Positions 1 through 64,000 of a stretch of 64,000 nt of DNA are shown piece after piece. This stretch comes from Sialis fuliginosa (taxonomy: Eukaryota; Arthropoda; Insecta; Megaloptera; Sialidae), in NCBI GenBank assembly GCA_961205875.1, contig OY540810.1, positions 2,480,001 through 2,544,000 on the forward strand. Direction: 5' to 3'. Under the pieces are notes generated by a model. The model made no database searches. It was not told the DNA's origin and worked only from the letters and a program-made list of their open reading frames with translations. A program made the translations under genes and the position numbers. Each line of letters begins with the position of its first letter. Position 1 is the first letter of the stretch.

Positions 1-146
1 TAATCATAGCCTTGACAGGATTTTTTTAGCCAACCCACTCGCGATATATTTTTTAACATACTAAATTTGATAAAAAATACTTCTCATCCATTAAACAGAT
101 GGGTGAAGGTCTTTCCTATGTCGGATCTTAGACTAGTAGAACGTAC

Positions 147-628
147 CTCATTCATTAATTCTAAAATCCAAGTAATGCGAAGTGTATCAACTGTAGGTAC
201 AAGAATTTCACTAAACTTTTTGTCTCTATCGTGAATATATTCTGGAATCAGCCATTCCCAGGCAACCCACTTTTTATCCGGAACGTCCAAGAAATAATCG
301 TACAATGTAGGAAAACCGTTCGGTATATTTCCTAAAAAAATACGATTGAATTAATAATATAGCAAAGAAGTTTGATCAGTGAAGTAAAATTACTTATAGA
401 AACTTTTTCGTTAGGTTTATCTTCAACGACCATCATACTACAAAGCTTTTTCATGTAGGTATCAAATTTTTCATGATATTCTCCAACGATAGAAGCGCCT
501 AAAGAACAATACGATGCTTGTAAAAATACAGCTTCGAGAAAACACTCATCTACAGATTCTTCAGGATTTGTCGGAGGTTCTTCCGCAGCAGGGTAGAGTG
601 AGTCAATCATAAGACATAATTGAGTTAC
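147..628 (-). CDS. DNAH10: Dynein exons 33-34: entry into AAA3 (window edge)
   Basis: Residues 2659-2798. Exon 33 (628-394) includes [20 protein letters not shown] and ends in phase 1. Exon 34 (331-147) includes [20 protein letters not shown] and [18 protein letters not shown], which in DNAH10-type chains directly precedes the AAA3 P-loop. Exon 34 ends in phase 0 at donor GTACGT (145-146). No further exon is visible in 1-146, so the AAA3 P-loop exon, AAA4-6, stalk and C-terminal domain lie outside the window. Confidence 0.9.
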
Positions 629-3256
629 CTAAAAAATACAATATTCAAAATACCGTAAGCACTATTTTTTTAAGCACTCTAATCCTTAATATATATAAAG
701 CTCAACGTCTCTCTGTCTGTCTGTCTGTCTGTCCGTTAGTTACCTTATCACTCGAGAACCACTTATCCGATTTACGAGTTTTTTTTTTTAATTCATAGGT
801 ACGTTCTCTGGCCAGGTTATAGGCTATATTTTATTACGTTAGGTAACATAACAACAAAGCAGTGACGATAATAGTAAATCAAGTCGGAAAAAATTTTGCC
901 GTCGGCGCGCTGTTTTGTAATATGCTGCCTAAACCGTTCAATATAGAACAAAATAATGTATTAAAGAATTGTGTAGAATCAAAAGTTCTACAATTAAGTC
1001 AGCGACACGATATGTCTAACTTTTATATTTAAGCCACAATGACTGCTTTTATGTTACAAAAAAAACATAAAATATTTGGGTTTTGTTTACATGGACTTAT
1101 GACCTGCAAAACATTAATCCTTATCGAAATAAATGATTTCATCGTCATAAGTACTTAATGTAGATATAGTTTGCCATTTACAGCATCCAATTTGGTCGTA
1201 TAGTTTAGAAAATATCTTAAAATATATTTATAAAGGTAACATTTTAAATGTATGGTGTCGTGCCGCATCGAAGCGATGTACATCAGACTGGATTCGCTTA
1301 CGTTCGGTAGATATTCGGAGTCCCTCGGCTGACGTTTGAGTTAATTTTGTTTTCAATAATTAACATTTAAATTTAAACAGAACACAAATTATTTGTACTT
1401 TTTTCTTCTGATTCGTTTTTGTTAGGTAATTTAGGTATTGATAAATTATTATTACAATAATAACTAATCGTGTTTGTACTTAATTAATTAAACTATATTT
1501 TTCAAAAATCCTAAACAATAATTCCGTAGTCTACGCGAGCGAAGCCGCGTGGGCCCAGCTAGTCCTTAATATATATAAAGCTCAACGTCTCTCTGTCTGT
1601 CTGTCCGTTTGTGCGCTTATCACTCGAGAACCACTTATCCGATTTACGTGTTTTTTTTTTTTAATTCAAAGGTACGTTCTCTGGCCAGGTTATAGGCTAT
1701 ATTTTGTTACGTTAGGGAACATAATAACTAAGCAGTGACGATAATAGTAAATCAAGTCGGAAACATTTTTGCCGTCGGCGCGCTGTTTTGTAATACGCTG
1801 CCTAAACCATTCAATATAGAACAAAATAGTGTATTAAAGAATTGTGTAGAATCAAAAGTTCTACAATAAAGTCCGCGACACCATATATCTAACTTTTATA
1901 TTTAAGCCACAATGACTGCTTTTATGTTACAAAGAAAACATAAAATATTTGGGTTCTGTTTACATGGACTTATGACCTGCAAAACATTAATCCTTATCGA
2001 AATAAATGATTTCATCGTCATAAGTACTTAATGTAGATATAATTTGCCATTTGCAGCATCCAATTTGGTCGTATAGTTTAGAAAATATCGAAATATATGT
2101 TATACAGGACATATAATTCGCGCGTTGTGACCGTGCGCGGGGTGCGGCGAGGGGTGTGTCAAGTAGACTCATGGCAGAGTATGATCACAGGCCGGTGTTC
2201 TTTTGATTGTCAATTGTTTATTTTGTTTTCAATAATTAACTTTTAAATTTAAATAGAACAAAAATTATGTTTACTTTTTGTTCTGATTCGCTTTTGTTAG
2301 GTAGGTAATTTAAGTGTTGTTTGGTTTTTATTACAATAATAACTAATCGTGTTTTACTTAATTCAACTATATATATTTTAAATCCTAAACAATAATTCCA
2401 TAGTCCACGCGAGCGAAGCCGCGCGGGCCCAGCTAGTATAAAATAAAAATAAAAAACCTCGCTGTTTTTTTTTAACGACTTGTACGAGGAAAATCCACAG
2501 AACTTAATTTAAACTAGACTACATATGGTTTTACGTTACAGTTTATATTATAGCGTGATATTATTACCATATTGAGCTCAGTTTGAGGTATAATTGTCTT
2601 CAAAGGTGATTCTTGTTGCATTCCTAATTGACCATATATTATATAATTTAAAACCCCAGGAACAAAACGGTCAAATAAAACTTTGAAAAATTCACGTTCA
2701 GGTGCAAATGTTCGTGAATTAAGCCACCTGTTCCAGTACGGCTGATATCCTAAATTTTTAGGATCAACAAAAACCATACCAGCTCGAGAAACCGTAGCTG
2801 GAGATGCATATTGTAAATCGCCCACCTAAAAAAGATTAATTACATAATATACAGTGCGTTCACGATGAAAGGAACAAATTCGTTTAAAATTCAGGTCATT
2901 ATTTTGTGGAAAAACGCTCGGACCCGTCGATTAGTATTTTTAGTTGCGGATTTTTTGACATAAGAAAATTGTATACAGGGTGTCTCAGGAAAAACATATG
3001 TAGTCATCATTGATTTTTTTAAATGGAACACTATATATTATACCATTTTTGAATTGTGCAATAAATTCTGAACACTTTTTGTACAGTATATCTAATCTCT
3101 AAAATCAGCGGTTTTCGGAATAATGACGTTTGAAAATTGACATTTTGAAATACACACAAGTCAAATAAAATGTTTAAATTGAAAAAATAAACTTTGAACA
3201 TTTTATTAAAAGCCAACAAAAACATCCTGGTATTGCAAAAAAAAGAAAAAAAGAAG

Positions 3257-3287
<31 letters not shown>

Positions 3288-6200
3288 AAAAAAAGGAAAA
3301 AAAAAAAGTTTAATGTTTTTTCTTTTTGTCATACCCGGATGTTTTTGTTGGGTTTTAGGAAATTTTCAAGGTGTATTTTTTTCAATTTAAACATTTTATT
3401 TGACTTGTGTGTATTTCAAAATGTCAATTTTCAAACGTCTTTATTCCGAAAACCACTGATTTTAGAGGTATGGTATGTTGTACAAAAAGTGTTCAAAATT
3501 TATCGCACAATTCAAAAATGGTATAATATATAGGATGTTCCATTTAAAAAAATCAATGATGACTGCATATGTTTTTCTTAAGACACCCTGTATACAATTT
3601 TCTTATGTCAAAAAATCCGCAACTAAAAATACTAATCGACGGGTCCGAGCATTTTTCCACAAAATAATTACCTGAATTTTAAACGAATTTGTTCCTTTCA
3701 TCGTGAACGCACTGTATATCAAAATTATAATATTTATAAACAAACCTCGAACAATAGCGAGCAATAGCTTTGTAAACGTATTCTTTCACCATTAGCAATT
3801 GTAAGTAATTTATTGTCATCCATAACTGAGTTCATATTTTCAATCCACAGTGCGTCAACGTCTCCATCAAAGAGAATGTATCTTCGCTCGTTTCTCTCCG
3901 TGGGTTTATTTATTTCACGGAAAATATTCGACAGCAAACCGTCGGTCCAATCTCGAGTTGATGGATCCAAGATACCATAGAGTTCAATTACAGAACATGC
4001 CTGAATATTTTTAATAATAAACTGTCAGTAAAATTCAGTATGTAATCTCTTAAAAACACAGTACCTTTGGGTTTAAAACGTATAATTTAGTAGGCAAGCC
4101 CATCATTATCTGAGCACGACAGAGTGTATCAAGAACAACCGACTTTCCACCGCCAGTTGGTCCGACAATCATCGAAGAATGCCTTGTCATCATTGTTTCA
4201 TATAATTGTGTAACTTTCAATACCTAAAAAAAATATCAAACGTTTAATTTAACTGTAGATTTAAGAGGGCAGACCCAGTTAGAATTTTGAAAAAATCCAT
4301 TTTTTTTTGCATTTTCTCAAAGTAGAATATTTCAAAAGTATTCTCTGTAAATTTCAGACAAATGTCCTGCCCATAGACGATTCAGTGTAAGTTCCAAAAT
4401 AAATTTTTTATCTGCTTGCAATTCGTACTCAAAACTTTAAACGCGTTTTTCTCGAAACCATGTTTTTCGAGAACGGCTTTGCCGATTGGTTTGAAATTTT
4501 TCTCACTTATTCTATACATAATTGTCCTCAGGATGAACGAAGGATTTTTTTTTGACGATTATTATTTTTTTCATAACCGAAAATGCGAGTGAAATTTTAG
4601 TCGAATAAAGAATTTTGACTTTCAACATCCGCTATTTTGTGAAAATTCAAAATTTTTCAAATCCCTTCGTTCATCCGGAGCATTATGTCATTAGCTAATG
4701 ATCCCTTATGTTTTTTTTTTATTTCAGATGATCTAGTGACGAGCAGCAGTGATCACGGCAAAACACTTTTTTTTTGGACCCATCCCAAATTTGCTGTATC
4801 CCACTTATTTTTTAATATTTTGCCATAAAAAAATTACAATGTTACATATCTTTCATGTGGAAAATCATTTGTTATTAATTATTTTAATGCGTGGCCAAAA
4901 AAAATTCCCAACTGGGTCTGCCCCCTTAATAATAAATTATACATTACTTGATTTTGCATTAAAATATAACCATTTTCTTCAAGAACCTTTTCAACAGCTG
5001 CATTAAAATCAGGATATCCTATATGTGGCGACGTTACTCCAGGAAACAAATCTTTAATTAATCCCAAAAACAACGGCACGTCTTCAAAAACGAATTTAGG
5101 GTAATTCATGTCACGTAATGCACGCATTAAAACAACATTCTCGGGTAAATCAGGAGTAGCTCGCTTGAACACGCCGGCCATTCTTAATACCGCAGTAAGA
5201 CCCCTTAAACCCCAATCGTAATGAAACTGTTTAGACAGTTGTTCTCTTGCTAATTTGTATAGAACAGTCATTTTCTTCGCAAGAACCTGTTTATTGTGAA
5301 TCGATAAATAAATAATTGTTTAAATCAAACGTTTTACGTTTTTCTTACTTTAGCTTCGAGAAATCCGTCAGAGAAAAGTGAAATCTGACAAATTTGTTCC
5401 AAGTCAGGGACAATACAAACGACGGGACGAAATAGAGCCTTTACAGATTCCGGTAGTTCAGTACGTCCTGCGTAACCTGGATTCATTGTTATAAAAATAC
5501 CAACTTTGTTATCTAAAGATATTTCTTGACCTTCAAACTGAAATTTCGTATTACATATAAATAATATAATTTAGACTATTAAATTGAAAATTGCATTGAA
5601 GGGTTACACCACCCTACGATTTTAAAAATTATATGATATATGTCGGCGCGCGGAAATTATTTAGTTCAAATTGGCGCTAAATACATGGAAATGACGCAGA
5701 CCAATCAGAAGTCAGCACCAATAACCAGTCAGCAGATCAGGAGACACGCTAAGTTGGAGGTCGATTGGAAGGGGCAGAGAAGAGACCGTCAATTTGGAGG
5801 GACGGCAGTTAATCAGTTCTGGTTTGGCAATTGACCTACGTTATCGTGTCTTTAAACGTGTTACGACACTCTTGAAACGTGTTATGTCACACCTGAACTG
5901 CAATTACAGTGTTTGGCAGTCACATAATATTCTGTGTATTTATGATTGTTATAAAAACATTCGATTAGTGTTATTTTCTATAATTTAAAGATCTTGTGAA
6001 GTTAATGAAAAGGCAATGTGTGATTTTGTAATTGTAACTTAGTGATTAATGTTGATAAAAGGACAATATTGTTGATTTGTGTTTGTTTTATTCATGAACG
6101 ACGAAAGGAGAGCAGATTAGTGACGGTGTGCGAGACGTGGCGATGCCACCATCTTATGTAATAATATTACACGCTCCGACATCAGAAGTGGGATCGGCCA

Positions 6201-9200
6201 GACTCTATTCAAACGATGTCGTTAAATTTCGAAATTTTGATTTGAATATGTTAATAAAGAATACTACTGAATCAATTACTGGAGTTTGGAATACCTTACC
6301 ATAATGGGTATTTATGATTATGAATGCTTTCAAGTAAATTTGTAACTGTAACCGAGTTGATTTCGACCGTATCTACAACCAAAGGCGAGTGTACAAGGTG
6401 AATGACTTTCAAAGTGAATACGATTGTGTTTTGGTCGAGATAAGAAGGCGTCTTGGTTTAAGTGACGCGAGGTGAGCCATTTACTTATCAATTGTACTTC
6501 AGATATGGTAATCAAACCAAATGTTTATTAATTAACAATGAAAGGAGTTCCGAGATGAATCGAGTTGAACGGCACGAAATCAAGTAAAATCATTGCGACA
6601 AATCTGACATATATTTATCAATAGATGTAGTAAATGCTAATAATAAAATACAAATTTTATATTTAATAGTTGTGTCAAAAAAAAACAAAAAACTTCAGGA
6701 TGGTGTAACCTATTAATACTTACAGTAAAACGTGTCAAGTTTAACATCAATGCAGTACGAATTGTCTGAAGTTGAGTAGAAATAACAGACAGTACAGATA
6801 TGTCTATACGATTGAATTCATCAAAACATCCCCAAGCTCCGCACTGGCACAACCCTCCAAGTATCGTTCCTACAGCTTTATAATCCATACCTTCACCACA
6901 ATTAGTAACAACACATAGTAAAGCCATCGCTTTGGCTAAATCTTTAACTGTTTCTGTTTTTCCTGTACCAGCAGGGCCTTTAAAAAGGAAAAAAATAATT
7001 TTCGTCTTTTTTATTTTAGTGAAAATATTTTTTACCTGCTGGCGCACCGCCCATTCTCATCGTCAATGCTTGAGTAATAGTTAAATATATTCTGTCAGTT
7101 AAAGGTGTAATGACTAATCGTCCGTTGAGGCCCATATATTCATATCCGTAAGGAAACGTTCCTGTACATTGTTTTACCATGAGATTATCGAATTCTTTCA
7201 ACCAATAAAAACGTAATTGACTTTCCCATTCAAATTCAGATGCGTCCATAATACTATCCTTAACGAACCCTTCTATAATATCTCTAGCGTGGACATCGAT
7301 CGTCACGATTGTTTTAAGTTTCAAACGATCATTCGATGTCAAATCAGTTCTCATTCTTAAAACCAATTCATCCAACTGGCCATTCAACTGTTCTAAATAC
7401 TCTTTCATCGATCGTTTGTTTCCCCGTTTAATTTTATCAAAAACGTTTTCTACCTCGGTCGTCCACCATACTGCATTTGCCGCAAGACAAACCATACCGT
7501 GATAATCTAAAATCCAATTAGTACGAGGTCTTCTGACTTTGCCATAATCAAATATCGCTTTCTTTGTAATGTACCGATTGGCTTTTCTCATTTCACTTAA
7601 CACTACGTTCATCCAATCTTCTACATGGCCTTCTGCCAATACAGCAGTACGGAATTCCATTATTTCCCCCTCGGATGATATCATAGCTGTTGCTACAGTG
7701 TTGTTCAAAAGATCGGGCCCTAACTGCAGTGATTTTATATTATCAAACATCTAAAAATATAATAGAAAAATTTAGGTTTAGATTAACCTTTATACACTTA
7801 CTATAGGTGCTTTTTCTATTACACAACCACATAGTGAAAAGTACTTAATAGAAAAGATAAGAGAAAATATTTTATAGTTGTTTTAAAAAATAACAAACGT
7901 ATTTCTTATTCAGTGAACTTACATACATCTACACTCAATAATGTTGTGACTGTACCTAGGTGACTAACACATTGACTGACACTGAGTTATCCCAATGGCA
8001 CCGTGTCAGTCACCAGTGAAAGACACTGAATTATCCCAATGGCGCCATGTCATTAATTGGTAACTGACACCGAGTTATTTTAATGGCGCCATGTCAGTCA
8101 CCGGTAACTGACACCAAATTATCCCAATGGTGCCATGCCAGTCACCGGTAACTGACACCGAGTTATCCCAATGGCACTGTGGACTGACACCGAGTTATCC
8201 TAATAGCACCATGTCAGTCACCGGTAACTGACACCAAATTATCCCAATGGTGCCATGCCAGTCATCGGTAACTGACACCGAGTTATCCCAATGGCACTGT
8301 GGACTGACACCAAGTTATCCTAATGGCACCATGTCAGTCACCGGTTACTGACACCAAATTATCCCAATGGTGCCATGCCAGTCACCGGTAACTGACACCG
8401 AGTTATCCCAATGGCGCTGTGGACTGACACCGAGTTATCCTAATAGCACCATGTCAGTCACCGGTAACTGACACCAAATTATCCCAATGGTGCCATGCCA
8501 GTCACCGGTAACTGACACCGAGTTATCCCAATAGCACTGTGGACTGACACCGAGTTATCCTAATAGCACCATGTCAGTCACCGGTAACTGACACCAAATT
8601 ATCCCAATGGTGCCATGCCAGTCATCGGTAACTGACACCGAGTTATCCCAATGGCACTGTGGACTGACACCAAGTTATCCTAATGGCACCATGTCAGTCA
8701 CCGGTTACTGACACCAAATTATCCCAATAGTGCCATGCCAGTCACCGGTAACTGACACCGAGTTATCCCAATGGCGCTGTGGACTGACACCGAGTTATCC
8801 TAATAGCACCATGTCAGTCACCGGTAACTGACACCAAATTATCCCAATGGTGCCATGCCAGTCACCGGTAACTGACACCGAGTTATCCCAATGGCACTGT
8901 GGACTGACACCGAGTTATCCTAATAGCACCATGTCAGTCACCGGTAACTGACACCAAATTATCCCAATGGTGCCATGCCAGTCATCGGTAACTGACACCG
9001 AGTTATCCCAATGGCACTGTGGACTGACACCAAGTTATCCTAATGGCACCATGTCAGTCACCGGTTACTGACACCAAATTATCCCAATGGTGCCATGCCA
9101 GTCACCGGTAACTGACACCGAGTTATCCCAATGGCGCTGTGGACTGACACCGAGTTATCCTTATAGCACCATGTCAGTCACCGGTAACTGACACCAAATT

Positions 9201-12200
9201 ATCCCAATGGTGCCATGCCAGTCATCGGTAACTGACACCGAGTTGTCCCAATGGCACTGTGGACTGACACCAAGTTATCCTAATGGCACCATGTCAGTCA
9301 CCGGTTACTGACACCAAGTTATCCCAATGGTGCCATGCCAGTCACCGGTAACTGACACCGAGTTGTCCCAATAGCGCTGTGGACTGACACCGAGTTATCC
9401 CAATGGCGCCGTGTCAGTCACATGTGATTGATAGTGAATTATTCAAAAAAAAAACAAAAAAAAATTCTTTGGACATTTTACAAAAAAAAACCTGTTGGCG
9501 TTCAACATGTCAAAAGTAAATAAGAAATATTTACTTTTATCATATGTTCCTGTATGCAACTTGCTTCGCTGCTACCAAGAATAGAAAGAAGTTCATCTGT
9601 AGAAATAAAATAAAACCGTGGAAAAATTTTCCGTTTCGATTCCATATAATTGCTCAATGACTTTTCACATTTCTCTAAGCCACGTCCTAATTTCTGTAGT
9701 TCAGAAAGACGGTCCGCCATCGTACAACAGTCAAGTACGTTTATTCTTTTCGCCGTATCCAGCATAATCTATAAATCGTTAGTATTTAATTTAGCGCTGT
9801 ATTTATTTTAAATAAAAAACAACTAGAAATTACCTTTCTAAATGATTTATCTAAATCATCAAATTTTTGCGCTTCTTCCGGTAACTGAAATCGAATATCT
9901 CCTCCAACAAATATTCCCTCGAGATATAACCATTTTCTTTGTGTAGCTTTCCATTCATCTATTACCTCACTAATAGTAGATAAGTTTTTTTCCCATTTTT
10001 GAACTTGAGACAAAAATGGACCAACAAATCTAAAAGTAAATTACAAATTTGAATTAGTCAGAAGTTGCTAAAAAGTATTTAACTTTGAAACAAGCGCTGC
10101 AACTTTAGTTAATGGCAGTAATTGAAAACGTAGATATAAAAGCGACGTGTATTAACGTTACGATGAATAAAAAAATACTTAAGACTTACTGTGACCCGGC
10201 CATGCTTTGTAAATTCATTGAATTATCTTCTAAAATTTGAATAATTTCATCAACTGGTCCTAGAATATAACCACGATCTTCTGACCCTTTTGTATGTTTG
10301 AATACAATAAAATTTGTATTAGCCCAAGTATCAGCTATCTCTTTAACTCCTTTCTCCATAGCGAGTTCTTTAATTGCATTATTGATAATTTGTTCTGCGA
10401 TATCTTTATAGCGATGTAATTCCATTGCAAACATATTTTCTAACGTGAATCGGTCAGCTGACATATCAAAGAATTGCCCTAAAATAAAATAATACGTAAT
10501 AAGTTTTCATCTATGAAATTATAAATATTAACTCCGTACCACTTAAACTAAAAATATACACCTTAACCACAATAAAACAATGTCACTCGACACGTGTTTC
10601 GACTTCACAAGAAGTCCTCATCAGGAGCCTAACAGTTCCAGACTGATATAGTCTTGGTCAAACCTAATATACCTATATACTAAAAGGGCTTATCTCGCTT
10701 CAATGATTCTGACCAATCAACTGCAAGGTCTAGAAGGACTGAAGCTGGGATAGGTCCGGTACCACTATTCAAAATCCTAGTCTTATCCCTCAAGATTTTT
10801 AAGCTTTCTGCTGCGTCCAATTGATTATTATTACTGCATGTTTTAATTAGTTTTAGTATAAATATTAGGTTTGACCAAGACTGTATCAGTCTGGAACTGT
10901 TAGGCTCCTGATGAGGACTTCTTGTGAAGTCGAAACACGTGTCGAGTGACATTGTTTTATTGTGGTTAAGGTGTACATATATTTTTAGTTTAAGTGACCA
11001 CAGTTTCTCCGTTTTTCCAGTAACCCCGTACCAGTTTTAGTCATAAGTTCTTTCCAATGCCGTTCTCTGAGTGCTTCATTTTTAAGAGCAACCATTAATG
11101 GAACCATGCCCTTAAATTCTTTCATGTCTATATTTAAAACCTGTCCAACCGGCATATTTCTTATAGCGAGAGGCAGCTTACGGAATTCTTTGATGTAATT
11201 ATCAATACCGTCTACTAAAACTTGGGAATCTAAATTAGCCCAAAGCGTTTTTGACCAAATTTCACGTGACTGCTTTTGGTTTTTGTATATTTTATACAGT
11301 ATTTCTAAATTTTGGTAATCGTTTCTCGTTCGCAGAAATTCAGAATAATCGGCCAACGGTATATCAAAAAGCATGACTGCGTTGACTAAATCCAGCCGTT
11401 TATTTTCAAGTTCTTCAAAACTTTTGTAGTAATCCTACACAAAAAATAAATAATTATTTATGTAGTTTTTATAAGATTTCAAATATAGTTACCTCCATTA
11501 AATCTAATCCTTTATCTAAGTCATTACCAACAGCCCCTGGGCCTTCTGCGTCATAACGTTTAACAAACTCAGCGAGAATTTCACAAAATTCGTTAATTTC
11601 TTCCATTGTCATTTGCGCAAACCTTTCTTTAGTAGACTCCAATAATTGTGATCGATATAGAGCAGAAAGATACAATGATTCCCAATCTTTTTGTAGATTT
11701 TGTGCAGTTTCTATATCTTCCACATGTACCTAACGTTAATTTAAAAAAATATGTGAAACATTTCAATATTTATATTAATAAATAAAATGGCCAAAACAAA
11801 TTTGCAGTGTTCGTTATAATTTTCATTCAAAGTACTAATTAAAAGCTACATTCTGGAATTTTTTCATATTTTTTGCATCGATCATTTAGAAATTAGAGGG
11901 GAAGACACACTGATTATGACTTTGAAAGCAAATATCTTGTGACTGAAGGGTTAAAATCAAAAGATCTCAAGACATTTTTTGTTACATTTTACGAGACATA
12001 TCTAAAGACACCTAACTCAATGGTTCAAGTGGAAAAAAAATTTAGCAGACGTTTCAGTCTTTAAAAGGAAGGTCAAAAAAAATTATTTTTTTAAAAATCT
12101 TAACATTTCTGTTTTTGGGTCATCAATTTACATCCGTACACCAAATTTCATCTTAATCCTTAATATATATATAAAGCTCAACGTCTGTCTGTCTGTCCGT

Positions 12201-15200
12201 TTGTGTGCTTATCACTCGAGAACCACTTATCCGACTTACGTGTTTTTTTTTTAATTCAAAGGTACGTTCTCTGGCAAGGTTATAGGCTATATTTTGTTAC
12301 GTTATGGAACATAATAACTAAGCAGTGACGATAATAGTAAATCAAGTCGGAAAAATTTTTGCCGTCGGCGTGCTGTTTTGTAATACGCTGCCTAAACCAT
12401 TCAATATAGAACAAAATAGTGTATTAAAGAATTGTGTAGAATCAAAAGTTCTACAATAAAGTCCGCGACACCATATATCTAACTTTTATATTTAAGCCAC
12501 AATGACTGCTTTTATGTTACAAAGAAAACATAAAATATTTGGGTTCTGTTTACATGGACTTATGACCTGCAAAACATTAATCCTTATCGAAATAAATGAT
12601 TTCATCGTCATAAGTACTTAATGTAGATATAATTTGCCATTTACAGCATCCAATTTGGTCGTATAGTTCAGAAAATATCGAAATATATGTTATACAGGAC
12701 ATATTATTCGCGCGTTGTGCCCGTGCGCGGGGTGCGGCGAGGGGTGTGCCAAGTAGACTCATGGCAGAGTATGATCACAGGCCGGTGTTCTTTTGATTGT
12801 CAATTGTTTATTTTGTTTTCAATAATTAACTTTTAAATAGAACAAAAATTATGTTTACTTTTTGTTCTGATTCTCTTTTGTTAGGTAGGTAATTTAAGTG
12901 TTGTTTGGTTTTTATTACAATAATAACTAATCGTGTTTTACTTAATTCAACTATATATATTTTAAATCCCCTTCGCTCGCGTGGACCCAGCTAGTAGGTA
13001 TATAAATGAGAGAATGAGAGACAAATAGACAGACAGACACACTGACTGACTGAAACAATAAGGGTTCCTATTTTTCTACGGAACTCTAAAAAATAAAAGA
13101 CTACTGGACTGATTTTGATGAAACCTGTACCAACATGTTCCTTGAAAGTCTCACATAACCACGCTATCGCTCAAAACAGCTGAGCAGTGAATAAAAAAAA
13201 ACTACTGGACCGATTTTGATGAAACTTGCACCAACATGTTCCTTGAAAATCTCACATAGCCACGCTATCGCTCAAAACAGCTGAGCAGTGAATAAATCAA
13301 CTACAGAAGTAAAAATGATAACTGTTATATACAAACCTCGATTTCATGTTGTACTATAGTATTATACGTTTCTTGTATACCCAAATATCTAATTTCCGCT
13401 CTTATTGTCATTTTTTTAATATTCGCTATTGTTTGCATAACTGATTTAAACTCATCTAAGCCTTTTATATTTTGGTCTAAGTCACTTCGAAGTTGCTAAA
13501 ATATAAATTGTTTAATAATTTTTTTGTTATTAATTTTAACATTATTTTATTTACTTTGATTTCATCTTTGAATCTATCCATAGATTCTTTTGTGACATCA
13601 GCTAGTTTTTTTCCAAGAGTGTTTTTCCATTGCAGTACATGCATTTTAATATCACCGAGAAGTGGGCGAAGATTCAGCCTTACAGATTGTATGTCGACGA
13701 ATGGCGAATGTTCGTCAAGTTCAGTTATAAGTTGTGAATAATAAACAAACTTTTCATCGTAACGTAGTAAAATTGGAGATTTCGACATGAATTTTTCACA
13801 CGCAGTATCTTTATCGATAGACCATAAATTTTTGTATTTTTTCCATCTGTCAAATATTAATTTTTACGAGAATTAATATCAATTATTTTAATTTTTCTTT
13901 AATACTTACCTTTGTAAGTACTTGTGTATCCCTAAAATAATTTTAAACGAAGTATCTTGAATAGCGATTATCAGATTGTTTATTTCTGATGTTTGAGTTA
14001 TATCATCATAAAAAGAAAACGTTATATAATCATCGGAATTGTCCATTTTCTTTGGCGGACATATTATACAAGTGCCGTTCATCCAACGAGAAAATAATTT
14101 CAATCTTAATAAAAAAATTATAAATATAGTAACGAATTATTATTATGTATATTGCATATACAGGGTGGAGCATTTAAAGTGTTACAGTTGATTATCTCAG
14201 AACCATCGCATATTTGAAAAAAATGTTTCAACCAAAAAATGTTTGGTTGTAAGGGGGTAATGGAATAGTAATATTTATTTGCTATTTTAACGTGGCCTTC
14301 AAGGATATTTGAAGGTCAACATCATATTTTTAAATAGGAACCTATAGTTTTTATTTAGTAATCTTATTTTACGTGAAAAAATACCAATCTTTCATTGAAA
14401 ACTTTATTTTGAACAACCCAAGCTTTCCAAGGTATCTAACAAAATAATTCGAAATTTTGAATTTTCAAGAATTTTTTACTCAGAAACCATAAACTTAAGA
14501 AAAAATGTACAAGAAGCAAAAAATGTTTATTTTGGTCTAATGAAACTTGGAGAATTATTCTCGATTTTTTTTAACATTTCGTACTTTTTTTTGTTTTTGC
14601 TAAAATAAAATAAATAGAAAAAGTTTTTAAATTTTTTTAAATAATTCTCCACGCTTTATTAGACCAAAATAAATATTTTGTGTATCCTGTACTTTTTTTC
14701 TAAAGTTTGTGGTTTCTGAGTAAAAAATTCTTGAAAGTTCAAAATCTCGAATTATTTTGTTAGATACCTTGGAAAGCTTGGGTTGTTCAAAATAAAGTTT
14801 TCAATGAAAGATTCGTGTTTTTTCACGTAGAATAAGATTACTAAATAAAAACTATAGGTTCCTATTTAAAAAAATGATGTTGACCTTCAAATATCCTTGA
14901 TGGCCACGTTAAAATAGCAAATAAATTACCCTCTTACAACCAAACATTTTTTGGTTGAAACATTTTTTTCAAATATGCGATGGTTCTGAGATAATCAACT
15001 GTAACACTTTAAATGCCCCACCCTGTATATTGTATATATAATAATACCTTTCTAAGAAATCTTTAATATTATAAATAATAATATTATAAATATTAGTTGG
15101 AGAAGGTTGAAATATTACTTCAGGTGTTTGAAGTATTGCATCTATTTCAAAAAGAGGCAAATCGGAATTTAATCTTTTATTGTAATTATTTAAATTGGTT

Positions 15201-18200
15201 TTCGTCATTAAAACCAGTGTCAAAAATACTTGACGTTCCCAATAGCTATAATAAGGCACCATTAACGGAGACCTTCCAGAACTTGTAGCTAAAACAATAC
15301 TTTCCAGTTTTTTTAAAATCGGTCCTAAGCTTTCATATGTACGGACCATTTCACAAACAGAATCTGTACGCTTATTTTCTATATCAATAAAAAAATCCTA
15401 TAAAAAAAATTAACATCGTAATTTATGTAAAAAAAAAGTGTACACGCGTTTGAAGTTATACTTATTTGGCATTATTGAAAAACAACTACGAAAAATTAAC
15501 CTTAAACTCAATTTTTATAACTCTGGTGGCAAATCAGAAGACACTACCCATTAATTTTTAAATTTGCGTAATTATGTTTCAAATGTTCGAAGTTTTACTG
15601 TAACTTTCACTATACTGTTTTTCACAAATGTGTTATACATACTGTTTATCTCAACTTTCATACACGAACTTAATTCACTGTCTCTTTCTCACAAGTACAG
15701 GCAGTTAATATAGGCTACATCTTCAATAACTCTTGTGTTTCACTCGCACGCATTGTTTGTCCCTGAGCCGCACTCTTTTATTGTTATCAATGACTTCTCA
15801 ACTAACTTCACAACAAAAACGAGTTTACCCGAACATTTCCGAGCGTTACATTGAATTGTTAAAATGTGTCGCGGTGCGCCTAAAGAAGTATAACCTCAAA
15901 AATATCAAATTTTTACTGACCTTACAAGTCAAACAATACGAGTTATCAGGTGGTACAAAGCCATCAAATAAATTAAATGCCATTAAATCAGATACACGTT
16001 GTCTTATTTCTCTACTGATGTGTTCCAATTGTTGCACTATAGACATAAGATTTTTAAATATTTGTTGACATTCTTCTGCATATTCAACAATCGTAAGTGA
16101 ATTCCAATTAAGGCGAGTTACACCGGGATGTATATACTTTTCTGCATCACGTAAATGTTCTTTGAGAAAATATAACTAAAAATTTACAAACAAATTTAAA
16201 ATAAATTAAATAAATTCATGATATTGACTATTTACCTCGGGTTTTGTCAATTTATCAATAATATCATTATATTCGTTGATCATGCATCTCACTGCTTCAA
16301 GATCTCGATTTAATCTTTCTTTCTGGAAAGCAGTATTTCGTACATTTTCAGGAAGAGAAAACCCAAGGTGTTCCAAAAGTTCTGCTTCAGCGATAATATC
16401 AAATAATTCACAAGAGAAATTAATTTCAAAACGTAAACTATATTCAGTTGTAACAAAATCATTCGGTCGAAATTGTTCAGCAGAAGGTGTATTTTTTCTA
16501 CTTTTTGATCTTGACGTTAATGAATTTATATCAATAGCTTCTTTAGAATTTTTTATCGATTCTTTTAGAAGTGCTGTTATAGGATTATTTTTCATGAAGA
16601 GTGTTTTAATGGTTTTGATAGGATCTGAAAATTATAACTTAATTAATAATTCATATTTAACACTAGGGTCAATCCATATGAAGTGGTTGCTCGATCATTC
16701 TAAAAAATTGATTTTTTGTGTGTTTGTAGTTAAATCTCAATCTAAAATTTTTTGGTACTTAATACCATTATGTAGTACTATTATGGGCTAAAATTTCAGA
16801 TTTTTATCTGGTCCTCCACCAGAGTTATTTAGCTTTGAAAAGTGCCATTTTCTCGAATTTAAAAAAAAAGGGGGGCAAGTCTCAGAGTTGAACCTCGGTG
16901 TGTGAACACAACTAGTACCCACCTATTTGTAAAAAATAATTTGAATTGTTAACTTTTCCCCTTCTTGTAAAAACATCCACTTGAAAATTATATTTTTCAA
17001 AAAAAAGAGCTAAGAATTAAGGTTACAAATTCACTCTTTAGGATTACATTTAGATGAAAATATCTGGGAATAATCTTATAGCCCGTTTTTTTATGAACAA
17101 TTTGATTTTAGTCCCATGTTAAAAGGTTTGATAGAAGCTGAGATATTCTAGTTTTTGTAAATTGCAAAAATGCTGCGACCTGTAGAACAAATATGGCCGC
17201 CACGCGATAACAAAAATTAATAAAATTAAAATAATGGCCATAATGGAGATTTCAACGAAATTACACGACCATTATCTCAATGATGTCTATGTATGTAGCT
17301 GTGTGTGTGTCTGTAAACGCTCTACAGCCAAAACGGTGAGACTTACAAACAAGAAATTTTAAACTTAAGGTTCTTGTAAACTGTAGATGTGCACCTCCTA
17401 TTTTTGAACCGGAAACGGATGTTTACTGATGTCAATTTTTGAATTTTTCGAATTATTTTTGAAACATCTGTATCATGATGTATAAAAAAGTCTTGTGCCG
17501 ACCAGGGCAGTTTATTTTTAGAATGATTGATTTAATTTAATTCTAAACCACTTGATATGGATTGACCCACTAACAATTTTATTACCTCCTTTAGGCATAA
17601 CAAATCTAATCCGAAGAACATTTTTGTCAAAACTAGATTGGATAATTGAATCAACTGTTGACAACCACTGTTCATATTTACTTAATTCATAAGCTCTCAT
17701 AGATTTCGCTACCATTAAATATTGTTGATAAGCTTCAGTATCCAATGATAATTTTTTAAGTTCTTCCACTTTTTGAAATGTTAATACAGGTTTCTTTAAT
17801 TTATTAAATAAAGTTCGAGACCAATATATAGATCCGCTATTTGGCGGATGATTGCGCAATAACAAGGGACTTCTTTTATTGATCTGTTAAAAAAAACGCA
17901 AGTAAGAACGGAATATTAATTCTGTGATATTCTCTATGGATTTAAAACAATGGTAATTACCAAAAACACATGTTCAATAGCCGCTACTTCTTTCGTAAAC
18001 TGGTCTAAAATTAAATCAAACTTCGTCATTAACAATTGTTGAATCGATGCTCTAGTTTTAATATGTTTAAATTTCAAAAGCATTTCAAGCGCTTCACTCG
18101 ATGAACGCAGTAATTTGAAACTTTCATCAATGAAGAACTTTGCTTCTCGTTCCAAACTTACAACTTCATTATAAAAACCGCCCATGACGGCTTCCCAATT

Positions 18201-21200
18201 TTCAGTATTATTGACATTATACACATTAAAATCTGCGTTTTGTATAGGTATTACAAGTGCTTCAACGCGTTTCATCACTGCGTCAATTTGCAGCGGGTCA
18301 TAAATAATGGATTTTAATTCGGGACCAAATATATTCTCAAAATCTTGCATGGTCTAGAGAATAACATTATTTAATTTGGAAACTATAAGAGTTAGAGTAT
18401 AATTTCAGGCAAAATACCTTTGCTACGTTACACAGATCTTCACAAACTCTTGCAATATAATCGGTTTCTAAAAACAATTTACGTTTATCAAATTCCCAAC
18501 GATAGCCTTTTCCGGACAGTTCAATTCTCATCCTCGTTTCCATGTACGCATGTTTCCACATCCTTAACATTTCCATTGCGTCATTTGTTTTTTGTTGTAC
18601 CACTTTTAATGGCTGCCTGGAATTTTCTTTAATTAATATCAATTTATTTACTCAACGCAAATATTACATACTGAAATAGTTTAGTAACGGCAAGATTGGA
18701 GGTAGTTTTCTTTCTTAAACACCACGCTATACGTTCTAATAATGGTACCATTTGATCATCGGTACAGTAAAAACGTGACAGTACCCAAATCATATGTAAT
18801 CCGTTCATTAAATTCATTAGGGAATCTTTAACATCTTGGAAATTATCATTATACGTTACAGTCTAAAAAAAATAATGTAAAACTCACTATTGTGTGGTGG
18901 AAAAAGGAACTATTCTTATTGGGTCAGCTGTCAGTTGTTATTTTGAAAAATGTGTTTAATTACAATGGGAAATTGTTTTGAAGAATTATATTTATTTTCT
19001 TTATAAAAGAAATAAAATACTCCAATTGTTAAACATATGCAATCACCGATTTAATTGTTTTCTAAACATCGGTTAAGTTAGGTTAGGTTAGATGACAATT
19101 GAGCCAATTGTGTTAGTTTCGATTTTCACCACTGAAGGCGTCACTACCATTGACAACACATACTAATAGAAGATTTTCTTACACATTAGTTTAAATATTA
19201 GATTCTATCAATTTTTGAAGTGAAATTTCTTTAACGAGACAAGTGAATTGGAATGACCTCAATGCGTACAAGTCAGTTTTTATTTTGTATACAGTTTTTG
19301 TGTTAAAATAATACGTTTGATTATTAATTTAATAATAGTTTACTTTGTTTATTTAATTAATTCGCATAGTTAATAAAAACTAAAGAAGTTTCACTTCAAC
19401 CGTGATGTGGGTGCGGCACACACCGTTTTTTTAATGCTATGTGTATTATTTATAATAGTAATTAATACATACTTTAAAATATCTTAGAACTGTATATAAA
19501 AATTTAACATTATCTCTTGACTGTATATAAAAAGTCATTAATTCATTTCTGTAATGCTCAAAACCTGATCGTATTTGAGAATTAGACTTTTCAAGTAAAC
19601 TTAAAATTGTAACTATTATTGGATTTTTTAACTGTTCAACTAAAACACTCAAGGCAGCTTCTCTTTCATGCCAGAAATCATATTCTGCAATAGGTCCATT
19701 TCCAGACGGCGTCTAAAAAATGTACAAAATTGAATCACATGACACGTATTTGATTTACGAAAATTTACTTTTATTAAATACAAATCTAAAATTTTAGTTA
19801 TGTGTTTTTCCCAAGATAAAACCACATCTTCAAGTTTACCAACTAACTCAGGATTTGTACAAATTGCTTCTTCAGAAATCTGTTCATCATATAACTCCGG
19901 AATATTTGGCATAGGTAATTGTATATTACCTTCTACGTGTTCAACAGTCCTAATGAATTTTGAAAAAATTACGATTAAAATTTTTAACGAGTTTATTAAT
20001 TTATTATTTTACTATTCACCATTCTACACTTTGAATAAATTTTTTTAAATCGGCTACTAAATCATTTTTAACTAATTTGTGTAACGTATTATCTTGCATA
20101 GCCATATCCGTTTTCGACTTCAAAATGTCAATTGTTGGTTTGACGCATTTCACTTCTGAAGTTTTAGTAAAGTTACGAATTAAACTACTGATACGATGGG
20201 AGTCAGTCGTACTACTTTCTTCTTTACTTATTGCGAGTGACAATCGTCGATAATCAGATGGACGTTTGATTGGAAGTTGACTGTAACTTAAACTGGCTTC
20301 AGCGCTTAAAGGTTTTAATAAAACTTCATCGGTTTCTGTTAACACTATTATAGGTTCACGAAACTGTGTTTCTACAATAGGTACGAAAGCCTGAAATATT
20401 AATATCACACAGTAAATAATTGTTTTATTTTCATTCTATTTAAACACTTACTGCATTTATTAAATGACTAACGGCTGTTAAAAATTTTCCAGTACATGTA
20501 CCAGTTGCGAAATAATCTTCAAAATTATCATCATTGTTTTCTTCATGATCTAAATATGGAATACCCCAAATTGACTTTCGTAAAATATATAAATATTTGC
20601 GATTTCTTGAAGCTTTATCCATTACTAAATTACCAAACCAGCCGTTCAGTTTAGGCGTACATACCATCTTAGAAACAACTTTCTGAATTCAAATAACACA
20701 TGTTAGTTTGGTGCGTGTACTTATATACATGCATTAGAAGTTATACTCGTATGCAAATGGAAAACAAAACCTATTTTACCGACTATCATAATAGAAATCT
20801 GTATTATCTACCTAAACCTAACCTAACTTCATGGTGTTAAATTGTTTCTGTTGCATAAAGAAGTATAACCTCAAAAATATGAAATAATACATAATACCAT
20901 ACTTTTACAAGAATATATTCTGATACTTCTTCTTTGACTTCTTGTTGAAATTCTGGTTCTGGTTGAATATGCACCACTAAAAATATTTATATACGTTGCG
21001 GGTCATCTATTATACACATATGATTTATATATAACAGGGGTAAGGAACATTTTGGAAAACACTGATTTAATAAATACAACATAACTACTACAGAATAAAT
21101 AATTAAATAAATGACTTACTTGTTTCGGGGCTTTTGTGACCTTTACTTTTCTTATCTCCTTTCTTACCGCCCTTTCTGCTTGTCGCAACACTTGCTGCAT

Positions 21201-22164
21201 CAGTTTTTGATGTTTTATCATCTAAATAAAATATTTATTTTAGTATGAAAATGATTATCATATCGAGGGCATAATCAACAATTACCTTCAACATCTGTAT
21301 CAGTTCCTTCATTGATAGTGGATTCAGCCTAAAAATTTATTTTTTATTATTTACATGACATATACCACTGGATTCTACGATATGTAAGCATATCTACGTT
21401 GATGTGTTTCTTCTCTTGATGTTTTGGCTCTCATGTTGAAGTCTTCTTCAGAAGTGTTTCAGAAAAACTTCTGAAGAAGATATACTTATAACTTATATAT
21501 AAGATATAATGTTAATCTTACTTGTTCTGCGGCTTGAGTTGTTTCTTCTGCTATAGTGTCAGTTGCTTGATCATGTTCTAAGTTTTCTCCTTCAGATTCT
21601 GCCCCTGCTTCAGTATCGGTGTCATGAGTTACACCGGTATCTAATTTTTCAGTTATTTTAATTTTTTTCTTTTTACTTTTCTTATCTATAATCAATGTTA
21701 ATTATTATTTTAAATAATAAAGTACTGTATGAAAACATTTGACAGTTATATTTTATCAAGTATCTGTAAATTTACATTACCTAAATCTGATTTATCTTTT
21801 TTTCCACCTTTCTTTTTCTTTGTAGATTCTATTACTTGCGGTTCTGGCGGAGTTGGTGGTTTTATAACTAAAAGATTATAATGATAAATTAATAATACAA
21901 TTATTAGTAAAATATTTTAAAAAACTTTAAACCTTTTTCTTTAACAACTATTTCTTCGGTTATTAATTTATCACAATATGTTTTGTATAAAAAGAAAAGT
22001 CTTTTATCAAAATCATTTGCATCAGTCACATCATCAATAAAAAATGAAATTAATTTGTCTTCAAACTTTTTTGCACTCATCATGTCTTCAAAAAGCGATT
22101 CATCGGTTTCGCCAACATATGTGAGAATACGTCTTTTGAACCATTCTCTGACATTTTCTACCAT
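147..22164 (-). CDS. DNAH10: Axonemal dynein heavy chain, DNAH10 class (5' part, 34 exons)
   Basis: Motor subunit of an inner-arm axonemal dynein, an ATP-driven microtubule motor of cilia and sperm tails. CDS exons in transcript order: 22164-21933, 21867-21781, 21685-21522, 21328-21286, 21221-21120, 20976-20903, 20682-20452, 20390-20020, 19949-19769, 19712-19473, 18862-18672, 18616-18418, 18353-17961, 17883-17586, 16624-16236, 16175-15921, 15397-15048, 14104-13910, 13846-13555, 13495-13337, 11729-11493, 11434-11032, 10478-10190, 10029-9834, 9768-9535, 7750-7036, 6977-6724, 5537-5349, 5286-4948, 4223-4065, 4000-3746, 2825-2568, 628-394, 331-147. They sum to 8,394 nt (2,798 codons) with every phase matching and GT-AG borders throughout. 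The DNAH10 class is inferred from remembered family sequence: [15 protein letters not shown] and [10 protein letters not shown], and the wording around the linker and AAA1. The ATG at 22164 has a good context (ACAACAATGG). The 3' end is outside the window. Individual borders may be off by a base or two. Confidence 0.93.
683..1562 (+). mobile_element. Non-autonomous Helitron, copy 1 of a tandem pair
   Basis: Starts TCCTTAATATATATAAAGCTC with no terminal inverted repeat. It ends GGGCCCAGCTAG, preceded by a short hairpin of the type CYACGCG-loop-CGCGTGG just before CTAG. It lies in dynein intron 32. Host A precedes the 5' TC. No Rep/helicase frame is visible; short frames inside recur in all copies but match nothing I recognise. 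The GTCTGTCTGTC tract sits at its 5' end. Confidence 0.8.
1563..2436 (+). mobile_element. Non-autonomous Helitron, copy 2 of a tandem pair
   Basis: Near-identical to the copy at 683-1562 except for a divergent segment around 2095-2190. The 5' TC joins directly to the CTAG of the first copy, and the element ends CTAG followed by host T. The pair therefore looks like a head-to-tail insertion at one A/T target. Confidence 0.8.
2568..4223 (-). CDS. DNAH10: Dynein exons 30-32: AAA2
   Basis: Residues 2435-2658. Exon 30 (4223-4065) contains the AAA2 P-loop GPTGGGKS (2455-2462) after [10 protein letters not shown] and ends LYVLNPK. Exon 31 (4000-3746) carries the AAA2 Walker B stretch [11 protein letters not shown] (from residue 2529) and [17 protein letters not shown]. 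Exon 32 (2825-2568) carries [23 protein letters not shown]2 binds nucleotide structurally in dyneins and is usually not a hydrolysis site. Introns 4001-4064 (short) and 2826-3745 (with a foldback element) separate these exons. Confidence 0.94.
2852..3714. mobile_element. Foldback (palindromic) MITE, TA target, CAGT ends
   Basis: Arms of about 390 bp form a near-perfect inverted repeat. The ends are CAGTGCGTTCACGATG and its complement, flanked by TA on both sides. The centre (about 3236-3310) is an A/G-rich simple repeat. CAGT ends with a TA duplication point to the Tc1/mariner superfamily. It lies in dynein intron 31 and has no coding capacity; two mirror-image 64-codon frames are by-products of the palindrome. 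Confidence 0.8.
4265..4925. mobile_element. TTAA-flanked MITE
   Basis: Ends GAGGGCAGACCCAGTT and AACTGGGTCTGCCCCC form terminal inverted repeats with one mismatch, each bordered by TTAA. The TTAA target suggests a piggyBac-type transposase. It occupies most of dynein intron 29 (4224-4947). No coding frame. Confidence 0.65.
4948..7750 (-). CDS. DNAH10: Dynein exons 26-29: AAA1, the main ATPase site
   Basis: Residues 1936-2434. Exon 26 (7750-7036) covers the end of the linker and the entry to AAA1, with [12 protein letters not shown] and [15 protein letters not shown]. The Walker A loop GPAGTGKT (residues 2174-2181) is split by the intron 7035-6978. Walker B is CFDEFN (2224-2229) in exon 27. 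Exon 28 (5537-5349) carries [20 protein letters not shown], the conserved sensor and arginine region. Exon 29 (5286-4948) carries [24 protein letters not shown] and [12 protein letters not shown]. All catalytic residues expected of a working AAA1 are present, so nothing suggests a dead motor. Confidence 0.95.
5600..6711. mobile_element. Element with GGTTACACCA ends enclosing LTR sequence
   Basis: Imperfect terminal inverted repeats AGGGTTACACCACCCT and AGGATGGTGTAACCT bound a 1.1-kb segment that fills dynein intron 27. Its left half is the LTR annotated separately. The right half (6200-6700) has no frame and no second LTR that I can see. Whether the LTR element inserted into an older MITE or the termini are incidental is unresolved. 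Confidence 0.5.
5641..6181 (+). mobile_element. Solo-like LTR followed by a primer-binding-like site
   Basis: A 541-bp segment begins TGTCGG and ends CCGACA, the short inverted ends (TG...CA) typical of LTRs. It is followed at once by TCAGAAGTGGGATC, which resembles a primer-binding site complementary to the 3' region of a tRNA-Leu; that reading is inference from memory. No gag-pol and no 3' LTR are seen in this window, so this is a decayed remnant of an LTR retrotransposon. Confidence 0.55.
7945..9430. repeat. Hierarchical minisatellite in dynein intron 25
   Basis: The basic unit is about 40 bp (CTGACACCGAGTTATCCCAA, then TGGCACCATGTCAGTCACCG and variants). Three variants form a 120-bp higher unit repeated about ten times from 8161 to 9400. 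Diagnostic changes (GTCATCGG at about 8262, 8622 and 8982; GGTTACTG at about 8343, 8703 and 9063) recur every 360 bp, showing a third level. The 5' part (7960-8160) is more diverged. Confidence 0.93.
9535..18353 (-). CDS. DNAH10: Dynein exons 13-25: stem and linker
   Basis: Residues 706-1935. Exons 13-20 encode the helical stem. Exons 21-25 encode the linker (DHC_N2-type) that swings across the AAA ring during the power stroke. Recognisable linker wording: [13 protein letters not shown] and [10 protein letters not shown] (exon 22), [11 protein letters not shown] and [11 protein letters not shown] (exon 23), [15 protein letters not shown] and [10 protein letters not shown] (exon 24), [17 protein letters not shown] and CIQEHMIK (exon 25). 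The donor of exon 22 is the weak GTACGGGG at 11030-11031; it was chosen because only it keeps the frame into exon 23 (KTG|QFFDM), giving the family-typical KTG..FDM junction. Exon 16 uses the GTCAGT donor at 15919-15920, because the alternative GTAAGG five bases upstream would create a stop. Confidence 0.9.
10541..10995. mobile_element. Inverted-repeat MITE in dynein intron 22
   Basis: Arms of about 130 bp: ACTTAAACTAAAAATATACA at the left and its near complement at the right. Both contain the motif GTGTCGAGTGACATTG and the stretch TTCACAAGAAGTCCTCATCA or its complement. The right end lies about 35 bp from the donor of exon 22. It has no coding frame of its own. Confidence 0.75.
11815..13080. 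repeat. Older repeat split by a Helitron
   Basis: The segment 11815-12156 resembles 42485-42800 (GTTCRTTATAATTTTCATT; CGTGACTGAAGGGTTAAAATC). After the Helitron it resumes at 12995 with GGTATATAAATGAG, then a GACAGACAGACAC run and GGGTTCC. The copy at 42.5-42.9 kb lacks the Helitron and so represents the pre-insertion state. Confidence 0.65.
12157..12994 (+). mobile_element. Non-autonomous Helitron, copy 3
   Basis: Same family as the pair at 683-2436, starting TCCTTAATATATATATAAAG and ending ACCCAGCTAG. It is inserted between host A and T (CTTAA|TAGG) in dynein intron 20. The 3' hairpin region is partly deleted (CCTTCGCTCGCGTGG). It is close enough to copy 2 to suggest recent activity. Confidence 0.8.
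13098..13298. repeat. Tandem duplication, 101-bp unit, two copies
   Basis: CTACTGGACTGATTTTGATG at 13101 recurs at 13202 with few changes, as does GCTCAAAACAGCTGAGCAGT. It lies between the older repeat and dynein exon 20. A related GAGCTGAGCAGTGAATAAA is at about 62020. Confidence 0.8.
14161..15025. mobile_element. Foldback MITE with CAGGGTGG ends, TA target
   Basis: Long inverted arms (about 400 bp) around a centre near 14590, ends CAGGGTGGAGCATTTAAAGTG and its near complement, flanked by TA. It fills dynein intron 17. A half copy is at 44424-44665. The ends resemble mariner-type termini. Confidence 0.8.
15439..15905. mobile_element. MITE with TTTGAAGTTATACTT ends in dynein intron 16
   Basis: Left CGTTTGAAGTTATACTT and right AAGTATAACCTCAAA are inverted. 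The right-end motif AAAGAAGTATAACCTCAAAA also occurs alone at about 20858 in intron 6, a solo end of the same family. The interior has no obvious gene. Confidence 0.6.
16666..17568. mobile_element. MITE with GGGTCAATCCATATGA ends in dynein intron 14
   Basis: Terminal inverted repeats GGGTCAATCCATATGAAGTG and its near complement, flanked by a direct ACTA on each side (16662-16665 and 17569-17572). 903 bp, no coding frame. Confidence 0.75.
18418..22164 (-). CDS. DNAH10: Dynein exons 1-12: N-terminal tail with lysine-rich insert
   Basis: Residues 1-705. Exon 1 (1-77) starts [12 protein letters not shown] and is acidic and helical in character. Exons 2-6 (about residues 78-234) are short (87, 164, 43, 102 and 74 nt) and encode a low-complexity linker rich in Lys, Glu and Asp, with runs such as [12 protein letters not shown] and [13 protein letters not shown]. 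The tail proper follows in exons 7-12, with family-typical stretches such as [26 protein letters not shown] and [11 protein letters not shown]. Exon 11 lacks a long ATG-initiated frame but is open in phase 0 from 18862 to 18672. Its join to exon 12 works only with the acceptor TTCCAG at 18617-18622, giving a 55-nt intron; the nearer AAAG acceptor would break the frame. The tail normally carries intermediate and light chains and dimerisation contacts; that role is taken from the family. Confidence 0.88.
19215..19402. repeat. Short inverted repeat in dynein intron 10
   Basis: TTGAAGTGAAATTTCTTTA at the left and AAAGAAGTTTCACTTCAA at the right form imperfect inverted ends about 190 bp apart, the size of a MITE. 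The rest of intron 10 (18863-19472) shows nothing further except a GGTTA-rich run near 19070-19090. Confidence 0.5.
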
Positions 22165-23097
22165 TGTTGTAGAAAAAAATTATCTCAATGTATCTCTGCA
22201 AAATAATTAGCTGTCAATATTATTATATACGGCAAAAAATCGATAGTGTTGCTATGGATAATTAACAAATTGCATTTAAATTGATTAAACAAATTAACAT
22301 AACGATAACAACGTTGTTAGGAGAAACGTAGTTCGAACTACGTCCAACAGAGTATTATTTTAATGGTTATTTTGGCGCTAGTGTAGCTGTATTTTGAATT
22401 TATCGTTATATCTTATTGTTATGAGATTATTTAACATGAAAACCCATTTATCCTCCTGGCTAAAATTTAACCTAGGGCGACAAGATTTCAGGGGCCGCAA
22501 AATTTCAACGATAGTATGGATCTTTTTGGTCGTCTTGTCGATTTTTCTGGTTTTGATAACCTTTTTTTGTCCTCAAATCGGTTCCTATTTTACCGCCCTT
22601 CTAAACGTCTCTAGACCTTACGTCCCCGGCAAGGGCCGATTTCGTTAACTCTTAGTACGTCACTGTACCGGGGAACCCCACAGAATGGAAACCCTAACTT
22701 TTTAAGTCCGGTACTGTATATTAATCAAATTTAGTTAATGTCAATATTATTAAGTTATTAGTATATAGATTCATCACAGAATTTAAAATAGTATCCAAAC
22801 AATAATGTCCACGTCAGTTTGAAGATATATATATATGAAATATTTTTAACTTTCATCACACTTTAAAATTTTATTTTCTATTCTATGTATTAATTTGTCG
22901 AACTGTCGTTGTTTTTTTATACTCTATGGTAAAAATTACGAAGAGTTTCTATTATCTACGGTGATTCATCTGAAAATCATTTTTTTTGAAGTGTTAACTC
23001 TCGCTGAGCCTATAAATAGAGATTTACTCTTATAGAAGTGTTTTAAGTTTGTTTTGTTACATGCACGTTGATTTTGGGATTTAATTGTCAAATCAAA
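22165..23097. promoter_or_regulatory. Divergent intergenic region, dynein / BAP31
   Basis: The two start codons are 933 bp apart and face away from each other, so both promoters must lie here unless untranslated exons exist. A perfect 18-bp palindrome ACGTAGTTCGAACTACGT is at 22326-22343 and a 12-bp palindrome AACAACGTTGTT at about 22307-22318. The stretch 22400-22660 (AGGGGCCGCAAAATTTC and a hydrophobic open frame) looks like repeat debris rather than a gene. No clear TATA box was identified. Confidence 0.6.
22248..22261 (-). promoter_or_regulatory. Candidate RFX X-box half site
   Basis: Read on the dynein strand, TTATCCATAGCAAC contains a perfect X-box half-site (AGCAAC) after a degenerate first half (TTATCC), with the usual 2-nt spacer. 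It lies 84 bp upstream of the dynein start codon. RFX factors drive many ciliary genes through such sites close to the start. The match is imperfect, so this is a suggestion only. Confidence 0.35.
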
Positions 23098-24536
23098 ATG
23101 AGTTTACAATGGGGTTTGATCGCTGGTTTTCTATACATCGAAATAGCTATCGTTTTACTATTAGTATTACCGGTCGCTAGTCCAAAAAGATGGAACAATA
23201 TCTTTAAATCAAGATTTTTACAAGCTATTAACCGGCAAGCAGGAATATATTTCTTTGTATTACTCGCTGTGCTTTTACTGTTTCTTTTGGATGCAATCAG
23301 AGAAATGAAAAAGTATTCTAACTCAGGTATGTCATAATTTTTCATAGTGACACCAATTTAGTATTATAATAAAATATACATATACTTTTAATTTTGCTTT
23401 ATCTGTTGTTCCATTTACTCATTTCAAATTTAAATGATCAATATATTTAGACAAGTAGAAAAATGTCTATTCATGTTATGAAACTTGATCTTTGATACTA
23501 CACAGAATTAAAAATTGCTGTAAATAAATGACTCATAACATTGTTTTAATTTTGTACTAAAAAAAAAATTGCATAACATTTTAAAATCACCTATTTTATT
23601 ATTTTACTAACCTAATCTACAGTGAAGCATTTCTAAATCTACCAGTTATGATTAAAAACAATGTTCGCTTATAAAAATCGTCATTTTTGGGGTTGATTTG
23701 TGTCACTAATCAAAACTGTCTACTATTAATATTACCTTTACCTGCTATAGGGTAATTTAAATAAGGTCAATAGATGACACAAAAAACATTTTAAACACAT
23801 GCAATCACACTATATCTATTTACGAAGAAATATTAACAAAATGTTTTTAAGGTTATGAATTATGATTGACAGTATTTTACAATTAATATTGAGTAACTGC
23901 TATTGTAACTATGCGGAACACACAAAACTGTATATAGTGTTTGCTGTTCATGTACAATACCTAAAGTGAATCTGCAATATGCGTTATGTCGTACATTTAT
24001 ATAAATTAAAAAGATGCATTTAAAACAGTGCAATTTTTTAATATGTGTGTAAATTTAATAAAACAAATCTATTTTAATTTACAGAAAGCAGTGATCATGG
24101 TCATTTTAATGCAGCAATGCAAGAAAACATGCGATTGTTTAGAGCTCAGCGTAATTTCTATATATCTGGTTTTGCTCTCTTCTTATCATTGGTAATTAGA
24201 AGGCTCGTAATTCTGATAAGTGCCCAAGCCCAATTATTAGCTCAGTCAGAAGCCGCTATGCGTCAAGCCCAGAGTGCATCAACTGCCGCGAAAACGTTGT
24301 TGTCTCAGAGAGGCGAAGAAGCGCAAAACTCTTCAAACGAAGCTCATGATAAACAGGTGACTGCATTGAAAGGCTTGATAGCTGATTTGGAAACGCAGCT
24401 AGAAAAAGAACAAATCGATAAGGAAGCATTAAAGAGACAAGCTAAAAATCTTCATGAAGAGTACGACAGATTGTCCGAGGAACATTCAGCATTACAGAAA
24501 AAAGTTACTTCAAGTGGTGATAAAAAATCTGATTAG
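23098..24536 (+). CDS. BCAP31: B-cell receptor-associated protein 31-like (BAP31/BCAP31)
   Basis: ER membrane chaperone and export receptor; family members also take part in ER-mitochondria contacts and apoptosis signalling. Two CDS exons, 23098-23326 and 24085-24536, joined in phase 1 through donor GTATGT and acceptor TTTACAG, encode 226 aa, close to the usual insect length. Start: MSLQWGLIAGFLYIEIA, the classic BAP31 N-terminus. Three hydrophobic segments are seen (about residues 5-25, 44-63 and 100-122). Also visible: SPKRWNNIFKSRF after the first segment, FRAQRNFYISGFALFLSLVI in the third-segment region, and a C-terminal coiled coil (about 130-220) of Gln, Glu and Lys-rich heptads. The tail KKSD is a KKXX ER-retrieval signal. 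AATAAA-like polyadenylation signals lie about 35-145 bp past the stop (near 24573, 24637 and 24677). Confidence 0.95.
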
Positions 24537-25016
24537 ATTCGTTATGGGTTTCAATATCGAGATTTATTTAAAAAATAAATGTTTGAAAAGATATTTTTAC
24601 ACAGTAAATTTTAAAATGATGTTTTTATTTAAATAATAAATAAGATATAGAGATTCTTAAATTATGGCTCTTGGAAATAAAGAATGTATGTATATATAAA
24701 TTTCTTACTTTTCCTTTTGTAGGTTAGGTTTAATAAATTAAATTAAAATTATGGTTAATTTTTATATAATAAATTTTTGATACAATAAAATAGTTATATT
24801 ATTACGGTTACATTTTATTTGCAGGTAAAAATTGCGTTTATATTCGCATTAAAACAAATAGATATTTCTAATCTAGTAAGAATTAAGATTTTATAGTAAT
24901 TGTTACGATTTTTATACATTTAATTTTGTGTATCTATCATTTCATATTCATTGTTTGTGTTAATAATCTTATTGTGATTTTTTTTCTGTTATTCTTATAT
25001 ATAAACATTATTACTA

Positions 25017-25509
25017 CACAGGCCAACATCATTTTTGCCCAAATTGCTCCATCGTGTTAGGTTTTTGAGAAAAACTAACCTAAAAGTGCCAAAATGACAT
25101 TTTGGCAATGTTTAAAAATTTATTACCAAGTAGGTAATTTGTTTCGCCATTAAAATGAATTTTTACTTTTTACTGTACAATTTTTTCACTGAAATATACT
25201 AGTTTAAAGGTATTGTCATATTTAATTTAGTAAAGTCCATTGTCACTTCTATTAATAGAAATATCATATATTCAAACTAGTGAAAAAAATCATACAGTAA
25301 AAAGTAAAAAATTCATTTTCGTGTACGAAAACCTTAGAAAAAATTACCTACTTGGTAATAAATTCTTAATCATTGCCATTTTAGGTTAGGTTATCTCGAA
25401 AATCTGAGCAATTTGAGCAACGGATTCGGTTTCAACATGTCAAAAACCTCTGAAATCACTTATTGAAGTAGAGACAACAGAACAAAAGTATTTTTTTGTC
25501 AGCCTGTGT
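25017..25509. mobile_element. Inverted-repeat MITE with ACACAGGC ends
   Basis: Left ACACAGGCCAACATC and right GCCTGTGT, with internal mirrored stretches ACTTTTTACTGTA and TACCAAGTAGGTAAT. About 490 bp, no coding frame. Confidence 0.6.
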
Positions 25510-27403
25510 AATTTTTATGTAAATGTTTCAAGGTACATTAAATTTGAGGTTCTAAATTTAATTTAATTTTAAAATGAATAATTTTTAGGTTATGTTTGTT
25601 TAGGGTTGTCAAGTATGAATTTATGCTAACTAGAATTACCTCCTGATTGCCTGTATATTACAAATTGTTTATTATTAATTCTCAAACTTGTTTATGTAAA
25701 CTTATATAAAATAAGAAAATTAATTTTTAATTTTTTCATATCTAAAATTATGTTTTATGTTATGATTTGAAAATTCGTTATATGCATTCTCTCCGATGTA
25801 TCTATGCCATATTTTCTCCAGAGAAATTTGGATCGCCGTACAATTATATATAAAGATGTATTTAAAAAATTGTAAATTTAAAATAATAGTTTTAACGAAA
25901 TCTAAATATTTCTTAATTAATTCTTATTTCGGGCATTTGGTAATTGGTAATTTTTAATTTAATTTTGATATATTTATTATTTAATTTTTTATAAAATATG
26001 CAGTAAATTGGCTATATAATTTTATAAGATAATAATAATACATAAGTACATAATAATATTGATTCATAATGCAGTTTATCTCTAAAAAAATGTTATTGTT
26101 AAATAAAGTTATCTAACATTTTTTATGATTTTTTTCCGATAATTAACTATAAATACAAATTTATCAGTTTTTTTTATATAATGTACCAATTATGATTTAT
26201 TATCTGTATAATGTCCCATATATAGCACATTTCTGAGCTGTTTTATAACATGGGACATAAGAATCTCTAAATTTATTGTAAAAATAATATATTTTTTTTG
26301 ATGGCTCTTAAATTTGTATTTTGTTGGTAGTATTAGATAAGATTTCTTTGGTTCTTGTTACTTAATATGTATTTTTCTGTTAGTTTGTTTTAATAAAAGT
26401 TAATGGTTAATTTAATTTGATTTATATCATTCATTTTATGATAACGTCTAATAATTAATTACATAATTATGTAATTTTAGGTACGTAGGGTACGTACTAT
26501 ATTTTAAATTCAGTAGTGACATCTTGTGTTAATATTCATCAATAATATTATCAAAGATATGAACCTAAAGAAACCTGTACGAAATGGTACAGTGTAAATT
26601 CTTGGCTACAAGATGTCATATTTGACGTCAAGATTTTCTAATTTTTTCAAATTCTATCGTTATAACATGTGTTTATTTATTTGATAATCTCAGTGCCGTA
26701 GTAGCTAAGGGATGAAGTGGCGGGAGGGATGGTTCAAAAGAACAATATTAGGATTCAAAAGTGACTATGATTATAAAAGGTTTGCAGAAACTGGAAGACG
26801 GCGCTAAAAGTAAGTTTTAGCTATAGTTTTAGCGAGTATCTTTATTCTGTGGTTTTAGCTAGTTTAAGAGGGGCAGCAAAATCACCATGACAATTAAAAA
26901 AGAAAGTCATAGAAAAAAAAAAAAACTGAGGTTAAAGGGGCGCAAAATTTTAGTTGACAATAACATAAAGGGGTTTCAATTTAGGGGGGTTGTTATTTTC
27001 AATTTTCCCCACTGTAGATGCTGAAACCGAAAAAGCATCCCCCTACCCTTGATGTTAGTGAATACTTATCTTTTTTTTGTCATGTTGTGGTTGTTTTTAG
27101 CTTATAATATAGGTATAGCTGGACTTATATTTTTATAATTTTATATATTTTCAGTATTTTTTCATTATATACAAATGTATTCCGTTCTTAATTAAAAAAA
27201 AAAAAGTTTGGTTGTTTGTTAATTGAAATTTTTTAAATATATTAAGTACCTATGTTTTTTAATGAAATTTTACTTTCTCGAGACCAAATCAACAACCCCG
27301 TGGTCCAATTTACAATAGGTACCGGTTGGCTAAATTGAAACAAAGCTCCGATCCACGTTTTGTTGATTTCTGTCGAGATTATAATAATTATGATTAATTA
27401 TTA

Positions 27404-27686
27404 GAGATTGGAAAAATAGTTGTCATTTTAAATGAAATGGTTACTAGTTGAATTTTTTTTCGGAAAATAGTTGATAAATAGTTTTTTTTACGATTTATTA
27501 GTGTAAACGAAGCAGTAAAAAGTGTCGCAAATAGTTTAAAAATAGTTGGAAAGGTAGTTGCAAATAGTTGATTTCAAATTGTGTTCAATCAAACCAGTTT
27601 TCTGAAAACGGTGGAGATATGTAATAAAAATTACAATAAATGCATTTTTACGCAATAGTTGAAAAACTATTTTTCCAATCTCTATT
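27404..27686. mobile_element. MITE with AGAGATTGGAAAAATAGTT ends, copy 1
   Basis: About 280 bp bounded by AGAGATTGGAAAAATAGTT and its complement. A second copy in the opposite orientation is at 45808-46101. The interior has repeated AATAGTTG words. Confidence 0.75.
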
Positions 27687-27930
27687 AATTATGTTTGATT
27701 ATAAACTGCTGTTTCATTTCATAAAAAAATAATTTGTCTAAACCTAAAATTAGTATACTAAATATCTTAATTAAATAAATGGTCCAAATTAACCGACTTT
27801 CCCCTAATCCGGTACCGGCTTTAGAGCCCCCAAGTGAAATAATTCTCTCTATATACATGTCTATACAACTGCAAATGTCGACAATGAAAGTTCAAACGTA
27901 TATATGAAAGCTAGAACACAGAACATTTTG

Positions 27931-28676
27931 CTTCCTCGCAATATCGAAGATACGAGAAGCTTTGTGATCGTTTTAGAATGAGACAAAAAAATTGTTCTCC
28001 GATTTCAAAATTTTAAATTGATCTTTCCGTTTCAGGTCAAGACAAACACTTTTCGTTCCGTGTCTGTCTGTCTGTCCCCTGAATCCTTGTCACACGCATA
28101 ACTCGCGATCATGAACTACTGAACTGATATTTATGAAACTTGGATGGTTGGGTTTGGCTTAAGGACGGTCCCCATTTCAAAATCATTAAAATTGTGTGTA
28201 AAAGGGAGGGGTGACATCCCAAAATATTTATTTTTCAAGATCTTAAGAACGACACATGTTACGTGAAAATTTTATATGAACTTTTTTGTAGAGAATTTAA
28301 GTTCCTATAATATAGGTCTACAACGTTTGTTGTAAAATATTCCCTTACAATGATTTATTTCAATTTGATTTAAAAAATCGTGTTTTTTTTTTTTTTTAAA
28401 TTGATACCTATTTACTTTGACAAATTAAATGTCATTTTGATTTAGATTGAAATTGTCGAAATATACGATCATCAGGTGCGTCTTAAGAAAAATTTCGAAA
28501 TAATATTTTTTAGTAAAATTGTATAAAAATGAAATGGTTAACCAATTCTAAGCAATTTATCTGAACACTATCGGTTTTTATTTAAATTGTTCAATAATTA
28601 ACTACCTATACCTTTGGTGAATTTAGCAGGAGGAAGCACTGTGCATTTACTTGGCAGATGTTTTTTACACTTGCTA
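27931..28676 (+). mobile_element. CTTCCTCG-family interspersed repeat, copy 1
   Basis: Begins CTTCCTCGCAATATCGAAGA, continues through GTCTGTCTGTC and GGGAGGGGTGACA, and ends ACTTGGCAGATGTTTTTT. The same order recurs in seven other places in the window, with CTTCCTCG near one end and CGAGGAAGC near the other. Its open frames carry relics such as DRQTDRHGTK and are not genes. Superfamily not identified. Confidence 0.8.
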
Positions 28677-28898
28677 AAAATGATACATAAATAATTTTCT
28701 AATAATAATTAAATCACATCACCGCCGATTTAGCTAAAAATGGCAACTGAAGTGACTCTAATGTCCCCCAGCTAGCGCCTTTTCATATATAAGTACGACT
28801 TTGTAAGTAACTTAAGGACTTAAGTATATCAGATACTTATTTACAGTTTAGATAAAACCGTTTAAAATAAATAAATAATGAATTTGAATAAAATAAAT

Positions 28899-29374
28899 AG
28901 GTACCTAAGATAATGGCACCGCAGTTATGGCCGCTATAAGAGCAAGATTTACTGTTTTTGTGATTGACGGGCTTCTTTTTTGTAATTTTCATCAACTCAC
29001 GTATTACTTTATTTAATCAATTTAATTACCAAAGTCTAAATATATAGGTAGTTTTTTTTTTTAAATTATAGCCTTTTATTTTGTTTATGTTTTTCTCCAG
29101 TAATGGATAAAGTAAAACCAGTAATGAGCACGCAGTAATGGACACGTGCTACTACGACATAAAAGATTTAAAAGAAAGAATCGTCAAATTTGAAACAATA
29201 TAAAGCAGTTTCTATGATAATATAATAATTAATAAATAAATTATATATAGATACTAATAATTAGTTTAAATGTCCACCATTTTGACACCTATTTGCCGAT
29301 TGTCATAAAATCACACTGTAAAAAAAAAAATAGCCATTACTGGGGTCATATCCAAGACTGGTGCCAGTACCTTA
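28899..29374. mobile_element. AGGTACTGGCACCAG-family MITE, copy 1
   Basis: Right end ACTGGTGCCAGTACCT followed by TA; the left end is degraded (GGTACC...ATGGCACCGCAGTTATGG). The family (seven copies here, about 470-540 bp when uninterrupted) has AGGTACTGGCACCAG ends and a TA target, consistent with a Tc1/mariner-type MITE. Confidence 0.8.
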
Positions 29375-30544
29375 TGTCCGTTCTATTAACGGTTATAAAT
29401 AACTTGGCATCTGCTAATTTTATAAATTGTTAAAAAAAAGAAAACAACAATGAGTTAATAAATTTATGTATATAGGAACGTATGATTAACAGAATTAACT
29501 TTTCGTCGTAACAATAAAACAGCGCCATTTTAATTCCCCTTCTGCTAACTCAATTAAGCGCTTTGTTTGATCATTCAGCATCCAGCAAGTCTTGAAGAAT
29601 TCAAGAAAAACTACAGTAAATTTGAAAATTGTTGTCTTCATAACATATACCTATATATACAATTGACTGAAAGGCGGGGTTTCAACAATAAAATAAAAAC
29701 CGATTGGTTGGAATAAATTTAAACGCAGCTCGTTGATTGGTTGTACGTACGAAGAATGCTGTATTGATTTAGGGGCAGGGTTTATATGTATATGGTAGGG
29801 AGTTAAGTGGGCGGAACCTAGTCAGGTTTCCCAGTGGGAATGAGTGTTGGAGGGGGGGTTAATTATCTAAGGTTAGGTTTCTGCTTTAGTGTGAGAATAT
29901 TGTTCGAATTGATGACACTTGAATTTTTGAGGGTGCGCTTTCTAATTCTTTCGGGATTTCGAACATTTTTCAAATTGTTGTAAATTGGAATGTTCTACCG
30001 TGCACGCATTGTTATGTGATCATTATGATGATAAAGTGTAGATGTACGGACAAATTATAAAACTTGTTTACTTTTCAAATATTTAACTGCCAAATTTAAA
30101 TTCATTGTTGAAGTTTTTGTGTTTAAACAATTTAAACTGAGTGTTGTGTTATATATTTTATATATGATTTAATTGTGTGTTTTGTTATACTTATATATTT
30201 CAATTAAAATTTGTTAATAGTGTACCTAGTTCAGTTTTATTATTTTTATTGACAGAAAATTTGGAGTAGGTATAGATATATATCTACCTATCAAATACAT
30301 ACGATATTAATATATGTCTAAAGAATTTGTGTGTGCATGGCTTATTAAAGATGTTGAGGAAGAAACGTTATTTAAAGGGTTTTCAAAAACATCCCATATA
30401 ATATATAATAATATATTAAAAGTGCCTCTATCGAATCAAGTTTATTTAAAAATATAAAAAGTACTCTAAATTTGTTATATGAAAATCTTCCAAAACATTG
30501 AAGAAATATATTTTTTTTATTTTCTAAATTTTCGTTGTCACCGT

Positions 30545-32665
30545 CGGTAAAAAAGAATGCGAATTGGTAGAAGAAAACAATACGAATTTCGTGATTTTCT
30601 AACAAAAATCAATGGATTAAAAGTGTGTATTATACATATGTATGTAAATTGCCTGATTCTGATGGGATTTTAGACTTTGGATGTTCGGTAAAAAAGAATG
30701 CACGAATTGGTAGAAGAAAACAATACGAATTTTGTGATTTTCCTACAAAAATCAATGGATTAAAAGTGTGTATTATACATATGTATGTAAATTGCCAGTT
30801 TCCGGTGGGCTTTTAGACTTTGAATGTTCGGTAAAGAAGAATGCGAATTGGTAGAAGAAAACAATACGAATTTCGTGATTTTCTAACAAAAATCTATGGA
30901 TTAAAAGTGTGTATTGTACATATGTATGTAAATTGCCTGATTCTGATGGGAATTTAGACTTTGGATGTTCGGTAAAAAAGAATGCGCGAATTGGTAGAAG
31001 AAAATAGTACGAATTTCGTGATTTTCTAACAAAAATCAATGGATTAAAAGTGTGTATTATACATATGTATGTAAATTGCCAGTTTCCGGTGGGCTTTTAG
31101 ACTTTGAATGTTCGGTAAAGAAGAATGCGAATTGGTAGAAGAAAACAATACGAAATTTGTGATTTTCTAACAAAAATCAAACCTACAACGGTTTGTATTA
31201 TACATATGTATGTAAACTGCCAGTTTCCGGTCGGTTTTTAGACTTTGGATGTTCGGTAAAGAAGAATGCGAATTGGTAGAAGAAAACAGTTACGAAGCTA
31301 GTGATTTTCTAACAAAAATCAAACCAATAACGGATTAAATAAGTGTGTATTTAAACTGCCTGTTTCCGGTGGGCTTTTAGACTTTGGATGTTCGGTAAAG
31401 AAGAATGCGAATTGGTAGAAGAAAACAATACGAAATTTGTGATTTTCTAACAAAAATCAAACCTACAACGGTTTGTATTATACATATGTATGTAAACTGC
31501 CAGTTTCCGGTCGGTTTTTAGACTTTGGATGTTCGGTAAAGAAGAATGCGAATTGGTAGAAGAAAACAGTTACGAAGCTAGTGATTTTCTAACAAAAATC
31601 AAACCAATAACGGATTAAATAAGTGTGTATTTAAACTGCCTGTTTCCGGTGGGCTTTTAGACTTTGGATGTTCGGTAAAGAAGAATGCGAATTGGTAGAA
31701 GAAAACAATACGAAATTTGTGATTTTCTAACAAAAATCAAACCTACAACGGTTTGTATTATACATATGTATGTAAACTGCCAGTTTCCGGTCGGTTTTTA
31801 GACTTTGGATGTTCGGTAAAGAAGAATGCGAATTGGTAGAAGAAAACAGTTACGAAGCTAGTGATTTTCTAACAAAAATCAAACCAATAACGGATTAAAT
31901 AAGTGTGTATTTAAACTGCCTGTTTCCGGTGGGCTTTTAGACTTTGGATGTTCGGTAAAGAAGAATGCGAATTGGTAGAAGAAAACAATACGAAATTTGT
32001 GATTTTCTAACAAAAATCAAACCTACAACGGTTTGTATTATACATATGTATGTAAACTGCCAGTTTCCGGTCGGTTTTTAGACTTTGGATGTTCGGTAAA
32101 GAAGAATGCGAATTGGTAGAAGAAAACAGTTACGAAGCTAGTGATTTTCTAACAAAAATCAAACCAATAACGGATTAAATAAGTGTGTATTTAAACTGCC
32201 TGTTTCCGGTGGGCTTTTAGACTTTGGATGTTCGGTAAAGAAGAATGCGAATTGGTAGAAGAAAACAATACGAAATTTGTGATTTTCTAACAAAAATCAA
32301 ACCTACAACGGTTTGTATTATACATATGTATGTAAACTGCCAGTTTCCGGTCGGTTTTTAGACTTTGGATGTTCGGTAAAGAAGAATGCGAATTGGTAGA
32401 AGAAAACAGTTACGAAGCTAGTGATTTTCTAACAAAAATCAAACCAATAACGGATTAAATAAGTGTGTATTTAAACTGCCTGTTTCCGGTGGGCTTTTAG
32501 ACTTTGGATGTTCGGTAAAGAAGAATGCGAATTGGTAGAAGAAAACAATACGAAATTTGTGATTTTCTAACAAAAATCAAACCACAATAACGGATTAAAT
32601 AAGTGTATTAGACATATGTGCATGTAAATTTGCAGATTCCTGTGGGATTTTAGACTTTGGATGTT
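30545..32665 (+). repeat. Satellite array of ~140-bp monomers, 280-bp higher-order unit
   Basis: Fifteen monomers beginning near TTCGGTAAAGAAGAATGCG at about 30545, 30688, 30826, 30968, 31112, 31250, 31390, 31531, 31670, 31811, 31950, 32091, 32230, 32371 and 32510. From about 31110 two monomer types (about 141 and 139 bp, marked by ACAATACGAAATTTGTG and ACAGTTACGAAGCTAGTG) alternate as an essentially identical 280-bp unit. The first monomers are more diverged. Homology ends at GGATGTTC near 32665, 24 bp before the vg start codon, so the array may reach into vg 5' leader sequence. Confidence 0.95.
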
Positions 32666-32689
32666 CTTAGCAAGTGAAGGATCGCGAGT

Positions 32690-32875
32690 ATGAGCTGCGG
32701 TGAAGTGCAGATGTATCAGGCGTACTACCCGTACTTGTACCAGCGGGGTGCTCATCATAGACAGCACCATCAGACCGGAGCGACGGCTCCGGGCGGCGGC
32801 GGACCGCACCATGCGTTCGCGTCGGCGGCCGCCGGAAGTCCGTTTGCACCGGCAACTGCACATCAGTATGATAGG
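32690..32875 (+). CDS. vg: vestigial (vg), exon 1
   Basis: Encodes 62 residues. MSCGEVQMYQAYYPYLYQR matches the conserved N-terminus I know from insect Vestigial (YYPYLY), and the exon ends HQYDR, which joins exon 2's F to give YDRF, also typical. The middle is low-complexity (Gly, His, Ala, Pro) and GC-rich, unlike its surroundings. Donor GTTGGT at 32876 is weak but in phase 0 with exon 2. Vestigial is a nuclear cofactor that binds the TEAD factor Scalloped to specify wing tissue; the binding (Vg/TONDU) domain would be encoded downstream of the window. Identity rests on the N-terminus and exon phases, so a different YYPYLY protein remains a small possibility. Confidence 0.82.
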
Positions 32876-32925
32876 GTTGGTATTATATTGTTCTACATTA
32901 ACAAGGGGAAGCAACAGCACGGTCC

Positions 32926-33715
32926 ATGAGAATTTCAATGAGCTTGTGGTATGTCAAACTAGAGCAAAAATAAAAAGACACGTGTCCAACAATTTGATCT
33001 CATAGGCCTTAATTACAAAGATAATTAACTTTGATAATTTGTGTATTCAATATAACCGTGTATTATGTTCGCTCGAAATATAAGTGTGTTGGCCTTACGG
33101 TCAACGCGCTGGCGTCTCGCCTGGTTTTAAGATTTTAATTTTAATTTTTATTTACAATTATTTTTTATTTTTTTGTACACATTACCTCTCCCACTTGCGT
33201 AAAAATCGATAAATTAGACATAAATAAAACATATATTATTATTGACAATAGATGTTTGTGGTTTCTATCAAGTTTGTTTTTTATTAAAACTTTTCAATTT
33301 ATTAATTAAAAACTAATGAGTTGTGTCAATAATAAATTAAATTTACTTTAAAACAAATTAATAACTATGTACTGGCGTATATATCAATATTTTCATTGTC
33401 AATAATAATATATGTTTTATTTATGTCTAATTTATCGATTTTTACGCAAGTGGGAGAGGTAATGTGTACAAAAAAATTAAAAATTGTAAATAAAAATTAA
33501 AATCAAAATCTTAAAACCAGGCGAGACGCCAGCGTGTTGACCGTAGGGCCAACACACTTATATTTCGAGCGAACATAATACACGGTTATATTGAATACAC
33601 AAATTTTCAAAGTTAATTATCTTTGTAATTAAGGCCTATGAGATCAAATTGTTGTACACGTGTCTTTTTATTTTTGCTCTAGTTTGACATACCACAAGTT
33701 CATTGAAATTCTCAT
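32926..33715. repeat. Large palindrome 50 bp after vg exon 1
   Basis: Arms of about 340 bp start ATGAGAATTTCAATGA and end in the complement, with a centre near 33320. Each arm carries GGTCAACGCGCTGGCGTCTC or its near copy, a tRNA- or SINE-like word. No open frame. It is a foldback-type element by structure. Confidence 0.8.
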
Positions 33716-33741
33716 GTAAATATCGATATCTATTTTCTAAA

Positions 33742-34275
33742 CAGGGCCGTAACTACCACGGGGGTAGTGCCCCGGGGGATCCCCGCAGGAGCGTAAAAAT
33801 TGGAGTGAGCAAGAAGAAAAAATTGAAGATTTTTCAAATGTTAAATGTTACATTAAAATTACTTATGCCCGGTATTATCAACCAATTTAAAGCTCCTTTA
33901 GCGCTATAAATGCTCCTTTAACCTAAATTTTGTATATTACAAACGTGATTTAGATCAATATTAAGGCTCTCAATGAAAAATGTACATAATATGCGTTGTA
34001 AAAACATAGTGTAGAAAATTAAAAACCTATTTGATTAAATATATATTGCTTGGTTCTGTTAATAATATGACAGTTAGTTAAAGGAGCATTTAGTTAAATT
34101 TGATAATACTAGACGTAAGAAGTGTAAAATTCTAGCTGACAAGCAAAAAAAAGTCATTCAAATAAAAATTAGTAACAAATGTAAAATTTATAAGCTATGA
34201 TCCAAAAAAAAGGTCTTCAATTTTTATTATTTGCATATCTAGGGGCCCCTCGATCACCTCTTGCCCGGGAACCTG
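33742..34275. mobile_element. hAT-like non-autonomous element with 8-bp duplication
   Basis: Begins CAGGGCCGTAACTACC and ends TTGCCCGGGAACCTG. It is flanked by a perfect 8-bp direct repeat TTTCTAAA at 33734-33741 and 34276-34283. An 8-bp target duplication with CAGG...CCTG ends is the hAT signature. No transposase frame remains. Confidence 0.8.
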
Positions 34276-34956
34276 TTTCTAAATCTGAATTAGTAGTTAT
34301 TTCACTAATTGAATTAGTTACTTTTTACATTTCACTAAAAGAATAGTGATTTCGAATCGAAACTGGCGCTATTAAGGCATTTGTTCTTACTTTGATTTAT
34401 CAACGTATACGAATCGACTGCTTTAAAAAAATCAATCCAAAATATAATTTTGAGTGTTTTTGCAATAAAAGTTTTTTTTTTACAACCGTTTAAAAAAGTA
34501 GGCTTTTTCATGGACATTTCAGTGTGTAAAGTAGTTTTCATAATAACACATACATTTTTACATTTTTTTACGATTAATGAATTTTATAAATACTATTGTA
34601 TTTAGTATTAAACAAATTACTAAAATTGAAGCACTATATTAATTATTTAATGAAAAAAAAAATTAAATAAATTATAAACAATACCTTAAGGTTTTTTTCT
34701 TGGCACAATTCATGGTATTATATGTAATTTTCATATATCAATTTAGATTTTGCAGTTAGTAAATTTAAAATTACAGAATTTACAACTTCTGATATCTCTG
34801 GTGGTGTACATTTATGTTCTTTTTCAGTATCACCACTTATCCATCTTATATTATAGAATAACAAATTAAGAAACACATTTTAATGAAAATAGAAATGTCA
34901 AAAATTTTGTCAGAATCTTTGAGTTGAATTTTAATATTAATATAGCGGTACAATTT

Positions 34957-35257
34957 CTTTTATATCTTTTGTGTCGCAGTATTTATCATTTTGTAATCAT
35001 TAGCAAGTGTCCATTAATGCGTGCTCATACTGGTTTTACTTTATCCAATACCGGAGAAAAAACATAAACAAAATTAAAGGCTATGGTGTGTTTTTTTAAA
35101 TTATATATAATTTAAAAAAACACACCATATTTACGGACTTTGGTAATTAAATTAATTAAATAAAGAGTTACTTGTTTTATTAGTAACATGAGCCCGTCAA
35201 TCACAAAAACAGTAAACCTTGCTCTTATAGTGGCCATAACTGGTGCCAGTACCTTAT
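34957..35257. mobile_element. AGGTACTGGCACCAG-family MITE, copy 2 (left end lost)
   Basis: Right end GGCCATAACTGGTGCCAGTACCT is intact and followed by TA; the left arm is missing before about 34957. It contains a secondary inverted stretch GGTGTGTTTTTTTAAATT. Confidence 0.7.
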
Positions 35258-35689
35258 ATACATTTTTTGTGCATTTGCTTTTGGACATTTATCCAACAAA
35301 AAATGTAAGAAATATGCTGATTAAAATATACCTTTTTTGCTTTCTATAATTATATAAAATTACGAGATGCTAGTAAGCAATGTGTTATAGGCCTTAATTG
35401 GTATTTAATTAATGTTTTATTTGTATTAAATGTTCTCACGTTATCTGATATTTTAAAGTTATTGTTATACATATATATATAATTATACTTAACCATTAAT
35501 GTTTATTTTATCTTCACGCAGATAGAAAAATACCTACCGTTATTAATTATTATTATTGCTAAAGTGAAATACATGTATTATTAGTCCTTTATCTTTCCTT
35601 GTCTAAGGGCCAATATGTCAGTAACTATATGCAGAGGCGGATTTACGTTAAGTGCTGCCCTGCCTATTTTTGATATAAGTTTCAGAATT

Positions 35690-35963
35690 ATCATATGAAC
35701 TGTTTTTATAAGTGATGTAGAAAAATCATTTTGATAATCGGAGTAATTTTTTGTGTTCCTTTAATAGTTTCATTAATATTGGTTCAGTGGTTCATGAGTT
35801 ATACGTGTGACAACAGACAGACAGACAGACACGGAACGAAAAGTGTTTGTCTTGACCTGAAACGGAAAGATTACTTTAAAATTTTGAAATCGGAGAACAT
35901 TTTTTTTGTCTCAATCTTAAACGATCACAAAGCTTCTCATATCTTCGATATTGCGAGGAAGCA
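35690..35963 (-). mobile_element. CTTCCTCG-family repeat, copy 2 (truncated)
   Basis: Reverse orientation; ends TCGATATTGCGAGGAAGCAA. Only the part with CGGAACGAAAAGTGTTTGTC and the GACAGACAGAC run is kept. Confidence 0.75.
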
Positions 35964-37115
35964 ATAATCATACGCTCTTCGTTTATTAGACCCATATATA
36001 TGAAATGTAATGGAAGGGTTAAAAAACAACAATTAAATCGATATTATATCGATTTTGGATATATAATAAATTGGATATATAATACAATATATAAATATGG
36101 AATAACCTTATACACTGTTAATCAAAAGACCAGCCGATTTTTTTTGTGTACTTAACTACCAAGAATTGTACCAAAAAAATGTCTCAACTAATTGAAGTAT
36201 AATGGGAAATTAAATCGAACACTTTTTAGGTAGACTTTTTTTCTACGTGACTTCATAGCTATGTCAAGAATATAGGGTTGCATGCCGAGACGGAATTTCT
36301 GGGTCTCGAAACGAGAACGAGATGAGATTTGCTTAAATTAGGACGAGACTGAAACTTTATTTGTAAGTCTCATCGAAATTCTAGGTTTTAAAAAATACTT
36401 AAATGAAAAAACTATTATTTTAGAAAAAAAATTCTAATGATACTGAAACTTTGAGTAGCGCAAAATTGGTGAATTTTGGGAATTATTATCTCAAAAACTA
36501 TTTGTTCGATTTCATCTAGGTTTATTTTATTCTAAAGTATATACATTGAGGACGGTATGTTTACAGTTTTTTGTGTGAATATTTTGTCGGGTTACTGCAA
36601 AAACCAGATAACTCCACTATTTACATATTGTTTAGTTATAAGTACATTTCTACACTTAAAAATTTTACCTACGTCTACTGTAAAAACATGATAAATCTTT
36701 TACAGATATAAAGGGTCAGTACACATGTGCAAAAATAAGGTAAAGTCCACTTTGACCAAAATTTAACCAATTAGAACCAGATATCTTAGAAACTATAAAA
36801 TGTGACTTATCTGCGGTTTTTGCAGTAACCCGACGATATATCATATATCAACTGATTGTGAGAGCGCTGCTATCGTGGCCGGGGTAAAACGAAAACAGGT
36901 CGAACGTAAAAATGTCACAAACCCATTTTTTTAAATCTTCCTCAGTATGCAAGATATCTTCCTGCCAAATTTGATCAAGAACAGTTTAGCGGTTTAGCCG
37001 TGAAAATGTAATAAACAGCAGAGAGACTGACACACTTTCGCATTTATAATATTAGTATGATCTTGATATGGATCTTGGCTTCTGGGTGTAAGCCGTGTCG
37101 ATTTGAGATTCATAT

Positions 37116-37403
37116 TAACCTTTGTTTGACACACTGGGGTACAATCAACCCCACGTTTTTTCTATGTTAATTTAAAGTAACCAAATCTAATCTAATCTTC
37201 CAATTTTTTTAACATACTTTCTTTTAATATTTTACTATATAACTTATACAGTCTTCAAAAGAAACTTTTCAAAAGCCTGTAAAAAAATTCTCAAGTAGAA
37301 ATATTTAATATTTTATTTTTTATGATGATTTTTGTCGATGGGGTACAAAAAACCCCAATGTGTCAAGTATGCTATTCTAGAAAAGTGTGTCAAACAAAGG
37401 TTA
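37116..37403. mobile_element. MITE with TTAACCTTTGTTTGACAC ends
   Basis: 288 bp between TTAACCTTTGTTTGACACAC and GTGTGTCAAACAAAGGTTAA. The interior has mirrored GGGGTACAA...CCCCA. Its left flank (GTGTAAGCCGTGTCGATTTG) belongs to the retroposon family also seen at 40524-40685. Confidence 0.75.
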
Positions 37404-37755
37404 AGATCAGCACGGAAACCTCAATATTAGTATGGATTGAAAATATAAATCATAGATAGTTACGTATCAAATAATGTTGAGATCGGTAAAGATACAATAA
37501 ATGTATCTACACTTAAGATATTATACCCATGCCGTTTAACAAAACTGGTTTGTCTGATTCAAAGAACTTACAGTGTCCACATTGTCCTCTGGTGTTTTGC
37601 ACCTGCGAAACAGTTCATCTGTAAGTAGTATTTGAGATTTTTTGATTCGTCACTTGACAATGTGTCGATTAAGTATGGTTTTGAAAATATATTTTTTTAA
37701 GAAAGATTTTTCGGTACAAATTTTCATCTATAAATCGCCAGAATCGAGTGAGAGT

Positions 37756-38361
37756 TAAAAACATCTGCCAAGTGAATGCACAGTGCTTCCTCGTTCCGAA
37801 TTCACCAAAGGAGTTAATTATTGAACAATTTAAATAAAAACCGATAAATTAATAATAATTAAATAATTTTTCTTAAGACGCTCCTGATTATTTTTTCGTA
37901 TATTTTTAATTTTTTGACAATTCAATCTAAATCTAAATTTATGCAGATTGAGATAAATCTTTGTAAATCTTTTGTTATTACAACAAACGTTGTAGAACTA
38001 TATTATAGGAAATTGAATGCTCTACAAAAAAATCCTATAAAATTTTTACGTAACATGGATCGTTCTTGAGATATCTTGAAAAAATATATTTTGGGATATC
38101 ACCCCTCCCCCTTACACACGATTTTGATGATTTTAAAATGGGACCGTCCTCAAGCCAGAACCAACCATCCGACCAAGTTTCAATAATATCAATTCAGTGG
38201 CTCATGAGTTATACGTGTGATAAGGGTTCAGGGGACAGACACACGGACGGACAGACAGACAGACAGACACGGAACGAAGAGTGTTGACGTGCAACAGAAA
38301 GATTAATTTAAAATTAACGATCACAAAGCTTCTCGTATTTTCGATATTGCGAGGAAGCAAT
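37756..38361 (-). mobile_element. CTTCCTCG-family repeat, copy 3
   Basis: Reverse orientation from ACATCTGCCAAGTGAATG to GCGAGGAAGCAA; nearly full length. Confidence 0.8.
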
Positions 38362-38693
38362 AGGAGATAGGTATATAATTTTAGTCTCACCACTGAATTG
38401 TAAAATCTTTAGTGTTACCACTAGGCTGTTTATTTTTAGACAAGTCTAGTGACAATGCTATTGAAGGTGTAAAAGGAACGCACGATTTATGTTAATGTCT
38501 ATGTCTGTCACCCCCTAAACTCTGGGTTTATTTTTGGTATATTTGTGAACTACATATGTGCTGCAATTTATCTCAATTTCCTTGTTTTGTGGTCTAAACA
38601 AAAACCGTTTTAATTTATAGTGCAAAATATCTTATTTATGTTACGTTTAAAAATAATATCAAAATTAATTTCGTCTTGATTGAAACTCATATA

Positions 38694-39211
38694 AGGTACT
38701 GGCACCAGTCTTGGATATGACCCCAATTTTTAATGAAATGCACTGAATTAGAAATATTTGTTGATATTTGATTACTACCATTTCTGAATGTGAATCTATA
38801 TATATATTTAACTGTCTTACAGCGTGATTTGACGATAATCGGCCAATAGGTGTCAAAATGGTAGACATTTAAACTAATTATTAGTATAATTTATTTATTA
38901 ATTATTATATTATCATAGCAACTGCTTTACATTGTTTCAAATTTGACGATTCTTTCTTTTATATCTTTTGTGTCGTAGTACTTATCATTAGCAAGTGTCC
39001 ATCACTGTGTGCTCATTACTGGTTTTACTTTATCCATTACCGGAGAAAAAATATAAACAAAATAAAAGGCTTTGGTAATTAAATTGATTAAATAAAGAGT
39101 TACTTGTTTTATTAGTAACATGAGTTAATTAGAATTACAAAAAAAAAGCCCATCAATCACAAAAACAGTAAACCTTGCTCTTATAGCGGCCATAACTGGT
39201 GTCAATACCTT
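38694..39211. mobile_element. AGGTACTGGCACCAG-family MITE, copy 3
   Basis: Left TA|AGGTACTGGCACCAG intact, right GGTGTCAATACCT slightly mutated. About 520 bp. Confidence 0.8.
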
Positions 39212-39225
39212 CTATAACTTCCGTA

Positions 39226-39300
39226 TTATGTTATCTGTCTGTCTGTCTGCCCGTTAGTGCACTTATCACTCGAGAATCACTTAACCCGATATTAAAAATT
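39226..39300 (+). mobile_element. Helitron-like 5' fragment
   Basis: TATCTGTCTGTCTGTCTGCC followed by GCACTTATCACTCGAGAATC resembles the 5' end of the Helitron family. No 3' end is recognised. A second reverse-oriented fragment lies at about 47590-47690. Confidence 0.5.
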
Positions 39301-39849
39301 ATTTAAAAATATATTAAAGAACATGGAAGTCATAAATTTTTTTGTGAAAATAAAAATATACCCTACACAAAAAACTGTTTGACAAACACTGTTTTAATTA
39401 ATACTTCATTACCCTCTCTCTTTTAAACAGCATTCATTTTTTTAATAAAACATATACAGGCGGTGAAATGAAACGTGTATAAAATCAATTTAAAAATGGC
39501 GTATAACAAAGGGGAAATGAACAAAGCGGAAATAACCGAACCCCGTTTTCTCGTCGATGGCGGAAACTCAGAGAGAGCGGTAAAATTTAAACCGGGGTCG
39601 AAGCGAGGTGAAGGGATTGTTTGTATAATGTTTTCATTATTATATTTTAGGGGTAGGTTTCTGAAGTTTTAATATGTTAATTACATGTTACTTCTATAAC
39701 CACCCTTTGTATTATGTAACGAAGAAAAATGAACTGTTTTGAGGTAAATTATAATGTTGTTATAATAGAGATAATGTATACGTATTTATTTTGTATTAAT
39801 TATTAATAATTATAACTTCATCAAAAATATTTTAATTCATTTATATATT

Positions 39850-40115
39850 AGTGTTTTGTTTTCAAATTTATATCTGTCAAAAAATATTATTATAATTTTA
39901 TCTAGGATGCTTACTTTTATTTCATTAATGTATTTTATTGTTGAAAACAAAATACTGTTGAAAAATTTAAAATTTATCTGTTAATTTCGAGGCGGCATTT
40001 CAAAATGCACCAATGACACATCGTTAAATTTGACCAAAGGTTACTACAATATTTCTAATTGTCCCCATGTTAAATTTCCTATGTCTTAATCAACTTGGAA
40101 TACACTGTATGTATG
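39850..40115. repeat. Copy of the GGCGGCATTTCAAA palindrome family
   Basis: Matches 60250-60330 plus 61752-61960, reading uninterrupted through CTTACTTTTATTTCATT. It therefore shows the empty state of the TTAA insertion found in vg intron 2. Confidence 0.7.
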
Positions 40116-40459
40116 ATCGTATAAGAAAGTAAGAATATCACAAGAATTACTGGTAGATATAAAATTTTGTTCAAAGTTGTCTATGACGCACCTATCACAT
40201 TAGATATAATTAACACAGATACCTATAATTAATTATATTAATTATATTTAATTTTAATTAATGTTGATAAGTGCCTTATATGTGTAAAATAAACATTATA
40301 GTCTTTTATATCAATTTATATGCTAAAACCGAACCTTAATTCTTATTATTTTCATAATAAAGCATTATAAATATGATTATTATAATTTAAATGGGATTTA
40401 ACATAGGTATTCATAACCGTCAGGTTGGATAAGGTTAAAAAATGATTTAAAATCAACTA

Positions 40460-41150
40460 AGGTACTGGCACCAGTTATGGCCGTTATAAGAGGGCTTCTT
40501 TTTTGTAATTCTCATCAACTTATACAAGTCTTGAGGCTTCCGCGGTGATATTGATATGGATCTTAGATTCTACGGGTGTAAGCCGCGTCGATTTGGTCGT
40601 GTTATCGGCCAACGTTTCGTCACACATTTCAGTGGACATCTTCAAGGCTCTTCTAAATGTGTACTTTTAGAATAGCCAAGATCCATCTCATCAACTTATG
40701 TTACTAATAAAACAAGTAACTCTTTATTTAACCTATTTAATTATACCAAAGTCAGCAAATATAGATTATTTTTAAAATTATAAATTTTTATTTTGCTCGT
40801 GTTTTTCTCCAGTACTGGATAAAGTAAAACCAGTAATGAGCATGCTATTGGTTACAAAATGATAAGTACTACGACACAAAAGATATAAAAGAAAGAATAG
40901 TATTTGAAACAATGTAAAGCTGTTTCTATGCGATAATATAATAATAAATAAATAAATTATACTAATAATTAGTTTAAATGTTCACCATTTTGACACCTAT
41001 TGGCCGATTGTCACCAAATCACGTTGTAAGACAGTTAAATGTATATAGATTAATATTCAGAAATGGTATAAGTAATAAAATATCAACACAGTACATTGAA
41101 TTAAAAATTTGCCATTACTGGGGTCATATCCAAGACTGGTGACAGTACCT
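40460..41150. mobile_element. AGGTACTGGCACCAG-family MITE, copy 4 (interrupted)
   Basis: TA|AGGTACTGGCACCAG at the left and GACAGTACCT|TA at the right. A 162-bp foreign insert plus a duplicated 14-bp target accounts for its extra length. Confidence 0.8.
40524..40685. mobile_element. SINE/LINE-like insert with 14-bp target duplication
   Basis: 162 bp containing GGTGTAAGCCGCGTCGATTT and CCAACGTTTCGTCACACATT, flanked by perfect TCTCATCAACTTAT repeats (40510-40523 and 40686-40699). A duplication this long suggests target-primed reverse transcription. No poly(A) tail is visible. A related stretch is at about 37055-37115. Confidence 0.65.
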
Positions 41151-41212
41151 TATAAAAATTTCAATTGTTATTTTATAAAACAAAATTATCAAATAAAATA
41201 AATAGTTAATGT

Positions 41213-41490
41213 CCGGTATTATAAAGGAGCTAGCAAATTTGCTAGCTAGCAAGCACTTTCAAATGAGGTATTAATTCTGTGATAATTATAGATTAGCTTT
41301 GAAATTTAGAGCAGTGATTCTTCAATGTATTGTAACACAGTTGGCGACTCTGACCGTACAAAATAATTTTCATAATATCGCCACTGTTTTAATACCGTTG
41401 GAAACTAAAGGATAACTGTCAGATAGGTTAAAAACCTCATTTGAAAGTGCTTGCTAGCTAGCAAATTTTGCTAGCTCCTTTATAATACCG
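41213..41490. mobile_element. MITE with CCGGTATTATAAAGGAGC ends
   Basis: About 278 bp; arms of 55 bp including GCTAGCTAGCAAGCAC and CTTTCAAATGAGGT, mirrored at the right end. GCCCGGTATTAT words at 33868 and 50596 may be related ends. Confidence 0.75.
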
Positions 41491-41594
41491 ATAGAACAAT
41501 ATTTTAAAGAAATCAATGGGAAATTTCAATTATATTCTGAAACACCTGATACTTAAAATAAACATTATAAAAACATAATTTCTTTATGTGTGCC

Positions 41595-41642
41595 CGCGGG
41601 CCGCACATAAGAGCGTCGCGGGCCGCAGGCTGGCCAGCCCTG
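41595..41642. mobile_element. hAT-like terminal fragment
   Basis: GGGCCGCAGGCTGGCCAGCC followed by CTG: read in reverse, CAGGGCTGGCCAGCC with GCGGCCCGCG behind it is a common hAT end. No partner end is found nearby. Confidence 0.45.
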
Positions 41643-42052
41643 ATATAATAACGAATGTAACTTTTGATATCAACAAACATCTTAAATATAAATTTAGACA
41701 TTATAAAACTGCATCTATTATAGACTCTATATTTATGTTGGCAAATTCATAGCAATAAATTAATATTATTTCTTACGCCTAATCAAATGATCTAATAGAA
41801 ATGTTGTATAATGTTTTATTAATAAAATTTAACTTCTTTTTGTTTTGGTTATTTAAGTCTTTGCATAAATAAATGTTATATGTATTTTTAGTTTTTTTTT
41901 TGTAGGTGACTATAATAGCTTTAACTTGTACGTATACATTTAACTTCTCACAAATGATAAGTACACTGGTAGAAACGTTGACTGGACTAAGAAATCCTTG
42001 TTCTACTTATAACGAAAACAATATTTACTTAATATCTATAAGAATCTTACCT

Positions 42053-42284
42053 TGGGTTGCATAAAGCAAAATTAACGACGATTAGTTAATCAGTTGTTTT
42101 AAAACCTTAATTAACTCTAAAATGAATATCAATTTGTAAATAAACAATTCACTAAATATGATAATTTTTTACCTTATAAAATTTATCAAAACCGTTATTG
42201 TTTTTTTAGAATTGATGTAATAATGGGCTTAAAACAACTGATTAACTAATCGTGATTAATTTTGCTTTATGCAACCCAAGGTTA
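42053..42284. mobile_element. MITE with CTTGGGTTGCATAAAGC ends
   Basis: About 230 bp with 48-bp arms (CTTGGGTTGCATAAAGCAAA and complement). It sits inside a relic of the GTAGAAA...TTGACTGG family, whose intact relative is at 49890-50118. Confidence 0.7.
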
Positions 42285-43256
42285 ATCCAATTATAGTATT
42301 GTTTTCGTCCGACAATATTGCTTTAAAGAAAAACAATAATATAGTTGGATAGCAGAAATGTTAAATCATTTTCACTGAAACTAGTCAATAAAACGGTCAA
42401 ATGCGTGTTGGGCACGCACATGATAGGGTTCCATAGTCATTCTCACTACGATTTATAAAAATTTTTCATAAACTATTTTTACTAGTGTTCATTATAATTT
42501 TCATTGAAAGTATTAATTAAAAACTACATTCTGGATTTTTTTCAGATTTTTTTTATTGATAGTTTAGAAATTAGAAGGCGAGGGGGTGCTCTGATAACTA
42601 CATTTAAAAGCAAATATTTCGTGACTGAAGGGTTAAAATCAAAAAATCATATAACATTTTTTGTTGCTTTTTAAGAGACCTATCTAATCTATGGATTAAG
42701 TGAATTTTTTTTTTAATATATTTTTAAGTCGATCGGAAAGAGTCCAAAAAAACAAAAATATCATCATTGCTGTCAGTATGCGAAATTTCATCTTAATCGG
42801 TATAAAATTTATATAGACAGAGCGAAATTATAAGGATTCCTAGATTTCTACGGTATCCTAAAAACGGCGAATTATTTTGACTTAAAATTAGATTTCTGTG
42901 ATCTAAAATCAGAATCCTTGCATTTAAGTATACCCTATATTTAAATTCACGTTTAAAAAACAAAGGAATAGGGAAGGTAGTGCCAACATAATAGTGAAAT
43001 AAATAACCAAAAGTGACGAAACCATAAAATATAAAAAAACACACCGCACACTAGACGATATTTGATATCTTCCACAGAGATCTTTCTCTAGTTCTGTTGT
43101 TTTGTTAACTCTGGACTCATAAATAATGCTTAGGGTGTAGGTCCTATTTCAGGAACCCCTGACTTTATGGGGCAAAACAATTGAAAAATCACGAACATTA
43201 TTTTAGAGTTGTATACTACGAACAGTTTTTTTTTCATAATTTTGTTGATTTCAGAC

Positions 43257-43968
43257 CCCTACCTAGGCTATATTTTGTTACTAAAGCAGTGACGATAATA
43301 GTAAATCAAGTCGGAAAAAAGTTTGCCGCCGGCGCGCTTTTTTGCAATATGCTGCCTAAACCGTTCAATATTGAACAAAATAATGTATTAAAGAATTGGG
43401 TAGAATCAAAAGATCTACAATAAAGTCCGCGACACCATATATCTAACTCTTATATTTAAGCCACAATGACTGCTTTTATGTTCCAAAGAAAACTAAAAAT
43501 ATTTGGGTTCTGTTTACGTGGACTTATGACCTGCAAAACATTAATCCTTATCGAAATAAATGATTTCATCGTCATAAGTACTTAATGTAGATATAATTTG
43601 CCATTTACAGCATCCAATTTGGTCGTATAGTTTAGAAAATATCTTGAAATATACATACGGGAATATATTATTCGTGCGATGAGAAGTAAGGAGGGAGCGT
43701 ACAGTGTAGTCGCGGGGCAGAGGGAATGACCACAGGCCAGTATTCTTTTGATTGTCAATTGTTTGTTTTGTTTTCAATAATTAACCTTTAAATTTAAACA
43801 GAACAAAAATTATTTTTACTTTTTGTTCTGATTCGTTTTTGTTAGGTAGGTAATTTAAGTGTTGTTTGGTTTTTATTACAATAATAACTAATCGTGTTTG
43901 TATTTAATTCAACTATATTTTAAAAATATCCTAAACAATAATTCCGTAGTCCACGCGGGCCCAGCTAG
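43257..43968 (+). mobile_element. Helitron copy 4, 5'-truncated
   Basis: Joins the family at AGGCTATATTTTGTTAC and ends GGGCCCAGCTAG followed by T. The 3' hairpin loop is deleted (CCACGCGGGCCC). The first 250 bp of the family are missing. Confidence 0.75.
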
Positions 43969-44423
43969 TTCAAATATAAATTTAAGTAAATATAACCTGT
44001 GTGAAATAGGCCTTAGGTTTATTTCTGTACGTCAGAAACCCCGTGAGTTTATGGTGCAAAACAATTGAAAAATCATGAACATCACTTTAGTCTATGTCGC
44101 TATGTTATTGTTACAGTTTCTCCGCAGTGTTTTGTCTTTGTGTTTATGTTTTTGTTTTTGTGACACACACGCGTGTGCTTTTCTCGGTTTTATGTAATTT
44201 TATTTAGGATTAAGTGTTCTTAAAAATGGATTTTGTTTTGGTAAACGGTTGGAGAAAACGATGTACAGTGTGGAAGCAATATTGTTTGTGTTATTTTATC
44301 TATTTTAATATTATACATAAATGCGAAAGTAACTTTGTCTGTCTGTTCACGGTTAAACCACTGAATCGATTTTGATGAAATTTGGCAGAGAGATAGCTTG
44401 CACCCCGACGAAAAACATACAGG

Positions 44424-44665
44424 GTGAGGCATTTAAAAGTTACAGATTTTTATCTCAGAACCATCGCATATTTGAAAAAAATGTTTCCACCAAAAAATGT
44501 TTGGTTGTGAGGAGGTAATCGAATAGTAATATTTATTTGTTATTTTAACGTGGCCTTCAGAGATATTCGTAGGTCAACATCATTTTTTTAAATAGGAGCC
44601 TATAGTTTTTATTTAGAAATCTTATTTTACGTGAAAGAACTCGAATCTTTTATTGTAACAACAAA
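44424..44665. mobile_element. Half copy of the CAGGGTGG foldback family
   Basis: CAGGGTGAGGCATTTAAAAG through AAAAAATGTTTGGTTGTGAG matches the left arm of 14161-15025; the right arm is absent. Confidence 0.7.
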
Positions 44666-44961
44666 CATTTTTTTCAAATGTATAATATATGCTACTTTGT
44701 AAAATTGATTAGATAAAAAAAATACAAATTCTACGCGGAGAAATTTGCGAGTGTAACAGCTAGTTTGTAATAATTCGTAACTGTTTTGTGTTTTTGAACA
44801 GATTTCGATACCAGGGGAGGGACTGATAAAATGAAAATACATTATTTATGTTTAATGTTTATTATATTTAATGTTTAAAAAAATTAATTTAGAAACATTA
44901 GGCTTCGGCTCCCAAATAATTGGTTTTCGGTCGAAATTATAAGATTCATAAAACAAACGTA

Positions 44962-45432
44962 AGGTACTGGCACCAGTCTTGGATAATACCCCAGTGTTGG
45001 ACACTTGTTTAATTAAATGCACTTAATTAGATATATTTATTGATATTTGTTTACATACATACTGCAATTACTGAATCATAATCTGTAGACACTTAACTCT
45101 AAAACAGCTTAATTTGATGACAATCGGTCAATGGATGTCAAAATGGTAGACATTTAAACTAATTAAATTATTAGTGTAATTTGTTTCAAATTTTACGATT
45201 CTTTATTTTATTAATTTTGTGTTCTAGTACTAATCATTTTGTAATCAAGTGTCCATCACTGGAGAAAAATATAAACAAAATAAGAGACTATAATAAATTA
45301 AAAAACAAACTATATTTACGGACTTTGATAATTAATAATACGAGTTCGTGAAAATTACAAAAAAAGCCCACATCAATCCAAAAAAACAGTATACCTTGTT
45401 CTTAAAGTGTCCAAGACAGGTGCCAGTATCTA
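44962..45432. mobile_element. AGGTACTGGCACCAG-family MITE, copy 5
   Basis: Left TA|AGGTACTGGCACCAG, right GGTGCCAGTATCT; about 470 bp. Confidence 0.78.
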
Positions 45433-45807
45433 ATTTCAGATTAATAAAATAAGTAATACGATGGTAACATGTATGTATACCAATGAAAATAATTTTTTTC
45501 GATAAATTAAATTTTGGTATGTTTTGACACTCCTTATTTTTATAAAACACATTTGTATTAATTAGAGGCGTTGTAATATAATTAAATATACGAGGTAGCT
45601 AATACGCACATTAAATACATTACATACATATATTATATTTTTAGATATGATAGTCTAATTAAAAGAAAAAAAGACAAAATAAACTAAAAAATACATTTCC
45701 GTAGTTGAGATATCTCACGTGAGATCGCACCTCAGATTGCATGTGTTTGTGTTCATGTGTGTGGCAGTGGAAGCATATGTGTGGGGGATAAGAGGAGTAC
45801 ATAATAA

Positions 45808-46101
45808 GTAGAGATTGGAAAAATAGTTTTTCAACTATTGCGTAAAAATGCATTTATTGTAATTTTTATTACATATCTCCACCGTTTTCAGAAAACTGGT
45901 TTGATTGAACACAATTTGAAATCAACTATTTGCAACTACCTTTCCAACTATTTTTAAACTATTTGCGACACTTTTTACTGCTTCGTTTGCACTAATTATT
46001 ATTAAATCGTAAAAAAACTATTTATCAACTATTTTCCGAAAAAAAATTCAACTAGTAACTATTTCATTGAAAATAATAACTATTTTTCCAATCTCTAATA
46101 A
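45808..46101. mobile_element. MITE with AGAGATTGGAAAAATAGTT ends, copy 2
   Basis: Second copy of the 27404-27686 family, opposite orientation, both ends intact. Confidence 0.75.
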
Positions 46102-46130
46102 TAAGGTACCTGCGGCAAATAAGGCCCAGG

Positions 46131-46200
46131 GTACAGCGGTGTAGATAGCTTTTTGCGATGGGGGAGGGGGGATATGATTTAGTATTTAATCTCATATTTT
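46131..46200. mobile_element. One-ended hAT fragment
   Basis: CAGCGGTGTAGATAGCTTTT followed by TGCGATGGGGG matches the reverse complement of the right end of the hAT element at 48989-49250. Confidence 0.6.
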
Positions 46201-46454
46201 TGGTTCAGGGACCCGCAATACGTGTAATTCCGTTAAAATCTCGAGTTCGATTTTTTTCATGATTACTATACTTTATTATACAGTACATTTCATGTATGTA
46301 TATTAAAAAAACGTTTAAAAAAATTAATTTGCCTTTTTAAAACCGACTAAAAAGCTGAAAATAAAATTCTATTAGACTCTTTTCGTACCAACTATTGTTA
46401 TATTTTATGTTTCTTATTTATTCAGTTATTAGAAAATGGCGTGAAATGTTGAAA

Positions 46455-47435
46455 TTTAAAAATATTATTAGAATATTCATATTTATGCGCAACTCAAACA
46501 TGTTAACCAAAAATCAAAAATAGCATTTAATATTAATATACATGCTCAATTATAAAACTATAATACCTCTACGTCATATTTTCTTGTATTTTAGTCGATA
46601 TTTGTATGACGAGTTGAAGTTCACTGCAGGAAATTTCATTAAAATTTTTAGAATTTTTGATTTAGTTAAAAGTATGTTTATTGTATAGAAAATGACGTGA
46701 AAAAACGAACTGTTCAAACCGCAGGTCTGTATCTCAAACCGTTCTCGAGATATAGCCTATCAAAGTTTTAATTTTTTCAAATTTTTGGAGAAAAAAGGCC
46801 ATAACTTTTGAACGAGTGGTCGGAATTGATTTTAGTTAACGGATTCGAAATCAGCGTGTCAAAATCTATATAATGACTAGTATAATACTTTAAAGTCCGA
46901 CAAAAAAATTTTCGTCAAAAATCGACATTTTTTTAAGGTATACCCCTTTGAATTTTTTCGATTTTTCGCGAAATTTTTTTTTTTCGAGTTTTAAGGTATT
47001 ATACATGTCATTATATAGATTTTGACACGCTGATTTCGAATCCGTCAACTAAAATCAATTCCGACCACGCGTTCAAAAGTTATGGTATTTTTTCTAAAAA
47101 AATTTGAAAAAACTGAAACTTTGAGAGGCTATATCTCGAGAACGGTTTGAGATACAGACCTGCGGTTTGAACAGTTCAACTTTTCACGTCATTTTCTATA
47201 CAATAAACATACTTTTAACGAAATCAAAAATTCAAAATTTTTTAGTGAAATTTCCTGCAGTGAACTTCAACTCTTCATACAAATATCGACTAAAATACAA
47301 GAAAATATGACGTAGAGGTATTATAGTTTTATAATTGAGCATGTAAATTAATATTAAAGGCTATTTTTGATTTTTGGTTAAAATGTTTGAGTTGCGCATA
47401 AAGATGAATATTCTAATAATATTTTTAAATTATTT
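46455..47435. repeat. Large palindrome (foldback), about 980 bp
   Basis: Arms of about 450 bp around 46930-46985, with mirrored words such as CGTCATTTTCTATACAATAA, CTCGAGAACGGTTTGAGATA and GACACGCTGATTTCGAA. Arm divergence is low. No coding frame. Confidence 0.85.
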
Positions 47436-48145
47436 ATTAACTGAAAACACAGATTTGTATTAATTTACCCATAAAGTAAGGGAAACACTGCTTTCCCTGC
47501 TTCCATGGACGCTGTATGAAAGAGTCAATTTAAATTTGGTAATTATATTCAAATATAAAATAAAAGGACAAAAAATGCATCTATGAATTAAAAAAAAAAC
47601 ACGTAAATCGGATATGTGGTTCTCGAGTTATAATCGCACTAACAGACAGACAGACAGACAAAGAGACGTTGCATTTTATAATGTGTAAGGTGAATATGGT
47701 ATATGAAAAACCCGAAACCCCAAGATTTCTAAATTGTATGAAAGAGTAAATTTTAATTAGGTAATTATAAAGTGTAACATATTCAAATATAAAATAAATT
47801 ACCAGTGTTGGTATTTATAAAGATCCCTCCACTGTTTTACACGCATGTTTGTTGTAATGGTTGGTTTAAAAGGCCCTCTCGTATTACAGCATGTGTATAA
47901 GTAATTAACTAAGAGAGACAGCAATAATATGTTTGTAATGTAAAATGTAAAGTTTTGTTAACATTAAGTTTGAATAGAATCATTTCATGTTAAGAAGTTG
48001 AATTTCTTTTAATATTATTTATTATCTTTTAAAATATCTTTTAAGGGCCTTTAATCAAGTATATGTTTATATTTTCTTATATTTTAGAGTACATAAAGAT
48101 TTCATTATATTTTTTATTTATTAGTAAAAAAATAATGATAGTTAG

Positions 48146-48441
48146 TGTCACCCCTCCCCCTTACACACGATTTCGATGATTTTGAAATGGGACCGTCCTC
48201 AAGTCAGACCCAAACATCCAACCAAGTTTCATTAATATCGATTCAGTGGTTCATGAGTTATGCGTGTGACAAGGATTTAGGAGACAGACACACACAGACA
48301 GACAGACAGACAGAAAACGAAAAGTGTTTGTCTTGACTTGAAACGGAAAGATCAATTTAAAATTTTGAAATCGAAGAACAATTTTTTGTCTTATTCTAAA
48401 ACGATCACAAAGCTTCTCGTATCTTCGATATTGCGAGGAAG
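48146..48441 (-). mobile_element. CTTCCTCG-family repeat, copy 4 (truncated)
   Basis: Reverse orientation, from CACCCCTCCCCCTTACAC to GCGAGGAAG. Confidence 0.75.
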
Positions 48442-48500
48442 TAAAAGTGGCTGCATGGCATTACCCTCACATACCTTAATGATGGTTAAAAAAATAGATA

Positions 48501-49282
48501 AGGTAGTGGCACCAGTCTTGGCAAGGACCCCAGTAATGGCAAATTTTTAATTATATGTACTGAATTAGAAATATTTGTTGATATTTATGAATATTAATCT
48601 ATATACATTTAACTGTCTTACAGCGTGATTTGATGACAATCGGCCAATAGGTGTTAAAATGGTGGACATTTAAACTAATTATTAGTATAATATATTTATT
48701 TTATTTATTAATTATTATATTTTCATAGCAACTGCTTTACATTGTTTCAAATTTGACGATTCTTTCTTTTATATCTTTTGTATCGTAGTGTCCATCACTG
48801 CGTGCTCATTACTGGTTTTACCTTTGCCATTATTGGAAAAAAAACATCAACAAAATAAAAGGCTATAATTAAAAAAAAAAAAACTATATTTGCGGACTTT
48901 AGTAATTAAATTGATTAAATAAAGAGTTAGAATTACAAAAAACAAGCCCATTAATAAAAAAAAAATAAATGAAAACTTGCTCTTATAGCAGTGGCGTAGA
49001 TAGGGGGGGGGGGGATTAAGATTACTTCATAAGAAAATTCAAAAACATTTTTTAAACTCCCCAAATATGAACAAAATAGTAGAAGTAAATAGGAAAAATT
49101 TGTTAAATTAAGAGTAAAAAAAAGGTCATTCAATTTAAAATTACATTAATAATTTTTTCTAGTTCCCATATTTTAGAAGCCCCTCAGCCACCACTTGCCC
49201 CGGGGCCTAGTCATATCGCCCCCCATCGCAAAAAGCTATCTACACCACTGTCTTATAGCGGCCATAACTGGTGCCTTTACCT
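48501..49282. mobile_element. AGGTACTGGCACCAG-family MITE, copy 6 (host of a hAT insert)
   Basis: TA|AGGTAGTGGCACCAG at the left, GGTGCCTTTACCT|TA at the right. Interrupted near its right end by the hAT element at 48989-49250. Confidence 0.8.
48989..49250. mobile_element. hAT-like MITE nested in copy 6
   Basis: CAGTGGCGTAGATAG...CTATCTACACCACTG ends (262 bp) flanked by a perfect 8-bp repeat TCTTATAG at 48981-48988 and 49251-49258. Removing the insert and one repeat restores the family sequence CTTATAGCGGCC. Confidence 0.88.
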
Positions 49283-49558
49283 TATAACGAACTAATCGTG
49301 ATAAAGTATATATATTGAACTACATGTGACACGCTTTTATTAATGTTATCTTCATACTACATTCGAGTTGTACGAAATTAACCCTTGCTTATAAAACAAA
49401 TAACATTTTGTATGTGATGACAGTGTGCCATGTACGGGTAGTGTGATGGATAAAGACACCGCGGGTGACGGGGGAAATCTAACCAGCGCCGGCTAGATTT
49501 CTGATTGAGATATCATAACTGTCAACGAAGATGAACTATGGGCTCATTGTCCGATTTT

Positions 49559-49650
49559 TTGTTTGTATTGTGTTTATACATATACATATATATATATATA
49601 TATAGAAAGTGTAAGTGTGTGTGTGTGTGTCTGTGTGTCTGTCTGTGCCA
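49559..49650. repeat. (AT)n and (GT)n microsatellite
   Basis: ACATATATATATATATATAT followed by a GTGTGTGT and CTGTCTGT run. Confidence 0.9.
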
Positions 49651-49889
49651 TGTGCTGACTGACGCGATGTTAATAAATGGCTCGGACTTGCAAACTAGTT
49701 TTTATTTTATATTAGCAGAAGATTCGGCGATCGATTCAATATAATATTAAAGCCGGCAGATTGAATTCTGTTATTTTTCGCGGGCCGCATTGTGACAATG
49801 AATGTTTAATGGTTAAAAAAGGGGTTGGAGCTTCCGTGGAATTTATATTATTCTTATAAGTATTTAAATTAGATCATTGATTAATACAC

Positions 49890-50118
49890 AGGTAGAAAAG
49901 TGACTTGGGCCAAGAAAATCTTGTTTTGTATATAACGAAAACAATATTTTCTTAATATAAGAATGTATTCTTAATCCAAGTATATTATTGTTTTCGTTCA
50001 ACAATACGGAAATAATAATTTTATGGATTAAGAGTATATTCTTAAATTAAGAAAATATTTTTTTCGTTATATAAAAAACAAGAATTTCTTGGCCCAAGTC
50101 AACTTTTCTGCCCGTGTA
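49890..50118. mobile_element. MITE with ACAGGTAGAAAAGTGAC ends
   Basis: About 230 bp; inverted CTTGGGCCAAGAAA...TTTCTTGGCCCAAGT, with internal AACGAAAACAATATT mirrored. A relic copy near 41965-42350 is itself interrupted. Confidence 0.7.
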
Positions 50119-50629
50119 CAAACCGGGCAAAATTTTTTTTGTATATTTTAAGGAGGTCGGGAAGTTACGTCAAACTAGTAGGAATTAGTTGAAATTTTAC
50201 ACAGTTGTTGAAACACTCAGAATGAATGACATACTGAAATTTAAGATTTTTTGACCATCTCGTTTTTAAGAAAATGAATTTTAAAGTCCAGTTGTAAATA
50301 CATGGCGTTAAATAGCAGTTGATAAAAATGATAAAAATAAATTTAAAATACAGTAAAATTGATTAGATGATGAAATTATACATACCTGTAATGACTTTGA
50401 TGCATGCTTTTAAGTAGAAATCAGTTACTTAAAATAAGTACTGCCAAGTGTACCTCATAAAATGCATAATATAGCATTTACATTATTTTACATTTATTAC
50501 CACTGCTTTAAAATATCGAGCAATTTCAGAATAATTTGACACCTAGCAGATAGCGTTAGCTGGAAGCTAATATGCGTGCAAATTCCTTATAATACCGGGC
50601 ATGATTAATATAGACCGGCGGTGTTCAAA

Positions 50630-50994
50630 TTTTATAGAATATTTTTTGTAGAGCATTAAATTTTCTATAATATGGGTCTACAAATGATATTTGCTTGGAC
50701 ATATTAAATGTCATTTTGGCGTTTTAAATGTCATTTTTTTGACGTTCGCATAAATTTAGATTTAGATTGAAATTCTCAAAAATTAAAAATATATGAAAAA
50801 ATATTCAGGTGCGTGTTAAGAAAAATTTCGAACTAATATTTTTTAGTAAAATTGTATGAAAATTAAATGGTTAACCAATTCCAGGCAAATTATATAAATA
50901 CTATCGGTTTTTATTTAAATTGTTCAATAATAAACTACCTTTGGTGAATTTAGTGAGGGAGCACTGTGCATTTATTTGGCAGATGTTTTTTAAG
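50630..50994 (+). mobile_element. CTTCCTCG-family repeat, copy 5 (3' part)
   Basis: Keeps the part from TTTTGTAGAGCATTAAATTT to TTGGCAGATGTTTTTTAAG; the CTTCCTCG end is missing. Confidence 0.7.
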
Positions 50995-51626
50995 TGCTTT
51001 GATTTTTTTTAGAAATAGATCGTATTTTTTTCTAATAAGGATAGTGGTACAATACTTTCATTTCTTTCAGAACATGGAAGTAAAAAGGACATTTTCAGAA
51101 AAAAATATTTCAAAAAAAAGTTATTTAGTTTATTTCTTAAATTATGAATATGCAACAAAAAATATAGGTATAGAAGTTGAACCTGAAAATCCTTCAAAGT
51201 GATCTTTCTAAAGTCACCCCATATAATGTCAATATTCTGCCCCCTCGAAACCATGAAACATTTTTTTTAAATTTGTTATTTTGGAAAAGTCTTTAAAAAT
51301 TACAGCCGGTATAATTATTTTACCTATTACTTTTTGTCGACCACTGATTTAAGATTTTCATGTACTAAGCGCCACATTCATTGTGTGGGAAACTCTCATA
51401 TAGACCCACCCGATCTCAGCGGGTATTATATAGTACTTATTATTTGTTAATAAACATACAATATAATATAACTTACAACGCGTTCTTAATAAACAATATT
51501 ACACAGTATATAATTTATCATATTAAACCTTTCCGCATTTGATCTAATCTCTGATCGAAATTCCTACGGCATCTTTTGAATATTTCCACCGTTAGAAAGA
51601 GAAGGAAATTTAACCAAAACAACGTT

Positions 51627-51764
51627 TCACATCGGCCCATTCTTTTCACTACAATAACCGCATTTTGGACATGTCGGTCTTTCTTCTTTCTCACGACCTT
51701 GCCAACTATGTCCGTCAAGACATGTCAGAATTTTAGCTATGTTACAAACTTTTACAAGCCACAT
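51627..51764 (-). CDS. Small cysteine-rich ORF, 45 aa, unknown
   Basis: ATG at 51764, an in-frame TAG two codons upstream, stop at 51627-51629. Ends EERPTCPKCGYCSEKNGPM, with a CxxCxxC cluster and an upstream C..GHSW, a zinc-ribbon-like pattern. It sits antisense in vg intron 1, outside the repeats I recognise. It could be a fragment of a transposase or an unrelated exon (an ACTAG acceptor-like sequence precedes it). I do not recognise the family. Confidence 0.3.
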   Translation of the reverse strand: MWLVKVCNIAKILTCLDGHSWQGREKEERPTCPKCGYCSEKNGPM

Positions 51765-51914
51765 TTTCTAGTGGGTGGGTGAACCAGTGTTTTTAACTAA
51801 TTTTGTTTACTATTTAATCAAATATTTACAAATAACCAAGGTGTTGATTTCTGTTTACTTTATTATGATTGATGTTGATGAATTTAATTAACTATTTGTT
51901 ACTAGTTTTATTGT

Positions 51915-52113
51915 TTCCTCGTAATATCGAAGATACGAGAAGCTTTGTGATCGTTTCAGATTGAGACAAAAAAAATGTTCTCCGATTTCAAAATTTTAAA
52001 TTGATTTATCCGTTTCATGTTAACGCAAACACTTTTCGTTCCGTGTCTGTCAGTCTGTCCGTCCGTATGTTTCCTGAACCCTTGTCACAAGCATAACTCA
52101 TGAACCACTAAAA
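51915..52113 (+). mobile_element. CTTCCTCG-family repeat, copy 6 (5' part)
   Basis: TTTCCTCGTAATATCGAAGA through ACTCATGAACCACT; truncated after that. Confidence 0.75.
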
Positions 52114-52747
52114 CTGAAATTGAAAAAAAGAAAGAAAAAAATATAAATTTAAAAATTATTAATATGAGAATACATATTTTGAAAACAATATATTTTTCAT
52201 TACGAAATATATGTCAGATGAAATCTTTTTCTTCTGACAGCTCCATGTAAATTAATATGTATACATATGTATTTTATATTAAATATAATAAATTAAATAA
52301 AAAAGACATTCGAAATGAAATCATTGGGCAGTTTATAAATTTGTTTTATTTGTTTTTGAAAAGCATTACAAGCAAAGATTTCAATTTTTAAGTTACTTTA
52401 CACAATTTTTTACTATAATGTCTATCTGTCTGTGCACGATTTTTTTAGTAATTACTGAACGGATTTTATTCTGGTTTTCACTAATGGATAAAGTGTTTCA
52501 CGAGGAAGATTTAGGTGTATAATTTGTGGATATTTTATTTCATGAAGTCGGAAAAATCATGCAATTGTAAATAGTTAGAAATGAAAACAATGTTTAATAG
52601 GTTTATTGCATATTAAATTTATATTCCCAGGTAACACCGAGTCAAATATACTAATTAATAATATATAAAGGGTATTTTCAAGCTATTCTATTGTTAAAAT
52701 AGACCATTGTTTAAATATTAAATTGTCTTTGATATTTCTAACTATAA

Positions 52748-53285
52748 AGGTAGTGGCACTAGTCTTGGATATGACCCCAGTAATGGCTATTTTTTAAGTA
52801 AATGTACTGAATTAGAAATATTTGTTGATATTTGATTACTACCATTTCTGAATATTAATCTATATACATTTAACTATCTTACAGCGTGATTTGATGACAA
52901 TCAGCCAATAGGTGTCAAAATGGTGGACATTTAAACTAATTATTAGTATAATTTATTTATTAATTATTATATTATCATAGCAACTGCTTTACATTGTTTC
53001 AAATTTGACGATTCTTTTATATCTTTTGTGTCGTAGTACTTATCATTAGCAAGTGTCCATCACTGCGTGCTCATTACTGGGTTTACTTTGGAGAAAAAAC
53101 ATGAACAAAATAAAAGGCTATAATTTAAAAAACAAACTATATTTGTGGACTTTGGTAATTAAATTGATTAAATAAAGAGTTACTTGTTTTATTAGTAACA
53201 TGAGTTCATGAGAATTACAAAAAACAATCCCATTAATAAAAAAAAAAACTTGTTCATATAGCGGCCATAACTGGTGCCTTTACCT
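52748..53285. mobile_element. AGGTACTGGCACCAG-family MITE, copy 7
   Basis: AAGGTAGTGGCACTAG at the left, GGTGCCTTTACCT|TA at the right. Uninterrupted and close in sequence to copy 6, so it serves as its empty-site reference. Confidence 0.8.
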
Positions 53286-53692
53286 TATTTATGTATTTTT
53301 TGCATAATATCTATTGATACATGATAATTTTCTGTAAATATTTTTTATTATAAGTATATTTTTTGTGTAACCAAATCGTCGACAATTCAAATAAATTAAT
53401 GAAACAATAATTTAATGCTATGTTTGAGAATTTATCGCCTTTAATAACAGAATGAATTTAAATCCACTGAAAGTTGATATTGTATTTTACTTGCACAGTT
53501 ATTTATATGAGCAACTTTTGAAATTCCAGTTTTTCTAATGAAATGTAGTTTTTGTTTATATCGATTTTTAACTTGTTCCAAGATATTTTTTTTGTTTAGT
53601 TAATTTATATATGAGTGTTGTAAAGGCGATATATATTTATAATCTATGAATTTTGTAAATTTTTACTATTTTATGCATCTAAAGTAGAAGGA

Positions 53693-54387
53693 AGTAGGGT
53701 CAACTGGGGTAAAAGTGAAACAAAATACAAATCTTTCATGTTTTTTGACGCAGTTAACGATACAAATTCATACTTTAATTTTTTCTACTAGATGCGCTTA
53801 AGAATAACCATTTTAAATACTTACGGCATTTGAACACCAAAAAAATGGGGTAAAAGTGAAACAAGCTTGCAACTAAAAAACTAATTTGTTTATAGGAGAA
53901 TTATAAAAACTGACATCATCATTAAAGGTTTGTTAAAGCGACCTGAAAATATGAATCACCTAATAAGTAATGTGTCACCCCTACAGATTTCCCTGTTAGT
54001 CGATGTCAAATTGTGTGAATTAAATAATTCTTTGTACATAACTTTCTGTATAGCTCAGATATTAATTAAAGTTACAATTTCACATTGATATGCCACAAAG
54101 AAGATAAATCAAAGTTGCCTTTGTAGCTTTTCTTTTAATTTTTCGAGAAATATTTTCCATTAGAGGCCTGTTTCACTTTTTCCCAAATTAGAGGTTAAAA
54201 ATGAAACACACTTTTTTAATTTTTAAAGTCCGTGTTGTATCGTACAGTTCAAATGAAGTAAGTATTTAAAATGGTTATTCAGAAGCGCATCTAGTAGAAA
54301 AAATTAAAGTATAAATTTGTATCGTTAACTGTCAAAAAACATGAAAGATTTGTATTTTGTTTCACTTTTACCCCAGTTGACCCTACT
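53693..54387. mobile_element. MITE with GTAGGGTCAACTGGGGTAAA ends
   Basis: About 695 bp with 140-bp inverted arms (AGTAGGGTCAACTGGGGTAA and complement). The interior is AT-rich with GGGGTAAAAGTGAAAC words; no gene. Confidence 0.8.
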
Positions 54388-54766
54388 TAAAATGTACCTA
54401 CATCTATAGATGTAGGTACATTTTGAATCTGATATTAGAAAAAATAACATAATAGGTATTATTCGATATAAGGTATTTGTATAATTTTTTATTGTTAGTA
54501 TTTTTTGTTCTTTTCCTTTGCACCCCATTTATTTTAGATAGATATATAAATAAAACAATGGCGGCTATCTTGTAATTAACGAACCATATCTATTTTTTTC
54601 GCTAGTTTTCACATGCTCTGTTGCACATTTTTGTATAAAATTTTGATAGTTCAAATATTTATACATAGATTAATGTAGTAATAAAATTTTGTTACATTAT
54701 TTCATAATTGTAACATTCTTGAATATAAAATTGTAATATCAAAGAAATGTGTAGGTTCCTCTTACA

Positions 54767-55497
54767 AAACATCTGCCAAGTAAATGCACAGTGCTTCCTC
54801 GTGATAATTCACTAAAACCGATAGTGTTCAGATAAATTGCCTGGCAGTGGTTAACCATTTAATTTTTATACAAATTTTACTAAATAATTTTTTCTTTAAA
54901 CGCACCTGAATATTTTTTCATATATTTTTAATTTTTTGACAATTTCAATCTAAATCTAAATTTATGCAAATGTCAAAATGACATTTAAAACGTCAAAGTG
55001 ACATTTAAAACGCTAAAATGACATTTAAAACGTCAAAATGACATTTAATTATCCAATCAAATATCAATTTAGAAAAACAAAACACGAATTTTTAAAATAA
55101 ATTGAGATAAATCTTTGTAAGGGAATATTTTACAACAAACGTAGTAGACCCATATTATAGGAAATTTAATGCTCTACAAAAAATATTCTATAAAATTTTC
55201 TCGTAACATGTGTCGTTCTTGAGATATCATTTTGAAATGGGACAGTCCTCAATCCAAACCCAACCATCCGACCAAGTTTCAATAAAATCGGTTCACTGGT
55301 TCATGAGTTATGCGTGTGACAAGGATTCAGGGGACAGACGGACACACGCACAGACAGACAGACACGGAACGAAAAGTGTTTGTCTTGACGTGAAACGGAT
55401 AAATCAATTTAAAATTTTGAAATCGGAGAACATTTTTTTTGTCTCAATCTGAAACGATCACATAGCTTCTCGTATTTTCGATAATGCGAGGAAGCAA
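54767..55497 (-). mobile_element. CTTCCTCG-family repeat, copy 7 (full length)
   Basis: Reverse orientation. Holds four tandem 20-bp units (GACATTTAAAACGTCAAAAT) near 54975-55040. Confidence 0.8.
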
Positions 55498-56049
55498 AAA
55501 CACCTTACTGTACATATGTGGTATATATCCTTAAATTTCGAATTACGAACAATTTCTTAGTCACCCAAGCAGACCGGTGTAACTTAACATAGATGAAATA
55601 CAAACATAGATGACGAGCATAGATAAAGTATAAAAATCATTCGTACATGCCGGTCCTGTCTACGGTGCAGAGTCGGCTTGATTTATGTGAGCGGGCCCTC
55701 TGTTACAGTGTGTCGAAGGTCCCCAGGAATGTCTTTGTCCGTTTTACCGCCGGCGTCCATCATTGTAATTGTCATCCATCTTTAAGGAGATCTATCGCGA
55801 CTAGTCTAGCGTTCCCACACGAGTAAAGACAATAGAGATATTAAATGTACCTTGTGTTAGACAGAAATGGAAACAGTTTGTACAAGTTGCTGTGTTGGTG
55901 TTATTAATCAATTCAGATGTTGTTGGTTTTTAGAATTCGGTTTATTTGATTATTTTTTTTTAATTCGAACGAATATTTAAATATGTATATATTTATTGGT
56001 TGAATTCGCTAGCTATAAATATAGGTATATTTTTTATAGATGTTATTGT

Positions 56050-56843
56050 ATTGCTTCCTCGCAATATCGAAGATACGAGAAGCTATGTGATCGTTTCAGA
56101 TTGAGACAAAAAAAAAGTTCTCCAATTTCAAAATTTTAAATTGATTTATCCGTTTCACGTCAAGACAAACACTTTTCGTTCCGTGTCTGTCTGTCTGTCC
56201 GTGTGTCCGTCCGTCTGTCCGTCTGTCCCCTGAATCCTTGTCACACGCATAACTCATGAACCACTGAACCGATATTATTGAAACTTGGTCGGATGGTTGG
56301 GTTTGGTTTGAGGACGGTCCCATTTCAAAATCATCAAAATCGTGTGTAAGGGGGAGGGGTGACACCCCAAAATATTTCTTTTTTCAAGATATATCAAGAA
56401 CGGCACATGTTACGAGAAAATTGTGTAGAATATTTTTTGTAGAGCATTCAATTTCTTATAATATGGGTCTACTATACGTTTGTTGTAAAATATTCCCTTA
56501 CAAATATTTATCTCAATTTATTTTAAAAATTCGTGTTTTGTTTTTCTAAATTGATATTTGATTGGATATATTAAATGTCATTTTGACGTTTTAAATGTCA
56601 TTTTGGCGTTTTAAATGTCACTTTGACGTTTTAAATGTCATTTTGACATTTGCATAAATTTAGATTTAGATTGAAATTGTCAAAAAATTAAAAATATATG
56701 AAAAAATATTCAGGTGCGTTTTGAGTAAAATTTGTATAAAAATTAAATGGTTAACCACTGCCAGGCAATTTATCTGAACACTATCGGTTTTAGTGAATTT
56801 AGCACGAGGAAGCACTGTGCATTTACTTGGCAGATGTTTTTTT
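56050..56843 (+). mobile_element. CTTCCTCG-family repeat, copy 8 (full length)
   Basis: Best copy, from TTGCTTCCTCGCAATATCG to CTTGGCAGATGTTTT, with four tandem GTCATTTTGACGTTTTAAAT units near 56575-56650. It is bounded by an 80-bp direct repeat (about 55957-56038 and 56838-56918). Confidence 0.8.
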
Positions 56844-56922
56844 TAATTCGAACGAATATTTAAATATATATTTATTGGTTGAATTCGCTTGCTATAAATA
56901 TAGGTATATTTTATATAGTTGC

Positions 56923-57249
56923 CATGGGCGCCGGGAGGGGGGTGCAAGGAGGTGCACTTACACCCCCCTGGCAAAAAAGAAAAAACACATGAAAAAATTA
57001 AGAAATACAATTTTTATTTTAAAATTCACTCTTTGAATAACAGTTTAAGTCATAGGTGTTCAACTTTTTGAACTTTCTGGGCCGCAGGTCAGAATATAAA
57101 ACCGAGGACCTTTTTTTTAGTCATGCTAATGTCAATGCAGGTATATTAATACAAAATTATTATTTTTATTATTTTAATTATCCTCGCATGTAATTTAGTT
57201 TTATATATCTGGAACCACCCCCCTGAAAGAAATTCTGCCGGTGCCCATG
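56923..57249. mobile_element. hAT-like MITE with CATGGGCGCCGG ends
   Basis: 327 bp, CATGGGCGCCGG...CCGGTGCCCATG, flanked by ATAGTTGC and ATAGTTAC (8 bp, one mismatch). A related end lies 48 bp after vg exon 3. Confidence 0.75.
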
Positions 57250-58262
57250 ATAGTTACCTATATTAATTAAACGATTTTGTTTAAAGTAAAAATATGTTAT
57301 TGTATTTTTATCATTCTAATAAAGAGGTAAATATGTATACAGTCGCCTGTAGAACTCGTCTGGCACCCTAAAGGCTAGAATCGCTTACAACAGATTCCAA
57401 ATTTAAAGACAAACATCATCGGTTATCTTTTTCTATCAAGTTTAATATATTTAAATACTAAAATTTGGAATATCAAATATTTATTGCCACAAAATTTACG
57501 TATACAATTTTCAATAGATTACATAATAATTTAATTGCACAAATATATATGAGTACTATAAACAAAGAGTAGTTCTTTACCTAGCAAATGAAATTCAAAA
57601 TATCTGTCTTTGTTTGATACATGGAGAAATGATTTAAATATTATAATAATCAAATGGGAGGAACCTACTAAGTTTGTGATAAATGAAAATGAATATAAAC
57701 TGCAAGACCATTAATGCAGGTGACTGTACCTACTTAGTATAATATTTAATTTATTTACATATAAGATTTAATTGTTTGATCAGTTTTTTGGGATCATTAT
57801 TTCATGCAGTCAAAAAAATCGTACGGGAACGAAAAACGCATTTTCAAAATAAAAGAACAAGCTTTCGAACGCTTACATTGAATTTCCCGCACTGAGAAAA
57901 AGAATTCATATTATCAATGTAAACGAAGTTGACTCAATCCCGCCGCGAGTTTAAATGCGGCGAAGCTCGCTACAAGAATGAGTCAACCACTGGGCGAGTT
58001 TAGAGAAATATGTTCGGTCAATCCCGCAGTGAAGTTGAGTTGACAATATGTATTTTGTAGCAAATTTTTACGATATCCATACAAACAATTTGTAGTCTAT
58101 TAAGAGAAATATATACTTAAATTAATATATTAAAGTTTTAGTTTCAACAAAGGTTGAGGTTATAACAATAAAATATCATATTTTGTCAAAAAACGAAAAA
58201 ATTTGAACGAACATATAGGTATAGTTCAGTAAACTTAATTTTAATTTTATTAGATTTCTTCA

Positions 58263-58320
58263 TGTATATAGGGTGTAAAAAATGTTTAGCGCGCTATTCA
58301 TTTTTTACACCCTATATACA
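58263..58320. repeat. Perfect 22-bp stem hairpin
   Basis: TGTATATAGGGTGTAAAAAA and the next two bases pair exactly with the right arm around a 14-nt loop TTTAGCGCGCTATT. Resembles a minimal foldback remnant, in vg intron 1 about 540 bp before exon 2. Confidence 0.85.
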
Positions 58321-58862
58321 TTTTCAAAATTTATAAAAAGTTAAGGGATAAATTCTCGAAATCTTCTAACTCTTGGTACAGAGCTAGACTCAAAAACTAG
58401 AAAGTGCAAGCTTTCGAAACTCCGATTTGGGTGGTTTTTTTTTAACGAAAATACTCTCGAGGTGACCCCATATAAATTTTATCAAAAACTGACCAAGGAC
58501 TTCGAAAGTGAAAAAAAAACTGTTTTAAGAAAAAAATAAAATTGATTTTAAAAAAAAAAACTTAAAAATACTGAAATGTATACATATAATAATTAAATTT
58601 AACAGTTTTTAAAGTCGGTGTCAAGTCGATAAAAAACTTTTTAAGATAGAAAAAAATCGACTTCAAAAACTAAAAAATTATTATATTTTTAGTTTTTTTA
58701 GAATATTTTAATTACGGTACAAAATTCAGATAGCTCCATTTTTACTACTATAGTCATTTATAAAATCTACCTGACATAAAAAACCATGAAAAAGAAAAAT
58801 TTTGGATATAAAAACATGATAAGTATTAACGAATAAAAACTAAGATTTTATTTTTGTTACAG

Positions 58863-58956
58863 TTTGGAGCACCTCGATCTTTGGGAACAGAAAATCCCCA
58901 AGCTTCAACATCAGCATTGTCTTTATCTGGAGATCTTTATTTACACCACCATGCAG
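58863..58956 (+). CDS. vg: vestigial (vg), exon 2
   Basis: 94 nt after acceptor TTGTTACAG. It encodes FGAPRSLGTENPQASTSALS followed by LSGDLYLHHHA and ends in phase 1 at donor GTATGC. The frame continues exactly from exon 1 and into exon 3. There is no stop, coding-like composition, and clean borders within otherwise AT-rich non-coding DNA. The family assignment is carried by exon 1. Confidence 0.78.
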
Positions 58957-60136
58957 GTATGCAACTGTAGAAATTTAAATTAATTATGAAATGCTTAACA
59001 TAGAGTTTTTAACAACTCATACCTACTGTCTTTTAAGAAAAAAGTTTTGAGTAAAAAAAAATATTTTCACATACATTATAGTAGTTCTATTTATTTTAGG
59101 TATGTTATAGGGATATTTTTAACTTCCGAACAGGAAGTTATATTAATCGGTCCGAAAATCAAAATCAAAAATTTCAACATATTTTTATGTTTCGGTGTCA
59201 CTATATTAAATTTACATTACATATTATTTGTAATTTTTTACGTGCACGAAATCTCGCAAATAAAAAATGCTATTGACTTTGTTGGGGTGCCAATCGAAGC
59301 GTCTTGACGTGAATATGATCTAAAAGTAAGGATTTTTCGAAATTCAACCCCTACGGAGGTAAAAACGGGTGTAAAAGAGCGGGTAAACACATTTTTTTGA
59401 ATAAATTTTCTATAATACAAATAATGAAACATGTATTCCAGTATTTTATTTTTGTTATACTTGCCTAAACATAGCCATTGAAGGGGTAAAAACCACCCTC
59501 AAAATTTGAATTTTCAATACTAATAAATATACCATGCTGGAAAGTTGGTTGTGTGGACCTCAAGGGTCGAACCCTCGGCTTGTTTCGTAATATTATCGAC
59601 TAGGACGTGATTCAGTTATGTATATAATATATTTTCATTTCTTTTAACATAATTGCACATGGATTGAAAGATAAAATTCAAAATGATTTTCACAGATAGT
59701 TTAAAATTTCTATAATAGTTGAGTTGCGTATATTTTCTTATTATAAATTTATTAACGAATGATAACTCATGCATGTTGAGAAAGACTGTTTAAACGTTTA
59801 TAATTTGTAAAAGCTAATATTAGGTTATCCAATCATGATAGATTATAGCATTGAGAATGTATACGTGAAATATTTTTACATAACAATGTATATTATATTA
59901 TAATGTGTTAGGTGAAATCAATATTTTGATGAATATAACAGAAATAAAAAAGTGTTTGTTTTGATATATGAACTAGTTTGAAATATTTATAGAACGTTAT
60001 TTATTTGTCACGGAATATCAGTTTTTCATATTGTATCTATACATAGATTAATGTATTTAAAAAAAAATACAGGTATAATATATAATAAACGAAATATTTC
60101 TTATCATTGTTCTACCTTATTGATTTTAAACTTCTT

Positions 60137-61965
60137 AAGCCATAGGAAATTTAACATGGGGAAAATTAAAAGTGTTGTAGTAGTAACCTTTGATCGAACT
60201 TAACGATGTGTGATTGGTGCATTTTGAAATGCCGCCACAAAATTTAATAAAATTGTCATTAGTATTTTGTTTTCAATTTTATATCTGCCAAAAAATATTA
60301 TTATAATTTTATCTAGGATGCTTACTTTAAGGATGTATGGCACATACAGTCTATGTAGAAAATAACGTAAATCTAGGTGAGATGGAACGATCTAAATCAA
60401 ACTTTTAAATATTCATTTTAAGTGCATGTAGGAAAGTCAAATTTGTTTATAAACTACTTAAACCCTACTTAAACAATATAAATACTTATGTTTAAAGCTT
60501 ATTTCTCATTCTTAACTATTATTTTAGAATTTTAGCCAATAAATGAATATTTTTGTTGATAATATGAAAACTTTTTACTCTGAATGTCATTTAAATTCAT
60601 CTGTTAAAAATAAAAAAACCCCAAGTATTTTATTATTATAAATGACTTCAGAAATTAAAATATTATTAAATAACACTATTTAGAACATACATGGAACATA
60701 TAAATGCAATGAAAATAATAATATTAGTAGTATATATGCTTACAAATATGAAAAAATATGTAAGAAAATAAATAATTACATTTGACAACATCGCATTAGT
60801 ACCAATTTAATTTACAACAATCATATTTGTGATTGTGATAATATTTGTGAACACATGTGCACGCGTATTCAATTTGTTAACGTAAAACACAGAACAATAA
60901 TACGAGTATACTCAAATATAGTGTTGTTAGTTTGTGAAGAGAAAAATGTTTCATTGGAAAGGAAAAATTATTAAAGAAACGGTATATAATCAACGACGAG
61001 TAAACTCTTTACGATAAAAAAAAAATATAGAGGAAGTGTTACACCCGAGAAGACCAAACAACACGGTTAGTTCTCTAGCACCCCTCCCCCCAAGTATATC
61101 TTATTATTTATTTATATACATATGATTTAATTATTTAAATGCCGAGTTTTGTAATAATTGTGACAGAAAAACGTTAACCTTCAATTGTTTAAATTGAATA
61201 CTTAAAAATCACGCAAATTTTAATAAAAAATAAATGTTAACGTCTAAAAATAATAAAAATGAATCAATTATAAATATATTAATAACAGTAAAATAAAATA
61301 TTTGGATGTATTTTGTAATAATACAAAAGTTTATACAGCGCGCCCTGGATAATCAGTTGTGCACTGTTGCCAAGTCAAAATATAATTTTTATAGAGTACG
61401 CCATTTTTTTATTTTTTTCGACATTTTTCAGCAATAATTATTTTTTTTCTCACAATTTAGTTCTGTATGCATATAATTTTTTTTATGAAACTTGTTGCTA
61501 AATATGTAAGTGACGTGTTGTGAAAATTTCGGATTTTTCTCGATGCTTGAACCATGTGTTTTATTGGAATTCAACCGTCAATACACCATTCTCCCATAAG
61601 AGCCCATGTTAATTTTTTTAAATAATAACTTTTAAACTATGTTGTAAAACCTTTTGAAATTTTGTGTGGGTACTTTAGATTTATTAAGGAGTAACTTCTC
61701 CAAATTTCAACTATTTCTCGTTGAAATTAGATACCTGCCATACATCCTTAATTTCATTAATGTATTTTATTCTTTATTAAAGTTGAAAACAAAATACTGT
61801 TGATTAATTTAAAATTTATCAGTTAGTTTCGAGGCGGCATTTCAAATTGCACCAATCACACATTGTTAAATTTGACCAAAGGCTACTACAACATTTTTAA
61901 TTGTCCCCTTGTTAAATTTCCTATGGCTGGCTTAATCAACTTGGACTACACTGTATATCTAATTA
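60137..61965. mobile_element. GGCGGCATTTCAAA palindrome element, split by an insert
   Basis: Outer arms CATAGGAAATTTAACATGG...CCTTGTTAAATTTCCTATGG with mirrored TGCATTTTGAAATGCCGCC. Interrupted at CTTACTTTAA by the TTAA element. The uninterrupted relative is at 39850-40115. Confidence 0.75.
60331..61747. mobile_element. TTAA-flanked nested element, 1.4 kb
   Basis: Ends GGATGTATGGCA and TGCCATACATCC, flanked by TTAA at 60327-60330 and 61748-61751. No transposase frame is visible. The TTAA target suggests piggyBac mobilisation. Confidence 0.75.
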
Positions 61966-62107
61966 CTTGTTTTCTCAGAAAAGTTATAGAGTGCATATAA
62001 TTACGCTATCACACAAAAGAGCTGAGCAGTGAATAAACTAGCTGTATGGACATTTTGTAGGGTTCAATTAGTTCTACATTATTTTATACATAATGCGGGC
62101 AACGCCG

Positions 62108-62622
62108 CGCGTTAGGCGGCTATTACACTATCAAAGAAATATGATAAAATTTCTTTGATCAAAGAAATATGACAGTGTAATAAGTCAACTTTTATAATAT
62201 TTACCTTCATAATATTTATATGATCATAGTTAATGACAGTCTCTTATATTTGATCAACGTTTTTTGACGTCAAAAACAAAATGGCGACTACCAAGTTATC
62301 ACTGACAGTTACAGTTATATAATTATTAATATTTGAATATCAACAAAATCCAGTATTATATGATAATCTTATTAATTATAAAAACTACAATACACGGTTG
62401 TAAATTCAAACCTCGATCGCGTCAATTGACGAACATCCACGCACTGATATTCAAAAGGCACCAAAAAATAAGAAAATATCCCTAGATAATACTAAGAAAA
62501 TATTATCAAATATTTTATGTAGTGTAATAAAACAAAATCTCGTATTTTATCAAAGAAATATGATCAAATCTTTGTCAAAGATCTTTGACATATTTATTTG
62601 ATAGTGTAATAGCCGCCCTAAG
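62108..62622. mobile_element. MITE with GGCGGCTATTACACTATCAAA ends
   Basis: Left GGCGGCTATTACACTATCAA, right TTGATAGTGTAATAGCCGCC. About 515 bp with internal TTCTTTGATCAAAGAAATATG palindromes. It ends about 160 bp before vg exon 3. Confidence 0.75.
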
Positions 62623-62781
62623 TATATTTTCAATTTGCATTATCTCACTTTCAGTTTTCAGATTTAAGAAAAGTGACAAAAGAAAAGAAAATAAATTTAA
62701 AACATAAATTAAACAATTTCGTGAAAAGAATTTTAATAAAATCTCAAAACTGACATGGTTTTTTTTTTTAATTTGTTCCAG

Positions 62782-62988
62782 GAAGTAGCGGACTCGGTCA
62801 TTCGTCGACATCGGTGACTGCGGGTCATGGTGCCGGGGGTGGCGGGTCTGTCGGGTCGCCGGCAGGTCTTGGCGGTAGTGGAACAGGAGCTGTTGGATCT
62901 CCTGCATCTAGTCCCGTCAGAGCGGGAGTTATGTTACCGCATAAAGTCGAGGAGGACGTATCGTTACATGGGAGGAGCAGTACAGAAG
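62782..62988 (+). CDS. vg: vestigial (vg), exon 3
   Basis: 207 nt after acceptor TTGTTCCAG, in phase 1 with exon 2. It encodes a Gly, Ser and Ala-rich tract (VGSPAGLGGSGTGAVGSPAS) and then a more specific stretch PHKVEEDVSLHGRSS, before donor GTGAGG at 62989. GC-rich, like exon 1. Total coding length so far is 162 codons plus one base; the gene continues beyond the window. Confidence 0.78.
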
Positions 62989-63036
62989 GTGAGGGACGTA
63001 AGTCGAAATGTTTTGATAATAATCTATACACATATT

Positions 63037-63110
63037 CATGGGCGCCGGCAGAATTTCTTTCAGGGGGGTGCATCTAGATATATAAAATTAAATTACATAT
63101 AAAATAATTA
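63037..63110 (+). mobile_element. hAT-like terminal fragment after vg exon 3
   Basis: CATGGGCGCCGGCAGAATTT followed by CTTTCAGGGGGGTGCA matches the complement of the right end of 56923-57249. The partner end was not found. Confidence 0.6.
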
Positions 63111-63135
63111 AAAAAATAATAATTTTGAAAGAATA

Positions 63136-64000
63136 GGGGAGACCGGGGGAATCGCGCCACCTTAAGGAAAAACGATTTTTTCCTATATTTTAAAGTAACA
63201 TAACACTTTAAATAAGCAGACTATTTAGTTATACAGTTTCTCACGCATTGTACAAATACTTTAACAAAGCTTAGTTAAGCGAAGTTTTAACGTTATTTAA
63301 AAATAAGTTTAAAAAGGCCACGGTGACGCGATTACTCTGGTACCGGGGTAATTCCGCCAAACCCTGATTTGTTTAGCTGCCGCAATTAGGATTGAAGATA
63401 ACTTGTTCAATGCTACATTAAAACTGCCATCAGTTGTTTTTGAAGACGTACTCGAAGTTCCGGGAACTTCTGGTAGGCCATCTGGACTATAAATGACTAT
63501 TTCTTCAGTTTTATCAGTTTGGGGTAGGTTTCTGCTATCGGTTTTTGGGCCTAGGTCTACGTTATTTTGCCCAAGATAGAAGACCTCTTCAACTTCTTGA
63601 TCGTCAATAACTAGAGGTTCTAAGTTTTAATCTGAGAGGATTTACATTATTGCCCCAGCTATAATGGCGCCATTACCCCGGTATGACAATATGGCGAATG
63701 ATCTTAATTCAGAACTATTGAAGACGCTTACACATAAAAAATATAACACATAAATGTAACTGAATATTAGTTGAATGCGTACGCATACTAATTACGGCTA
63801 TAAATTAACAAAAAAAGACACTTAACTCGATTTATATATAAGTCACAAATTATAACGAAACAGTAAAAAACAATATTTTCTGCGATAATAACTACACTTC
63901 TCTAATTAGAACCTTGATAATACCGAAGCAGTTTCTTCTGTTGGTCACTAAAGTACAGCATTTATCGCGACCTCTCCACCGACTATCGTTTGCTGTTTAT
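63136..64000 (-). pseudogene. Transposon with GGGGAGACCGGGGGAA end; transposase-tail-like frame
   Basis: AGGGGAGACCGGGGGAATCG at 63135 looks like a transposon terminus. Within it, about 63345-63635 on the minus strand stays open for about 95 codons without ATG, reading VIDDQEVEEVFYLG, KTEEIVIYSPDGLPEVPGTS and SSILIAAAKQIRVW. The composition resembles the C-terminal tail of a pogo/Tigger-type transposase, but no catalytic region is in the window. Assignment is tentative. Confidence 0.4.

Follow-up and report, generated by a model that had tools for sequence, protein, structure and literature searches.

The window analysed here is a stretch of 64,000 nucleotides of the megalopteran Sialis fuliginosa (contig OY540810.1, positions 2,480,001 to 2,544,000), in which a tandem array stands directly before the first coding exon of a gene that, judging by a domain encoded further downstream, is vestigial (vg). 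This domain, Vg_Tdu (TONDU; PF07545, E 7.8e-19), lies in an open reading frame about 1.5 kb past the end of the window (L035:1288-1587) and bears out the gene name proposed in the initial annotation. The two coding exons found within the window are predicted as follows.

32690..32879, plus strand: vg coding exon 1 (MSCGEVQMYQAYYPYLYQR...), with a putative donor G/GTATTA in phase 1
62782..62910, plus strand: start of vg coding exon 2, with a putative acceptor TTCCAG/GA in phase with exon 1

Position 62910 marks where the sequence that was read stops and not where exon 2 ends; the exon with Vg_Tdu is outside the window, further downstream. We infer that all three exons belong to one transcript. 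Alone, neither the exon 1 nor the exon 2 peptide matched any Pfam family at E up to 1, and the exon 1 peptide bears what we take to be a resemblance to the Vestigial N-terminus. Upstream of vg the window holds a BAP31 gene on the plus strand (PF05529, E 1e-18) and minus-strand open reading frames that presumably encode a dynein heavy chain. Between the latter sits a second large minisatellite (8063-9421; 120-bp unit, apparently made of 44- and 32-bp subunits, 95% matches), of which none of the 26 loci compared has a copy. A near-perfect inverted repeat lies at 32925-33716, shortly after the start of vg intron 1, with 247-nt arms that are 96% complementary, enclosing a further 90-nt pair that is 99% complementary; because one arm recurs in the locus L027 (98% over 181 bp), this is probably a foldback or MITE-type element.

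We cut the array into units at the motif (C/T)GGTAAA(A/G)AAGAATGC. This gave 15 head-to-tail units of 139-153 bp each, spanning 30545-32665 as a 2.1-kb tandem array, with 24 bp between its end at 32665 and the vg ATG at 32690. Tandem Repeats Finder listed the array twice, at 30544-32584 with a period of 141 (14.5 copies, 85% matches) and at 30544-32587 with a period of 280 (7.3 copies, 96% matches). Repetition on this scale was judged to need no significance test. The parts of the array and the leader that follows it are these:

30545, 30686, 30829, 30970, 31113, 31254, 31393, 31534: starts of units m01 to m08
31673, 31814, 31953, 32094, 32233, 32374, 32513: starts of units m09 to m15
30545..31112, plus strand: older part of the array, m01-m04, two 284-bp dimers (141 + 143 bp)
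31113..32512, plus strand: homogenised core, m05-m14, five identical 280-bp A+B dimers
32513..32665, plus strand: last unit, m15, 153 bp, its left ~70 bp of type A and its right half a diverged array unit
32666..32689, plus strand: non-array leader, 24 bp, directly before the vg start codon; a TGA at 32675 lies in frame

The initial annotation had described both a tandem array before the vg ATG and later monomers that form an identical 280-bp dimer repeated five times, and the units confirm each of these descriptions. Type A (141 bp; m05, m07, m09, m11 and m13) and type B (139 bp; m06, m08, m10, m12 and m14) show no differences among their copies and are 81% identical to each other. Indeed, the array matches itself exactly at a shift of 280 across 1196 bp, so that 31108-32583 is perfectly periodic. 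As the 1196 positions compared show 0 differences, divergence within the core is below about 0.25% (95% bound, positions treated as independent), and the core is therefore recent or recently homogenised. In the older part, m01 and m03 are 97% identical and m02 and m04 96%, while adjacent units share 90-92%. The array thus has an identical core and diverged units at both edges, a gradient that is typical of arrays.

Five identical dimers are also a classic site of copy-number error, and either the array or its copy number could be an artefact of assembly. We give this only a slim chance, given contigs of up to 47 Mb, the diverged edges of the array, and a window free of N. Furthermore, four of the five contig starts examined, that of C2 included, open with telomeric CCTAA/TTAGG repeats (the fifth opens with N), and long reads, if the assembly drew on them, would typically exceed 2.1 kb.

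The 392-Mb genome, which is in 20 contigs and has a GC content near 30%, was searched for further copies, with match counts that are lower bounds, very common words having been skipped. The dimer returned one candidate region with 9 matches, all within the array, and the last unit together with exon 1 returned 15 matches, none of them outside the array and exon 1. A 33-letter pattern spanning the unit junction, which is exact at 13 of the 14 junctions, had 13 forward matches genome-wide, all in the array; it had none in reverse, and a reversed control had none. The upstream flank (29600-30540) likewise had one match in the genome. The unit was absent at E 0.001 from all 20 evenly placed 10-kb samples of contigs C1 and C2. 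Elsewhere in the window it had only short chance matches (E 0.002 for the best one that is in neither the array nor its own leader), and an nhmmer search of the window beyond the array gave one match, at E 1.9.

The alternative that a dispersed satellite or transposon-derived repeat landed at vg is highly improbable, as the unit occurs at one locus in three lower-bound genome searches and in 0 of the 20 sampled loci. The genome does have such families, namely a repeat of ~160 bp shared by L034 and L035 and a repeat at window 54901-55110 that L035 and five of the 20 samples also carry. The former is a tandem repeat family at L034 7451-9437 and L035 5971-8511 (97.5-98.1% identity between the two loci in four pieces among 17), and its L035 copy lies about 4.4 kb past the open reading frame with the vg Tdu domain. 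The latter has an inverted copy at 56508-56718 (99% identical, with 20-bp subrepeats), recurs in L015, L023, L024, L032, L034 and L035, and is probably part of a dispersed element. In contrast, the vg array is, by its sequence and on three lower-bound searches that found one locus, a locus-specific repeat of the minisatellite class and not a dispersed satellite. Its copies are head to tail, the unit is longer than that of a microsatellite, and the lower-bound searches place it at one locus, as in a minisatellite or VNTR; the many arrays and high genomic abundance of satellite DNA were not found in these searches or in the 20 sampled loci. The word satellite, as the initial annotation used it, is thus misleading if a dispersed family is meant.

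The last unit had been read as a hybrid of array and single-copy sequence, which our comparisons contradict. An nhmmer profile built from the six other unit types recovers its right half (32589-32665, E 6.1e-11), which shares 82% identity with the right ends of m01 and m04 (E 3.6e-14), so single-copy sequence starts only at 32666. Some comparisons of m15 (those of middle segments and of columns) used 154 bp, one leader base included. Three middle segments can be distinguished in the units, and all are present together in m15 alone: m01-m04 are without segment 1, type A is without segment 2 and the exact form of segment 1, and type B is without segment 3. It is because m15 holds the three together that it is longer, and by parsimony it would therefore be nearest to the founder. 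Thus the unit adjoining vg is probably the one closest to the founder, and an array edge that is least rearranged on the vg side fits a local origin. Alternatively, m15 could derive from one crossover that joined a B-type left side to an older right side.

A local origin was also part of the initial annotation, in which the array grew out of vg 5' leader or promoter DNA. This fits to the extent that the family was found only at the vg locus in the three genome searches. However, the 24-bp leader itself is not significantly unit-like: a candidate homology between GAAGGATCGCGA in the leader and GAAGAATGCGA in the unit was rejected, having been equalled by 506 of 5000 23-mers from the flanking window and by 1429 of 5000 shuffles. 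A 10-codon upstream reading frame (window 32661-32693) begins in m15, and its stop codon and the start codon of vg share letters (ATGA).

The initial annotation posed a fair dilemma: a transcribed array would put satellite RNA into the leader, and an untranscribed one would call for a promoter inside or beyond it. The array might be transcribed within a long, unspliced 5' leader of vg, in which case the mRNA would carry repeat RNA. In favour of such a leader, only 24 bp separate the array from the ATG, and no strong splice acceptor is nearby. On a home-made score of AG sites, the best three of the eight between 32560 and the ATG ranked between the 83rd and 88th percentiles and none of the others above the 63rd, while the acceptor of vg exon 2 reached the 99th. 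The positions of initiator matches are also in keeping with it, the nearest one upstream lying beyond the array: between 28500 and the ATG, TCAKTY occurs on the plus strand only with its A at 29573 and at 30233, both upstream of the array. The nearer of these came from a pattern scan:

30231..30236, plus strand: candidate initiator TCAGTT, whose A is at 30233 and which has a TATA-like hexamer beginning at -29

Initiator matches of this kind occur about 1.3 times per kb in flanking DNA, so this one is not significant, and the core promoter and splice-site matches near the array are weak candidates only. Many upstream ATGs are expected to block scanning ribosomes. The array and leader contain 56, one of them opening the reading frame that overlaps the vg ATG, and an unspliced leader is thus unlikely. 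These 56 compare with 50.4 (sd 6.4) expected from 500 shuffles; in sequence terms, the array is no specialised leader, yet it would make a poor one. No known ribozyme or structured RNA was found: Rfam gave no match across 29500-33800 at E up to 1, and the predicted fold of one dimer is ordinary on both strands (z 0.06 and 0.14).

Conservation along the unit is uneven. Among the six unit types other than m15, variable columns number 10 of 85 in the joined outer block and 25 of 56 in the middle (p 1.8e-5), and with m15 added the counts are 10 of 85 and 28 of 56 (p 8e-7); the columns are non-independent, and these p-values are a guide only. The conserved outer block could reflect constraint, and its presence in every unit would suit a cis-regulatory role, with binding sites in each unit and a copy number that tunes the level of vg, for example via Scalloped, the DNA-binding partner of Vg. 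We tried eight motif forms on the units, taken to represent the sites of TEAD/Scalloped and other factors. A relaxed TEAD/Scalloped-type hexamer occurs once per unit in 15 of 15 units, where 0.08 per unit are expected, and the E-box CATATG in 10 of 15 (0.02 expected). However, all 15 units were copied from one seed, the relaxed hexamer is also present in 19 of 245 flanking 141-bp stretches, and the stricter TEAD form is in none of the units. Likewise, one of 15 units has the Su(H) form, two have the TCF form, and none has the FoxO, Hox or GAGA form.

What is reported for vg in Drosophila also points both ways. In the portions of the literature available to us, activation of Drosophila vg through the quadrant enhancer is said to need Scalloped sites (PMC2879410), but that enhancer is elsewhere reported to be dispensable for the wing (PMC9242444), and expression is presumed there to be maintained by autoregulation together with Polycomb/Trithorax elements (PMC9242444). 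For a planthopper, binding of FoxO to the first vg intron has been reported, with no FoxO element found in the 3 kb upstream of the start site (PMC7899339). The motifs thus lend weak support to a tunable control element in which each unit has one relaxed Scalloped-like hexamer, and a cis-regulatory function of the array in general is distinctly unlikely. The fuller proposal, that part of the vg proximal promoter was amplified to 15 regulatory blocks with Scalloped-type half-sites whose copy number is an evolving dial on vg autoregulation, is very unlikely.

The array is therefore probably a locus-specific, minisatellite-class repeat that arose in situ in the vg 5' flank, most likely without a dedicated function, and neutral local expansion by unequal exchange is the best reading of it. 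A stretch of ~150 bp of vg upstream DNA would have been duplicated and then become a dimer; the A+B dimer would more recently have multiplied five-fold through unequal crossing-over or replication slippage, and older units would have survived at both edges of the array. The expansion may have been tolerated if it lies within a 5' intron, between the true core promoter and the vg coding exon, or else if transcription of vg starts in or beyond the last unit.

We also asked how unusual such a placement is. In 200 kb of sampled sequence, arrays of at least 300 bp with a period of at least 20 occurred at three places, and one of them (L034) was over 1 kb, which extrapolates to about 2000 arrays over 1 kb per genome, with a very wide error as the figure rests on one array. 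On a very rough estimate that assumes 15,000 genes, about one or two arrays per genome would by chance end at most 24 bp before a start codon, and the placement at vg is notable, not improbable. As matters stand, this looks like one local repeat, ordinary and recently expanded, in an unusual place. A large, recent repeat that abuts the start codon of a developmental selector is nonetheless a natural test of how far a 5' flank tolerates disruption, and also of a possible tuning of wing development by promoter repeats.

With a unit of ~140 bp and a length of 2.1 kb, the vg array falls at the large end for minisatellites or VNTRs. Like the minisatellites described in promoters, it consists of tandem copies upstream of one gene, and variation in copy number is to be expected (PMC3516485). 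For such promoter repeats in Aspergillus, the sections of that study that we drew on give only 4.3% of tested repeat-expression relationships as significant (PMC3516485). The portions of the literature that our search covered contained no repeat array at vg, which does not prove that none exists. The satellite TCAST in Tribolium euchromatin is likewise an insect satellite-like array near genes, where, in the parts of the two reports used here, an effect on expression is proposed or, after heat stress, reported (PMC3411249, PMC4537270). TCAST is described there as a dispersed major satellite that makes up 35% of the Tribolium genome and is present near genes as partial monomers up to tetramers. 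Unlike TCAST, the vg array was found at one locus, with 15 units. In the higher-order repeats of satellite DNA, dimers are homogenised as one unit and the units at the edges are diverged. The vg array is, unlike these, single, short and beside a gene, with no centromeric setting seen, but it shares with them both its homogenised dimers and its diverged edges.
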